Origin: a virus | IMG/VR virus record: IMGVR_UViG_3300028773_000013 | Span: 1-42,782 of that record | Length of the DNA: 42,782 bases | Reading direction: 5' to 3' (one strand) | In this document: piece after piece, positions 1 to 42,782 of the stretch | How the letters are laid out: each line of letters starts with the position of its first letter | How positions within the stretch are numbered: the stretch's first letter is position 1 | Translations under genes and position numbers: made by a program | The notes under the pieces: generated by a model | The model's database searches: none | Told to the model about the DNA's origin: nothing | The model's input: only the letters and a program-made list of their open reading frames with translations

Positions 1-94
1 CCAGGACGACGATGATAAGTCGCTCATGCTGTACAAGCCAACTCTTCGTATTTGTTACATCTGTCTTCACAGAGGTTTCAATTGCTGAGGTCAT
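1..94 (-). CDS. Start of a small membrane protein (partial, runs off left edge)
   Basis: Only the first 31 codons are present. They read MTSAIETSVKTDVTNTKSWL followed by VQHERLIIVVL, a polar N-terminus with a hydrophobic segment beginning at about residue 26. The ATG at 94 lies inside the end of the upstream HNH-type gene (17-nt overlap), as do other coupled genes in this operon. The pattern of a charged helical N-terminus, then a tryptophan, then a membrane span is common in small phage membrane proteins of unknown role, but the family is not identified. The frame is open to the window edge. Confidence 0.5.
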   Translation of the reverse strand, partial: MTSAIETSVKTDVTNTKSWLVQHERLIIVVL

Positions 95-641
95 GCCGTC
101 TCTTTTCTATCTCGGCGACTAGTTCTTCTATCGTGAAGTCTTCTATTCGTGCGAGTTTTCTTTGGTTCAGTCTTTGCTCTTTACGGGTGGACCACTTACA
201 ATTAGTCGGCTCGTAGTTTCCATTCACTTCGATACGGTCGATGGTATGAAGCTTAGTAGGTTTTTGACCCATATCCGCTAGAAAATTATCAAAGACTAAC
301 CATCTTTCACATATTGTGATACCCCTGCCACCGTAGTGATGATAGGCTCGATTTTTAGGATCGAGGCAACGGCCTTTCATCGCGCACCAGCTATTGTACT
401 CGCTGCTGTGATCTTTGGCTCTTGCATGACCGTGACGTAACTGGTTTGGTTGTTCTCTAAAAAGACACCCGCAGCTTCTCACATCGCCGGAGATCAGATT
501 ACTTGATGTTACGTTCTTATAGGAACCACAATCGCACAGACATCTTAGGCCACACTTACCGTTAGGCATAGTGGCCTTTTCAATTACGATCAGTCTACTG
601 AACTTCCTACCTATCAGATCGATAGGTACACCTCTTGGCAT
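78..641 (-). CDS. Free-standing HNH-type (AP2/HNH-like) homing endonuclease candidate
   Basis: A 187-residue protein. The N-terminal third carries GRKFSRLIVIEKA and then Cys residues at 30, 34, 36, 38, 57 and 59 (CLCDCG, SCGC), which look like a zinc-binding or AP2-like DNA-binding part. The centre has the block MKGRCLDPKN, YHHYGGRGITICERW, DRIEVNGNYEPTNCKW (about residues 88-150), which is typical of phage HNH-like endonucleases. Such proteins nick or cut DNA and often spread as selfish genes. A good Shine-Dalgarno (CAGGAGAAGAG) precedes the ATG. A terminator lies directly upstream (658-688), so this gene follows a transcription stop or partial read-through. Its family resemblance is clear, but its target and activity are inferred. 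Confidence 0.75.
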   Translation of the reverse strand: MPRGVPIDLIGRKFSRLIVIEKATMPNGKCGLRCLCDCGSYKNVTSSNLISGDVRSCGCLFREQPNQLRHGHARAKDHSSEYNSWCAMKGRCLDPKNRAYHHYGGRGITICERWLVFDNFLADMGQKPTKLHTIDRIEVNGNYEPTNCKWSTRKEQRLNQRKLARIEDFTIEELVAEIEKRRHDLSN

Positions 642-657
642 CTCTTCTCCTGAGACT

Positions 658-688
658 AGAAAACGCCCCTCACGTGTTTAGTGAGGGG
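658..688 (-). terminator. Intrinsic terminator, leftward
   Basis: On the minus strand an 8-bp perfect stem CCCCTCAC/GTGAGGGG with a 7-nt loop is followed by CGTTTTCT. The upstream arm overlaps the last codons and stop of the 66-residue gene, so termination is built into its 3' end. It separates the small-gene run from the HNH-type gene. Confidence 0.8.
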
Positions 689-870
689 AGGTAGGTAGTC
701 GCATTCATTTGGCCGTACGTCGGTGCAACGGGTGCGGCGGGTGCCTGATAGTAAAACGTGCCCGTATAGTGTCCAGAGACTTCCGTAAGGAACTCCATGT
801 TCCATCTATTGTTCGGGTCGTTAGCTAGATCATTTAGGAACAATTCAAGTTCCATAGCTGAACCAAACAT
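670..870 (-). CDS. Small hypothetical protein, 66 aa
   Basis: I chose the ATG at 870 (MFGSAMELELFLNDLAND), 11 nt after the stop of the upstream gene, with AAGGTC as a modest Shine-Dalgarno. A GTG at 909 in the same frame would add 13 residues but overlaps the upstream gene. The first half looks like a small helix-strand domain (ELELFLNDLANDPNNRWNME); the C-terminus is Ala/Pro rich (YYQAPAAPVAPTYGQ). Phages often carry such a short domain for adjusting numeric or flexible termini, but I do not recognise the family. The terminator stem overlaps its last codons. It is the last of the row of small co-transcribed genes. Confidence 0.65.
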   Translation of the reverse strand: MFGSAMELELFLNDLANDPNNRWNMEFLTEVSGHYTGTFYYQAPAAPVAPTYGQMNATTYLPSLNT

Positions 871-881
871 CTTGACCTTGA

Positions 882-1085
882 CTAGCTGCTGCACGATGGG
901 TCTCCGCACTGGCAGTTGTACTTGCTAGGCTCTTCGATAGGATTGAAACGGCTCTTCACAGTCTTACCGTCGATCTTTACAGAGCCCTCGGGCTTCTCGT
1001 CAAAGAACTCCTGAAGGACAGACACGTCCGGCTTGTGTGCATAAGCTGCTGCCTTGGGCAGGTTCTTGTCAATTGGTTTGTTCAT
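882..1085 (-). CDS. Small hypothetical protein with C-terminal Cys cluster, 67 aa
   Basis: The start at 1085 (MNKPIDKNLPKAAAYAHKPD) has GGAAGGACT just upstream; a longer reading from 1199 would lie almost entirely across the real 57-residue gene in another frame and is rejected. The protein ends in CQCGDPSCSS, three cysteines that might bind metal or form a small knuckle. The middle (KPEGSVKIDGKTVKSRFNP) looks like a beta hairpin. It overlaps the end of the upstream gene by 17 nt, which suggests translational coupling. No family is recognised. Confidence 0.65.
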   Translation of the reverse strand: MNKPIDKNLPKAAAYAHKPDVSVLQEFFDEKPEGSVKIDGKTVKSRFNPIEEPSKYNCQCGDPSCSS

Positions 1086-1242
1086 AGTCCTTCCATGCTG
1101 CCCTTGCAGTCTTACCGACGCCCAGGCATAGTTCCCATTTCTCATCGAGAACGGGTCCATGTGCTTTGCTGTGACGAATGATACCCTGAAACACGCCATA
1201 GCCGCTCTTATCTTCTAGCTGCCTACAATAGACTGGATTCAT
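1069..1242 (-). CDS. Small hypothetical protein, 57 aa, ATGA-coupled
   Basis: This short frame begins with ATG at 1242, whose last two bases belong to the TGA stop of the upstream 73-residue gene (ATGA overlap), a classic coupling arrangement. The product starts MNPVYCRQLEDKSGYGVFQG and continues with IIRHSKAHGPVLDEKWELC. It ends 17 nt inside the next gene. The gene fills an otherwise unexplained 150-nt gap exactly, and that fit plus the overlaps is the main evidence. The amino-acid composition is balanced and protein-like. Function is unknown. Confidence 0.7.
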   Translation of the reverse strand: MNPVYCRQLEDKSGYGVFQGIIRHSKAHGPVLDEKWELCLGVGKTARAAWKDYEQTN

Positions 1243-1460
1243 AATCTGTTTCTATCCTTCGGGCTTTCTAAGATGAACCCACGCTCATTCAAGAGCAGTG
1301 CGGCCATCTGCCGGACTTCATGAGACAGCGGCATATCTTTCTCATCATTACTGATGAGGAACTTCACCAGACGCTTGCCTGTTATCTGTTTGCGACGGAG
1401 TGCGGCGTTAGCCTCATCGGTCAACTTTACGAATTGCGGCAGCTTATTCGGTAGTCTCAT
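1239..1460 (-). CDS. Small hypothetical protein, 73 aa
   Basis: The frame reads MRLPNKLPQFVKLTDEANAA and is mostly helical and basic, with an Arg/Lys-rich N-terminal half and HEVRQMAALLLNERGFILE near the end. A good Shine-Dalgarno (AAAGGAA) sits before the ATG. It overlaps the downstream gene by ATGA. It could be a small regulatory or DNA-binding protein, but no helix-turn-helix signature is certain. It belongs to the small-gene run downstream of the promoter at 2257-2285. Confidence 0.7.
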   Translation of the reverse strand: MRLPNKLPQFVKLTDEANAALRRKQITGKRLVKFLISNDEKDMPLSHEVRQMAALLLNERGFILESPKDRNRL

Positions 1461-1472
1461 TTTGATTTCCTT

Positions 1473-1832
1473 TTAGAACGGGACATCATCGTCGTTTATG
1501 TCTTGACCAATTGCTGCGGCTTCTGGGTTCTTATTATTATTACTTTCAATCTCGATTTGTAAAGCAGCCAGAGCCCTCCAGGCTGCTTTCGTAGAGTGAA
1601 GATGGCCGTCGATATCCACTGTTCCGGCCTCTAGTAGGTGCCTCATGAGGGTATCGTGGTGGTCGCTAGACTTATCACGTGACCAGTGTAAAGGTTGCCC
1701 TGGATTATGCTGTAAATTACCTTGGTACGAAAGCGATGCTACGGCAGCTAATGCATCTGGAAAATACTTCATCAATCCTGAGTAAAGCGGTATAGCCTTT
1801 CGAGCTGCCGCTTCAGTTGGTAGGTGTGGCAT
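1473..1832 (-). CDS. dATP/dGTP diphosphohydrolase-like (DUF5664-type) protein
   Basis: The 119-residue product has the pattern ARKAIPLYSGLMKYFPDALA, QHNPGQPLHWSRDKSSDHHD and TLMRHLLEAGTVDIDGHLHS, followed by KAAWRALAALQIEIE. That arrangement is what I know from phage proteins described as dATP/dGTP diphosphohydrolase or DUF5664. In that MazG-related group, acidic and histidine residues hold metal and the enzyme trims purine deoxynucleotides. Here H63/H64 and the neighbouring acidic residues could play that role. It ends in a charged tail NDDDVPF, as single-strand-binding proteins and other phage partners do. A strong GGAGG lies four bases before the ATG. Assignment is from memory of the family, so moderate confidence. 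Confidence 0.6.
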   Translation of the reverse strand: MPHLPTEAAARKAIPLYSGLMKYFPDALAAVASLSYQGNLQHNPGQPLHWSRDKSSDHHDTLMRHLLEAGTVDIDGHLHSTKAAWRALAALQIEIESNNNKNPEAAAIGQDINDDDVPF

Positions 1833-1850
1833 GGACCTCCATCCATTTTG

Positions 1851-2093
1851 CTATCTGACAAGGTGACGTCTCTCTACGAAACCACGATACCCACGGTTTG
1901 TCTTGTCTGCTATCCAGTATCCAAGGCGGTCTAGTAATTCGTACCACCACGTATACCGTACGACATAGCCGCACCAAGGATCGACACCGACGAGGATATG
2001 GAGCTGCCCGTCAATGTCAATCAGTGAGCCTATTTCAATCTCCGCGAACGCTAGTTTGTACTCCTCGTTCGGGAAAAACTTATGAATCCTCAT
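1851..2093 (-). CDS. Small hypothetical protein, 80 aa (paralog of the next gene upstream)
   Basis: I chose the ATG at 2093 (MRIHKFFPNEEYKLAFAEIE), preceded by AGGAGACCGG; a longer reading from 2153 overlaps the 56-residue gene in another frame. The core GSLIDIDGQLHILVGVDP then CGYVVRYTWWYELLDRLGY aligns with the upstream 56-residue product (GQIVNHDGKTYKVTKM, then AIAVERYFWWDRLYDR). Both look like a small beta-barrel capped by an aromatic W-W helix. The genes overlap by 14 nt. They are probably tandem duplicates. Function is unknown. Confidence 0.7.
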   Translation of the reverse strand: MRIHKFFPNEEYKLAFAEIEIGSLIDIDGQLHILVGVDPWCGYVVRYTWWYELLDRLGYWIADKTNRGYRGFVERRHLVR

Positions 2094-2250
2094 CCGGTCT
2101 CCTGATGAAACGGTCGTACAGCCTGTCCCACCAGAAGTAACGCTCGACCGCAATGGCCGTACTCGTCATCTTGGTGACCTTATAAGTCTTACCGTCGTGG
2201 TTTACGATCTGTCCAACGGTAGGTTTTTCTTCTGAGTAAGATAGTCCCAT
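2080..2250 (-). CDS. Small hypothetical protein, 56 aa, probably read from a leaderless mRNA
   Basis: The frame runs from ATG 2250 to TAA 2080 and reads MGLSYSEEKPTVGQIVNHDG, then KTYKVTKMTSTAIAVERYFW, then WDRLYDRFIRRPDEDS. There is no Shine-Dalgarno. Instead a promoter (2257-2285) has its -10 hexamer only six bases from the ATG, so transcription should start at or next to the start codon. The downstream 80-residue gene is a likely paralog. Its stop overlaps that gene's start region. Function is unknown, but the promoter, the overlap and the similarity together make it a real gene. Confidence 0.7.
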   Translation of the reverse strand: MGLSYSEEKPTVGQIVNHDGKTYKVTKMTSTAIAVERYFWWDRLYDRFIRRPDEDS

Positions 2251-2256
2251 GTAACT

Positions 2257-2285
2257 ACTCTACCACATAGGACTATATTTGTCAA
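2257..2285 (-). promoter_or_regulatory. Sigma70-type promoter, leftward
   Basis: On the minus strand TTGACA is followed by a 17-nt spacer and TAGAGT, with an extended -10 TG one base before it. The predicted start falls at the ATG (2250). It overlaps the last codon of the upstream 87-residue gene and would drive the row of small genes to the terminator at 658-688. Confidence 0.75.
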
Positions 2286-2545
2286 GCCTCGATTATAGAA
2301 ACTACGTCATTAGCAGTACCGATAATCCAAATCTCATTTGTGTTACCTGAACGACAAGGGATCGTGACTGTGACTCCGGCCCCTAGAAGGAAACCAGTAC
2401 TGGCCGTTACTGCCGCTGTTGAGCCTACTGATATAGCAGCCGAGTTACCGGCTTTACCAGCGAGGGTAATAGAATTGAGTACCGGGTTACTGGGAAATTG
2501 CTGCGCCGTACCGGTTGCTGTAAGTTGAAAGGCTACTAATGCCAT
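2282..2545 (-). CDS. Small beta-structured virion protein candidate, 87 aa
   Basis: The product MALVAFQLTATGTAQQFPSN with later GNSAAISVGSTAAVTASTGF and GAGVTVTIPCRSGNTNEIWI is rich in Thr, Val, Gly and Ala and has the look of a compact beta-sandwich. Small phage head or tail stopper or decoration proteins have this appearance (for example proteins that place a single beta domain on the capsid), but the position far from the head genes leaves its job open. AAAAGGAAG precedes the ATG. It follows the metallophosphoesterase gene by 12 nt in the same transcript. Confidence 0.6.
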   Translation of the reverse strand: MALVAFQLTATGTAQQFPSNPVLNSITLAGKAGNSAAISVGSTAAVTASTGFLLGAGVTVTIPCRSGNTNEIWIIGTANDVVSIIEA

Positions 2546-2557
2546 TTGTTCTTCCTT

Positions 2558-3952
2558 TTAGTCTGCGTTATAGAAGGCCATGTTTATCAGGCCCAGGATG
2601 TTGTTCCATGCATACGACTCAGCCGTCTTGATGTTGCCGACGTAGTTATTCGCAGCATGCCACGCATCGGGTTCGCACAGCGCCGGTAACGTGCGTACTC
2701 GTACGCCATGATATTCCTGTACCATCGTCTGATGGATATGTCCAGTGTGACACTCGCGGAACGTAGTGTCTGCCCACATCTGCTTCTCTTCTTGCGCCAT
2801 TGTCAGCGGGTAGTCCGGCTTCTTACCGGTGTTGCCGTGTGTGAACATCAGCATCACTTCGCCCCATTGGAAATACTTTCTTTCCTTTGGTTCGCAGTTG
2901 ACTTCGACGTCTTCGTAACCGTGGAAGCGCATCTTGAGAGAATCAGCTAGGTGCCATGCGCTCAGCTTATCGTGGTTGCCTGGGCAAGACATAACGTAGA
3001 CCGGAGCGATCTCTCGAAGCTGATTGATTACGTCGATGACCTTATTGCGTAGCTTGACGAAGGTCTTGTAGTACCTGCTATCGTTATCCTGTCGCGTGCC
3101 GCCTGTCGTGTTGCCCTCAAGCGTATCTGCGTTCTGCATATCATTGCCAACAACGAATAGAACCTTGTCGAACTTTATATGAGCGTTACGTGCGATCAAT
3201 GCATCTACTGCGTCTTGGAAGACATCGAGAGCGATATTTGTATCGTAGTCCTTGTATCCGGTCTCGCGGTTCCAAGCTAACTTGCCTGCGTGAAGATCCG
3301 GGATATTAATCTCTAGCAGGTTACCTGTCAGTCCACCGAGGTGCTTTACTGCGCGAACCTTTACAGCGTTTAGATTAGAAAGCGCCGCGTCACGCATTGC
3401 TGCGATTTCGTTCTTGGCAAACTCCTTCGACTTGTTGCGGACGAGGGTAGCCTTCAACCGGTAGAGCGGGGTGATGATCGGGTCAGTAGTCTCGCGAGAC
3501 CAGTTACCACTCTCACCGACAGCCTTCGGAAAGCCTGCCATCTCCCATTTGGTACATTCCCAACGTTCAACCTCCCAGATATCGTGATCAACCTCACAGA
3601 ACGCCAACAGCTCGGGGAGCGTATGGATACGTGTCTTGGGGAAGCTTACGTTGATCTTGTCCTGGCCGACGTGTTCGACTGTCTCGCCGAGCACTGCCTT
3701 CTGCTCCGAAGCTTGTGGCTCAGGTGCATCGGGTCCGACGTATGGTGTCTGCTTGTTATCTGTCGTTGTCTTCTTTGTTCTGAGTCCGGCTACGTAAAGG
3801 AACTCTCTGAAATTTCGGAAGGTCTTGCGCCACTCGCGTTCACTGAAGCTTCCATGCTTGCGGTAGAACTCGCGGCTCAAAAGACCGGGGTGTTTCTGGT
3901 CGAGCTGCTGGACATCTGCGATTAGTTTTGCTCGAAGTGTTTCACCTGCCAT
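2558..3952 (-). CDS. Calcineurin-like metallophosphoesterase, 464 aa
   Basis: All the metal-binding blocks of the calcineurin-like phosphoesterase fold are visible in order: IPDLHAG (D219, H221), VVGNDMQNAD (N270, D271), CPGNHDK (N326, H327, D328), FTHGN (H372) and CHTGHIHQ (H405, H407). These hold two metal ions in the family. The first 210 residues form a separate N-terminal region containing a basic, helix-rich stretch (about residues 20-60) that may bind DNA. Members of this type in phages are usually called DNA-repair exonuclease-like or phosphoesterases; the substrate is not known. A strong AAAGGAGG precedes the ATG, and a promoter at 3992-4020 lies directly upstream. Confidence 0.85.
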   Translation of the reverse strand: MAGETLRAKLIADVQQLDQKHPGLLSREFYRKHGSFSEREWRKTFRNFREFLYVAGLRTKKTTTDNKQTPYVGPDAPEPQASEQKAVLGETVEHVGQDKINVSFPKTRIHTLPELLAFCEVDHDIWEVERWECTKWEMAGFPKAVGESGNWSRETTDPIITPLYRLKATLVRNKSKEFAKNEIAAMRDAALSNLNAVKVRAVKHLGGLTGNLLEINIPDLHAGKLAWNRETGYKDYDTNIALDVFQDAVDALIARNAHIKFDKVLFVVGNDMQNADTLEGNTTGGTRQDNDSRYYKTFVKLRNKVIDVINQLREIAPVYVMSCPGNHDKLSAWHLADSLKMRFHGYEDVEVNCEPKERKYFQWGEVMLMFTHGNTGKKPDYPLTMAQEEKQMWADTTFRECHTGHIHQTMVQEYHGVRVRTLPALCEPDAWHAANNYVGNIKTAESYAWNNILGLINMAFYNAD

Positions 3953-3991
3953 GCCCCTCCTTTGGGGATTTGCATTTCATGCCGTACTCCA

Positions 3992-4020
3992 ATACTACAC
4001 CATCACAGGCTATTTGTCAA
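3992..4020 (-). promoter_or_regulatory. Sigma70-type promoter, leftward
   Basis: TTGACA, a 17-nt spacer and TAGTAT on the minus strand. The -35 hexamer overlaps the last codons (LDK stop) of the lysis-cassette gene. The predicted start near 3985 gives the metallophosphoesterase mRNA a leader of about 30 nt with AAAGGAGG. Confidence 0.75.
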
Positions 4021-4366
4021 GTGTCAATTCAACTACTTCAACTACTGTTGACTTGGGCTTGGCCGGTTGCCGTTTACGGGGTGTCTTACGGGGGGCACGC
4101 GATCTTGCAGGTTCCATCACATCGTACTGCGGACGGTATTGCGAGTAGCGTACATCGTTACGGAGTTCTTTGATTTGCTCGACTAACTGCGTGGTCTGCC
4201 CTTGCAGGTCGCCGCGCAAGGATGTGATGCCAACGTGAATCTCTTTGAGGTCTTTCTCTCGGATGTCTTTGACCCAATTGAATCCCTTGAAGATTGCCCA
4301 CAGGAATGATAGGAGTGCCAGCCAGAATTTTGACTGTTCGTATATGACTTCAGGTGAGAGCATCAT
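4010..4366 (-). CDS. Membrane-anchored coiled-coil protein, spanin- or holin-accessory-like, 118 aa
   Basis: An N-terminal membrane segment (FWLALLSFLWAIFKGFNWV, about residues 14-32) is followed by a charged helical stretch (about 35-75: IREKDLKEIH, GDLQGQTTQLVEQIKELRND) that should form a coiled coil. The C-terminus is very basic (RSRAPRKTPRKRQPAKPKS). It overlaps the holin-like gene by four bases (ATGA type). A small anchored helical protein next to a holin and a hydrolase fits an inner-membrane spanin or holin partner, but no lipoprotein partner gene is visible. Topology is read from the sequence; the lysis role is inferred from position. Confidence 0.6.
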   Translation of the reverse strand: MMLSPEVIYEQSKFWLALLSFLWAIFKGFNWVKDIREKDLKEIHVGITSLRGDLQGQTTQLVEQIKELRNDVRYSQYRPQYDVMEPARSRAPRKTPRKRQPAKPKSTVVEVVELTLDK

Positions 4367-4704
4367 GCTGGCGTATCCCCTATTGGTGATGGACTGACAT
4401 TCGCTGTGCCTGTTGAATTGACAGTAATGGCTGATGGAACATTAGGCTTGAGTGCCTTGGCTGCGCTTTTAGCTTGGTTGGCAGCATACGCGCTCTGGCC
4501 TGCTACAAGAAATGTACCTGGGCCTGTTAAATCTGGCGGCAATGCGTGGCTGTGAATGACAACATATGTAACCCATCCAAACACAAATATAGCAGTCCAG
4601 AAACCTAAGTACCTACTGTAAGAACCAATCCCGTCCTCCGAAAGGATTTCCTTCAGCGGCGGCATTTTCAAATGGCCAAAAGCCGCGCCGATCTGTTTGA
4701 ACAT
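4363..4704 (-). CDS. Holin-like small membrane protein, 113 aa
   Basis: After an amphipathic N-terminus the protein has one clear membrane segment (YLGFWTAIFVFGWVTYVVIHS, positions about 32-52, written here in two parts: YLGFWTAIFVF and GWVTYVVIHS) and a second weaker hydrophobic stretch (GPGTFLVAGQSAYAANQ, about 61-77). The C-terminus is a flexible Ser/Thr/Pro tail. Such two-segment proteins between an endolysin-like gene and a small coiled-coil membrane gene are typical holins, which form the pore that releases the hydrolase. AGGAGG stands before the ATG. It is a candidate rather than a confirmed holin. Confidence 0.6.
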   Translation of the reverse strand: MFKQIGAAFGHLKMPPLKEILSEDGIGSYSRYLGFWTAIFVFGWVTYVVIHSHALPPDLTGPGTFLVAGQSAYAANQAKSAAKALKPNVPSAITVNSTGTANVSPSPIGDTPA

Positions 4705-4720
4705 AACTCCTCCTACTTGG

Positions 4721-5122
4721 TTATTTAAATATCATCAAAGAGTTCATCGACCCTATAGATGGATGTCTTTCTTTATCCGCAAGAATCTTTTCCTTAAAGA
4801 AGGGAGTCTCTATCTTTGTAGTGTCCGCCCAATATAAACCACCTTTGGAGTAGTCTTGGGTTCCATCAAATATACCTTCTACTTCGTGTAAAAGTTTTAC
4901 GAACTGAGGTTCCCAAATGGCAGGACTACCCCCTGGCTGCTCAAAGGTTGCAGAGTACTTAGGGATGTTGTCTATACATTCTGACCATGTACCCCAACCT
5001 AATCTAAATCTATTAGCAATGCACGATCCTATCATGCACGAAGCGAGGTGCCCACCGAACGTATTTCCATGCTGCCACATAACTGTGACTAGTTTGCTTT
5101 TTTGCCAGTCATCTTGCCTCAA
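4721..5122 (-). CDS. SleB/cell-wall-hydrolase-like protein, endolysin candidate
   Basis: The core SCMIGSCIANRFRLGWGTWS, then ECIDNIPKYSAT, then WEPQFVKLLHEVEGIFDG and GGLYWADT resembles the SleB-type cell-wall hydrolases, in which a repeated pattern of a variable N-terminus, a VxNR-type helix and a late W-D pair is seen. The usual catalytic Glu in the opening helix is not obvious; the corresponding position reads MWQHGNTFGGH. The start is weak: TTG at 5122 has poor ribosome-binding support, and an ATG at 5080 is an alternative that would remove 14 residues. Its place between the ejection proteins and a holin-like gene supports a lysis role. The enzyme activity is inferred. Confidence 0.55.
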   Translation of the reverse strand: MRQDDWQKSKLVTVMWQHGNTFGGHLASCMIGSCIANRFRLGWGTWSECIDNIPKYSATFEQPGGSPAIWEPQFVKLLHEVEGIFDGTQDYSKGGLYWADTTKIETPFFKEKILADKERHPSIGSMNSLMIFK

Positions 5123-5154
5123 AATATGGCTACCCTACTTTCCCTCTTCGATGC

Positions 5155-5198
5155 CTAAGATACTAGGCAACTCAGACATTTATGTCCAAATTGCCTAG
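5155..5198 (-). repeat. Nested inverted repeats between ejection-protein gene and lysis genes
   Basis: On the minus strand CTAGGCAA and TTGCCTAG (5163-5170 and 5191-5198) form an 8-bp stem that encloses a second stem GACAT/ATGTC. The same TTGCCTAG arm can instead pair within GCCTA/TAGGC (about 5157-5172). The two folds exclude each other. There is no U-run, so this is not a plain terminator; it could be a folding switch or an mRNA-processing or stability element. Confidence 0.6.
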
Positions 5199-5207
5199 CA
5201 TTGTAGG

Positions 5208-8200
5208 TTACTTCTTTTTCTTTGCAGCTTCTTTCGGATAGGCACCGGCCACACTTGCATCTGGAGGTCCAGGTGGGCGTGTCGCAGTGTTCAACCGTGT
5301 AGCATTGGGTGACGTAGGCATCGTGCCGGACAGCGCCGTGCGCGTCATGTCGTTGATCCAAGGTTTGAGGTTCGCGTTCTTCTTAGGGTCTTCGATATAC
5401 TTCTGCACGATTGTCGCTTGCTTCTCCCGAGGGAGATCAGTCAAAGTCTTGCCTTGAGCACGAAGCTTATCTGCATCGGAGATGTCGAATGCTGCGGTAC
5501 CACTAGCATCATCAGGTATCTTTGCCTGCACCGATGGCGGAAGGTTATTCTGCCATACGTGTGTGAGCTCATGCCCCTGCTGAGGTGCGCCATAGTCCTG
5601 CGGCCTGTTCACTTCGATGGTGTTGTTCCCTGCGCCCTGATCTACGTTCGCAATCGGTACGCCGCCGCCGCGATTGTTTGGATCGTTAATGGCTGCGCCT
5701 TTGACTGTCTGAACTGGTAGATCATTAGTAGCTGCTTGGACTTCAGGTGGAAGAACTGGAGCGGTCGAGGTGATGTCACTACCATCACCAGTCAGCGCCG
5801 TCAGCTTCTTTGGCTTTCCGCCGAGAGAGGACATCGTGTTCGAGAGCGTGCTCTTCAAGGTCGCTGCCTTCGCCGCCGCCGCTTGTCCTTTCGGAGAAGC
5901 CTTGACTGCATCCGCTACCTTACCTGCCAACTCTACGCCCTTCCAGGTTGCAGGATGGTTCGCGAGCCATTCGGCTGCTGAGCTTCCTGTCTTGAGAGCC
6001 TGAGCTGCATCGCCCCCACGTAGGAGTCCGCCAATGAGAATACCCCAGGGGCCTGCTACCAATCCGCCAGCCGTACCGAGTGCGAGAGGGATTACTCCAT
6101 TCTCAACAAGCTTCTGAACTGACGCTACATTCTGCGTGTCGTGGATGAGCTTGTCGTAACGGGCCGCTGCTTCTGGTGTAGGTTTGAAGAGTGCGTCTGC
6201 TGCTTCTGGGTGGTTTGCGAACTCTTGGTACCAGTTCATGAACTTCTCAGCGTTGAACGCGCCCTTGACGAGCTGGCCTTGCTTGTTGGTCGCATTACTA
6301 AACTCAGCGACCTTCTGCTGGATAGCCATATCCGTAAGCTGCTCCATTCCATTAGGCCCTACTGCTTCCTGTAGTCCTGTGCGTCGCGCCGGGTCTTTTA
6401 CCAGTTCAGTAATATCGCCGTTGCCGATGATATCGCTGATCTGTTTGTTGATATCCGCCGAGCGCCCTGATACAGTCTTTCCTACACCAGCCTTTGCCTG
6501 GGCTGCTGCATCCTGGGCTGCCTGCACTCTACCGCCTGCCTCTTCAGCAAGATCAGCAGATGAGGCTGCACGATTCAAAGCATTCATAATCGAACTACCG
6601 CCATCGCCGTACATGTCTGTACGAACGTCGGCCTTCAGTCGCGCCAGCTTACTAACTGCTCCCTTGTAGTTGATCGAACCGTCTGGGTTAACAGAATCCG
6701 CGATCAAACGTCGAAGCGAGGCAGTCTGAAAGTCAGGCCAGTGCGATCCGAGTGTTTCTTTCATCGCGGCGATATTACCTGGAGACGATTGCTTTCCTGT
6801 CAGGTAGGCGTCAACGTCAGAGAGTTTACCTCCGCGTAGAGCCTTGACCGCTGGATTCTCGAACTTACGAATCTCAGTTCTATAATCTGAGTTCATTTGT
6901 TCAGCAGTATTGATAAGATCAGGATTTCCTGTCTTCTCGGCAATCTGACCTATAGTCTCAATGGCGGCTTTCTTCAAATCACGATAAATACCTTGATCGG
7001 CTAGGTCTTCAGAGGTTACCCAACCCGTCGATCTCTGTCGCTCACCAATTTTCTTATACATCTTCATGACATCAGCCATTGTCACTTGAGTCTTCTGCGC
7101 AGGTTGATCCATCATGTCGGTGCCTTGGATTTCTGTCTCAGGGTCGGTTTCGATACCGTGAGCGGAAAGTTGTTCCTGGTATTGCTCAGGTGTCAACTCA
7201 TTGCCTTCTGCGTCTTTGACTACACCCTCCGCGTCCACCTCTTCAGGTCCAATAATTTTAGAGAGGTTATTGAGAGTTTTGTTAGCTCGTGCGGAGCCGG
7301 GTAGGTCGTCTGACACGGCTTTGGTCAATGGCCCTTCACCTTTGACCGTGCCCAACTTGTCTTGAACTACCTTGTGAATCGCTCCATTCTCGTAGTCTAC
7401 ACTGGCACCCTTTGATTCGTTCAACATCTTGTCTGAAGCTGCCTGATACTTGTCATGCGTTGCTTCATTAGAGTCATCGGCTACCTTCTTAGCAGCAGCG
7501 GTAATGGATTCATCGCCAGGACTGAGAGCAGCCTCCTTATCGACTTCGCGCTCGGCCTCGATTTGATTGAATTCATGCTGGGCCTGTTCTGCCTGGGCCG
7601 TGGCAACCTGGGACTGCGCGGTAGCGTCGATGTTCCTATTGGCCGTTTCGTTCAGGGCGTTGTTAGCATCTAGCTGAGGCTGGAAAGCCTGTTGAACCTT
7701 ACCCTGTAGTGCGTTTTGAGTCTGTTCCGCTGACGGGGCACTCTGACTGACTTGATTCAACTCCTCGCGCGTCTGAGCTGCACGCGTCAAGCTGGACTGA
7801 TCCGTAGGACCGCCGCCGCCTGGACCGCTCGGGCCTTCAGGTGCTACTGCTTCGTCTGGGGCAGGAGGAATGCCTTCTCCCGCGCCGCCACCGCCGCCAC
7901 CTGGAACGTCCGCCGCTTCTCCTGCCTCCGCTGCCTTCCCACCTTTCAAGAAGGGAAGGATGTTGGCGGCGATGGCTTCTGCGTCTCCGCTCACTGCACC
8001 CCAGTCACCCTTGCGAATGTCTTGGTCGATGGTTGGAGCGATGTTCTGGATGGCTCCGCCGACGAGCGGGATGGCCCCTACCGCGTGCGATCCTAGAACA
8101 GGACTGACGACGTCAGCCGCCGCACCCTTGTAGTCACCTTTGCCTATATCATTCGAGGCATTATTGAGGACGTCCTTGCCGCCCTGTATGATATTCGGGA

Positions 8201-8780
8201 TGTTTGTCGCAGAGGCGATTCGACCATTACCGGCTGCTCGGTTCTCTTTGTACTGCGCCTCGATCTGCTTGAGGGGCTGCATGATGATGTTCTCAGCCGC
8301 CTTGTAAAGCGGGTGATCTTTATCTGACATGCCCATGTTGACGAGCTTGGAAGCTTCTTCAGCCGCCGTTGCCCAGTCACCAGTCTGCGCCGCCGCTACC
8401 GCTTTGTGGTAGTAGTCGATGGGACGCGTGACTACCGACCCAAGGGTACTAGCTACGCCTTCTACGGCAGGTTTGATAGCACCTTCATTGAGGCGGTTTA
8501 GATTGTGGTTGACAAAGGTAGCTGCCGTACCGAGTGCGGAGCTGCCGAGTAAAGTATTATCCGGCTGAGACGTCGCTGGTGTAGAAGTGTCCGCAGCCTG
8601 AGTAGCTTGTGGAGCTGCTACGATGCTGCTACCGTCAGGAGGAGGGGGAATGGAGCCCGGCTGTGTATCGCCGGGCTGGGTGTCTGCGCTCGGAGCGGTG
8701 CTAGGATTTGCTGCGGCCACGATATTGCTGCCATCGGGCGGCGGTGGAATTGCACCGTTCATTGCGTTTGGATCAGCCAT
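5208..8780 (-). CDS. Giant internal virion (ejection) protein with C-terminal zinc-protease motif, 1190 aa
   Basis: The N-terminus is a low-complexity Pro/Ala/Gly region with two copies of an IPPPPDGS.IVAA repeat (about residues 10-23 and 44-56). Long helical stretches follow, with coiled-coil-like EELNQVSQ/AEQAQHEF segments at about 330-420, and a hydrophobic Gly-rich stretch (LALGTAGGLVAGPWGILIGG) at about residue 900-920. Near the C-terminus is GHELTHVWQ; H1070, E1071 and H1074 form an HExxH zinc-peptidase motif. The last residues are KKKK. Its size, order and low-complexity build match the large proteins that short-tailed phages inject with DNA. AAAGGGAAC precedes the ATG. The protease activity is inferred. 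Confidence 0.7.
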   Translation of the reverse strand: MADPNAMNGAIPPPPDGSNIVAAANPSTAPSADTQPGDTQPGSIPPPPDGSSIVAAPQATQAADTSTPATSQPDNTLLGSSALGTAATFVNHNLNRLNEGAIKPAVEGVASTLGSVVTRPIDYYHKAVAAAQTGDWATAAEEASKLVNMGMSDKDHPLYKAAENIIMQPLKQIEAQYKENRAAGNGRIASATNIPNIIQGGKDVLNNASNDIGKGDYKGAAADVVSPVLGSHAVGAIPLVGGAIQNIAPTIDQDIRKGDWGAVSGDAEAIAANILPFLKGGKAAEAGEAADVPGGGGGGAGEGIPPAPDEAVAPEGPSGPGGGGPTDQSSLTRAAQTREELNQVSQSAPSAEQTQNALQGKVQQAFQPQLDANNALNETANRNIDATAQSQVATAQAEQAQHEFNQIEAEREVDKEAALSPGDESITAAAKKVADDSNEATHDKYQAASDKMLNESKGASVDYENGAIHKVVQDKLGTVKGEGPLTKAVSDDLPGSARANKTLNNLSKIIGPEEVDAEGVVKDAEGNELTPEQYQEQLSAHGIETDPETEIQGTDMMDQPAQKTQVTMADVMKMYKKIGERQRSTGWVTSEDLADQGIYRDLKKAAIETIGQIAEKTGNPDLINTAEQMNSDYRTEIRKFENPAVKALRGGKLSDVDAYLTGKQSSPGNIAAMKETLGSHWPDFQTASLRRLIADSVNPDGSINYKGAVSKLARLKADVRTDMYGDGGSSIMNALNRAASSADLAEEAGGRVQAAQDAAAQAKAGVGKTVSGRSADINKQISDIIGNGDITELVKDPARRTGLQEAVGPNGMEQLTDMAIQQKVAEFSNATNKQGQLVKGAFNAEKFMNWYQEFANHPEAADALFKPTPEAAARYDKLIHDTQNVASVQKLVENGVIPLALGTAGGLVAGPWGILIGGLLRGGDAAQALKTGSSAAEWLANHPATWKGVELAGKVADAVKASPKGQAAAAKAATLKSTLSNTMSSLGGKPKKLTALTGDGSDITSTAPVLPPEVQAATNDLPVQTVKGAAINDPNNRGGGVPIANVDQGAGNNTIEVNRPQDYGAPQQGHELTHVWQNNLPPSVQAKIPDDASGTAAFDISDADKLRAQGKTLTDLPREKQATIVQKYIEDPKKNANLKPWINDMTRTALSGTMPTSPNATRLNTATRPPGPPDASVAGAYPKEAAKKKK

Positions 8781-8795
8781 TATGTTCCCTTTGCT

Positions 8796-11729
8796 TTATT
8801 GCTTTGGTGGAGCGGGTTGTCCGGTCTTCACGTCGACCCACTGCTTGCCGTCCCAACCGAATGCGCCGCTTGAGCTCATTTGTGTAAAGGTTGGAAGCTT
8901 AGGTGCCGGAGCTGATGCTGTCTGACCGTTGGTCTGACCTGACATCTGCTGATTACCAGCCTGTCCGCCGTTAGTCTGTTTGATGTTGTCGAGCTGACCG
9001 CGACCGTACCATGTACCGTACTTACTGGCATTCTCACGCTGCTGAGCTGCTGCGTCGAAGTCCTGACCATCGTGAGCATCGCGGTATGCCTTGTGGGCTT
9101 GCGGTGTCATTAAGTCTTGGATCGGTGTCTTTGAGGATGGCATCACGTTTGCGAGACGACCGTCGACAGAGCTGTACTTCGCTGTCAGAAGGTCCATAGC
9201 CGTCTTTGCCATCTCCGCCTGCTTGCTCGGAGTAGCTGCGAACCAGCCACCGTTGCCATGACCGAACATCTCCTTCGCATCTTCCTTGTCCTTGTCGGTC
9301 AGGGAAGCTCCACCATTCTTGTACGCTGCTTCAACTTCTGATGCAGAGCGCGTGATGGCTTGGTTGTACAGGTTGACGTTCGCTTTGTGCTCTGGTGTTC
9401 CATAGTTGCTCTCGAAAGAGTTCAACAGAGGATTCGTCGCACGGTAGCCTTCCTTCGTCACAGTGTTGTAGAAATCGCCCAAGTGCTGAATAGCGGTATT
9501 GGCCGCGTCGAGTGGTTTGGTCGACTGTAAACTCTTCTGTGTATCGTAGTAATTGTTCGCGGTCGCCTGATCGTAGTGCGGGAAGGCGGCGCGGACTTCT
9601 GCTGCTAGGTCGATGGTCTGCTGACGTGACAGACCCATTGTCGTGACTTTCTGCGCGCCTTCTGCGATTGCTCGGAGAAGATCGGCGTGAGCTTGACCTT
9701 GAGTGTTTACCACGGATGCGAGATAGTTCTGACGAATGCCGCTACCATCAGGCTGTTCGTTGGCTGATTCGCCGATAAGCTGCTGCTGGTGCGCAGTATC
9801 CGCGTCGGTCTTCGCTTTGATTCGAGCTGCCTCTTGTTTGTATGCCGTGTCTGACTTGATCTGCTCTTCCTGCTGATCCTGAGTAACCTTTTGTGCAGTC
9901 TTTGCCTGGGCCTGCTCTTGGGTCGTTATCAAATCCATCTTGCGAATCTGATTCGTGCCACCATAGAGAGCGAGAATCTTACCGGCTGATGTTGGGTCTT
10001 TGGTACCAAGGGCACCAACAGCCTTTTCGTAGTTGTCACTCGAAGCATTCAAAAACGGCTGGAACTTTTGCAAAGCATCCAGCAATGTGGGATCGGCCTT
10101 TACAGCCGCCTTCAAGTCCGGTGCCTGTACAGGGTTCTCGGTGGGGATGGGAGCAGTAACTCCAGCAGCCTTACGTGCGTCCGCTGCGTACTGTGTCGCG
10201 TCGTTCTTATCGTACTTCGTGAAGAAGTCTTCAGGCGACATGTTTGGATTGCGCGAATAGTCAAGCTGCAACTGGTTAAGCAGTGCGGCGTGACCCTCAT
10301 CGGGCGAATCGTATACGCGGAACCCAGTCTGTCCGGCAGGAAGGTTTACGTTGTCGATCTTACCTGTCCATGACTTGTCTGCTACGAGGTTGCCTGGGTT
10401 ATTGTTTCGTGCGTTGCGATCCGTTGGCTTGCTACCTTCGTGCTGGGCGATGAAGTCGGCCAACTTGTCGAAGTTAGGCTTGCCGTCGCTATCCTGTCCG
10501 AAGAGACTGAACACGGACTTAGGGCTAGCAGTTGTGCCGTCACCATTGTCGCCATGCGCGTCGTGAGTGTTCAGCTTATCGTAGAAGTCATTCAGGTTCG
10601 ACTGGCTGAGCTGATACGTTGCAAGCTTGGACTTGATACCGAGACCCATCGACATGTTCATCAAAAGGTCTTGAGGAAGCTTTGTCGGTTTGCCGTCGCC
10701 ATCGGAGAAGCCTGCCATACCGAGGTCCGCTGCAAGCTTCTTGTCAGCATCGGTCAAGAGGCCGCTGGACTTGAAGTTCGGATCAACAATCGCGTACTGA
10801 ATGTCCCACTGTGGCTTGCCGTTTGAATCCACGGTCTGCTCACCGGCATGAGGTGCGCCGGGCGGATTAACTCGTGCGACGACGCGATACGGAATCGCGC
10901 TGTCTTGGGTGACATGATACTTGGCGAGGTCGCTGCCGTTGACGACACCCTTGATGACCTCTGGGTGGTCCTTCATTAACTGCTCGACTTGTGGGGCAAA
11001 CTGTCCGACGTAGTTAGTATTCGTGTTGTAGTCGGCGCGTCCCGCTGCCTGCGCATTATTGTACAGCTTCATGTTGGTTTCGAGAACCTGGGCATGACGC
11101 TGGAAATCCTGATTGGCCTGCTGATCCTGCTGCTGATTCTTCTGTTGGACTGCCTGGGCCTGCTGCATCCCAAACTGACCGCCAGCCGCAGCCGCGCGCC
11201 CAAGGTTACCTGGGCCGTTCTGTACACCAAAGCCAGCCAATGCTCCGCCAAGTGCTTCGAAGGCAAGCGCAAGACCGAGCTGCTTGGTTGTAACCGGCTG
11301 TTTGGTACGAGTCGCCACGCCAGTATTCGGGTCGATGGTCGTCTTGTACTGAGCTCCACCAGTCAGTGCTTCAGCGAAGGAGCTAAAGCGCGAAGCCTGC
11401 TGAATCTTTGGATCAACAGGCTGAGACGCTGGGTTACCAGCCGTACCACTTGCATTCTCCACAGACTGCTTGAGGTTGGGTTGACCGGGCTGCTGGCCGT
11501 TAGGTTGCTGGGCCTGATCTTGCTGAGACGGACCTGCTGGCTGCGTCGGACCGTTGCCCTGATCCGGGGTTGTAGCAGAGGCATCGGGCGTGGACGTACC
11601 GTTGTCGGTAGAATTGCCTGACATCGGAGTGGTACCGGTGCTAGAAGTGTCGGCACCGTTTACCTGTGAGTCTGGTGTAACATCCGATCCGATAGGAGCC
11701 GCGCTGCTATTTGAAGTATCTTCTGCCAT
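8796..11729 (-). CDS. Internal virion protein with lytic (lysozyme-like) domain, 977 aa
   Basis: The first 110 residues are Gln/Pro/Gly/Thr-rich and disordered. A domain at about residues 424-525 reads FIAQHEGSKPTDRNARNNNP with GNL next, then GFRVYDSPDEGHAALL and DFFTKYDKNDATQYA. This resembles the lysozyme-like, peptidoglycan-degrading domains of tail and ejection proteins; E431 is a candidate catalytic acid and RNNNPGN a substrate-site motif. Long helical regions follow. It sits between the other two ejection-type genes and has AAAGGAAATC before the ATG. The probable role is to open the cell wall locally during DNA entry. Confidence 0.75.
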   Translation of the reverse strand: MAEDTSNSSAAPIGSDVTPDSQVNGADTSSTGTTPMSGNSTDNGTSTPDASATTPDQGNGPTQPAGPSQQDQAQQPNGQQPGQPNLKQSVENASGTAGNPASQPVDPKIQQASRFSSFAEALTGGAQYKTTIDPNTGVATRTKQPVTTKQLGLALAFEALGGALAGFGVQNGPGNLGRAAAAGGQFGMQQAQAVQQKNQQQDQQANQDFQRHAQVLETNMKLYNNAQAAGRADYNTNTNYVGQFAPQVEQLMKDHPEVIKGVVNGSDLAKYHVTQDSAIPYRVVARVNPPGAPHAGEQTVDSNGKPQWDIQYAIVDPNFKSSGLLTDADKKLAADLGMAGFSDGDGKPTKLPQDLLMNMSMGLGIKSKLATYQLSQSNLNDFYDKLNTHDAHGDNGDGTTASPKSVFSLFGQDSDGKPNFDKLADFIAQHEGSKPTDRNARNNNPGNLVADKSWTGKIDNVNLPAGQTGFRVYDSPDEGHAALLNQLQLDYSRNPNMSPEDFFTKYDKNDATQYAADARKAAGVTAPIPTENPVQAPDLKAAVKADPTLLDALQKFQPFLNASSDNYEKAVGALGTKDPTSAGKILALYGGTNQIRKMDLITTQEQAQAKTAQKVTQDQQEEQIKSDTAYKQEAARIKAKTDADTAHQQQLIGESANEQPDGSGIRQNYLASVVNTQGQAHADLLRAIAEGAQKVTTMGLSRQQTIDLAAEVRAAFPHYDQATANNYYDTQKSLQSTKPLDAANTAIQHLGDFYNTVTKEGYRATNPLLNSFESNYGTPEHKANVNLYNQAITRSASEVEAAYKNGGASLTDKDKEDAKEMFGHGNGGWFAATPSKQAEMAKTAMDLLTAKYSSVDGRLANVMPSSKTPIQDLMTPQAHKAYRDAHDGQDFDAAAQQRENASKYGTWYGRGQLDNIKQTNGGQAGNQQMSGQTNGQTASAPAPKLPTFTQMSSSGAFGWDGKQWVDVKTGQPAPPKQ

Positions 11730-11737
11730 GATTTCCT

Positions 11738-12559
11738 TTATCCGATGCCGTTACTAAAGTCCATTGCGGCTGAACTGCTGCCTGTATTCGCACTACTCGC
11801 GCCTGCATTAGGGCTAGAAGCTCCCCCACTACCCGTTAGGGCACTTAGTCCGCCAGATGCAAATGCACCGCCGACCGCGCCTAGCGCACCTGTTACGCCT
11901 TGCACCCACGAGTTGTTCTGGGTTGCGATCTGATTGGCTGTATTTGCCGAAGCAGTACCGGCATTTGTCTCCGCGTTGTTAGCTGAAGTCGAGGAGTTGA
12001 AACTATTTGTCGCGTTTAGAAGGCCACTCGTAGCCGCATTGTAGTTTGCGTTCCCTTGCGCGTAATCGTTCGTGTTGATCGTATTGAGTTGGCTGGCCGT
12101 ATTCTGAGCCGCGCTATTCGCCACGCTAAGATCGATGCCAGTATTAGTACCACTCTGAAGTGCCGCATTGTTACCACCGCCTTCGGAGGCTTCTGCTTCA
12201 CCGGCAGCTTGCTTGGCGTTACGTGCTGCAATGCCTGAATTGGTAATGGCCGCTGAGTCAAGATTGGACTTCTCTGCCGCGCTGTAGCCTTGCTGGGATG
12301 GTCCGGCCTCAATTGTTGGGGCGAACGTCGACATCAGGTCATTGAAGACCTGGTTGTCTGCACCGAATACTTGTCCGGCCTGCTGGTTGACCTGTGTGGC
12401 GAAACCTGCCTGCTGCGTCTGTGCAGCATTTTGTGCTGAGGTCGCCCCACACGCAAGATCTAGTGGTCCATAGTAACCATCATAGCACAGGGAGTTGTCT
12501 TTGTCAACAACAAAATTAGGGCCGTCGAGTTTGAAGCTAATTCTTGTCCATATTCTCAT
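11738..12559 (-). CDS. Internal virion protein, Ala/Asn/Ser-rich, 273 aa
   Basis: The sequence is dominated by Ala, Asn, Ser, Gln and Thr (NNAETNAGTASANTANQIAT) with long helical runs and a Gly/Ala stretch near the end (VTGALGAVGGAFASGGLSAL) that could insert in a membrane. DLACGATSAQNAAQTQQAGF near residue 35 is likely the true functional N-terminal part. The start at 12559 follows the stop of the upstream gene by one base and has weak ribosome-binding support; a very good promoter (12479-12507) lies inside the first 30 codons, but no better in-frame start codon exists after it. It is the smallest of three adjacent ejection-type proteins. Confidence 0.65.
   Translation of the reverse strand: MRIWTRISFKLDGPNFVVDKDNSLCYDGYYGPLDLACGATSAQNAAQTQQAGFATQVNQQAGQVFGADNQVFNDLMSTFAPTIEAGPSQQGYSAAEKSNLDSAAITNSGIAARNAKQAAGEAEASEGGGNNAALQSGTNTGIDLSVANSAAQNTASQLNTINTNDYAQGNANYNAATSGLLNATNSFNSSTSANNAETNAGTASANTANQIATQNNSWVQGVTGALGAVGGAFASGGLSALTGSGGASSPNAGASSANTGSSSAAMDFSNGIG
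12479..12507 (-). promoter_or_regulatory. Sigma70-type promoter inside a coding region
   Basis: TTGACA, 17-nt spacer, TATGAT on the minus strand with TG one base upstream of the -10 hexamer. It lies within codons about 18-27 of the 273-residue protein. It could give extra transcripts for the two giant ejection proteins and the lysis genes downstream. Confidence 0.65.
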
Positions 12560-12560
12560 T

Positions 12561-12950
12561 TTATGCGATCATCCGACGAAGTTCATGCCCTGACACTGCT
12601 GTAAATCCTAAACGCTTCTCACAAAACTTTTTGAGGAAGTCATTCGACGTGACACACACAATCTCAGTGAAGCCAAATGATCTGGCTTTTTCAACTAGCT
12701 CTGGAAATCCTTGTATCATAGCCGCCATGTTGCGTTTGGCATCATGATTTGAAACATATTGGATATCAAGCCGAAGGGCTTTTGAACCCCTAAGAAAGAA
12801 GACCGGGCCACGCTCGTCCTCGTAGACGTTGCAAACCGATCCGATCTCTGTGAAGAACTCGGGTTCCGTTCCTTGATGGTGCTCATCTGCGGCCAGCGAA
12901 AGCGCCAGGGTCGGCATATCGTCCGGCTCTAAAGGTCGGTAAGTAATCAT
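12561..12950 (-). CDS. GNAT-like acetyltransferase-type protein, 129 aa
   Basis: The protein starts MITYRPLEPDDMPTLALSLA, as GNAT proteins do with an opening strand and helix, and ends with a pattern ARSFGFTEIVCVTSNDFLKK followed by FCEKRLGFTAVSGHELRR, which matches the last strand-helix-strand part of the fold (the N-x-x-x-x-x-F-x-x-x-L-G-F block). The central acetyl-CoA loop (R/Q-x-x-G-x-G/A) is not clear, so it may have lost catalysis or bind the cofactor in an unusual way. It lies inside the tail operon with TATAAGGAATAC before the ATG. What it modifies is unknown. Confidence 0.6.
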   Translation of the reverse strand: MITYRPLEPDDMPTLALSLAADEHHQGTEPEFFTEIGSVCNVYEDERGPVFFLRGSKALRLDIQYVSNHDAKRNMAAMIQGFPELVEKARSFGFTEIVCVTSNDFLKKFCEKRLGFTAVSGHELRRMIA

Positions 12951-12957
12951 GTATTCC

Positions 12958-13746
12958 TTATATAAACTTCACAAACGCTTGGAACACCTCAGTGGACATG
13001 GTATTTGGCCCATTCCATTGGAGTTCTAAAACCAAGGGTGTAGTGGTATCGGAGGTAGTGGATGTATTGACGGCGCTTACAATCTGGCTAACGGCGCTTG
13101 CTGTATCTACTTGCAAAGGTGTAATTACAAAGGTCTGTGAGTTTGTGACGCCAGGTAAATTGACAATCCTAGCGCCACCGAAAGCTTGTTCAGAGGCACC
13201 AACGAGTCCGTTCCACCCTAGCACGTTCCCGTCAAACACAATCTGCCACGAATTTGTAGTAAATGTCCCGCTCAAACCTATAGCACTAAAATCAAATTCA
13301 ATGCCCTTGCCTGGTGGTATAGTGTTTGCAGGTATGGTGTAAGTGATCATGGTCTGAAACGTACTGTTACCTGTCACCGCACCCTGCGGACCCCACGACT
13401 GTATGATGGTACTCGCGCCAGTTGGTGTCGGCGCATTGATAGTGACGGTACCACCTGATTCAGTCAGGGTTATGTTGGTTCCTTCAGCCAAGTTGAGAAG
13501 AGTCTGGGAAGAGTTATCTGTGCCGTTTGTTTGCAATTCAATTGAGCTGATTACTACCGAGCGATTGACCCAGTTGTTAACTGTTTCATCATACACTAAA
13601 AAGTCGCCGTCGTCAAGTCCCGAAAAAGCGAGGGGGATTCCTTCGAGTCCGGTGACTGAAACGGTAGGACTCCCTGCGACAGACTGAATGTCGCCAGTCA
13701 AAGGATAAATGCTTGCTCCACCACCACCTACGATCTCTCGATTCAT
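12958..13746 (-). CDS. Tail-fibre-type protein, 262 aa
   Basis: The N-terminal half has repeated short motifs seen in fibre shafts and attachment regions: IYPLTGDIQSVAGSPTVSVT, GLDDGDFLVYDETVNNWVNR and LAEGTNITLTESGGTVTINA. The first pattern (DGDFLVYDE..NNWVNRS) is a common fibre sub-repeat. The C-terminal half is a beta-rich Thr/Val/Asn region suited to a receptor-facing or trimerising domain. It sits directly between a tail protein and the GNAT-like gene. The start has only a weak ribosome-binding site (ACGAGCTAGAATA). Role inferred from composition and neighbourhood. Confidence 0.65.
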   Translation of the reverse strand: MNREIVGGGGASIYPLTGDIQSVAGSPTVSVTGLEGIPLAFSGLDDGDFLVYDETVNNWVNRSVVISSIELQTNGTDNSSQTLLNLAEGTNITLTESGGTVTINAPTPTGASTIIQSWGPQGAVTGNSTFQTMITYTIPANTIPPGKGIEFDFSAIGLSGTFTTNSWQIVFDGNVLGWNGLVGASEQAFGGARIVNLPGVTNSQTFVITPLQVDTASAVSQIVSAVNTSTTSDTTTPLVLELQWNGPNTMSTEVFQAFVKFI

Positions 13747-13750
13747 TATT

Positions 13751-14470
13751 CTAGCTCGTTTCTAAGGGTACATACTGCAACGTCACAGTAATCGCCGCGA
13801 CCGCACCGGACAAGTTCGTGACCGTCACGTACGCCATAGGCTTCTGTGGGTTGTCGCCATTCGCACCAATACGGTTCTGAAAGTTCCATGCATAAGGTAC
13901 GGTATCCATGGCAACGTCGGTGATAATGTTTTGCGTCGAGCCTGCCGGAGGGGGAACGTCAATCGCACGACTGAGGTCTGCCGTCTGCGAGAACGCTGTC
14001 CCGTAAATCTCCACGCGCGCTTGTGTGCTTGCCGTCAGACTGAGAAGCTGGAAGCTCTCAGTAGTCACAGCAAACGCACCGGTAAAGGTTGCGCCGGGTC
14101 CGAGTGGGGTTGTGGTGACCGATACCTGCTTAGCGGCGAGTTGCACCGGGGCCGGGTTCGATCCGCTGCTCTGGGTTATTACGCTGGATACGACCGCGTT
14201 ACCGCCGCCTCCACCTCCATTTATACCAGAAGTCACGGCAGAAAGCAAGCGCGTTTGTGGCACAGATGAAGAATAAAATTGACGGAGAGAATCTGGGGTC
14301 GCTTGGAAGATTGGCGGGAGAGGACAGCGAATCGCCGAGTTGTACCCCGGCTGCATGTCGTTGGTCTGAGATGCAGGCGGGGTATAACGTTGCGGTACGG
14401 CTGCGGTTCCTGCTTGTATAGGAGAGTATCCACTGAGATCGACGTTACTGGCTTCTGATAGGGTTGGCAC
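13751..14470 (-). CDS. Tail-associated structural protein, 239 aa
   Basis: The N-terminal region includes TNDMQPGYNSAIRCPLPPIF and DSLRQFYSSSVPQTRLLSAV, followed by a Gly run (GINGGGGGGNAV) that divides it from a beta-rich C-terminal domain with ESFQLLSLTASTQARVEIYG and ITVTLQYVPLETS. The Gly-rich hinge and C-terminal beta domain suggest a tail or fibre-base protein. The gene starts at a GTG (14470) about ten bases after GGAG and overlaps the endonuclease gene by 26 nt, which suggests that the endonuclease gene was inserted at this junction. Function is not known precisely. Confidence 0.6.
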   Translation of the reverse strand: MPTLSEASNVDLSGYSPIQAGTAAVPQRYTPPASQTNDMQPGYNSAIRCPLPPIFQATPDSLRQFYSSSVPQTRLLSAVTSGINGGGGGGNAVVSSVITQSSGSNPAPVQLAAKQVSVTTTPLGPGATFTGAFAVTTESFQLLSLTASTQARVEIYGTAFSQTADLSRAIDVPPPAGSTQNIITDVAMDTVPYAWNFQNRIGANGDNPQKPMAYVTVTNLSGAVAAITVTLQYVPLETS

Positions 14471-14903
14471 GTCTTAGGTACTCCGATGCTCGGTCGACTA
14501 TCACAGGATCATCTTTCAGGTTACCAATAGCTGAGTTGCATCCTTTGCAAAGGAGGCCGCGTACCTTACCGGTAAGATGGTCGTGATCGACATGCGGTAC
14601 GCCAAAGGGCTCTAGGCATATCGCGCACTTATTGTCTTGCTCCGTAAGCATTGCATCATGACGTTCAATAGTCAGATCGTAACGCAGCTTCAGGTGCGAT
14701 TTTTTCTTTGATACAGGATTTTGTGGCTTACGTTTATGACTACGAGCCCAATCTCTGCGTTGTTTGTTATACAACTCTCGGTTTTCTTTTGCCCACTTCT
14801 GAAGTCTGAGCTTTGCGCAAGCCCTACACACCCTACCCCCGTTCTTTCGGAGTAGGGTGTTTTCAGGAGAGAACTCATGTCCACGACTGCAATGGGTTAT
14901 CAT
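14445..14903 (-). CDS. Recombination endonuclease VII-type HNH nuclease, 152 aa
   Basis: An N-terminal zinc-knuckle pattern (C5, H9, C26, C29: HCSRGHEF and CRACAKLR) is followed by the endonuclease VII core: LRYDLTIERHDAMLTEQ, CAIC (C93, C96), HVDHDH (104-109) and LLCKGCNSAIGNLKDD (C119, C122). These are the zinc and catalytic residues of that family, which cuts branched DNA in T4 and occurs in many phages as a free-standing selfish gene. It has no Shine-Dalgarno; an extended -10 promoter eight bases before the ATG would give a leaderless mRNA. It lies between the nozzle-like and tail genes and overlaps the latter. Confidence 0.85.
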   Translation of the reverse strand: MITHCSRGHEFSPENTLLRKNGGRVCRACAKLRLQKWAKENRELYNKQRRDWARSHKRKPQNPVSKKKSHLKLRYDLTIERHDAMLTEQDNKCAICLEPFGVPHVDHDHLTGKVRGLLCKGCNSAIGNLKDDPVIVDRASEYLRRANPIRSQ

Positions 14904-14920
14904 TGGGTTTTATTATATCA
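14904..14920 (-). promoter_or_regulatory. Extended -10 promoter for the endonuclease VII-type gene
   Basis: On the minus strand TG-A-TATAAT (hexamer at 14912-14917) is a perfect extended -10, with no clear -35 box. The ATG (14903) is eight bases downstream, so the mRNA would begin at or beside it. The element overlaps the stop codon of the nozzle-like gene and a 6-bp inverted repeat TATCAA/TTGATA. Confidence 0.6.
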
Positions 14921-17900
14921 ATTTTCTTGATAAAAAGCACCAAAAACCGTCAGCGTAAGCAACTCATTTTGAGCTGCCTCGGTCGCCCAAATTACCTTCA
15001 TTTGCATGTGACGGCAAACTGCACCCGAGTCGATGTCTGCCAGATAGAATCGCTGGCTAGGTATCGAGCGGGATCGTCCCAGGGTCGGTGGGTCAGGGAC
15101 ATTCTCTTTCAAGATGTCGAACGTTCCGGTGTAGTATGGAAGGGCTTCATCCATAAGTACACCGAGTGTCAGCGGCGTTCCGAACGGTGCACTGTCGGTG
15201 ACGATATAGCTGACAACCGCGACTTGGCCGGGCTGCGCTAAGACGGCTGAACCGATCACAGCGTTAGCCGGATAGCTCACCCCATTGTCCTGCGAGGCGT
15301 TCAAATCTCGATTCAAGATCGGGCCGGTACCGGTGGGACCAAGCAAGAGTCGGTGGACTCCAGGGGTCACTTCGATACTCGTCACTGCCTTGCATCCGCC
15401 TTGGATCGTTGCGAACGGTGACCACGTGTAGCCGGACTCCGGTGAAGGAGTGGCCATCAAGCGGAACCAACCGTTGACACCATCTGAGACGTACCAAGCT
15501 TTATCTTCACCTTGGACATGCCATGTGACGTAGACATTAGCCGGGTTCCAGTTCTGACCAATGTTGCCACTAGTCTGACGGAGTTGATCGCCAATCGGGA
15601 AGCCTGCATCTGTGACACCCGCCGCTGGGTCGATGATGATGAACTCGTTGTCAGTGCTGAAGAAGCCAATGATCGAGCCATTGATATCGAGCGCGTCGTA
15701 GTTCAACAGACCAATGCCTGTCATGATTGGGATCGCCGACTGGATCGGGCTCTGAGACGTTCCTGATCCTTGGATCAAGTATACGTCCGAAACGGTGAAG
15801 ACCATCAAGCCCGAGGTCGTCGGAACCATTCTCTTCACGAGTGAAGGAAAGGTATCGAAGTCGAGCGGAGACGTACCGTTTACGCCGTTGCCGATTGGTG
15901 TATCCGGTCCTGATGTCCAGTATACCGTATTTCCTATCGAGTAGAAGATACGGTTGAGATGGAAGGTCAGGTTGATCGCGCCGTTGGCCGGTGGGGTATT
16001 CTCTCCGCCGATAGGAGCTTCAATCAAGTTATTTAGGCCGGTGTCAGGTGTCGTGTCAGTATATCCGCTCGTGATGTACGTCGACAGCGGAATCGTGTAG
16101 ACCGTGTTCGTGCCGGGGATGAGGAATGGTGTTGCTTCTCCATCAGTGGTACGAAAGATCGCCACGTAGTCTGCTTGTGGGTCGATGTCAGCGAGGTTAC
16201 CCAGACCGGAGGCCGGAGGGATCGTGACACTAGCAAAGCCGACATGATTTCCGGTCGCTATCGAGAGCTGGGTCGCGTTGCTTACTGTGTTGTCAAGCGT
16301 ATTCACGAGCGCGATTGCATATTGCCAACCGCCGTTGAACGTGCTCAAACTTCCAGCAGGAGGTTGCGTTGCAGCGCCCTGATTGATCCAGATCAGATTA
16401 GGATTGTCGAGCGTCAGGCCATTCAACGCCGTGGTGAATGTAGGGGCAGTCGTGCCGGTTGCGCCGGTACGGAATGGTCCCTCCGTGTAGCCGTTGGGGT
16501 CGATGATGACGTTATTCGGAAGCGTGTAGTTAACGTTTGGAAGGAACGTGAAGTCCGTTACCGGACCCAGGTTGCTCCAAACGTATTGACCAGCCGACTC
16601 TGATACTGTAGCGTAGTTCGGAGCGTTTGATGTAGTGAACGCTGGCCATACGGGTTCTGCTGTGCCAGTAGTCGCTGTGCCGAATGGGATTGTCTGTCCG
16701 TTAGCTGATAGGTTAAGTTGCTGGCCGGAATGGAACCAGTAAGCGTAGTCAATCTCGTAATGGTAAGTGCCAGCGGTCGGAAAGTTCAGGACGAATGAGT
16801 TCGTGGAGATACCACCAGCTTCGAAGCGATTGTTGTTACCACCGAATACTGGGTATCCCTGCACTGCCGTCTGCGTTGGATTCGTGCCGCCACCCGAGGG
16901 AGGGATGTTTGGTCCAGAGACATACTGCGCGCCGTCGCCGATGCCCCACAGTACCGCATCGTGACTGACGAGGGTGAAGGCATATTGCCCGGCAACTGGG
17001 ATATCAAAGCTGCCGAGAACGACCATCTGATAGTCATGGTCTGCACCTGTTGGGAAGGGTGTCGTGGTTCCTGTGACAACTCCTGCACCGTTTAGGTTAT
17101 TCCATGACTGAGTCGCACCGCTTCCTGTTGGGGTACCTGTCATCTGCAAGCTTGAAAGCGTTGTATAGCTTTCTGTAGCACTGCCAAGACTGGTGGGATA
17201 CGTTAGGTAAACTACACCTGGGACCGATCCTTGAGGATAGATATAAGCGGCAATGTTCGAGTTGAACGCGAGTGATGATCCTGATGCAAGCTGAAAGAGA
17301 CAGTTGGTACCGGTAGCCGTACCTATTACGAAGTGTCCGTTCGGATACGAGGTGTTTGGTTGCCATACCATTGACGACGCAAGCTGGATCAGCGTGAATA
17401 CTGCGGTGCCAGAAGTCGTCGTAGCTCCTACAGTTGTCTGCCATGTCGGTGTTGAACCTGCTGTGAGTCCTGCTGTCGTTACTTGCTGGAGATTCCCGTT
17501 TGAGTCGATGAGGACGCCTGGGAGCGAGTAGTACGTGGAAGCCTGCCACGATACGCGCGACGAGCCAACGACCGGAGTAACGACTCCGGTAGGAGCAGCA
17601 ATTCCCCAATTCTCCATAGGGTTGCCGCGATTAGTCCAAACAGAAGTACCATCGGTCGTGGTTCCTCCCTGAAAGTTATTGCCTACAGAAGGAACGGTTT
17701 CGTTCCAAGTTGGTTCAGTGCCGCCAGAAATACCTGCGGTAGTTAGCTGCTGAATGTTTCCTGCGGGATCAATCAAGAACGTGGTGAAGGTGGGCGTGCT
17801 GTTGTTAGTCCAGTTGAAACCAGCCTGCCATGTAGTGAGCGTCTGTACCCACTTCTTATTGTCGATACCGTTGCCGAAGTAAAGCGAGTTTCCTACCGAC

Positions 17901-18313
17901 TGCATGAAGGTCGAACCTGCGCCAGCGGTCTTCGTAAATATTTGCGTTTGTATACCGTCGAACAAAGAGAACAACGCTGCGGCCTGGTCGATCATGACAT
18001 AAATCTCTTCAGTCGTGAGATTGAAAAGGCGGAAGTCATAGAAGCGGTCGACGCTGTTCCATGTGTTGCTGTCATATACCGAGTTGCCAGGGCGACGACC
18101 GAGCGTTAGACGATTAGTGATCTCGACGTTGGAACCAGCGATGAGAGCATCACCGCTGGCACCATAAAACTTTTCCGTCAAGCGCGTCGTGTTTGCATCT
18201 CGCAGAGGACTACGATTCGTCCAGATACCACTAGACCAGCGACCTGTGTAAATAGGTGCAAAGCGAGTTTGTTTCTGAGCTTGGCCACCGGCCAAACCTA
18301 TGAGATTCGGCAT
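14918..18313 (-). CDS. Tail nozzle-like protein with repeated modules and PA14-like domain, 1131 aa
   Basis: The N- and C-terminal thirds contain blocks like a short-tailed-phage nozzle (tail tubular protein B): SVGNSLYFGNGIDNKKWVQ, LNRIFYSIGNTVYWTSGPD, FPSLVKRMVPTTSGLMVFT, SDVYLIQGSGTSQSPIQSA and SIIGFFSTDNEFIIIDPAAG, which together suggest a beta-propeller. Inserted are copies of a 50-60 residue module (about 166-230, 256-310, 591-646 and a partial one near 545-583) with the signature ID.NGN.QQ.TTAG...PTW...TTTDG..WTNRG. Residues about 428-540 resemble a PA14 carbohydrate-binding domain (QYAFTLVSHDAVLWGIGDGA). AAGGAG precedes the ATG. Role: part of the tail tip, probably binding sugars; inferred. 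Confidence 0.65.
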   Translation of the reverse strand: MPNLIGLAGGQAQKQTRFAPIYTGRWSSGIWTNRSPLRDANTTRLTEKFYGASGDALIAGSNVEITNRLTLGRRPGNSVYDSNTWNSVDRFYDFRLFNLTTEEIYVMIDQAAALFSLFDGIQTQIFTKTAGAGSTFMQSVGNSLYFGNGIDNKKWVQTLTTWQAGFNWTNNSTPTFTTFLIDPAGNIQQLTTAGISGGTEPTWNETVPSVGNNFQGGTTTDGTSVWTNRGNPMENWGIAAPTGVVTPVVGSSRVSWQASTYYSLPGVLIDSNGNLQQVTTAGLTAGSTPTWQTTVGATTTSGTAVFTLIQLASSMVWQPNTSYPNGHFVIGTATGTNCLFQLASGSSLAFNSNIAAYIYPQGSVPGVVYLTYPTSLGSATESYTTLSSLQMTGTPTGSGATQSWNNLNGAGVVTGTTTPFPTGADHDYQMVVLGSFDIPVAGQYAFTLVSHDAVLWGIGDGAQYVSGPNIPPSGGGTNPTQTAVQGYPVFGGNNNRFEAGGISTNSFVLNFPTAGTYHYEIDYAYWFHSGQQLNLSANGQTIPFGTATTGTAEPVWPAFTTSNAPNYATVSESAGQYVWSNLGPVTDFTFLPNVNYTLPNNVIIDPNGYTEGPFRTGATGTTAPTFTTALNGLTLDNPNLIWINQGAATQPPAGSLSTFNGGWQYAIALVNTLDNTVSNATQLSIATGNHVGFASVTIPPASGLGNLADIDPQADYVAIFRTTDGEATPFLIPGTNTVYTIPLSTYITSGYTDTTPDTGLNNLIEAPIGGENTPPANGAINLTFHLNRIFYSIGNTVYWTSGPDTPIGNGVNGTSPLDFDTFPSLVKRMVPTTSGLMVFTVSDVYLIQGSGTSQSPIQSAIPIMTGIGLLNYDALDINGSIIGFFSTDNEFIIIDPAAGVTDAGFPIGDQLRQTSGNIGQNWNPANVYVTWHVQGEDKAWYVSDGVNGWFRLMATPSPESGYTWSPFATIQGGCKAVTSIEVTPGVHRLLLGPTGTGPILNRDLNASQDNGVSYPANAVIGSAVLAQPGQVAVVSYIVTDSAPFGTPLTLGVLMDEALPYYTGTFDILKENVPDPPTLGRSRSIPSQRFYLADIDSGAVCRHMQMKVIWATEAAQNELLTLTVFGAFYQEN

Positions 18314-18328
18314 ATTGCTCCTTCTTTG

Positions 18329-20512
18329 TTACACGATGCTTGTAATGATTCCGCCGACAACTGTTACAGTCTTGCTATCCTCACTGACGAAAGAACCGGT
18401 AGCTCCGGCCAGCGGCGCTCCGGTTTGGTTTGTGACGAAGGTATTGGCTAGTAAGTTGCCACTGAAACTCCACCATCCGTTTGTCGGACTGTATATGAAG
18501 TTGCCACTTTCGTTATAGTTAAACTGAATAACGAATACGTCGGCTTGAGTTACACCATCAAAAGGACTACCCACTTTTATTAGTGGGTATTGCGCATCAG
18601 TACCGGACTGCGGAGCGTTGCCGAAGAACAAACCAGTGCTGTAGGGGCCTGTGAACGTCAATGCTCCCGGCGCTACCAGTGTATTGTTTGCATTTCCTCC
18701 ACCACCATAATAAGTTACCGGGTTATAGTTATTGGCCTGAATGTGATTAGTGTTGCCACCACCCCACCCTGTCCCACCAATATCCAATAGAAACCCTGAA
18801 CTACCGTGACGAGGATTAGCAGGGGTTATTTGTGATTTGATAATCCACATTCCCGTACCGCCGTAAACAGGGTAATGGGGATTTTCTACTACGTCTCCCG
18901 CAGTCCATGGTACGTTATTCTGTTCGATATGGCCTGCTGGATTGTTATAGTCTGGATTGGATACGATCTCTGCGCCGGGGTATATTGTAAACTCTGAGTT
19001 TGCTGTTCCGTCAGATGTCCATTGTTCACTACCTGCCTGCGGTAGTAAGTTAGTTGTTCCTCCACCTACATTAAGTCCGTATATTAGATTAGTACCGTCG
19101 AGAGACCCGAAGGCATAGTAGCTAGAACGCATTCCAGAGAAAGCTAGGTTAGCCGCAGAGCTAATATATCCGCCAGCTACTCCACCCTTGAATATAATTA
19201 CTTGAGAGTTAGGGTTGCGCAGTAAGCAAGTCACACGCTGCGTCGTACCTGTAGTAGTTACCGCTGTGATGACGGACTGTTCTGGATAGCTCGTGCCTGC
19301 AACAGATATATGATCTCCTACACTGAAACCATTAGTGCTGTCGTTGAAGGTGACAAGTTGTATCGTAAAAGTACACGATACGGGGGAGTCAGCAGTGCAA
19401 CTTTGATTAGGTATCTGCTCAAAGCTTGTTCCTTGATTCTGCCATGACCCTGATGTTGCAGGATTTTGATTTAGGTTTCCAGCAACAGTAGACTGGTAGT
19501 AGTTTCCATCCGTGTAGAGTACAACCTCTCGGTCGGTATATGTTACAGAAGAGTCCCAATTAGGAATTATCCCGTAACCTATAGCAGTTGAAATAGGGAT
19601 GCTACTTGCTGTGCAGCCGAACGAGTACAGATATGTGTCAGTCTCCGTACCATTCAAGTCTAACTGTACAAAAGTTGTGCCTGAGCTTGGAGTAGGTACT
19701 GTAACTCTACTAGACACTATAGGTCTGCTGATATTCAGCATAAAAGCACCGTCAGTTGTCCAGTTGTTACCAGAGGTTGCAGAACTCCAAACGGGCGAAC
19801 GGTCGTTAACTCCGCTGGAAGATACTACTGTTCCGTGATAATATCCTACATTTTCGCTCTGTTCACATTGCAGACCAGTGACACCCTCGTCAGACTGAGC
19901 AGACACTCCGCCATCAGTGAAGACGTAGCCGTAGATACCTGCCGTGTCTCCGGCTGAATGTTTGTTGATAATGAAGGAAGTATTTTGATGAATACCACGT
20001 ACTCCGGTATTGAGCACAGAGGACATCCCATGACCTACAGTCCATAGACCGGCGTTGCCTAGAGAGAAGCCTGACCCTTCAATTGTGAAGTTAGTGTCTA
20101 ATCCTACGTAGTTAGAAAAGTACCCATAATTAGATATGCTATTGTAGTCAGTAGTGGATGGGAGCAAGACGGGTATTGGGTTCTGTGATCCTAAACTCAA
20201 AGTACCAGGCCAAGACATATCCCATTGGTTACTTTGATTTAAGTTGCTTAGACTAGCGCCTGTACCTTGTACTTCTAATCCATTCTCAGTGTAAGCTGGA
20301 AGAATTGTGGTAGCACTGGGGACTACACCACCTCCGCCCCCCGGCTCGACGTATGCCGATATATTACCATCGCTATCAGTCTGCCAGTTGATATTCGCCA
20401 TACCCTCTGGTGGGGCAGGCGTGTTGTCGCTGAGACAAACCACGCCGTATTCACGGAGATAGCGGTTGAGGTTCTTGGTAGGCTGGAACTGAAAGCCGTT
20501 AGGGTGCGTCAT
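18329..20512 (-). CDS. Tail-fibre or tail-spike protein, 727 aa
   Basis: The N-terminal about 75 residues (LSDNTPAPPEGMANINWQTD then SDGNISAYVEPGGGGG) match those of the adjacent 213-residue fibre protein and look like an attachment domain ended by a Gly hinge. A long beta-rich region follows, rich in Gly, Asn, Ser, Thr and Tyr, with repeated TGTTQ/SGxxW segments and SWQNQGTSFEQIPNQSC and NHIQANNYNPVTYYGG, consistent with a beta-helix or spike. The C-terminus ends TGAPLAGATGSFVSEDSKTV then VVGGIITSIV. GGAGATATAC precedes the ATG. It probably contacts the host surface; no enzyme motif is recognised. Confidence 0.65.
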   Translation of the reverse strand: MTHPNGFQFQPTKNLNRYLREYGVVCLSDNTPAPPEGMANINWQTDSDGNISAYVEPGGGGGVVPSATTILPAYTENGLEVQGTGASLSNLNQSNQWDMSWPGTLSLGSQNPIPVLLPSTTDYNSISNYGYFSNYVGLDTNFTIEGSGFSLGNAGLWTVGHGMSSVLNTGVRGIHQNTSFIINKHSAGDTAGIYGYVFTDGGVSAQSDEGVTGLQCEQSENVGYYHGTVVSSSGVNDRSPVWSSATSGNNWTTDGAFMLNISRPIVSSRVTVPTPSSGTTFVQLDLNGTETDTYLYSFGCTASSIPISTAIGYGIIPNWDSSVTYTDREVVLYTDGNYYQSTVAGNLNQNPATSGSWQNQGTSFEQIPNQSCTADSPVSCTFTIQLVTFNDSTNGFSVGDHISVAGTSYPEQSVITAVTTTGTTQRVTCLLRNPNSQVIIFKGGVAGGYISSAANLAFSGMRSSYYAFGSLDGTNLIYGLNVGGGTTNLLPQAGSEQWTSDGTANSEFTIYPGAEIVSNPDYNNPAGHIEQNNVPWTAGDVVENPHYPVYGGTGMWIIKSQITPANPRHGSSGFLLDIGGTGWGGGNTNHIQANNYNPVTYYGGGGNANNTLVAPGALTFTGPYSTGLFFGNAPQSGTDAQYPLIKVGSPFDGVTQADVFVIQFNYNESGNFIYSPTNGWWSFSGNLLANTFVTNQTGAPLAGATGSFVSEDSKTVTVVGGIITSIV

Positions 20513-20533
20513 GTATATCTCCGAGTGTTACGA

Positions 20534-21175
20534 TTAGACTAACGTGACGGTCTTACGAGTTCCGCCTACAGTGAAATAGAGATTCGTGCCGTCATACTCG
20601 AAGGCACCGTTTACAGGAGTGTCCACCAGTGTTCCTGCTGTCAAAAGAATAGGGACAACGCTAGAAGCATTGATAGCGAGACTGGCATTCAAAGAAAAAG
20701 TCTGCCCGAAACCTATTGAAATACCTTGGTCAGTGTTAGGTATCGCTAATCCATTGACGTTGAATTGGTTGTAAGTAAATCCAGCAGAACGAAACTGATA
20801 AGCTCCACCGCTTAGTGTATCGAAGTAAAAAGTAGGGTCTGACGGAGACGCTACGAAACCCTGACGAAGATCGTTATCGTTACTACCACCTAACGTTAGG
20901 CTACAATAAGTACTAGACGGTAGTTGCTCGGCAAGTAGGTTTGGTACGGATGTAAAGTTACCATCCCCATCGGTCGTCTGAATAGAGGCTACCGGACCTG
21001 ACGCAGTACTGCCGCCCCCTCCTGATACATATCCTGATACGTTACCGAACACGTCGAACTGCCATGTGATGTTAGTCGCGCCATCTGGGGCTGCGGGAAG
21101 AGTGTCGTTGAGCGTAACCGCGTCAAAGGTGCGCAGAGCTACGTTCAGATTATTGGTAAACATTTGAACTGACAT
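20534..21175 (-). CDS. Short tail-fibre protein sharing its N-terminus with the 727-residue fibre, 213 aa
   Basis: The N-terminal block DTLPAAPDGATNITWQFDVF then GNVSGYVSGGGG is clearly related to that of the neighbouring 727-residue fibre. The rest is a compact beta-rich domain ending FEYDGTNLYFTVGGTRKTVT, a pattern common to fibre C-termini that bind a receptor or form a trimer. I chose ATG 21175; a TTG at 21184 is possible but would place the Shine-Dalgarno (GGAGA) too close. The pair suggests duplication of an attachment domain with different tips. Confidence 0.65.
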   Translation of the reverse strand: MSVQMFTNNLNVALRTFDAVTLNDTLPAAPDGATNITWQFDVFGNVSGYVSGGGGSTASGPVASIQTTDGDGNFTSVPNLLAEQLPSSTYCSLTLGGSNDNDLRQGFVASPSDPTFYFDTLSGGAYQFRSAGFTYNQFNVNGLAIPNTDQGISIGFGQTFSLNASLAINASSVVPILLTAGTLVDTPVNGAFEYDGTNLYFTVGGTRKTVTLV

Positions 21176-21190
21176 TTGTATCAATCTCCG

Positions 21191-21691
21191 TTACAAGTTG
21201 TAATAAGGCATCTTGAAGTTTGTGCCGTTGATGCTGATGGTCACATAGCCTGCTGGTGGTGAGGGGAGGGCTGATGCTGAACCGGATGTTGCGCTGGTGT
21301 AGGTCGTAGCTTGTGATACGGAGAGCTGACCTTGCAGTCCGCCAGATACGTTCACACTGCCTGGAACCCATGCTCCAATGCTGAACGGTGATGGCGTACT
21401 CAATACCTGCTGTGCGTTCGGCCCCCATACAAGCTGACCGTTTTCGCTATATGCAGATACGATATAAAACGTGTTCGCTGGGGCAATAACATCGTTAGGC
21501 CAAATACTAGGTGTACCTAACACGTTACCGCTACCGTCGAGCGGTATGTTTAGTTTAGAGCCTGCCGTGATCTCGGTCGTACCGTTGACCTGTGCATCTT
21601 GGCTTAGCTGAAATATGAGATAACCAGATGCTAATGGGTTTCCTTCGGCGTCTTGAAAGCCCCCACCTGCGATGACCACTTTGCTTGCCAT
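21191..21691 (-). CDS. Tail-fibre adaptor-type protein, 166 aa
   Basis: Residues about 10-95 (FQDAEGNPLASGYLIFQLSQ, KLNIPLDGSGNVLGTPSIWP and NTFYIVSAYSENGQLVWGP) match the 113-residue protein encoded at 22836-23177. This is a beta domain found in phage proteins that hold fibres. The C-terminus (VTISINGTNFKMPYYNL) resembles that of the 375-residue neighbour (ETVINGTTVKIPYYSV). AAGGAGCATC precedes the ATG, the same leader sequence as for the next two genes. It fits as a fibre or fibre adaptor made from duplicated modules. Confidence 0.65.
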   Translation of the reverse strand: MASKVVIAGGGFQDAEGNPLASGYLIFQLSQDAQVNGTTEITAGSKLNIPLDGSGNVLGTPSIWPNDVIAPANTFYIVSAYSENGQLVWGPNAQQVLSTPSPFSIGAWVPGSVNVSGGLQGQLSVSQATTYTSATSGSASALPSPPAGYVTISINGTNFKMPYYNL

Positions 21692-21699
21692 GATGCTCC

Positions 21700-22827
21700 T
21701 TATACCGAGTAGTACGGAATCTTCACAGTCGTACCGTTGATGACTGTCTCCCAGAACCCTAGTGGGTTTGCAGGAAGAGTTTCGCTACCGGCTGTCGCTG
21801 TCGTGGCGACTGTCGCAGAGCTAATAGTTAGTGAGCCAGTTTCAACGCTGCCCTGTACACTAATGTTAGGTACTTGGAACTGAAAGTCTGATCCTGATCC
21901 GCTGGTGTGTGATAGCACGAGAGTAGACACTGGATTTGAACCAGAAGAGAGCACTACACCTAGTTCCCAACTTTCTGAGACACTTGCTGACCCATTCCAA
22001 TAGTTGCTAGAAAATACTAATGGTGGGGCGGCAGAGTTGGTGACGTTAGTCGCCGCCGAGGTGCTATACACTAGAACCTCACCGGCAAAGTTTGCCTCTA
22101 GTCCATTAACAATGCCGCTAAAGTCTGCATTTACACCGTTGAAATTTTCAGCAAAAACATCGGAATTGAACTGTAAAAGATGAGTACCGCTTGATCCGGA
22201 AAATACAAGAGCAAGCGTTACAGTGGGATTTGTTCCCGAACCGGGCTGCACTTGCCACGACCATGTGTCGGTCTGGGATGTACTGCCGTCCCAATAGTTA
22301 CCAACTAGTTCAAAAATAGGAGAATTCTGATTGGCTGAGTTAGTGGCTGGTGCTGTCGCAAGTACACTTACATTTGAGTCCGATACCCATCCTTCTTCAA
22401 AAGTTTGAGCTGCCGTCCAGTTATTATTTATATTGGTCTGTGGTACGTTTACTAGAAGGTTCTGCCACCCGGTATTCGTAAAGACTAAGAGCTGCTGAGC
22501 GCCGACGCTCCACACTTGCCAACCGTTGTTTGGAGTGTAGTAAACCCATGCTGGTACCTTTGTATTAGTGCCGGGCGTGGTGACCTCTGTCGACCATACT
22601 GCCAATGCGCTTCCGTGGCCTGCCCACGTCCCTGTAGGGCTCGTGCCTACGATGTATGCGTCTCCGTTCGCTGGAGAACTTGGAGCCGTATTGCCGCCTG
22701 CACTAATGACCGTGGCCTGCACCAGACTATCGAAGCCGATGAGGAAAGGTCGGAACGCATCATAGTAGACTTCATTGATATCAGCGTTGATAAAAAGATT
22801 TAGTTTTGGGCCGAAATCTATTGCCAT
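21700..22827 (-). CDS. DUF2793-type tail-fibre protein, 375 aa
   Basis: An N-terminal attachment part (FGPKLNLFINADINEVYYDA) leads into a block SSPANGDAYIVGTSPTGTWA, GHGSALAVWS, AWVYYTPNNGWQVWSV and TGWQNLLV (about residues 48-125), which I know from phage DUF2793 domains of tail and fibre proteins. The remainder holds two copies of a beta module (NYWDGSTSQTDTWSWQVQPG and NYWNGSASVSESWELGVVLS, each followed by S.VSTLxLxxS and QFxxxx). The last residues INGTTVKIPYYSV resemble those of the 166-residue fibre gene downstream. AAGGAGCATC precedes the ATG. Confidence 0.7.
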   Translation of the reverse strand: MAIDFGPKLNLFINADINEVYYDAFRPFLIGFDSLVQATVISAGGNTAPSSPANGDAYIVGTSPTGTWAGHGSALAVWSTEVTTPGTNTKVPAWVYYTPNNGWQVWSVGAQQLLVFTNTGWQNLLVNVPQTNINNNWTAAQTFEEGWVSDSNVSVLATAPATNSANQNSPIFELVGNYWDGSTSQTDTWSWQVQPGSGTNPTVTLALVFSGSSGTHLLQFNSDVFAENFNGVNADFSGIVNGLEANFAGEVLVYSTSAATNVTNSAAPPLVFSSNYWNGSASVSESWELGVVLSSGSNPVSTLVLSHTSGSGSDFQFQVPNISVQGSVETGSLTISSATVATTATAGSETLPANPLGFWETVINGTTVKIPYYSV

Positions 22828-22835
22828 GATGCTCC

Positions 22836-23177
22836 TTATGAAGAGAATGACGCGCCGAATGCCGCGCCGAAGCCAGTAGGGTTGGACGGAGTAACGGTCA
22901 CTACAATGGGAGTGACGGTTACAAGCTGTCCCTCTTCCGTGTAGGCGCGTAGTAAATAAACTGTATTTGCCGGTAGTAAGCTGACATTAGGCCAGAACAA
23001 CGGCGTACCTGATACGTTGCCGCTGCCGTCGAGCTGGACGCGCACTTTACTGTACGCGCCAAGCTGACCGTTTGGTGTCTGACTGTCGGTGCTGATGTTG
23101 ACAAGGAGAAAGCCGTTGGCCAGCTCATTCCCCTCAGCGTCAGTAAACTGTGTGACGGGGAGACCGTTCTGTGCCAT
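22836..23177 (-). CDS. Tail-fibre adaptor-type protein, 113 aa
   Basis: I chose ATG 23177 (MAQNGLPVTQFTDAEGNELA), preceded by AAGGAGTAGC. The core (FTDAEGNELANGFLLVNIST, KVRVQLDGSGNVSGTPLFWP, NTVYLLRAYTEEGQLV) is a paralog of the N-terminal domain of the 166-residue gene. It lacks the longer C-terminal tip and ends GFGAAFGASFSS. It may be the minimal adaptor that joins the fibre group to the connector, since it lies next to the connector genes. Function inferred from similarity within the window. Confidence 0.65.
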   Translation of the reverse strand: MAQNGLPVTQFTDAEGNELANGFLLVNISTDSQTPNGQLGAYSKVRVQLDGSGNVSGTPLFWPNVSLLPANTVYLLRAYTEEGQLVTVTPIVVTVTPSNPTGFGAAFGASFSS

Positions 23178-23185
23178 GCTACTCC

Positions 23186-24088
23186 TTATGTCTGTCGCGC
23201 CTGGAAGCCTTGATTCTGTCTCTGCCCGTTGGCAGATGGCGCACCGGTAATTGAGTACCACGTGTTGAGGAAGATGTTCTTTTCCGTCTCCGTGAGACCT
23301 TCTGCTGTACCGAGTAAGCCTGCCATGAACTTTTGATTGGCCGTAGCGAAGCGTGGGTCATCGGCGAACAGCCACATCATCGCGAGGAAACCCCAATTGT
23401 AGATGTGGGAATACTCGTCAGGGATTGGTGCCCAAGTCTGCGATAGCTTACTGAAGATCGGGGGTTTCTGCTGGATAGTGATAGCAATAGGATACGCCTT
23501 GTCCGGTGTACTCATCAGACGGAAGGTGACGTTACCGAGGCCATCGTCAGTCTGCGCCGCGATGAAAGCCGGACGTCCCTGAGTCGAATCGAGGCCGAGA
23601 GAAATCTTTGCACCAAGTTCTACCCATCCTTTTGTCGGATCGTTGACTGACTGCGTCTCCATCCATGCAAAGGTGTAAGAGCCTACTGCTGTCGGGAGCA
23701 CTGGACCTCTGTTTGTCCAGGTCACTGACCCGTCCGTAGTTGTGCCTGCGAGCGTGTGGTTCCATGTTGGGCCGGTGCCGGTGGTACCTGCTGTCGTACA
23801 GACTTGGGAGTTACCTGCATCATCTATGGTGAACCAACCTAGTGTGACGGCTGTTGAGGCAGTGTAATTGAATACGGTGTAGTCCTGCTGGCCTATGACA
23901 GTAACAAAGCCAATGATGCGACGGTTCCACCGCCATGCAAAGGGCGCGCCCATGATCGTCTGGACCACAGTATTGGCTGAGGTGAGGGCTGGTTCGAGGA
24001 AGTCGTTGTTGGCATTCGTTCGACCAAAATTAAATTTCTTTGCCCATTCCGAGGTCCGAAGGAGGGTTATTGTACTAGATGCTGCCAT
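23186..24088 (-). CDS. Head-tail connector/adaptor-type protein 2, 300 aa
   Basis: I chose ATG 24088 (MAASSTITLLRTSEWAKKFN), preceded by GGAGAG. The protein shares its layout with the upstream connector: NTVVQTIMGAPFAWRWNRRI then GFVTVIGQQDY, and PIFSKLSQTWAPIPDEYSHI near the end. Between them is a copy of the module WFTIDDAGNSQVCTTAG, PTWN, TTTDGSVTWTNRG (about residues 82-128). The place after capsid and before fibres fits a ring protein that joins head and tail, as tail tubular protein A does in T7-like phages. The two proteins may form one or two rings. Confidence 0.65.
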   Translation of the reverse strand: MAASSTITLLRTSEWAKKFNFGRTNANNDFLEPALTSANTVVQTIMGAPFAWRWNRRIIGFVTVIGQQDYTVFNYTASTAVTLGWFTIDDAGNSQVCTTAGTTGTGPTWNHTLAGTTTDGSVTWTNRGPVLPTAVGSYTFAWMETQSVNDPTKGWVELGAKISLGLDSTQGRPAFIAAQTDDGLGNVTFRLMSTPDKAYPIAITIQQKPPIFSKLSQTWAPIPDEYSHIYNWGFLAMMWLFADDPRFATANQKFMAGLLGTAEGLTETEKNIFLNTWYSITGAPSANGQRQNQGFQARQT

Positions 24089-24167
24089 TTGATCTCTCCA
24101 AATAACCAATGAGGTTTCTCATATGGTCAGTATCATCTTTCAATATCCCGAGGATCAGGTTGCTCAT
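24075..24167 (-). CDS. Possible 30-aa peptide overlapping connector start
   Basis: The gap between the two connector genes holds a short frame MSNLILGILKDDTDHMRNLI then GYLERSNGSI that ends 14 nt inside the downstream gene. It has amphipathic helical character, but its ribosome-binding site is weak (ACGGGC), so it may be chance. Upstream of it the sequence is AT-rich (GTTGATAAATAAGG) without a good promoter. Confidence 0.25.
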   Translation of the reverse strand: MSNLILGILKDDTDHMRNLIGYLERSNGSI

Positions 24168-24211
24168 GCCCGTTTTTACAATGTGTTTTAAGCAATTAAA
24201 TACCTTATTTA

Positions 24212-25333
24212 TCAACGACTTGACCAGGGTCCATAGGGGTAACTAGCCGAAATTTGGGCTGTGCCCCAACCGTTGTCCATGATACTTTGGCCTGGATAAA
24301 ATCCATAGTCGTCCTGCTCGCGGTCGGCTTGGCGTACTGCCTTGTCGAGGGCTTCGAGGAAGAGCTGACGCTCCAGTTGATATTTAGATCGAATCTTCGG
24401 ATCAGGATTGCGCCGATAGCATTCGGCAAAGAAGCCTTGCTTGAATGCCCATGCATAATCATCAGGGATAGGCTCAAGTGTCTGAGAGGTGCTCTTAAAG
24501 CGCGGAGCGCGCATCTGAGCTTCGACTACGATCTGCCATGCCACACCGTTCTGAGGCGGAATGGGATTCAGGCGGAAGCCCTGGCCCTTCGGGTTGATCG
24601 CGGTCCATATGCAAGATCCGTCTGCTACTGTGGTAGCCACGGTGGTGGGAGCAGGGATCGTCGGATAGACCGGGTTCGTTGGCCAAGTCGGTTGCGTGTT
24701 GCCGCACGTACCGAAGGTCGTGAGGTTCCACAGGTTCCCGTTAGGGTCAGTGATGCAAGTCGTCGCGTTCGTAGGCTGATTCAGGATGCCGATAGGATTA
24801 GTATAGATTACGTTTGGACCGGGGTTCTGCAAGCCGCCGAGATTCGGGCCGATGTTGATCGTGTCGCCCTGAAGTTGAGTGGCGGTAGGGCCGAGGGGGT
24901 TCGCACCCCATGTGCCGGTCTGTAGCAGATCGTTCGGGAGCCAGCAAATCTTTCCTGGGTCAGAATTCTGCTCATACGTTACGTCAAGGTCTTTCTTGAC
25001 TTCGAGCTGCTGCTTCTGCTTCGGTATGGATGTCTGGTTGATCTGGGATGCCCATGCATGCTCAAGCCACGCGACGTTTACGACGCCGGGCACGAAGTAG
25101 TCCTGCTGGTACGAGATGGTCGTAAAGGTAGGAACGTTGGTGCGGTTCCACTTCCAGTTATACGGCTGACCGATAGGTCCGCCATTGATGATGTCCTGCA
25201 TGACATCGTTCGCGATGGAGATGGCCGGGGCGTTCGAGAACCCGCCAGTAGCGAGTGCCGGTGATACATCTCCAAGAGATGCGGCGTCATCGATTATTTC
25301 TTGGAGCTCCACATTCGAGTTCTGTCCTGGCAT
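24212..25333 (-). CDS. Head-tail connector/adaptor-type protein 1, 373 aa
   Basis: ATG 25333 (MPGQNSNVELQEIIDDAASL) has GGAGACATA; a start at 25351 would lie inside a terminator stem. The core DVMQDIINGGPIGQPYNWKW then NRTNVPTFTTISYQQDYF and later SQTLEPIPDDYAWAFKQGFF (about 310) is shared with the next connector gene. A module TCITDPNGNLWNLTTFGTCG, QPTW, TTVADGSCIWTAINPKG lies at about residues 190-247. It is longer than its paralog because of an N-terminal extension and a Pro-rich linker. Probable ring protein between portal and tail. Confidence 0.65.
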   Translation of the reverse strand: MPGQNSNVELQEIIDDAASLGDVSPALATGGFSNAPAISIANDVMQDIINGGPIGQPYNWKWNRTNVPTFTTISYQQDYFVPGVVNVAWLEHAWASQINQTSIPKQKQQLEVKKDLDVTYEQNSDPGKICWLPNDLLQTGTWGANPLGPTATQLQGDTINIGPNLGGLQNPGPNVIYTNPIGILNQPTNATTCITDPNGNLWNLTTFGTCGNTQPTWPTNPVYPTIPAPTTVATTVADGSCIWTAINPKGQGFRLNPIPPQNGVAWQIVVEAQMRAPRFKSTSQTLEPIPDDYAWAFKQGFFAECYRRNPDPKIRSKYQLERQLFLEALDKAVRQADREQDDYGFYPGQSIMDNGWGTAQISASYPYGPWSSR

Positions 25334-25347
25334 TATGTCTCCATACA

Positions 25348-25383
25348 ACAAAAGAGCCCTCGCACATAAAGTGTACGAGGGCT
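25348..25383 (-). terminator. Intrinsic terminator, leftward
   Basis: The minus strand reads AGCCCTCG, a 13-nt loop that contains a further short pairing (CAC/GTG), CGAGGGCT and then CTTTTG. The 8-bp stem is perfect and GC-rich. It sits after the zinc-ribbon protein gene and just before the first connector gene, so transcription of the tail genes would depend on read-through or another promoter. Confidence 0.75.
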
Positions 25384-25411
25384 GGTTGTTTCTTGATTCG
25401 TATTTCTACCA

Positions 25412-26092
25412 TCATCTCATGGTAGTGTGTCTTGTCTGTTCCCTGTAGAACGCACCGTTGTCTGAGTAACCAAACAACACGGAGCTCGACCCAGTATTAC
25501 GGGTCGGGAAGTTGCAAGCCGTCTTATAGTCGGCATACGCGTCGAGATAGGCCTCGCGGTCGTCGCCGTAATCAGCAGCGATGGGCGGCTTCCATGTCTT
25601 GCCACAACGCATACAGCGGACGTTGATGTCACCGTTACAGAACGTGTGCTTCATGACTGCGTACTGCGAATCATCACCCTGTCCGCCAACATAACCGGCC
25701 TGGCCGTTTCCACCTTTGCGGTGGTTGCACTTCTCTTCGCTCTTTTTCTGGGTGCGGTTCTTGTCTGCGATGGCCGCGCCATTGATACGCGCCTTAGCGC
25801 CATGATCGTTGGACTTGAGGGCACGGTCGTCGAGACGAGCTTGGATGTCCTGCGAGTTGAGCTTGCGCTCTGCGATGGCGAGCTGGGTTTCTTCCTGCTG
25901 GAGACGAAGGGACTCAAGCTGAGCCTTTGCGATCTCGATCTGAATCTTTTCCAGCTCGGTCGGCTCTGCGTTGAACTTGGGCTGTTCTTTCTCTTTAGGC
26001 TTCTCTTGCTGCTTCGGTGCTTCGATTGTCTGCTGTGCTTGTGCGGTAGTCGTGTTGATTCCCGCGATCTGTTCTAAACTCTTATCTGCCAT
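25412..26092 (-). CDS. Coiled-coil protein with zinc-ribbon-like C-terminus, 226 aa
   Basis: The N-terminal half is a charged helical region (about residues 25-105: ELEKIQIEIAKAQLESLRLQ, QEETQLAIAERKLNSQD, then ARLDDRALKSND). The C-terminal part holds CNHRKGGNG, HTFCNGDINVRCMRCGKTWK and CNFPTRN; H/C positions at about 122, 124, 148, 152, 160 and 163 can bind zinc in a ribbon or rubredoxin-like knuckle (CxxCG). It lies between small connector-region genes and the terminator. I do not recognise the family. It could help assembly of the head-tail junction. Confidence 0.6.
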   Translation of the reverse strand: MADKSLEQIAGINTTTAQAQQTIEAPKQQEKPKEKEQPKFNAEPTELEKIQIEIAKAQLESLRLQQEETQLAIAERKLNSQDIQARLDDRALKSNDHGAKARINGAAIADKNRTQKKSEEKCNHRKGGNGQAGYVGGQGDDSQYAVMKHTFCNGDINVRCMRCGKTWKPPIAADYGDDREAYLDAYADYKTACNFPTRNTGSSSVLFGYSDNGAFYREQTRHTTMR

Positions 26093-26113
26093 TCATCCCT
26101 CCTCTGGGATTTG

Positions 26114-26761
26114 TTACATCGCGCCGACGCTGTTGCGATAAGCCGTGACCAGCGCGTTATATTTGTGGAACTGCTCTGTCTCTTTAGGTCTCCCGAAGAA
26201 CTTGATTGCTTTCGCCTCGGAGATGATGCCTTTCAGGATGAGCTGTAGGAGCGGAGTGCGCCAACCGCGCCGACGCTCGGCCAATGGTGCACCGTGGTCG
26301 TCAAAGTTCATGATGGATAGTTCAGGCATCTGCCCTATCTGCACCCAGCACTCGACTGTGGGTTCGGAGAAGCCATCTTTACCGATCAGCAAGTTTGCTT
26401 TGTCAGCATGTAAATGCTGTTGGTAATACGCGTGTACGCCAGCCTTACGCAAGAGAGTGATGAACTCTGTGTGCGCCATGACTCGCCCGATACGAGCGCC
26501 AATGTCAGCGTACTCTTCAGGGGTCAACCACTGGTACTGCTTTGCAATACCGTCGCTAAACTCTTTCTGCTCGGCGGCGGCTTCTTTGTTCTGGTTGCTG
26601 ATCTTGCTCTCGTCGATGTATGACCGTTTAGAGTATTCAGCGACGGCGGCTTCCAGGTCAGGGGCGAGACGCTGCTCCATCTCGTACGCGTACGACTCCC
26701 AAGGAGCCTTCTCACTCAGACGTGTACCCTGTCCGGTGTATACTGCTTCTTTCTGATCCAA
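26114..26761 (-). CDS. Virion-region protein of unknown function, 215 aa
   Basis: I chose TTG 26761 because GAGGAGAGACT stands just before it; the frame is open for another 53 codons upstream (to ATG 26920 or GTG 26836), where ribosome-binding sites are weaker. The protein reads LDQKEAVYTGQGTRLSEKAP then WESYAYEMEQRLAPDLEAAV, followed by a largely helical region (YADIGARIGRVMAHTEFITL, AIKFFGRPKETEQFHKYNAL). The last 60 residues contain MNFDDHGAPLAERRRGWRTP. Similar proteins sit in head-tail regions of other short-tailed phages in my memory, but without an assigned role. The start choice is uncertain. Confidence 0.6.
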   Translation of the reverse strand: MDQKEAVYTGQGTRLSEKAPWESYAYEMEQRLAPDLEAAVAEYSKRSYIDESKISNQNKEAAAEQKEFSDGIAKQYQWLTPEEYADIGARIGRVMAHTEFITLLRKAGVHAYYQQHLHADKANLLIGKDGFSEPTVECWVQIGQMPELSIMNFDDHGAPLAERRRGWRTPLLQLILKGIISEAKAIKFFGRPKETEQFHKYNALVTAYRNSVGAM

Positions 26762-26947
26762 AGTCTCTCCTCTTTGGTGAATAAACAAATAACGTGTCTG
26801 CCAAACGATGACGTTCGCGCGATGAACATTACACACCGTCGGCAGTACCTCCATACAGACTGGCCGGTCATATAGGAGATAAAAGTTCTCTGTCAGAGAT
26901 AGCACCAGCAGATAATCCATCCCTGGGTATGTAACAGAAAACGAAAC

Positions 26948-27265
26948 TTAGTCGGCAATGCGCTCAGCTACCGGGCTCGTGTGGCTCTCGTGCTCTCGCT
27001 GAAACTTCAGTGCAGCGATGCTACGCTCGATTATGATTGTATAATCCTCTGGGCCGATGGGTGGTTGAAACCCGCCACGCTCCCAGAGTTCCCTCAGTGC
27101 TTCTTGCGCTTGCACATCTACTTCGCAAAGGGCGGTAAACAACTCGTCAGCTTTCGCTCCGAGACGTTCCGACTTTCTGCGTAAACTTTTATTGACGGTT
27201 CGCAGGACTCTGTTATGGTGCCGGGTCGCAGTGCGAAGGTCTTCTGAACAATTTTCACATGCCAT
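26948..27265 (-). CDS. Small hypothetical protein, helical with CxxC, 105 aa
   Basis: The protein begins MACENCSEDLRTATRHHNRV (C3, C6 pair and a His-His pair), continues with a basic helix (LRTVNKSLRRKSERLGAKAD) and an acidic helix (ELFTALCEVDVQAQEALREL), and ends with SPVAERIAD. It resembles a DNA- or protein-binding helical bundle. GGAGCCGCC is upstream, a modest ribosome-binding site. A 186-nt stretch separates it from the next gene (26762-26947), in which the open frame of the following gene may extend. No function can be assigned. Confidence 0.55.
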   Translation of the reverse strand: MACENCSEDLRTATRHHNRVLRTVNKSLRRKSERLGAKADELFTALCEVDVQAQEALRELWERGGFQPPIGPEDYTIIIERSIAALKFQREHESHTSPVAERIAD

Positions 27266-27319
27266 AGTTGGCGGCTCCTCTTCCGCCTTTCTGGTTTGTC
27301 TTGTTGCTTACTTACTTAC

Positions 27320-28270
27320 TTACTTGACCACCGTGACGTTTACTTCTGCATAGACCTTATTGACCGGCAAGCCGTTCATAGGGTTTCCAGAAGAAACAAT
27401 CGCAGGGATCGCGTTGTTGGCAAACGGATACGATACTTCAACCACACTTCCGCCAGTCACACCATTGGTAGTGATAAGGCCGGATGCGGATACGTTCAGT
27501 ACCTTTACGCCGGTAGCGCCTACGGCAACGGGACTGGTCCCGCCGACATAAGACTGCGTACCGTCCACGAAGTAGGTAAGAGCATTGGTGCCACTCTCTT
27601 CTACAGTCGCAGTCGCCGCATGAGTCTCTGCTACAGCCGCCGAGTTGTCGACAGTAATCGTAGTCGCACCAGAGTTGGCTACGATCAGGAAGCTGCCGTT
27701 GTTCACGGTGTTAGTAACAAAGCCTGCAATCTCGACAGTCAGTCCGACGAGCGAACCTGTGGTGGCACTTGTGAAGGTACCGGTGTAGACTGCAACGTTA
27801 GGGGTACTGGTAGCGGTTCCCGCGTGTGTGTCAGCGACACCCAACGCATTGCTAAGCGTAATGGTGGTCGTGGTGTTGGCAGTGCATTCAAACGTGCCGT
27901 TGTTCGGCGCAAGGTCGAAGCCGGTGACGATGAATGTCTGTCCGACAAGACTACCAGCAGCCGGAGCGCTAGAGGTCGTGTAGACAGTGGAACCACCAGA
28001 AGCGGCAGCGGCGGCAGACAGGGTCTCGGTGAACTGAGCGGCTGCACTGGCGACGGAGGTCACAACGTATGCGGTACCTGGGGTGATGACGTTCCCGCCT
28101 GCATCCTCAAGGACTGGATCAAGCTGGAATGATTCTGGGAAGCCGGTGCCCGACAGGGACAACGTTACATCGTTGTACCCAGGGGTAGTGCTCAGAGGGG
28201 TTTCATTTCCCTGAACCTTGATCGCTGCGGCTACGCCAAGACCAGTAGTAGGGGCTGGATAAAGAGCCAT
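27320..28270 (-). CDS. Ig-like capsid decoration candidate with tandem repeat, 316 aa
   Basis: The gene directly follows the capsid gene. It has two similar units: GSLVGQTFIVTGFDLAPNNG then TFECTANTTTTITLSNALGV, and GSLVGLTVEIAGFVTNTVNN then GSFLIVANSGATTITVDNSA (about residues 107-235), each ending TH(A)A(G)TAT. The C-terminus (VKVLNVSASGLITTNGVTGG then SVVEVSYP) resembles a bacterial Ig-like group 2 domain. It is rich in Thr, Val and Ser with no enzymatic motif. Ig-like proteins on phage heads bind carbohydrates or strengthen the shell. AAAGGAATAAG precedes the ATG. It could also be a tail or fibre protein. Confidence 0.65.
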   Translation of the reverse strand: MALYPAPTTGLGVAAAIKVQGNETPLSTTPGYNDVTLSLSGTGFPESFQLDPVLEDAGGNVITPGTAYVVTSVASAAAQFTETLSAAAAASGGSTVYTTSSAPAAGSLVGQTFIVTGFDLAPNNGTFECTANTTTTITLSNALGVADTHAGTATSTPNVAVYTGTFTSATTGSLVGLTVEIAGFVTNTVNNGSFLIVANSGATTITVDNSAAVAETHAATATVEESGTNALTYFVDGTQSYVGGTSPVAVGATGVKVLNVSASGLITTNGVTGGSVVEVSYPFANNAIPAIVSSGNPMNGLPVNKVYAEVNVTVVK

Positions 28271-28297
28271 ATTTCTTATTCCTTTCGAGGTCTTACA

Positions 28298-28333
28298 GTA
28301 AAAGAATCGGCCCTCTGTTTTTACGAGAGGGCC
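28298..28333 (-). terminator. Intrinsic terminator after the capsid gene
   Basis: The minus strand reads GGCCCTCT, a 9-nt loop, AGAGGGCC and then GATTCTTTTACTG. The 8-bp stem is perfect. It stands directly after the major capsid gene. Placement here is common in phages, where it gives more capsid than downstream transcript. Confidence 0.85.
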
Positions 28334-28348
28334 AGAGTCTTAGCTGAT

Positions 28349-29380
28349 TTACGAAATCGCCGATGCAGCATCTATTTCGCGGATGCGGATCGTGGTGTCG
28401 GGACCGAGGCTGGTAGTGAAGTGAACCTTGTAACTGGTCCATCCAGGGATCAAACCTTCGGGGTCGGCAACGCTGTTAGGCGCATTCTGCGTGATGTTCG
28501 GCTTGATGTTGTTCCACTCGCCGTCACCGTACTCCGTGTCGCCCTGTGCTCCGAGCTTGATGGAGTAGATACCGTCACGACCGAAGATGTAAGTGCGAAG
28601 GGCGGTGAGGCCGGTGATCGCCTTATAGTTCGGAGTGGCAGTAACCTGATTCGACTGGAAGAAGCGGACGCCCGAGGACGGCAGCTCGATCATTTCGGTC
28701 AGGTCGGTGCTGATGAGGTCTTCCATGCGCATGAGGCCGACCGGAGTGTGCTTCAGGATGTCGATGGGGCTGTTGTTGCTGACATCAGAGAGCACGTCGC
28801 CGAGAGCGAACGGATGGATGACTCCACAGAAGCTCTTGGAAGCTTCGTCAAACGGACGGACGGAGCGACCTGCGAGGCCCTGCACGGCGTTACGAATCTG
28901 GTTCAAGCTGAGAGTCGTAAAGCTGGTGGTGCTGGTCGCGGCAAGCTGCACAAGGACGCTAGAATCAACTGCGGTAGCGCCGTCTGCGGTTGCGCGAACG
29001 AGACCAGAGAGGGATTCGCCGAGGCGATATGCCATCTCACGAGCAACGTTCTCAATCGTGTTGTCAATCGCGGTGGCGAGAGACAGCGAGGAGAAGTTGG
29101 CGAAGTCGGCGTACTCGCCGATGGTCGCGGTGGTATTCAGTACGGAAACAGTGATCGAGTTGCCGACAGTACCTTCCGTGGTCTGCGCAGTGTTCGCAGC
29201 CAGGGGCACGTACATAAACATCTCGTATTGATTACCACTTTTGGTGGGTAGGTCGAGTCGTTCGGAGCAAGCTACGAAAGGCGTCTGAGCCTTAAGATTT
29301 TCTCGGAACTTTTTATCATAGAACTTTACAGTGGACTGAGGCAGATTACTCTGGCCATTTGCTGCTGGGTTATAAGCCAT
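28349..29380 (-). CDS. Major capsid protein, N4-gp56-type, 343 aa
   Basis: The protein matches the pattern of N4-gp56-type capsid proteins: KFYDKKFRENLKAQTPFVAC, SGNQYEMFMYVPLAANTAQT then TEGTVGNSITV, EYADFANFSSLSLATAIDNT, SVRPFDEASKSFCGVIHPFA then LGDVLSD and FQSNQVTATPNYKA. These form the HK97-like fold with an N-terminal arm and central A domain. AAAGGT stands before the ATG. The gene lies after the scaffold-like gene and before a terminator. The 290-nt leader (29381-29670) is unusually structured. Confidence 0.9.
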   Translation of the reverse strand: MAYNPAANGQSNLPQSTVKFYDKKFRENLKAQTPFVACSERLDLPTKSGNQYEMFMYVPLAANTAQTTEGTVGNSITVSVLNTTATIGEYADFANFSSLSLATAIDNTIENVAREMAYRLGESLSGLVRATADGATAVDSSVLVQLAATSTTSFTTLSLNQIRNAVQGLAGRSVRPFDEASKSFCGVIHPFALGDVLSDVSNNSPIDILKHTPVGLMRMEDLISTDLTEMIELPSSGVRFFQSNQVTATPNYKAITGLTALRTYIFGRDGIYSIKLGAQGDTEYGDGEWNNIKPNITQNAPNSVADPEGLIPGWTSYKVHFTTSLGPDTTIRIREIDAASAIS

Positions 29381-29670
29381 TATTGATACCTTTGAAACAA
29401 CAACAATCTTGTCTTTTCATCTCCTCCCAGAGATAAAGCTGCTCGATTGTCGCCCAATGTGTTGTCATCTCATAGCTGTGTAATCCGACACAGTGTCAGC
29501 GATGGCCGTCCCAGGACTCGGGACCGCATTTGCCTCAGCACATAACTTTGGGAATGTGGAATCGTAATCCGACGACCCATTCATTCAAAACTTTCAAATA
29601 TTGCAAAATTCAGGGGCCAACTTCTACGGTGCGGCCCACTACCGCTCGGGGCATTTATTCCCGAGGAGTC
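29381..29670 (-). other. Structured leader between scaffold and capsid genes
   Basis: The 290-nt gap contains several perfect inverted repeats on the minus strand: CTCGGG/CCCGAG, GGGCC/GGCCC followed by CTGAATTTT, GTCCC/GGGAC, GACAC-A-GTGTC (29487-29497) and CTGTGT/ACACAG (29476-29493, competing with the former). A 9-bp direct repeat TCGGATTAC also occurs twice. A short frame MTTHWATIEQLYLWEEMKRQ then DCCCFKGINNGL (29468 down to 29370) overlaps the capsid start but has little ribosome-binding support. No clear sigma70 promoter was found. Confidence 0.45.
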
Positions 29671-30711
29671 TTACTGACCGTTACGTGCGGCGCGGCGTGC
29701 GGTGGCTTCGGCCTCAAGCTTCTCCAATTTCTTGTTGAAGGCTGGATCTTTAGCGCGGCGACGGAGTTCGTCTGACGGCATCATCTCAACGGCCTTTGTA
29801 CCGGTGTAGATGGTTTTCTTTCCTGCTGCATCCACGACTTCGTAAACGATGTCGCTGCCCGGCGCGTTGCTGCGCGGGGCTTCTGCGGAACTGTTGCGGC
29901 TGTTCAGTCCTGTTGGGATGTGCGCCGGAGCGTACACTACAGGGGTTTCCTCTTTAGCTTCAAGAGGCGGCGTTGGTGGGTCAAGCACAACTTGTCCAGG
30001 CTCTACTTCAGAGCTAGGAGTGGTCACGGACGGCGTACTGTATACGTCGTTCGATTCTACAAGAACTCCTGCGGCTTTCAATGTATCGAAGGCCTTGCGG
30101 AAGTTATCTCTGACCGGTGCGAGGTCATATCGTACCATCCAGTTTGTCAGTGCCTCGAAGTTCTCGGGACACTTCACGTAGTCAGGAGTATCGGCTACGA
30201 AGGCCTCTGCTTCCCTCTGCGCCTTCATCTGAACGTTATCGGCCTGCAAACCCTGGATAGTGCTGACGAGCACGCTCGGCTTGACGCCAAACGTTGACTC
30301 CATCAAGAGGTCTCGCGCCTCTTCAAACTTTTCAGGGTCTTGCAAGTTACGGCTAATCTTAAAACGATCCTCATTAGAGAGCGTCCGAGGGGCAAATTCG
30401 AGTGGCGCAGCGTACCGTGTACCCTCTATGGGGGTCTCGTCGGTAATGCCGAGTCGATTCTTCTTCGTCTCCTGGCGGAGCTTTCTCAAGAGCAACGTTT
30501 GAGATTCTGCAAACTTGGCGGGTAGCTCATCAGGTGTGGTATATTTGATGACCTGTACTCCGCCCATGGGACGGCCTTGTTCGTCCGTGGGCTGATATTC
30601 GTAACGCAGCTCAGGGAGAACTACTGGCTCCGGTGTTACCGGTGTCTCGACAACCGGGGCGTTCTCACCGGGAGTCTCAATGTTTTCTACTGGGTCGAGT
30701 ATTTCACTCAT
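29671..30711 (-). CDS. Scaffold-like head protein, 346 aa
   Basis: The gene stands between portal and major capsid protein. It is acidic with a Pro/Glu-rich N-terminus (VVETPVTPEPVVLPELRYEY), a conserved-looking block YEYQPTDEQGRPMGGVQVIK then YTTPDELPAKFAESQTLLLR, and a helical KLRQETKKNRLGI part. The C-terminus is basic and Lys/Arg/Ala rich (KKLEKLEAEATARRAARNGQ), as in scaffolding proteins, which bind capsid through a C-terminal basic helix. The ATG follows the upstream stop codon directly (TAAATG), with GAGGAG 12 bases before it. Role inferred from position and composition. Confidence 0.65.
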   Translation of the reverse strand: MSEILDPVENIETPGENAPVVETPVTPEPVVLPELRYEYQPTDEQGRPMGGVQVIKYTTPDELPAKFAESQTLLLRKLRQETKKNRLGITDETPIEGTRYAAPLEFAPRTLSNEDRFKISRNLQDPEKFEEARDLLMESTFGVKPSVLVSTIQGLQADNVQMKAQREAEAFVADTPDYVKCPENFEALTNWMVRYDLAPVRDNFRKAFDTLKAAGVLVESNDVYSTPSVTTPSSEVEPGQVVLDPPTPPLEAKEETPVVYAPAHIPTGLNSRNSSAEAPRSNAPGSDIVYEVVDAAGKKTIYTGTKAVEMMPSDELRRRAKDPAFNKKLEKLEAEATARRAARNGQ

Positions 30712-31104
30712 TTAGAATGGGCTCTCCTCGAAGCCAAATTCATGGTCGTTCTGAACATCGTCTTGCGTACTGGCCGGTGCGCCCATGTCTATCAGGTGCT
30801 CGGTCATATCTACAGGCGTCGGGTCAGTTGCTGTGGACGCGTAGATTGAAATCTCATGATTCATTCGGTTTATCACGCCGTCGTAGAAGAGAGCTCCGGC
30901 CTTTACCAACTTGTGTTTGTTCAGGACCATTGCGTCACTGTCACCAGGCTCATTGACGAAACTCATGATAAGTTTGTCGACTTCGCCGCGCATGATGCGG
31001 TTCAGGACTTTGAAACCTTCCGACGCGCTCAGGAGTACGAGCGCAGCTTGTTCTTGTGGGCTTATGATAACTTCTGGATCAAACTGATTATTGAACTCTT
31101 GCAC
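30712..31104 (-). CDS. Head-region hypothetical protein, 130 aa
   Basis: I chose GTG 31104 because GGGAGG stands six bases before it (MQEFNNQFDPEVIISPQEQA); a TTG at 31131 would add nine residues without a ribosome-binding site. The protein is helical (AALVLLSASEGFKVLNRIMR then GEVDKLIMSFVNEPGDSDAM) and ends in an acidic, Gln/Asp-rich tail. Small proteins next to portal genes often bind the portal or scaffold. It ends directly before the scaffold-like gene. No family is recognised. Confidence 0.6.
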   Translation of the reverse strand: MQEFNNQFDPEVIISPQEQAALVLLSASEGFKVLNRIMRGEVDKLIMSFVNEPGDSDAMVLNKHKLVKAGALFYDGVINRMNHEISIYASTATDPTPVDMTEHLIDMGAPASTQDDVQNDHEFGFEESPF

Positions 31105-31358
31105 TATTCCCTCCCAGGACAGTGACGTCAAAGCGAGTGCCGTAAGTCTTTACGGTCTTTATAAGGGACTCCAACCCTAACTCTTCTCTGCGCTCTCATA
31201 CTTGGATCAGGGGGTCGTGTAGGGCGCATCGCCCTTCTCACCTTGCCGTATGCAAGGATGCTTTCCCTGATCGTCTTGAGCACAACTAAAAAACTATGGC
31301 CCAAACCCAATCACCGAGGGTTTGACTTAGCCCTACTCGATGTAGGGAACCTAGTGTT
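31105..31358 (-). other. Intergenic region with hairpins after the portal gene
   Basis: The minus strand holds CCCTAC/GTAGGG (6 bp, 5-nt loop) soon after the portal stop, then CAAACCC/GGGTTTG (7 bp) followed, after eight bases, by TTTTTT. The second could be a leaky terminator. A 60-codon frame starting with TTG ends four bases inside the next gene; it lacks a ribosome-binding site and is not convincing. Confidence 0.4.
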
Positions 31359-33250
31359 TTACTGCACCTCTGGAGTCGAACCTTCAATACCCAAAGGGTT
31401 GGCTTGTCCTGAGACTGCCTCACTCTGGCCGTTGTCCTTGAATGCCTCGCGCACGATGTCGCGCTTGATACGTCCTTGGGTGGCTTGATCTTCGAGTTGC
31501 TGTTTCTGTTGAAACTTCTGTGTATTGCTCTGTTGTGTAACAGCGGCTTTCGATGCATTCTGAGCGGCGGCTGACTGAGCCTGACGACGTTGCTGCATCT
31601 CTGGTGTGAGAGGCTTGATGATGTCGTTGGAGTTCTTCCACTCCGAGGCTTCGAGCCACATTTCGACAATCGGCTTGAAGTCAATGTACTCTCCGTTGAT
31701 ATCGGCCAGTGAAGACTGAATCTGCGGATTCTCAAGGATCTGAGTGATGAGTGTAAGCGACTGTGCCATCGTGCGCTTCGCGGCCAATGATGACCCGGCG
31801 AGGACTTCGTACGAAATACGGGCATCGTGGAACGCCTGCATGTCGACTGAAATTTCCTTACCAACCTCATCGCCGAGAATCGCCGTGATCTCAGAATCCG
31901 ATAGGAAGTTGAGAATCAAGTCGTCCAAGATGTAGAGAAATGGTTTGAAGACTTGCTCGATGAAGTTGTCAAGAGGACCATCTAAGCGTGTCGCGCTAGC
32001 ACCCGCGAGGGTAGCTGCGCCGCCTGCCGTACGGCCCATTGAACTACGAGGGCCTGCGGAAGAACCTTGCACGAGTGCTTGGTCTGCGCCGGATGTGCTC
32101 TCTGTTGCCGTGTTGCTCTCCGACAATGCCGTCCAAATATCTGCGGGAACCTTGGGGGTTTCCATCAGCTTGTAGGCTTTGTCGATATCCGTGTCGACGG
32201 TCAGGATCTTACCCAGGCCGGTGCGGATCATCTGCGTCGGCGAGTTAGTGTCGCGCTTGCGCAGGTAAATAGGATTAACGCCAAAAGACAAAATCTTGAG
32301 TATGGCGTTGATTGTTCCTTGGTCGACGCGCTGATTCTGTCCTACTAGCAAACCGAGGCCCATACCATAGAAAGCCTTTGGGCGATTCATCCAGTTTGAC
32401 GATAGGAACGGAATTTTCTTGAAACGATTAGCGCCAGCAAAGATCACATGCTTACGGTCAATGACCATAATCTTTCGGCCTTTGTCCCAGTACTCCAAGA
32501 CTTCCATCTTCTTGAACAACAGGTCGGGGGTTACCTCGATGTTGATCTCTTCCGAGTGGTGAACGATACCCTTCGCGTACTGCGCGGTATCACTCTCAAT
32601 CGGGGCGGCTACGTTAGTGCTATAACCTTGCATCCACCAACTCTTGAGTTCTTCCTCGCTTAGAGGTAGTTCCCAACCGACGAGCTCGGGGTGGCCTTTC
32701 GGCAGCTCCGATAGAGCTTGACGGATGTTGTTGAGTGCGTAAAAGTCCATGTAGCGAACGTCGATCACGTAGTCAGCGGTGCGGATGTCTCCGACGCTCG
32801 TCTTAGGGTCGACCAGCACCGTGTTCAGCGGACGGCTCTCGAAGAACGGTCGCGGCACAGTGCGTACTTCTTTGGTTATGACTGGTAGTGTGTCCAGAGG
32901 GATCGTGATCTTCTCTGAGGTACTTGGATCGCTTCCGCTCGTGATGGTCGCGCTCGTAGCGGTACGCTTAGAGCTGACGATCTCCTTAAAGTCGATACCC
33001 CATTTCCATATGCCGGTGCCAAGCAGGGTCATCTGCTCTAAACCCCATTTGGTCTGGGTCTTGAACCCACACTCGTCAAGCAAGTAAGAGAACAGAGCAG
33101 TCTTTGCGTCTACGGTTTCTTGCGTGGTGCCTGGGCGCGGACGGAGGAGCATGGGCGGATCTTGGTAGAACAGACCCTTGTACAACTGAGGTACGATTGC
33201 GGAACAAACTTTAGCTACGGTGAAGCGCTGCACGTTCGGTTCTAACACAT
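31359..33250 (-). CDS. Portal protein, exon 2 (most of the protein)
   Basis: The segment codes for about 630 residues that begin, in the joined frame, YVLEPNVQRFTVAKVCSAIV then PQLYKGLFYQDPPMLLRPRP. It includes TVDTDIDKAYKLMETPKVPA then DIWTALSESNTATESTSGAD and a Gln-rich C-terminus (KAAVTQQSNTQKFQQKQQLE). This is the usual look of portal proteins of short-tailed phages, which form the DNA channel and bind terminase. It cannot start on its own: the GTG at 33248 has no ribosome-binding site and lies inside the intron/exon junction. Joined to exon 1 it gives a 704-residue protein. The position after terminase fits. Confidence 0.85.
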
Positions 33251-33473
33251 CAATATGTTATCGGCTTGCGCCGAGATAGGGCATTTCTGCCTACCTCTGC
33301 ATGTTTTTATTCCATGCAGGTCGGACTATCGCTTCACCCTAAAGGGTGTCGTCTCACTTAGTCTCTCACGCTGCTGAAGTTATCAGCTTGCGCCCTGTTA
33401 GCCATTTCAGCTTCCAAGTCAATCAGAGTCGATTCGCACTCTCGAATTTCGGCGAGGTGCCCCATGTATGTCT
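33251..33473 (-). ncRNA. Group I self-splicing intron in the portal gene, 223 nt, without ORF for an endonuclease
   Basis: Removing these bases joins exon 1 (ending ENT plus a T) to AT-GTG-TTA and gives ENTYVLEPN in one frame. The last exon base is U and pairs with G in CCUA/UGGG (P1). Intron bases ACAUACAU, next to the guide, pair with the first bases of exon 2 (AUGUGU), a P10. The intron ends in G. GACUA (33359-33363) and UAGUC (33324-33328) form P7; CACCC/GGGUG (33335-33348) forms P8; AAGCGAUAGUCC is the typical P7 region. CUGCAUG/CAUGCAG (P9), GGCA-GAAA-UGCC and UCGGC-GCAA-GCCGA end in GNRA loops. GCUGAA/UUCAGC is a likely P4. P3 and P6 are tentative. Confidence 0.88.
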
Positions 33474-33696
33474 AGGTATTTTCGTACACACTCATCGGTC
33501 GCGGCGACTGGAACAGAAGGTCGGCATCACGCCAGAGCAAATTCCATTGCTTATCATTCACGAACTGAATAGATCTTGTTGCAGCTCCGACGACTAAGTT
33601 CAACTCCGCATTGGAGGTCTTTAGGTCCGAACCTTTACCATAATCGCTAGGGTTTAGTGTCCCTGTGACTGGCCCTTCTGATGTTATCTCACCCAC
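33474..33696 (-). CDS. Portal protein, exon 1 (N-terminal 74 residues)
   Basis: The exon starts at GTG 33696, six bases after AGGAGG; the ATG at 33700 is in another frame. It encodes GEITSEGPVTGTLNPSDYGK at the start and WNLLWRDADLLFQSPRPMSV then YENT at the end, a typical N-terminal portal segment that leads into FTVAKV in exon 2. Read without splicing it stops at TAG (33472) directly after YENT. The 5' splice site is after the U at 33474. The gene therefore makes a full portal only if the intron is removed. Confidence 0.8.
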
Positions 33697-33787
33697 TCAT
33701 AGCCTCCTGCCTTTTCTTGTAAGAGTTCAATTCACCCGCGTGCCTTCTGCACCACGTCTGGGCGTAGGAAAATGACGTGCCCGTCAT
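33689..33787 (-). CDS. Possible 32-aa peptide overlapping the portal start
   Basis: The frame MTGTSFSYAQTWCRRHAGEL then NSYKKRQEAMSG ends in TGA that overlaps the portal start by seven bases. It has no good ribosome-binding site. Its first codons form one arm of a perfect hairpin ATGACG-GGCA-CGTCAT (33772-33787), and another hairpin GCCGC/GCGGC precedes it. The region might instead be an RNA element that controls portal translation. Confidence 0.3.
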   Translation of the reverse strand: MTGTSFSYAQTWCRRHAGELNSYKKRQEAMSG

Positions 33788-33860
33788 GCCGCCATGAATT
33801 GCGGCGTCCGCTGGTTTGAACTCGAACTAACCAGTTTTTCCGCGAGTGAGTCAGTGCAGC

Positions 33861-33974
33861 TTATTTCTTTTTCTTGACATCTTTCTTCAAAACTTGTTTG
33901 AGAAGTTTGGCGTCGTTTTTGCCATCCTGTTTTGCGAAATCTTTCACTACCTTCTTAGCTAATGCCTTTGACAT
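33861..33974 (-). CDS. Very small Lys-rich protein, 37 aa
   Basis: The frame MSKALAKKVVKDFAKQDGKN then DAKLLKQVLKKDVKKKK starts 13 bases after the terminase stop, with AAGGGAAG before it. It is almost half lysine and would be highly basic. Such small basic proteins can bind DNA or help packaging. Its spacing between terminase and portal genes and its ribosome-binding site support it being real. Function unknown. Confidence 0.6.
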   Translation of the reverse strand: MSKALAKKVVKDFAKQDGKNDAKLLKQVLKKDVKKKK

Positions 33975-33986
33975 ACTCTTCCCTTT

Positions 33987-36035
33987 TTAGCCGAATAGAC
34001 CGGCGTCGGACAGTGGGTCTTTATCGCCACCGTCGTCGTCTCTGAACAACCGATTGTTCTGCACTTGGTAGGCAGTGGACGGGTTGTCGTCGTTTTGAAT
34101 TGCGTTGGCATTCAGATGAGCGTACTTGCCAACTCCATAGATCATGTCGTGCATCGCTTTCGACTTAGCGTCGGCGGCAAAGCTCATGTCTGTGTTGTCG
34201 ACGCGTTTTCCCATCTCTGCCCAACCCTCGAATACATCTACGAGGATGGAGAATGCAGATACGATGTCGTCGTGCTTATCTTCTGAGGTGCCGGTGAACT
34301 GTGTGAGCTCGTTCAGAATCTCATCGTATCCTTCGCAGGAGTTGAGGAGTTTCAAACGGTCGTCACCGAGCAGGCGGATGAAAGGCTTGGCCTTCATCTT
34401 CTTCGAGTTGGCTTTGCTTCCTAGTCCCAGGGAAACATATTCCACAGGAATGCTTATCTGAAGCTTGTCCATCTCGCGCTTGAGTTCGCGGCCCATCCAC
34501 TTCACGCCGACCGACTCCTCGATAGCGATTCGCTTAGGTTTCCACTTGGCAGCGGTGGCGGCGAGTACGGCAGGAAGCTCCACGTCGTTGAATCGTCCGC
34601 GTACCATGTTCAGCACGTAGAAGCGTCCGCCATAGATCAGAGCGGTAACGGCAACCGTGTAGTCTGCCCAACTCTTCGTAGAGTACGCGGTGTCGACGGC
34701 CATCACGACTACTCCCTGATGAGGGAGGTCATTGTGCTTGATCGTCGCGCCTACTAGTAGCTCACGAGGAATCTTTACCTTGTTGATCTTGCGCGGATTG
34801 TTGAGATACTTGATTGCGAAGTTGCCTTTACCTGCGTCCTGCTTCTCATACTTCTTGAGAAGTTCATACGGTAGGCGTGAGGGGAACCAAAGCTCCAGGT
34901 CATCTTTCTTCGCGATGTCATCAGTCTTACCGGCCTTGATCGCCTCGGGCGTTAGCCACCAGCATGCACGCAGGTAAGTCTTTACCATGACGGCGCTCTC
35001 AAACCGGCCACTCTCGACAGAACCGTGAATGTTCCCTTGAAGGCCCATCTCTTCCGCGAAAGTTTCTTCCTGTTTGATAGTTATGCCGTAGAAGTCATAC
35101 TCGTCGTACCACGTACCGATTACGTCAAAGAAACCGTAAGGGTGCATCATAGCTTTGTTGATGCTGATTTGGTCGTTGATCTTCGAGAGACGTTCTGGTG
35201 TCTGACTGTTTTCGTTTGTTACCACGTCGTCAAGCTTCAGGATTCCGAAGTGCTGACCGACGAGGGACTGCTCGATAGACGCGGCTTCTACGGTCGACTC
35301 TTTGTCGTTACCGCCAGCAGGCGTCTGAAATTTGAATTGGCTCCCGTCGTTAGGCTGAATGCAGTGCTCTGGGAAGAGCGTCTGAAACAAACTGGGTGTC
35401 CACTCATTAGTTTCTGCGTTAAGCATCATGCGAGGGACGAAGCCAGCTTTACCTGCTTTGCCGGGGGCGTTCACATCCTCTTCGAGAGTGAAGTGCTGCT
35501 TCAACTCACCTACAAAGTCTCCGGCCAGTTTGTACACACCGGTTAGGATTAGGATGGTAACAGCGGGGAAACATATTACCCATTGCACACAATCTGCGAT
35601 GTCGATACTTGACTTGAATCCGCCGCGTGGTACGAGCAGCAATCGTTCCTTCAAATCAGTGTACTGGTTAGCAAACATCTCGAAAGTAGCAAAGGTCGGA
35701 TTCTTCTGCGTGAAGAATTTGTTGCAAATGTCTTCGTGCGTTTTGATCGTGACTTGGTTGTATTTTTCCAAGACATGACAAAGGAAGTAAAGATTGGTTT
35801 GGCAAAGAAAACGGAGTTTTAAAAACTCAGTCTGATTCTCGGGGGTTACCGGCTCACCATTCTTCTCAAGCAAGTTCGTCCACGATTGCATTGCCTTCAC
35901 CTGTTGTGCAGGAGGCAAACGCAGAAACGAGACCTGGGCCATTGCCAGAATCTCGTCTTGTGTTTTATCGCGGAATTGGTAGTTCGGATCTAGGTAAGAC
36001 GACGCAGCAAGATCTCTGAGTTTAGCGAGATGCAT
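33987..36035 (-). CDS. terL: Terminase large subunit, 682 aa
   Basis: The N-terminal ATPase has a Walker A-like PRGGFKSS (residues about 136-143) and Walker B ILKLDD (265-270, D269/D270). The nuclease half has VVMAVDTAYS (D448), RIAIEES (E506/E507) and SEDKHDDIVSAFS (D589/D590), the acidic triad that binds metal in terminase nucleases. This enzyme drives DNA into the prohead and cuts the concatemer. The small subunit is not recognised in the window. A good GGGAGGG ribosome-binding site is upstream and the gene is followed by a small basic gene and the portal. Confidence 0.92.
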   Translation of the reverse strand: MHLAKLRDLAASSYLDPNYQFRDKTQDEILAMAQVSFLRLPPAQQVKAMQSWTNLLEKNGEPVTPENQTEFLKLRFLCQTNLYFLCHVLEKYNQVTIKTHEDICNKFFTQKNPTFATFEMFANQYTDLKERLLLVPRGGFKSSIDIADCVQWVICFPAVTILILTGVYKLAGDFVGELKQHFTLEEDVNAPGKAGKAGFVPRMMLNAETNEWTPSLFQTLFPEHCIQPNDGSQFKFQTPAGGNDKESTVEAASIEQSLVGQHFGILKLDDVVTNENSQTPERLSKINDQISINKAMMHPYGFFDVIGTWYDEYDFYGITIKQEETFAEEMGLQGNIHGSVESGRFESAVMVKTYLRACWWLTPEAIKAGKTDDIAKKDDLELWFPSRLPYELLKKYEKQDAGKGNFAIKYLNNPRKINKVKIPRELLVGATIKHNDLPHQGVVVMAVDTAYSTKSWADYTVAVTALIYGGRFYVLNMVRGRFNDVELPAVLAATAAKWKPKRIAIEESVGVKWMGRELKREMDKLQISIPVEYVSLGLGSKANSKKMKAKPFIRLLGDDRLKLLNSCEGYDEILNELTQFTGTSEDKHDDIVSAFSILVDVFEGWAEMGKRVDNTDMSFAADAKSKAMHDMIYGVGKYAHLNANAIQNDDNPSTAYQVQNNRLFRDDDGGDKDPLSDAGLFG

Positions 36036-36055
36036 GCGGTCGGCCCTCCCAAGCC

Positions 36056-36253
36056 TTAGTGTTTCCAGCCTTCCATCGTAGAGGCAAACTCGGCCATCTT
36101 TTTAAGGTGGGGGTTGCTACTGTTTTTGGCTTTGGCTAACTTGTCGGCGGGAATTTTCTCGCCCTCTTTAACACCGAGCGCACGATGCAATCCACCTTTA
36201 TTTAGGTGGATCAACGCGCGATGGTGACTTAAATGAATCGTATCTTCTGCCAT
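36056..36253 (-). CDS. Small hypothetical protein, 65 aa
   Basis: MAEDTIHLSHHRALIHLNKG with GLHRALGVKEGEKIPADKLA, then SNPHLKKMAEFASTMEGWKH. The ATG has GGAATG before it. The last part resembles a widespread small phage protein with the pattern GLH.ALGV.EG.KIP....A......NP....A.FA....G, whose role I do not know. An 8-bp inverted repeat ATCCACCT/AGGTGGAT lies in the coding sequence. It sits just before terminase in the operon. Confidence 0.65.
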   Translation of the reverse strand: MAEDTIHLSHHRALIHLNKGGLHRALGVKEGEKIPADKLAKAKNSSNPHLKKMAEFASTMEGWKH

Positions 36254-36255
36254 GA

Positions 36256-36594
36256 TTACATTCCAGGTGCGCCGGTCGGCGTCGGGCCAGAAGGCGCGGC
36301 GGCGGGTGCGGGGCTAGGGCTTGCGGTCATAGGTGCCGCTCCCTGCATTGTCGGATCAGCAGCTTCGCCAGGATTCGGCGTGCCTGCGTTTGCAGCCATG
36401 TGCGCCAGCATCTCATCATCGCCCTTGGTCGTATGCGTCTCGTCTGGGTGAGCTGAGTTGTGGTGGACATGTGTATGAATATGGCCGCCATTAGCGGACT
36501 TGCTGGTGATGATGTGCTTGATTTCTTTCTTCGGACCTTTATCGGAACCGCCCATTGACTTAGCGGCTGCGTCTGTCCACTTCTTATCTGCCAT
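36256..36594 (-). CDS. His-rich hypothetical protein, 112 aa
   Basis: After a basic start (MADKKWTDAAAKSMGGSDKG then PKKEIKHIITSK) the middle is GGHIHTHVHHNSAHPDETHT, with seven histidines in one stretch plus acidic residues, and then a Pro/Ala/Gly/Thr-rich C-terminus. The stretch could bind zinc, nickel or another metal. Similar His-rich head-module proteins occur next to terminase in related phages, but their job is unknown. Its ATG overlaps the stop of the upstream gene (TAATG), so it is translationally coupled. Confidence 0.65.
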   Translation of the reverse strand: MADKKWTDAAAKSMGGSDKGPKKEIKHIITSKSANGGHIHTHVHHNSAHPDETHTTKGDDEMLAHMAANAGTPNPGEAADPTMQGAAPMTASPSPAPAAAPSGPTPTGAPGM

Positions 36595-37097
36595 TATGAT
36601 GCCTTTCGTAGGTACTGATCGAACTCGCTCCAGTGGCTAGATGCGAAAGTTCGCATACCGATGCCAGGATCATACTGAGGGTAGAGCGTCTTGAATACGC
36701 GCTCTGAGTGATGAAAGTTACCTGCCAGTTCACCGATGCTTCGTAAGTAGAGCATGGCGGTCGTAGGACCGCGACTGTGGCCTTTATTGCACGCGATTAA
36801 GACCTTATCGCCTGCCGCCAACCTCGCGTCGATGTAATCGAGACCTTGTTTGACCATCTCTACAGGAATGAAGTGTGGGTCATGCGGATCAATAAAGTTC
36901 AACGCACGCCGGTTCAACTGGTCGACCGACAAGTAACTCGGTCCTTTCGGAGCACCTTGAGTTTCGTACCCAAGAGTCTCACGATGTCCACCCGGCCCTT
37001 CCTTCGCGCACCTAAGCACGCTCCAGTCAGGTTTATCTTTTACTTTTTCGTAATCATGATCGTCACCCACCCAAAGGCGCGGTATGATGTTTTCCAT
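36594..37097 (-). CDS. Dual-specificity/tyrosine phosphatase-like protein, 167 aa
   Basis: The central VLIACNKGHSRGPTTAMLYL matches the phosphatase P-loop C-x5-R-S/T (C103, R109, then GPTT). Upstream, IPRLWVGDDHDYEKV and DWSVLRCAKEG, and DYIDARLAAGDKVLIAC fit the strand-helix order of the cysteine-phosphatase fold. D72/D74 and a following loop may supply the general acid. The enzyme would remove phosphate from tyrosine, serine/threonine or another ester. It overlaps the glycosyltransferase by 35 nt. The ATG has GGGAG before it. Its substrate is unknown. Confidence 0.75.
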   Translation of the reverse strand: MENIIPRLWVGDDHDYEKVKDKPDWSVLRCAKEGPGGHRETLGYETQGAPKGPSYLSVDQLNRRALNFIDPHDPHFIPVEMVKQGLDYIDARLAAGDKVLIACNKGHSRGPTTAMLYLRSIGELAGNFHHSERVFKTLYPQYDPGIGMRTFASSHWSEFDQYLRKAS

Positions 37098-37761
37098 AAT
37101 ACTCCCGCATCTGCTCAGGTGTTAGCGCATGAAGTATTGTGTACCTATGGTCGCTGTATAAAAGGCCATCTTCAATGTACTGAAGTCGGGTAGATTCAGG
37201 TGCTCTTTGGTAATAGTAGCTCGGATCGAACTGAAGCTTTACATTCTGCCTAGCTAAAGCAAGCCCGGCCCATCGGTCCTCTGCCCAATCTTGCGATCCT
37301 GTTGGAGTTGAGGCTAGTATTTCCATCGCCGACTTATCGAGCCAGTAGCAGCCGCCAAAGGCGTATGCTTCTTGAGGAGAGTACCCACCACCCACGTATG
37401 AGCCGGTGGTAAATCCCTTGCTGGCCGTCATGCGATCCCAATGAACGAAGATATCATCATCTATTTTTAGGATACGGTCGTAGCCGTTTTCCAAAGCCCA
37501 GCGAACTAATGCTTTAGTTTTTTGGTTAGAAGTGTAGTATCCATCAGGACATTTCAGGAAGACTTCATCAGGTAAAGGTTCTTTGCTTATACCTTTAGGT
37601 AAATCACCGTAGAAGAACTTATAATCTACGGTTACATCTTTGATCCATGTGTCGCGTATAGCTGGCACCCGGTCGACTACCGGGTGCTTCAGCCAGTTCT
37701 GCATCATGTCGTGTTGGTAGTCGTATTTATGACATGTATAGATTGCGACGAGCGTTTTCAT
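37063..37761 (-). CDS. Glycosyltransferase, GT31/galactosyltransferase-like, 232 aa
   Basis: The protein begins MKTLVAIYTCHKYDYQHDMM, followed by WLKHPVVDRVPAIRDTWIKD then VTVDYKFFYG; RDTWIKD recalls the R-x-x-W-x part of beta-1,3-galactosyltransferases. KIDDDIFVHW (DDD at 101-103) is the metal-binding DxD motif, and GGGYSPQEAYAFGGCYWLDK then SAMEIL, TGSQDWAEDRWAGLAL (ED pair) fit that family's later motifs. Such enzymes add sugars to proteins, lipids or DNA. It could modify virion proteins, DNA or the host surface. The ATG overlaps the preceding gene's TGA (TGAGATG). Confidence 0.75.
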   Translation of the reverse strand: MKTLVAIYTCHKYDYQHDMMQNWLKHPVVDRVPAIRDTWIKDVTVDYKFFYGDLPKGISKEPLPDEVFLKCPDGYYTSNQKTKALVRWALENGYDRILKIDDDIFVHWDRMTASKGFTTGSYVGGGYSPQEAYAFGGCYWLDKSAMEILASTPTGSQDWAEDRWAGLALARQNVKLQFDPSYYYQRAPESTRLQYIEDGLLYSDHRYTILHALTPEQMREYYGKHHTAPLGG

Positions 37762-37762
37762 C

Positions 37763-38137
37763 TCAGAAGGTCAAGATGCCGACTGCCGGAAAGACGCCGG
37801 TAAAGCCGATTGCAGGAGTGACCGTAATATCATAGCCCGATACAGCAACACTGGAAAAGTTACCTCCGCTACCTGGAGTACCTGTGGCTAATGCGAATGT
37901 AGGTGAGCCGCTTGTAGCGGTGAACTCACCGAGAAAGGCTCCTGTTGGCGGTGTCTTCACGATATCGAATCTAGGCGATACTGCCTGACTGAGCGGGTTG
38001 GAGCCTGTGGAGCTAGGGGTCAATGGGTCTACTGAAAACAAGTATATCGGGTCTGTAAGCAAGCTTACGGTGACTGGATCGGTGGTGCCGTCACCCACTA
38101 CAAAGAATGAAAAACCGACTGCAATGCTTCCTGCCAT
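37763..38137 (-). CDS. Small beta-rich hypothetical structural protein, 124 aa
   Basis: The protein is Thr, Ser, Gly, Pro and Phe rich: MAGSIAVGFSFFVVGDGTTD, SPRFDIVKTPPTGAFLGEFT and TPAIGFTGVFPAVGILTF. It looks like a beta-sandwich; its composition resembles the Ig-like protein encoded upstream at 38257-38613. Both might decorate the head. AAGGAGAAATAA precedes the ATG. tRNA-Pro lies between it and that gene. No known family is assigned. Confidence 0.55.
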   Translation of the reverse strand: MAGSIAVGFSFFVVGDGTTDPVTVSLLTDPIYLFSVDPLTPSSTGSNPLSQAVSPRFDIVKTPPTGAFLGEFTATSGSPTFALATGTPGSGGNFSSVAVSGYDITVTPAIGFTGVFPAVGILTF

Positions 38138-38174
38138 TTATTTCTCCTTGGTATTACTTTTTACTTTCAGTCTA

Positions 38175-38251
38175 TGGTCTGGGTGGTTCGATTTGAACGA
38201 ACGGCCTTCCGATTCCAGATCGGAAGCTCTACCAGACTGAGCTACACCCAT
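38175..38251 (-). tRNA. tRNA-Pro (UGG anticodon)
   Basis: The minus strand folds as a 77-nt tRNA: an acceptor ATGGGTG/CACCCAG with an A-G mismatch at the first pair, D-stem GCTC/GAGC, anticodon arm TCCGA-TCTGGAA-TCGGA (anticodon TGG), T-arm GTTCG-TTCAAAT-CGAAC and ACCA at the end. The terminal CCA is encoded. The first pair of bacterial tRNA-Pro is normally C-G, so the A-G here is unusual. The gene lies between two Ig-like-type protein genes. Confidence 0.85.
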
Positions 38252-38256
38252 GCGGG

Positions 38257-38613
38257 TTAGCTCGGGGTAACTGTGACGAAGTTGAACTCAAGGCCGACAG
38301 TGCGCGCGCCGGAAGGTGCGACAGTGATAGTGAGGGTGGCCACGGCGGTGAAGCTACCGGTGGTGCCATCGGGATCGACCACAGTAGCGGTGACGGTCAA
38401 GGTGTCGGTAAAGGTACCAACAGTTGTAATGGTCGGCGTAAACACTGCCGAACCATCGCTGGCGGTAGCTAGACTACCAAGAGTCTCGTCGGAAAGCGTG
38501 TAAACGATATTCGATACCGTCGCGCCTTCGGTAATTGCTCCCGAAGCCTGGACCGGATCAATCGTAATGTCTAGCTGCTGAAGATTGGTAAGGCTTACTG
38601 TCTGATTTGCCAT
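38257..38613 (-). CDS. Ig-like head protein candidate, 118 aa
   Basis: The sequence DPVQASGAITEGATVSNIVY, LGSLATASDGSAVFTPTITT and FTDTLTVTATVVDPDGTTGS then FTAVATLTITV has strand-turn repeats like an Ig-like fold (TLTVTAT, ATLTITV). Such domains appear on many phage surfaces. AGGATAAAATCAA precedes the ATG, and the gene overlaps the upstream 55-residue membrane protein gene by 56 nt in another frame. It ends just before tRNA-Pro. Confidence 0.6.
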   Translation of the reverse strand: MANQTVSLTNLQQLDITIDPVQASGAITEGATVSNIVYTLSDETLGSLATASDGSAVFTPTITTVGTFTDTLTVTATVVDPDGTTGSFTAVATLTITVAPSGARTVGLEFNFVTVTPS

Positions 38614-38725
38614 TTGATTTTATCCTAAAGCGTATCTCAATACGCGCGGTGCGCTGTGTCTTGTAGCTGTAAAGAGCTATGCCCAAGATCACTAGTAGCG
38701 CGATAATTACAGCGGTGATGAACAT
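38558..38725 (-). CDS. Single-pass small membrane protein, 55 aa
   Basis: The start ATG overlaps the TAA of the preceding gene (TAATG). The protein has an N-terminal membrane segment MFITAVIIALLVILGIALYS followed by a basic cytoplasmic-type tail YKTQRTARIEIRFRIKSNGK and SDSKPYQSSAARHYD. The coupling, the membrane span and the position make it likely to be real, although it overlaps the next gene by 56 nt. It could be a small holin-like or accessory protein. It was found by reading the gap. Confidence 0.6.
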   Translation of the reverse strand: MFITAVIIALLVILGIALYSYKTQRTARIEIRFRIKSNGKSDSKPYQSSAARHYD

Positions 38726-38874
38726 TACTCAGCCTGCGGTTGCGCTGCGTCCAACTCGTCTTTACCGTATTTCTCTTCGAACTCTTTCGCACTGAGAAAT
38801 GCACGGTCCCATGTTTTCTGATCGGTATGATTACCGGCAGATGGGCAAGTGAAAGTGCGGTATTGATAAAGCAT
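38725..38874 (-). CDS. Small hypothetical protein, 49 aa
   Basis: ATG 38874 (MLYQYRTFTCPSAGNHTDQK) has a perfect AGGAGG five bases upstream; the frame is open for 27 more codons but that part is the end of another gene's frame. The protein ends AKEFEEKYGKDELDAAQPQA then E. One Cys and one His may bind metal, but there is no clear motif. The stop codon is shared with the start of the next small membrane protein (TAATG). Confidence 0.6.
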   Translation of the reverse strand: MLYQYRTFTCPSAGNHTDQKTWDRAFLSAKEFEEKYGKDELDAAQPQAE

Positions 38875-38885
38875 GATCGCTCCTC

Positions 38886-39113
38886 CTACAGAGTGACTAG
38901 CGGCTGGACAGCGAGTTCGGCCTCTTTGGCTTTCGCCTGGGCACGCTCGTTGCAAAGATTGATGAAGTTGTTTAGGACCACATTGGCGAAGTCAGTCGCA
39001 AATTGTAAACTGGTATCGTTGAGAAACACAGCGAGTCCATTCTGCGTATAGACTTTCGAAAAGCCAATTGTATCCTTAAAGGTTACACTAAGCGGGATTT
39101 GCGGCTGCGACAT
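38886..39113 (-). CDS. Hypothetical protein, 75 aa
   Basis: I chose ATG 39113 (MSQPQIPLSVTFKDTIGFSK), preceded by AAGAGGAACGAGA. The remaining part has KVYTQNGLAVFLNDTSLQFA then TDFANVVLNNFINLCNERAQ. It may form a small beta-helix domain. It overlaps the previous gene by 26 nt. Neighbouring JAMM and short genes suggest it belongs to an accessory cluster, but no function is recognised. Confidence 0.55.
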   Translation of the reverse strand: MSQPQIPLSVTFKDTIGFSKVYTQNGLAVFLNDTSLQFATDFANVVLNNFINLCNERAQAKAKEAELAVQPLVTL

Positions 39114-39432
39114 TCTCGTTCCTCTTGGCCCGTAGCGTATCGAGGAAGCTGTTGATAGCTGCCTGCGCCTCCAGGTCCACATCGTTAGGTCGGGCTACAC
39201 CGTCGTCACCGCTTGCGGTGTCTGTCCAGCGTATTCCTTTGCCATCGATAAAAGAGAGGATGATCTTTGTAAGAAGGTCCGTCTCGGCTTCGGTCTCCGC
39301 ATCAAGCAGTTGGGAGGCGAATGAGCCGAGCAGCGCACGATTCGGAGAAAGTTTTTCGTTATTCAGAATCTTCGTCAGAATCCGCTGGTGTTCCTTTTTT
39401 CTTTTCATAGATAATTTCGTAAGGTAATGCAC
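39088..39432 (-). CDS. Hypothetical protein, 114 aa
   Basis: MHYLTKLSMKRKKEHQRILT then KILNNEKLSPNRALLGSFAS, with LLDAETEAETDLLTKIILSF and later NDVDLEAQAAINSFLDTLRA. The protein is mainly helical. It starts with GTG at 39432 (GGATA nearby) or ATG at 39408 and overlaps the JAMM gene by 74 or 50 nt. No family is recognised. The strong overlap with its neighbours is odd and suggests tight coupling. Confidence 0.55.
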   Translation of the reverse strand: MHYLTKLSMKRKKEHQRILTKILNNEKLSPNRALLGSFASQLLDAETEAETDLLTKIILSFIDGKGIRWTDTASGDDGVARPNDVDLEAQAAINSFLDTLRAKRNENVAAANPA

Positions 39433-39817
39433 TATCCATCGACCAAAACCGCGCCCGAGTCTTGCGCCCTTGCGTGGAAACTATCCCACAGATGCGGTGC
39501 ATATCTCGAATGCAAATATTGTAATCGGTGCCTGAAAGCACGGCGTCCCATTCGGGATGGCTGTGAATAAAGCCGATAATGCTCAACCCACGCTCCTCTG
39601 CGTCTAGTCGAACTTTTTCAAAATCAATTGTGTACCACTGAACGTGGCTTGGTGATTGGTCTGCGTATCGCGGTGGATAAGCGAAACTGTCGATCCGTAC
39701 TGAATGCGGACCAAGTACTTCGCCCACCAGGAATGCTTGAATCTCGTTTTTTGAATCACGAGAAAGCCGTCTGAAATGGTCGAGTTGGCCCTTCTTGAGC
39801 CGAACCTTATTTCGCAT
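39359..39817 (-). CDS. JAMM/MPN (JAB) metalloprotease-like protein, 152 aa
   Basis: The canonical JAMM motif E-x(n)-H-x-H-P-x6-S-x2-D is complete: E33, H85, H87, P88, S95, D98 (GFIHSHPEWDAVLSGTD). The N-terminus MRNKVRLKKGQLDHFRRLSR leads to the fold's first strand. I chose ATG 39817 because the domain begins there; a GTG at 39901 would add 28 residues but has no ribosome-binding support and crosses a stem TGCCGG/CCGGCA. Proteins of this family cut isopeptide or peptide bonds at a zinc ion. Here there is no tail NlpC domain. It may be a deubiquitinase-like enzyme or act in phage assembly; inferred. Confidence 0.8.
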   Translation of the reverse strand: MRNKVRLKKGQLDHFRRLSRDSKNEIQAFLVGEVLGPHSVRIDSFAYPPRYADQSPSHVQWYTIDFEKVRLDAEERGLSIIGFIHSHPEWDAVLSGTDYNICIRDMHRICGIVSTQGRKTRARFWSMDSALPYEIIYEKKKGTPADSDEDSE

Positions 39818-39919
39818 GGGGTTGGGTCTCTCGTTATTAGGGGCCGGATATTGCCGGGTATTTCCGGCATGTCTGCTACGGTTAGGTGTTGAAATCAACA
39901 CGGCAGAGCATTTGTAAAA

Positions 39920-40003
39920 GGTGGTCTACGTCGGATTTTCACCAGTAACCTCCTCGGTCCTGTGAAGGATATCGGGGCGCTCTCGTAGTTGAGCTACTAG
40001 ACC
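39920..40003 (-). other. tRNA-like element without a normal anticodon loop
   Basis: The minus strand has GGTCTA/TAGACC acceptor pairing (with ACC after it), a D-stem GCTC/GAGC and a T-arm-like ACTGG-TGAAAAT-CC. Between them, instead of a 7-nt anticodon loop, there is a long arm CCcCG...TCCT-TCAC-AGGA...CGaGG. No anticodon can be assigned. It could be a decayed tRNA or a tRNA mimic. It lies upstream of the JAMM gene and downstream of tRNA-Asn. Confidence 0.45.
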
Positions 40004-40162
40004 ATAAATATAAAGTTTGCGGAGGTCTGTTCTTCACCCGGCTAAGTTTGGTAGCCCGACCTTCCGACTTGGGTGTTGTCTGTGCTTTGTGACAGCGCAA
40101 ATAGAGTCGTGTTGCTCGGGTTCTGGGTTGCGTCCCTCCCCTACCTTGTCACAAACTTGATG
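40004..40162 (-). other. Non-coding stretch between tRNA-Asn and tRNA-like element
   Basis: The region has no convincing frame. A 9-bp inverted repeat TTTGTGACA (40086-40094) and TGTCACAAA (40147-40155) spans a 52-nt loop, and GGCTA-CCAAACT-TAGCC forms a small hairpin inside the 3' part. It could hold processing signals for the tRNA transcript, which would need to be cut between tRNA-Asn and the following genes. Confidence 0.4.
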
Positions 40163-40237
40163 TGGCTGGCTCGCTAGGTCTCGAACCTAGAACCGTTCGG
40201 TTAACAGCCGAATGCTCTGCCGTTGAGCTACAAGCCA
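40163..40237 (-). tRNA. tRNA-Asn (GUU anticodon)
   Basis: A 75-nt cloverleaf on the minus strand: acceptor TGGCTTG/CGAGCCA, D-arm GCTC-AACGGCA-GAGC, anticodon arm TTCGG-CTGTTAA-CCGAA (anticodon GTT), 5-nt variable loop, T-arm CTAGG-TTCGAGA-CCTAG, discriminator G and encoded CCA. G at the discriminator is what tRNA-Asn has. The gene follows the Ala-rich protein gene. Confidence 0.93.
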
Positions 40238-40274
40238 GTAAATGTCTGAGGGATAACGCGCCCCCTACGCGATC

Positions 40275-40820
40275 TTAGATCTTCTGTCCTGAACGTTTGT
40301 TGAAGTCCTCAAGACGCGCTTCGACAGCGGCGATACGGGCTTCAATAGCAGCTACGTCACCGGTCTTAGCGGTAGCGTTGAGGTCTACTTCTACGGCCTT
40401 TACGGGAGATGCTACGGCTGTCTCGACCTTAGTCACGTCCGCTTTGGCGTCGGTCTCAACGGTAGTGGCGTCGGCCTTAGCTGCTGTTGCGGTGTGATGG
40501 AAGGCGTTCTCTACGGCCTGAATGCCTTTGTGGGCCTCATTCTCGACGAAGTGAGCGGCTTTAGCTGCCAAGGACTCGTGAGTGTTACCAGCAGAGGGGG
40601 CAGCGGAACTTGGGACGGTGGCCGAGGCTACAGTAGAGGCTGTCTTTGCAACAGATGCGGCGGTTGCAGCAGGGATTGTGTGGGCGGACGCGGCGCGCTG
40701 TCTAGCTGCTATCAGACTTGCGTGAGCTGTAGGATCTACAGCATGGGCTACGAACGGCTTGGTGGCTGCGTGCTCGGCGTGCCCAACGGCAGGCGTATTA
40801 GTTACGGGGGTATCGCTCAT
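40275..40820 (-). CDS. Ala-rich helical protein with C-terminal coiled coil, 181 aa
   Basis: The sequence is very rich in Ala, Thr, Val and His: MSDTPVTNTPAVGHAEHAAT, TAASVAKTASTVASATVPSS, HFVENEAHKGIQAVENAFHH. Residues about 110-145 have an 11-residue-like repeat (ADATTVETDAKADVTKVET) that resembles apolipoprotein-like helices. The end is a coiled coil (AAIEARIAAVEARLEDFNKR). It may bind membranes or the nucleoid. Its strong promoter and triple ribosome-binding motif suggest high expression. No homolog is recognised. Confidence 0.65.
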   Translation of the reverse strand: MSDTPVTNTPAVGHAEHAATKPFVAHAVDPTAHASLIAARQRAASAHTIPAATAASVAKTASTVASATVPSSAAPSAGNTHESLAAKAAHFVENEAHKGIQAVENAFHHTATAAKADATTVETDAKADVTKVETAVASPVKAVEVDLNATAKTGDVAAIEARIAAVEARLEDFNKRSGQKI

Positions 40821-40824
40821 GATG

Positions 40825-40850
40825 TCCTCTATAATCCTCTATATCCTCTC
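40825..40850 (-). promoter_or_regulatory. Three ribosome-binding-like motifs in a row
   Basis: On the minus strand AGAGGA occurs three times before the ATG (40820), spaced 10 and 9 bases apart. Only the last is placed to start translation. The other two could be ribosome standby sites or part of an mRNA-stabilising leader. Confidence 0.5.
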
Positions 40851-40863
40851 GAATGTTACCTTT

Positions 40864-40910
40864 GGGGGCGGGGCTATGGGGGAAACTATGCACCCAGCCT
40901 CACCGCCCCC
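40864..40910 (-). promoter_or_regulatory. GC-rich hairpin in leader of the Ala-rich protein gene
   Basis: The minus strand GGGGGCGG pairs with CCGCCCCC over a 31-nt loop, with a further GGCT/AGCC pairing inside. There is no U-run, so it is not a normal terminator. It could protect the mRNA's 5' end or pause RNA polymerase. Confidence 0.55.
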
Positions 40911-40984
40911 TGCGTAATAACGACTGGCAGGTAGTGCCTTGCGGCTACTAGGAGGAGGCCTGCTCAGTCTATCTCGTTCGATCT

Positions 40985-41021
40985 CTATACCTAGTATAGC
41001 ATGATTCTGGCCATTTGTCAA
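40985..41021 (-). promoter_or_regulatory. Strong sigma70 promoter with palindromic operator candidate
   Basis: TTGACA (41016-41021), 17-nt spacer and TATACT (40993-40998) on the minus strand, with TG before the -10. A perfect inverted repeat CTATAC-CTA-GTATAG (40985-40999) covers the -10 and the start. This is where a repressor dimer could bind. The transcript has a leader of about 165 nt. Confidence 0.8.
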
Positions 41022-41076
41022 GTGTTTGGCAATCAAAATGCTACAAAACCAGCGTAAACATTGTGTATATTTATTT

Positions 41077-41505
41077 TCATGCCATACATTCAATAGGTTT
41101 GGCGGGAGGTATATATACGAATCCTACAACCGGCGTTCTAAAAGCAGTAGGTAGTTCCTTCTTTTTCTCTCTGTTCATGCGCACCGGATCGAATCGGTGA
41201 ACCTTCTTATGACAGCTAAGGCATAGTGGAACTAAGTTCTGAGGGCAGTCGTGGCCTCCTCGCGATAAATAAACGATGTGGTGCCACTGATCGTACCCTT
41301 TCTTATCACAGCAATAGCATTTGATATAAGGGTTAGTGGCCGGTAGATGCTTGCGCTTGTAGTCCGCGTATCGTCCGCGCCGGAACTGTAAGGCCTGACC
41401 GGTCCACTCTCTGGGCGTACCTGCGCTTCCGTGTTTGCGCAGCCAGTCCAGTCGATCTTTGAGCTTTACTGAACTGTACTTCTTTTTGGGAAAACTTATC
41501 GCCAT
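41077..41505 (-). CDS. HNH endonuclease, 142 aa
   Basis: A CYCC pair (C63-C66), then YDQWHHIVYLSRGGHDCPQN (HH at 75-76, N90) and LVPLCLSCHKKVH (C95, C98, H99, H103) form the zinc-bound HNH fold, here in the WHH variant typical of phage HNH nucleases. The N-terminus is basic (MAISFPKKKYSSVKLKDRLD), likely DNA-binding. Some such enzymes help terminase cut DNA; others are free-standing homing endonucleases. It is far from TerL here (5 kb), so a selfish role is as likely. AGGA stands before the ATG. Confidence 0.85.
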   Translation of the reverse strand: MAISFPKKKYSSVKLKDRLDWLRKHGSAGTPREWTGQALQFRRGRYADYKRKHLPATNPYIKCYCCDKKGYDQWHHIVYLSRGGHDCPQNLVPLCLSCHKKVHRFDPVRMNREKKKELPTAFRTPVVGFVYIPPAKPIECMA

Positions 41506-41932
41506 TAGTCTATTCCTGCCCTAGGTACACAAGGGGCTTTCCTTCTGTGGTCTTCAGTATCCTGTTTCCTACCACCATCTTTGGTCATTGATTGACCGTG
41601 TGAAGGGGATAAGACATTGAACTGGCTTGTGCTATTGCTTGGCTCTGACGGAGGGTGACCTTCTGTTGCCCACTACGAAAGCTAGGGCACTGTATTTCAC
41701 TCTGCTGGTATTAGGCTTTACTGATAACCGTTCCCAAACCCCTGTATTACACGATGTTTTTATACAATACCATTTGTTGACCTGGACGTTTGCCCCTCGA
41801 AGCGAATGCAAGTTACTGCAAACATGAGAACATCTCACACCGGAGCCAGGAAAAACTGCTTTACGCAGAACATCGTTTTACATTGTCATACCGTACTGCT
41901 GTAGCTTTATCGAACAGACTGAAAGCTTGAGT
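41506..41932 (-). ncRNA. Long structured leader RNA upstream of the HNH gene
   Basis: No convincing gene lies in this 427-nt stretch between the promoter and the HNH gene. Its minus-strand transcript can form a three-way junction at 41781-41850: outer stem CCTGG/CCAGG, inner TGAGA/TCTCA and GTTTGC/GCAAAC. Other hairpins are GCCC/GGGC (CCCTA...TAGTGGG) and GGTCA-ATCAA-TGACC, and an 8-bp pair ACGATGTT/AACATCGT spans the junction (41751-41758 and 41869-41876). It might be a regulatory or stand-alone small RNA. Confidence 0.45.
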
Positions 41933-41966
41933 TCTTAGCTTATCACACCAGTACGGGTTTTGTCAA
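41891..41966 (-). promoter_or_regulatory. Promoter with inverted-repeat operator candidate
   Basis: TTGACA (41961-41966), 16-nt spacer and GATAAG (41939-41944) on the minus strand, with TG before the -10. CCGTACTG (41891-41898) and CAGTACGG (41949-41956) form an inverted pair, one arm in the spacer and the other about 40 bases downstream of the start. A regulator could bind both and loop the DNA. Confidence 0.7.
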
Positions 41967-41994
41967 CACCTTTTTTGAATTATTTTCACTTTAT

Positions 41995-42426
41995 TTAGCG
42001 ATGCTCTTTACTCAGGTCGTCGCACTCTTGGTTCATCTCTCGGTATACATGGTCGAAATGTACCGTAACCCCTTTAGCACGAATATTTATTAGCAACTCA
42101 TTGGCTAGAACGTAACCCTCGTAGTAGAGCTTATCTGAGGACGCACGCCACTTCCGGTTCATCACTTGGATGACGAGTTTGCTGTCCCCACGCACCTGAA
42201 GGAAGTCACCGCGATTGGCGACAGTCTCATACGCGATCAATCCTTTCGCCAGAGCGACGAACTCGGCCAGGTTATTAGACATACCCGGTCCGGTTCCTAT
42301 AACCCCATTACCTGTAGTGGGAGAGGCCGGATTAGAGATATCGCGCAAGACGAATCCGTACGCCGCCGTACCGCCTGGGTTCTTGGGACCGCAGCTCCCG
42401 TCGAAGTTGAGTGTGTAGTTTGCCAT
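41995..42426 (-). CDS. RNase H (RNase HI-type), 143 aa
   Basis: The catalytic DEDD set is in place: D9 (NFDGSCGPKNPGG), E55 (NNLAEFVALAKGL), D81 (QVRGDSKLVIQVMN) and D136/D137 (ECDDLSKEHR). The length is typical of the small RNase HI proteins. The enzyme removes RNA from RNA/DNA hybrids and primers during replication. It is the first leftward gene of the window and probably belongs to the early or replication set. There is no Shine-Dalgarno; a promoter lies six bases before the ATG, so the mRNA should be leaderless. Confidence 0.9.
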   Translation of the reverse strand: MANYTLNFDGSCGPKNPGGTAAYGFVLRDISNPASPTTGNGVIGTGPGMSNNLAEFVALAKGLIAYETVANRGDFLQVRGDSKLVIQVMNRKWRASSDKLYYEGYVLANELLINIRAKGVTVHFDHVYREMNQECDDLSKEHR

Positions 42427-42432
42427 TGAGAA

Positions 42433-42460
42433 ATACTAGCATACTTTTTCTAAATGGCAA
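42433..42460 (-). promoter_or_regulatory. Proximal promoter of RNase H (leaderless)
   Basis: TTGCCA, 16-nt spacer, TAGTAT on the minus strand with TG one base before the -10. Six bases separate the -10 from the ATG, the same distance as for the gene at 2080-2250. A hairpin GCAAC/GTTGC overlaps the -35. Confidence 0.65.
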
Positions 42461-42560
42461 CAAAAAAATAGTTGCGATTGTGTCCTGTATTGCACATCTT
42501 TATTTTTGAGCAACGTGTCTACTCATTTCAAAGAGGTGTCATCGTGCTGAAAAAAACCAT

Positions 42561-42588
42561 ACTATACACAGCAATGCTGCTATGTCAG
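42561..42588 (-). promoter_or_regulatory. Distal leftward promoter with palindrome in spacer
   Basis: CTGACA, 16-nt spacer, TATAGT on the minus strand. The spacer holds a perfect palindrome CAGCA-A-TGCTG (42569-42579). A run of seven T follows the -10 by four bases (minus strand). It could give a longer RNase H transcript under control of a regulator. Confidence 0.5.
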
Positions 42589-42647
42589 TCAATTATTCCC
42601 ATCACTCGTGTACGCTTTAACCACATTGCCGATGAGAGGTACTGCAT
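42585..42647 (-). CDS. Possible 20-aa leader peptide
   Basis: ATG 42647 follows a perfect AGGAGG by four bases. The frame reads MQYLSSAMWLKRTRVMGIID then stop, and ends in the -35 region of the distal promoter. The good ribosome-binding site is the only real evidence; no upstream leftward promoter is obvious. It may be a leader peptide or chance. Confidence 0.35.
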   Translation of the reverse strand: MQYLSSAMWLKRTRVMGIID

Positions 42648-42666
42648 AAGGCCTCCTAAAAACATC

Positions 42667-42695
42667 TTGACATGATTACTAACCTGTGGTAATCT
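42667..42695 (+). promoter_or_regulatory. Consensus sigma70 promoter, rightward
   Basis: TTGACA, 17-nt spacer and TAATCT on the plus strand. It is the only strong rightward promoter found and marks the divergence between leftward virion genes and the (mostly absent) rightward gene set. The start near 42702 is followed by GGAG before GTG 42750. Confidence 0.8.
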
Positions 42696-42749
42696 ATTCT
42701 TAGTCTCCCGAGACCGGGGCCGGTACAGTGGCGTCGTAGGAGATTTGAA

Positions 42750-42782
42750 GTGAAGGGTATTCTTGAACGAAGTACAAGCTCT
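42750..42782 (+). CDS. Start of a rightward gene (partial, runs off right edge)
   Basis: The frame GTG-AAG reads MKGILERSTSS and continues past the window. TAGGAG stands seven bases before the GTG. With the consensus promoter it makes the first gene of a divergent operon. Too little is visible to say what it encodes. Confidence 0.5.
   Translation, partial: MKGILERSTSS

Follow-up and report, generated by a model that had tools for sequence, protein, structure and literature searches.

Compact group I introns in phage genes

Compact group I introns are already known from several phage genes. The minor tail gene of the Cluster J mycobacteriophages BAKA and Optimus carries a 265-bp intron with no endonuclease, and its splicing was seen by RT-PCR in BAKA (PMC3706429). 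For the Jug phages, a clade of huge gut phages, 2,513 group I introns with a mean length of approximately 206 nt are listed in a preprint, which supports splicing for 37 of 76, and describes the portal genes as "fragmented and/or highly divergent" (PMC12363816). In a crAss-like phage, one head-protein gene is divided into five fragments, with three segments of intron type (PMC7886860), and terminase introns are also known (PMC8541194). Concerning the spread of such elements, collaborative homing has been described, in which the intron shields its own gene while a free-standing endonuclease cuts the intron-less alleles (PMC6083498). In the passages of the literature consulted, no description of a group I intron in a portal gene was found.

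Herein, we analysed a virus record of 42,782 bases, IMGVR_UViG_3300028773_000013 (hereafter the window). Judged from its sequence, the insert at 33473..33251 on the minus strand is almost certainly a genuine group I intron of known kind in the portal gene. Since compact introns in phage head genes have already been published, our claim is limited to a new member and a new, well-resolved site. Like the Cluster J introns in the BAKA minor tail gene and the LittleE capsid gene, the window intron is compact, lies in a virion gene, follows a U at the exon end and ends in G, and it is ORF-less like that of BAKA (PMC3706429). In contrast to it, the Cluster J introns sit in another gene and another phage, are not recognisably similar in their 5' half, and gave no match to R1, the covariance model described below. 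The Jug phages share introns of about 206 nt in essential genes and have many stand-alone endonucleases; however, they are huge gut phages, and the likeness is one of description, not of sequence (PMC12363816). The first-pass annotation had called a portal host and an ORF-less length of 223 nt unusual, which was overstated given the nine intron kinds found at the same site, the 265-bp tail intron and the Jug introns (PMC3706429, PMC12363816).

The interrupted portal gene and its intact relatives

On the minus strand of the window, the genes are ordered terminase (33987-36035), portal and major head protein (28349-29380), the last being one open frame. Among 50,697 named phage records, the sole match to the window was Tunturiibacter phage Tunturi_3, a podovirus with a host in the Acidobacteriota (PMC11924767), whose portal is 70.8% identical to portal exon 2 of the window. 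Exon 1 (33474..33696, minus strand) consists of 223 bases, or 74 codons plus one base, and ends in U; its GTG start at 33696 is preceded by AGGAGG at 33708-33703, and its product was aligned to residues 10-80 of the Tunturi_3 portal. Exon 2 (31359..33250, minus strand, stop included) encodes an SU10/P22-like portal. The frame is stopped after YENT and resumes in exon 2 without a start signal, exon 1 ending in ...AAT ACC T and exon 2 beginning with AT GTG TTA GAA. Excision of 33473..33251 gives a single portal ORF of 704 residues with zero internal stops; the 223-nt removal and the YENT/YVLEPN junction proposed at first pass are thus exact to the base. To a gene caller the portal looks shortened, and the intron goes unflagged by Rfam.

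The intron (33251..33473, minus strand; 223 nt, ORF-less) extends from A33473, its first nucleotide after the exonic U, to the omega-G at 33251, its last. An in-frame UAG stop (33472..33474, minus strand) is formed across the 5' splice site, and in-frame stops are regarded as stalling ribosomes and thereby giving the intron time to fold (PMC3984707). We propose that the compact, ORF-less intron would splice itself out of the portal pre-mRNA in two transesterifications initiated by guanosine, yielding one 704-residue portal, and that the UAG may stall ribosomes while the intron folds. Programmed readthrough or hopping was set aside, as the insert of 223 bases is out of phase and begins with an in-frame stop.

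The portal site was compared among 61 relatives with a readable portal 5' end, i.e. 60 of 66 viral loci (loci are numbered with L) and Tunturi_3; the six loci without the 5' end were excluded, as was L068, which is 22% identical. As expected if the window portal is interrupted by an intron, the intron-less relatives run through the site: it was read through in 57 of the 61, as YENTY in 54 and in diverged form (FEGSY or WEGTQ) in three. The remaining four are interrupted and comprise three copies of the window (L002, L003 and L004) and L043, whose portal is 62% identical and carries its own 186-base insert at exactly the same base. In a survey of 82 portal places (copies included), 59 were empty and 23 filled, and the filled places hold nine kinds of intron of 186-242 nt, each preceded by U and terminated by G.

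These comparisons bear on two other explanations. Both ORFs flanking the insert are open, which would also be the case if the locus encoded a peptide of 74 residues and, separately, a portal of 629 residues starting from GTG 33248, with the insert as a spacer or gene break. However, 57 of the 61 relatives encode a single protein across the site, nine kinds of insert preserve an RNA structure, and no ribosome-binding site is visible before GTG 33248, which makes two proteins very improbable. That the interruption of the portal gene stems from faulty assembly or reads is scarcely conceivable: the copies L002, L003 and L004, IMG/VR contigs with other metagenome numbers, share the sequence and show no difference from the window in the 875, 3001 and 3001 bases examined upstream of the portal, so that it is not one assembly's error, and eight other kinds of homologous intron occupy the same base.

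Structure of the intron and its family

The insert forms the P3-P8 core with a P3/P7 pseudoknot that characterises group I introns. Its folding z was -5.2, and none of 200 shuffles was equally low. P2 is a hairpin at 33436..33460 (minus strand, as are all elements below), in which six of eight pairs show double changes among the nine same-site introns. The 5' strand of P3 (33426..33432) faces the 3' strand at 33355-33349, with six of seven pairs formed and one A.A mismatch. P4-P5 (33394..33418) and P6 with its inner hairpin (33368..33393) were placed by alignment, and P5 is closed in the fold by a five-base loop, GAAAU. P7, the guanosine-binding helix, has the 5' strand G-(A)-GACUA with a bulge (33359..33365) and the 3' strand UAGUCC (33328-33323). 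The guanosine-binding site in P7 is formed by the G-C pair beside the bulged base, and this feature is present in the window. P8 (33335..33348) is a hairpin placed by covariation alignments. Folding, alignment and the match to the Cluster J intron locate P9, P9.1 with a GAAA loop and P9.2 with a GCAA loop at 33262..33320; three GNRA loops had been counted at first pass, and only these two are clean tetraloops. Introns of group IA with P7.1/P7.2 have extra hairpins between P7 and P3'; none was found in the window, where three bases separate P7 from P3'.

At the 5' splice site, the guide (IGS) GGG at 33461..33463 forms P1 with exon CCU at 33476-33474, with a U.G at the splice site itself; P1 of the window comprises three standard pairs followed by an A.G mismatch. 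The U.G in P1 and the last base G are common to all nine same-site kinds. P1 also covaries across the splice site: exon CCU is combined with guide GGG in eight kinds, and CUU with GAG in the L292/L293/L303 kind, in which the exon change is matched by an intron change. The adjacent strand AUACAU (33464..33469) can form P10 with AUGUGU of exon 2 (33250-33245), including one G.U, as judged by eye. Inspected in the same way, the six-pair P10 occurs in the window and L277 and is absent in the other seven of the nine same-site kinds, and P10 was therefore rejected as a general feature of the family. The U.G, the guide GGG, the 6-bp P10, the GACUA/UAGUC of P7, P8 and the last G, all listed by the first-pass annotation, are each seen at the locus.

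Folding also allows a hairpin that joins the 3' splice site and exon 2 and would compete with P10. Along with the short P1, this hairpin would fit an intron that splices poorly or conditionally and thereby regulates portal dosage. The four portals nearest to that of the window on the tree (L005, L006, L153 and L007) are intron-less, the fifth, L277, being intron-bearing; relatives thus manage without the intron, and no feature pointing to regulation was found in the few analyses that bear on it. We consider regulation of dosage unlikely, and the earlier suggestion that the intron controls portal synthesis gained no supporting evidence.

The conservation of the core was assessed by covariation. 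Pattern scans of IMG/VR for related cores returned at least 120, at least 120 and 20 stretches, and at least 158 distinct cores were parsed from all loci, at least 157 of them other than the window core. The search pattern fixed the GACUA/UAGUC of P7 and left the outer P7 pair free. Among the at least 157 other cores, this outer pair was A-U in 118, G-C in 36, C-G in two and U-A in one, i.e. paired in 157 of 157 listed, compared with a shuffle mean of 79%. The 157-core parse, which misses the L043 type, was used for the P7 counts; P3 and P5 were taken from the 55-core and nine-intron alignments. For the 55-core alignment, the 70 shortest of 91 diverse cores were taken and 15 left out, namely L092 and L272, which closely resemble the window, together with the final 13; the closest core kept was L277 (0.79). 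In this alignment, scored on the group I core with P3 and P7 crossing, 96.9% of cells were paired versus 38-46.1% in slid versions, double changes occurred in 21 of 31 pairs (shuffle mean 16.4; 0 of 500 as high), and double-change cells numbered 279 versus 70 in shuffles. The nine same-site introns with their flanks gave 95.3% of cells paired versus 35-45% when slid, and double changes in 21 of 50 pairs (7.5 in shuffles; 0 of 500 as high); seven of the nine have lost the outermost pair of P4, and eight the innermost pair of P6. With at least 157 further distinct cores in this family, annotation errors may affect head genes in many phages.

An Rfam search of the whole window at the gathering score detected two tRNAs and zero group I introns, and no group I match was obtained at E 10 in the 991 bases around the locus. 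RF00028, sought directly in the window and L043 records, did not match even at E 10. The first-pass annotation had taken the absence of a covariance-model match on the minus strand as a ground for rejecting the intron, and for RF00028 the match is indeed absent. In the controls, the direct search gave a signal in eight of 14 control genomes and exceeded the cut-off in two. At the gathering score, RF00028 caught no intron of this core in 20 relatives' loci; it matched two same-core places in L166 (48.9 bits, E 1.5e-9; 35.8 bits, E 1.2e-5) and, weakly, the LittleE capsid intron (30.7 bits, E 4e-4). Since L166 is the only one of the scanned loci in which RF00028 catches this core, its silence says little; RF00028 is a detection model and not a defining feature. 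RF00028 matches in L305 (3056-3235) and L298 were dropped as links, the former because it overlaps no R1 match there and the latter likewise.

The model R1 was built from the 55 related cores with the window excluded, and covers P4-P8 with P3 omitted; among its rows is the core of L277, an intron at the same portal site with an identity of 0.79 to the window core. In the window, R1 matched 33432..33323 on the minus strand with 86.4 bits (E 2.6e-16), the single place at E 10. Six of 35 further loci were matched: L071 (104.7 bits), L074 (103.9 bits), L043 (64.5 bits), the window copy L003, and, more weakly at about 41 bits, L006 (4674-4815) and L031 (6446-6569). In L006 and L031 the match lies within a split head-protein gene, and their portals are without an intron. 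The Cluster J loci L072 and L073 gave no R1 match at E 1.

BLASTN of the 223-nt insert against phage records yielded 80 records at E 10, of which four were examined. A P22-type coat gene is split at the match in MW202674.1 (E 3e-11), a ribonucleotide reductase is split in Roseobacter phage CRP-118 (E 5e-3), and the other two are Cluster J mycobacteriophages (E 2e-2). According to R1, the MW202674.1 coat gene (104.7 bits) and the CRP-118 ribonucleotide reductase gene (103.9 bits) carry the same core as the window; they are other host genes than the portal and are without intron annotation in the stretches examined. The similarity between the window intron and the minor-tail intron region of Mycobacterium phage Beem covers 62 bases, from P8 to P9.1, with a score of 32 compared with at most 18 in 2000 shuffles, and Baka appears in the same BLASTN match list as Beem. 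Collectively, the R1 match, the covariation and the empty sites strongly support the group I intron in the portal gene that the first-pass annotation had proposed.

A free-standing endonuclease ORF and the probable spread of the portal introns

Further putative introns lie near this insertion site in the portals of relatives. By eye, they follow GACCU in L309 and L306 and, seven bases downstream, ATCCU in L309 and L156; further portal sites with other guide sequences were seen in L291, L294, L296 and L304. At least one insert over 120 bases was present in 23 of 96 portal loci, five of which have two, and in 32 of 72 head-protein loci, of which L131 has four (copies included in all counts).

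Intron-bearing relatives have an ORF of approximately 184-211 residues between terminase and portal. Pfam detected GIY-YIG and/or NUMOD3 domains in five of six upstream ORFs tested; the L214 ORF, in which Pfam found no domain, was counted by its similarity to the others. The ORF was present in 14 of 17 distinct intron-bearing portals, including a partial match of 58 residues in L156, the exceptions being the window, L295 and L297 (707 upstream bases examined). Of 46 distinct intron-less portals, one (L214) has the ORF, 43 lack it and two are unjudgeable. The association of endonuclease and intron gave a Fisher p of 4e-10, with kinship ignored and rows that are non-independent. The distinct-portal count keeps shortened near-copies (L292/L293/L303, L296/L297/L300 and L043/L310), L156 and L309 were scored as intron-bearing although the intron in them is shifted seven bases downstream, and some of the intron-bearing loci had been retrieved with an intron pattern. 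Counted by intron-sequence kind, nine of 11 have the endonuclease ORF, among them L156 with its partial match and L291, where the contig end truncates it.

In the window, tblastn at 1e-4 gave no match to an endonuclease gene or remnant between terminase and portal. The endonuclease having been lost or never acquired, this copy of the intron is probably passive now. The terminase-portal gap of the window (33697-33986, 290 bases) contains a 37-residue Lys-rich ORF and approximately 150 further bases; a small ORF similar to it is present in the intron-less L007, and the gap is almost absent in L005 and L006.

The arrangement in the relatives resembles that of the S-PM2 psbA intron and the free-standing F-CphI, in that the intron-bearing gene adjoins the endonuclease gene (PMC6083498). 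F-CphI is of the Endo VII type with a reported specificity for the intron-less gene (PMC6083498), whereas the endonuclease of the relatives is GIY-YIG by sequence and is absent in the window. We suggest that the adjoining free-standing GIY-YIG endonuclease would cut intron-less alleles, that the intron would protect its own allele from this cutting, and that the introns probably spread between portal genes in this manner, by collaborative homing.

On a tree of 62 portals, 15 of which have the intron, the intron label needs eight changes, all forced by well-supported branches. The label is clustered (eight changes versus 13.6 in shuffles) and its presence patchy. Such clustering would also fit vertical descent of the same-site introns from a single ancient insertion that was lost many times, with the endonuclease upstream as a passenger. 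In keeping with this, two sub-types partly follow portal clades, and the window intron is 0.80 identical to that of L277 and 0.67-0.74 to the others. On the other side stand the minimum of eight changes on 62 portals and the co-occurrence of endonuclease ORF and intron in separate clades. Vertical descent thus has a minor though real chance.

Returning to homing, a more specific model, to which we give about even chances, can be drawn from the sequence comparisons. The portal 5' end would be an intron-homing hotspot driven by the free-standing GIY-YIG endonuclease encoded between terminase and portal, where one ORF-less intron lineage, reading little beyond CCU, would have settled at no fewer than three nearby sites. 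Carriers of the endonuclease would escape self-cutting by the intron or by a changed site, as may be the case in L214, which has the endonuclease gene and no intron, and whose site reads AATTCA|TAT versus AATACCT in the window. The window would then represent a late stage, with the enzyme gone and the intron left. The portal system combines nine intron kinds at a single base with 46 distinct alleles that are empty and an endonuclease ORF linked to the intron, and it lends itself to a direct test of collaborative homing in a virion gene.

Several observations were made beside the portal. The major head protein gene of L131 (934-3370) is broken into six pieces; it contains at least four inserts, 209-646 bases long, and three R1 matches. 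Three R1 matches per contig were also found in L177 (5194-6006), L207 (1974-3349) and L146 (10081-11220), where core starts are as close as 257 bases, implying very short exons or stacked introns. In addition, the window contains an HNH endonuclease ORF at 41077-41505 (PF01844, E 9e-9), possibly another homing gene.
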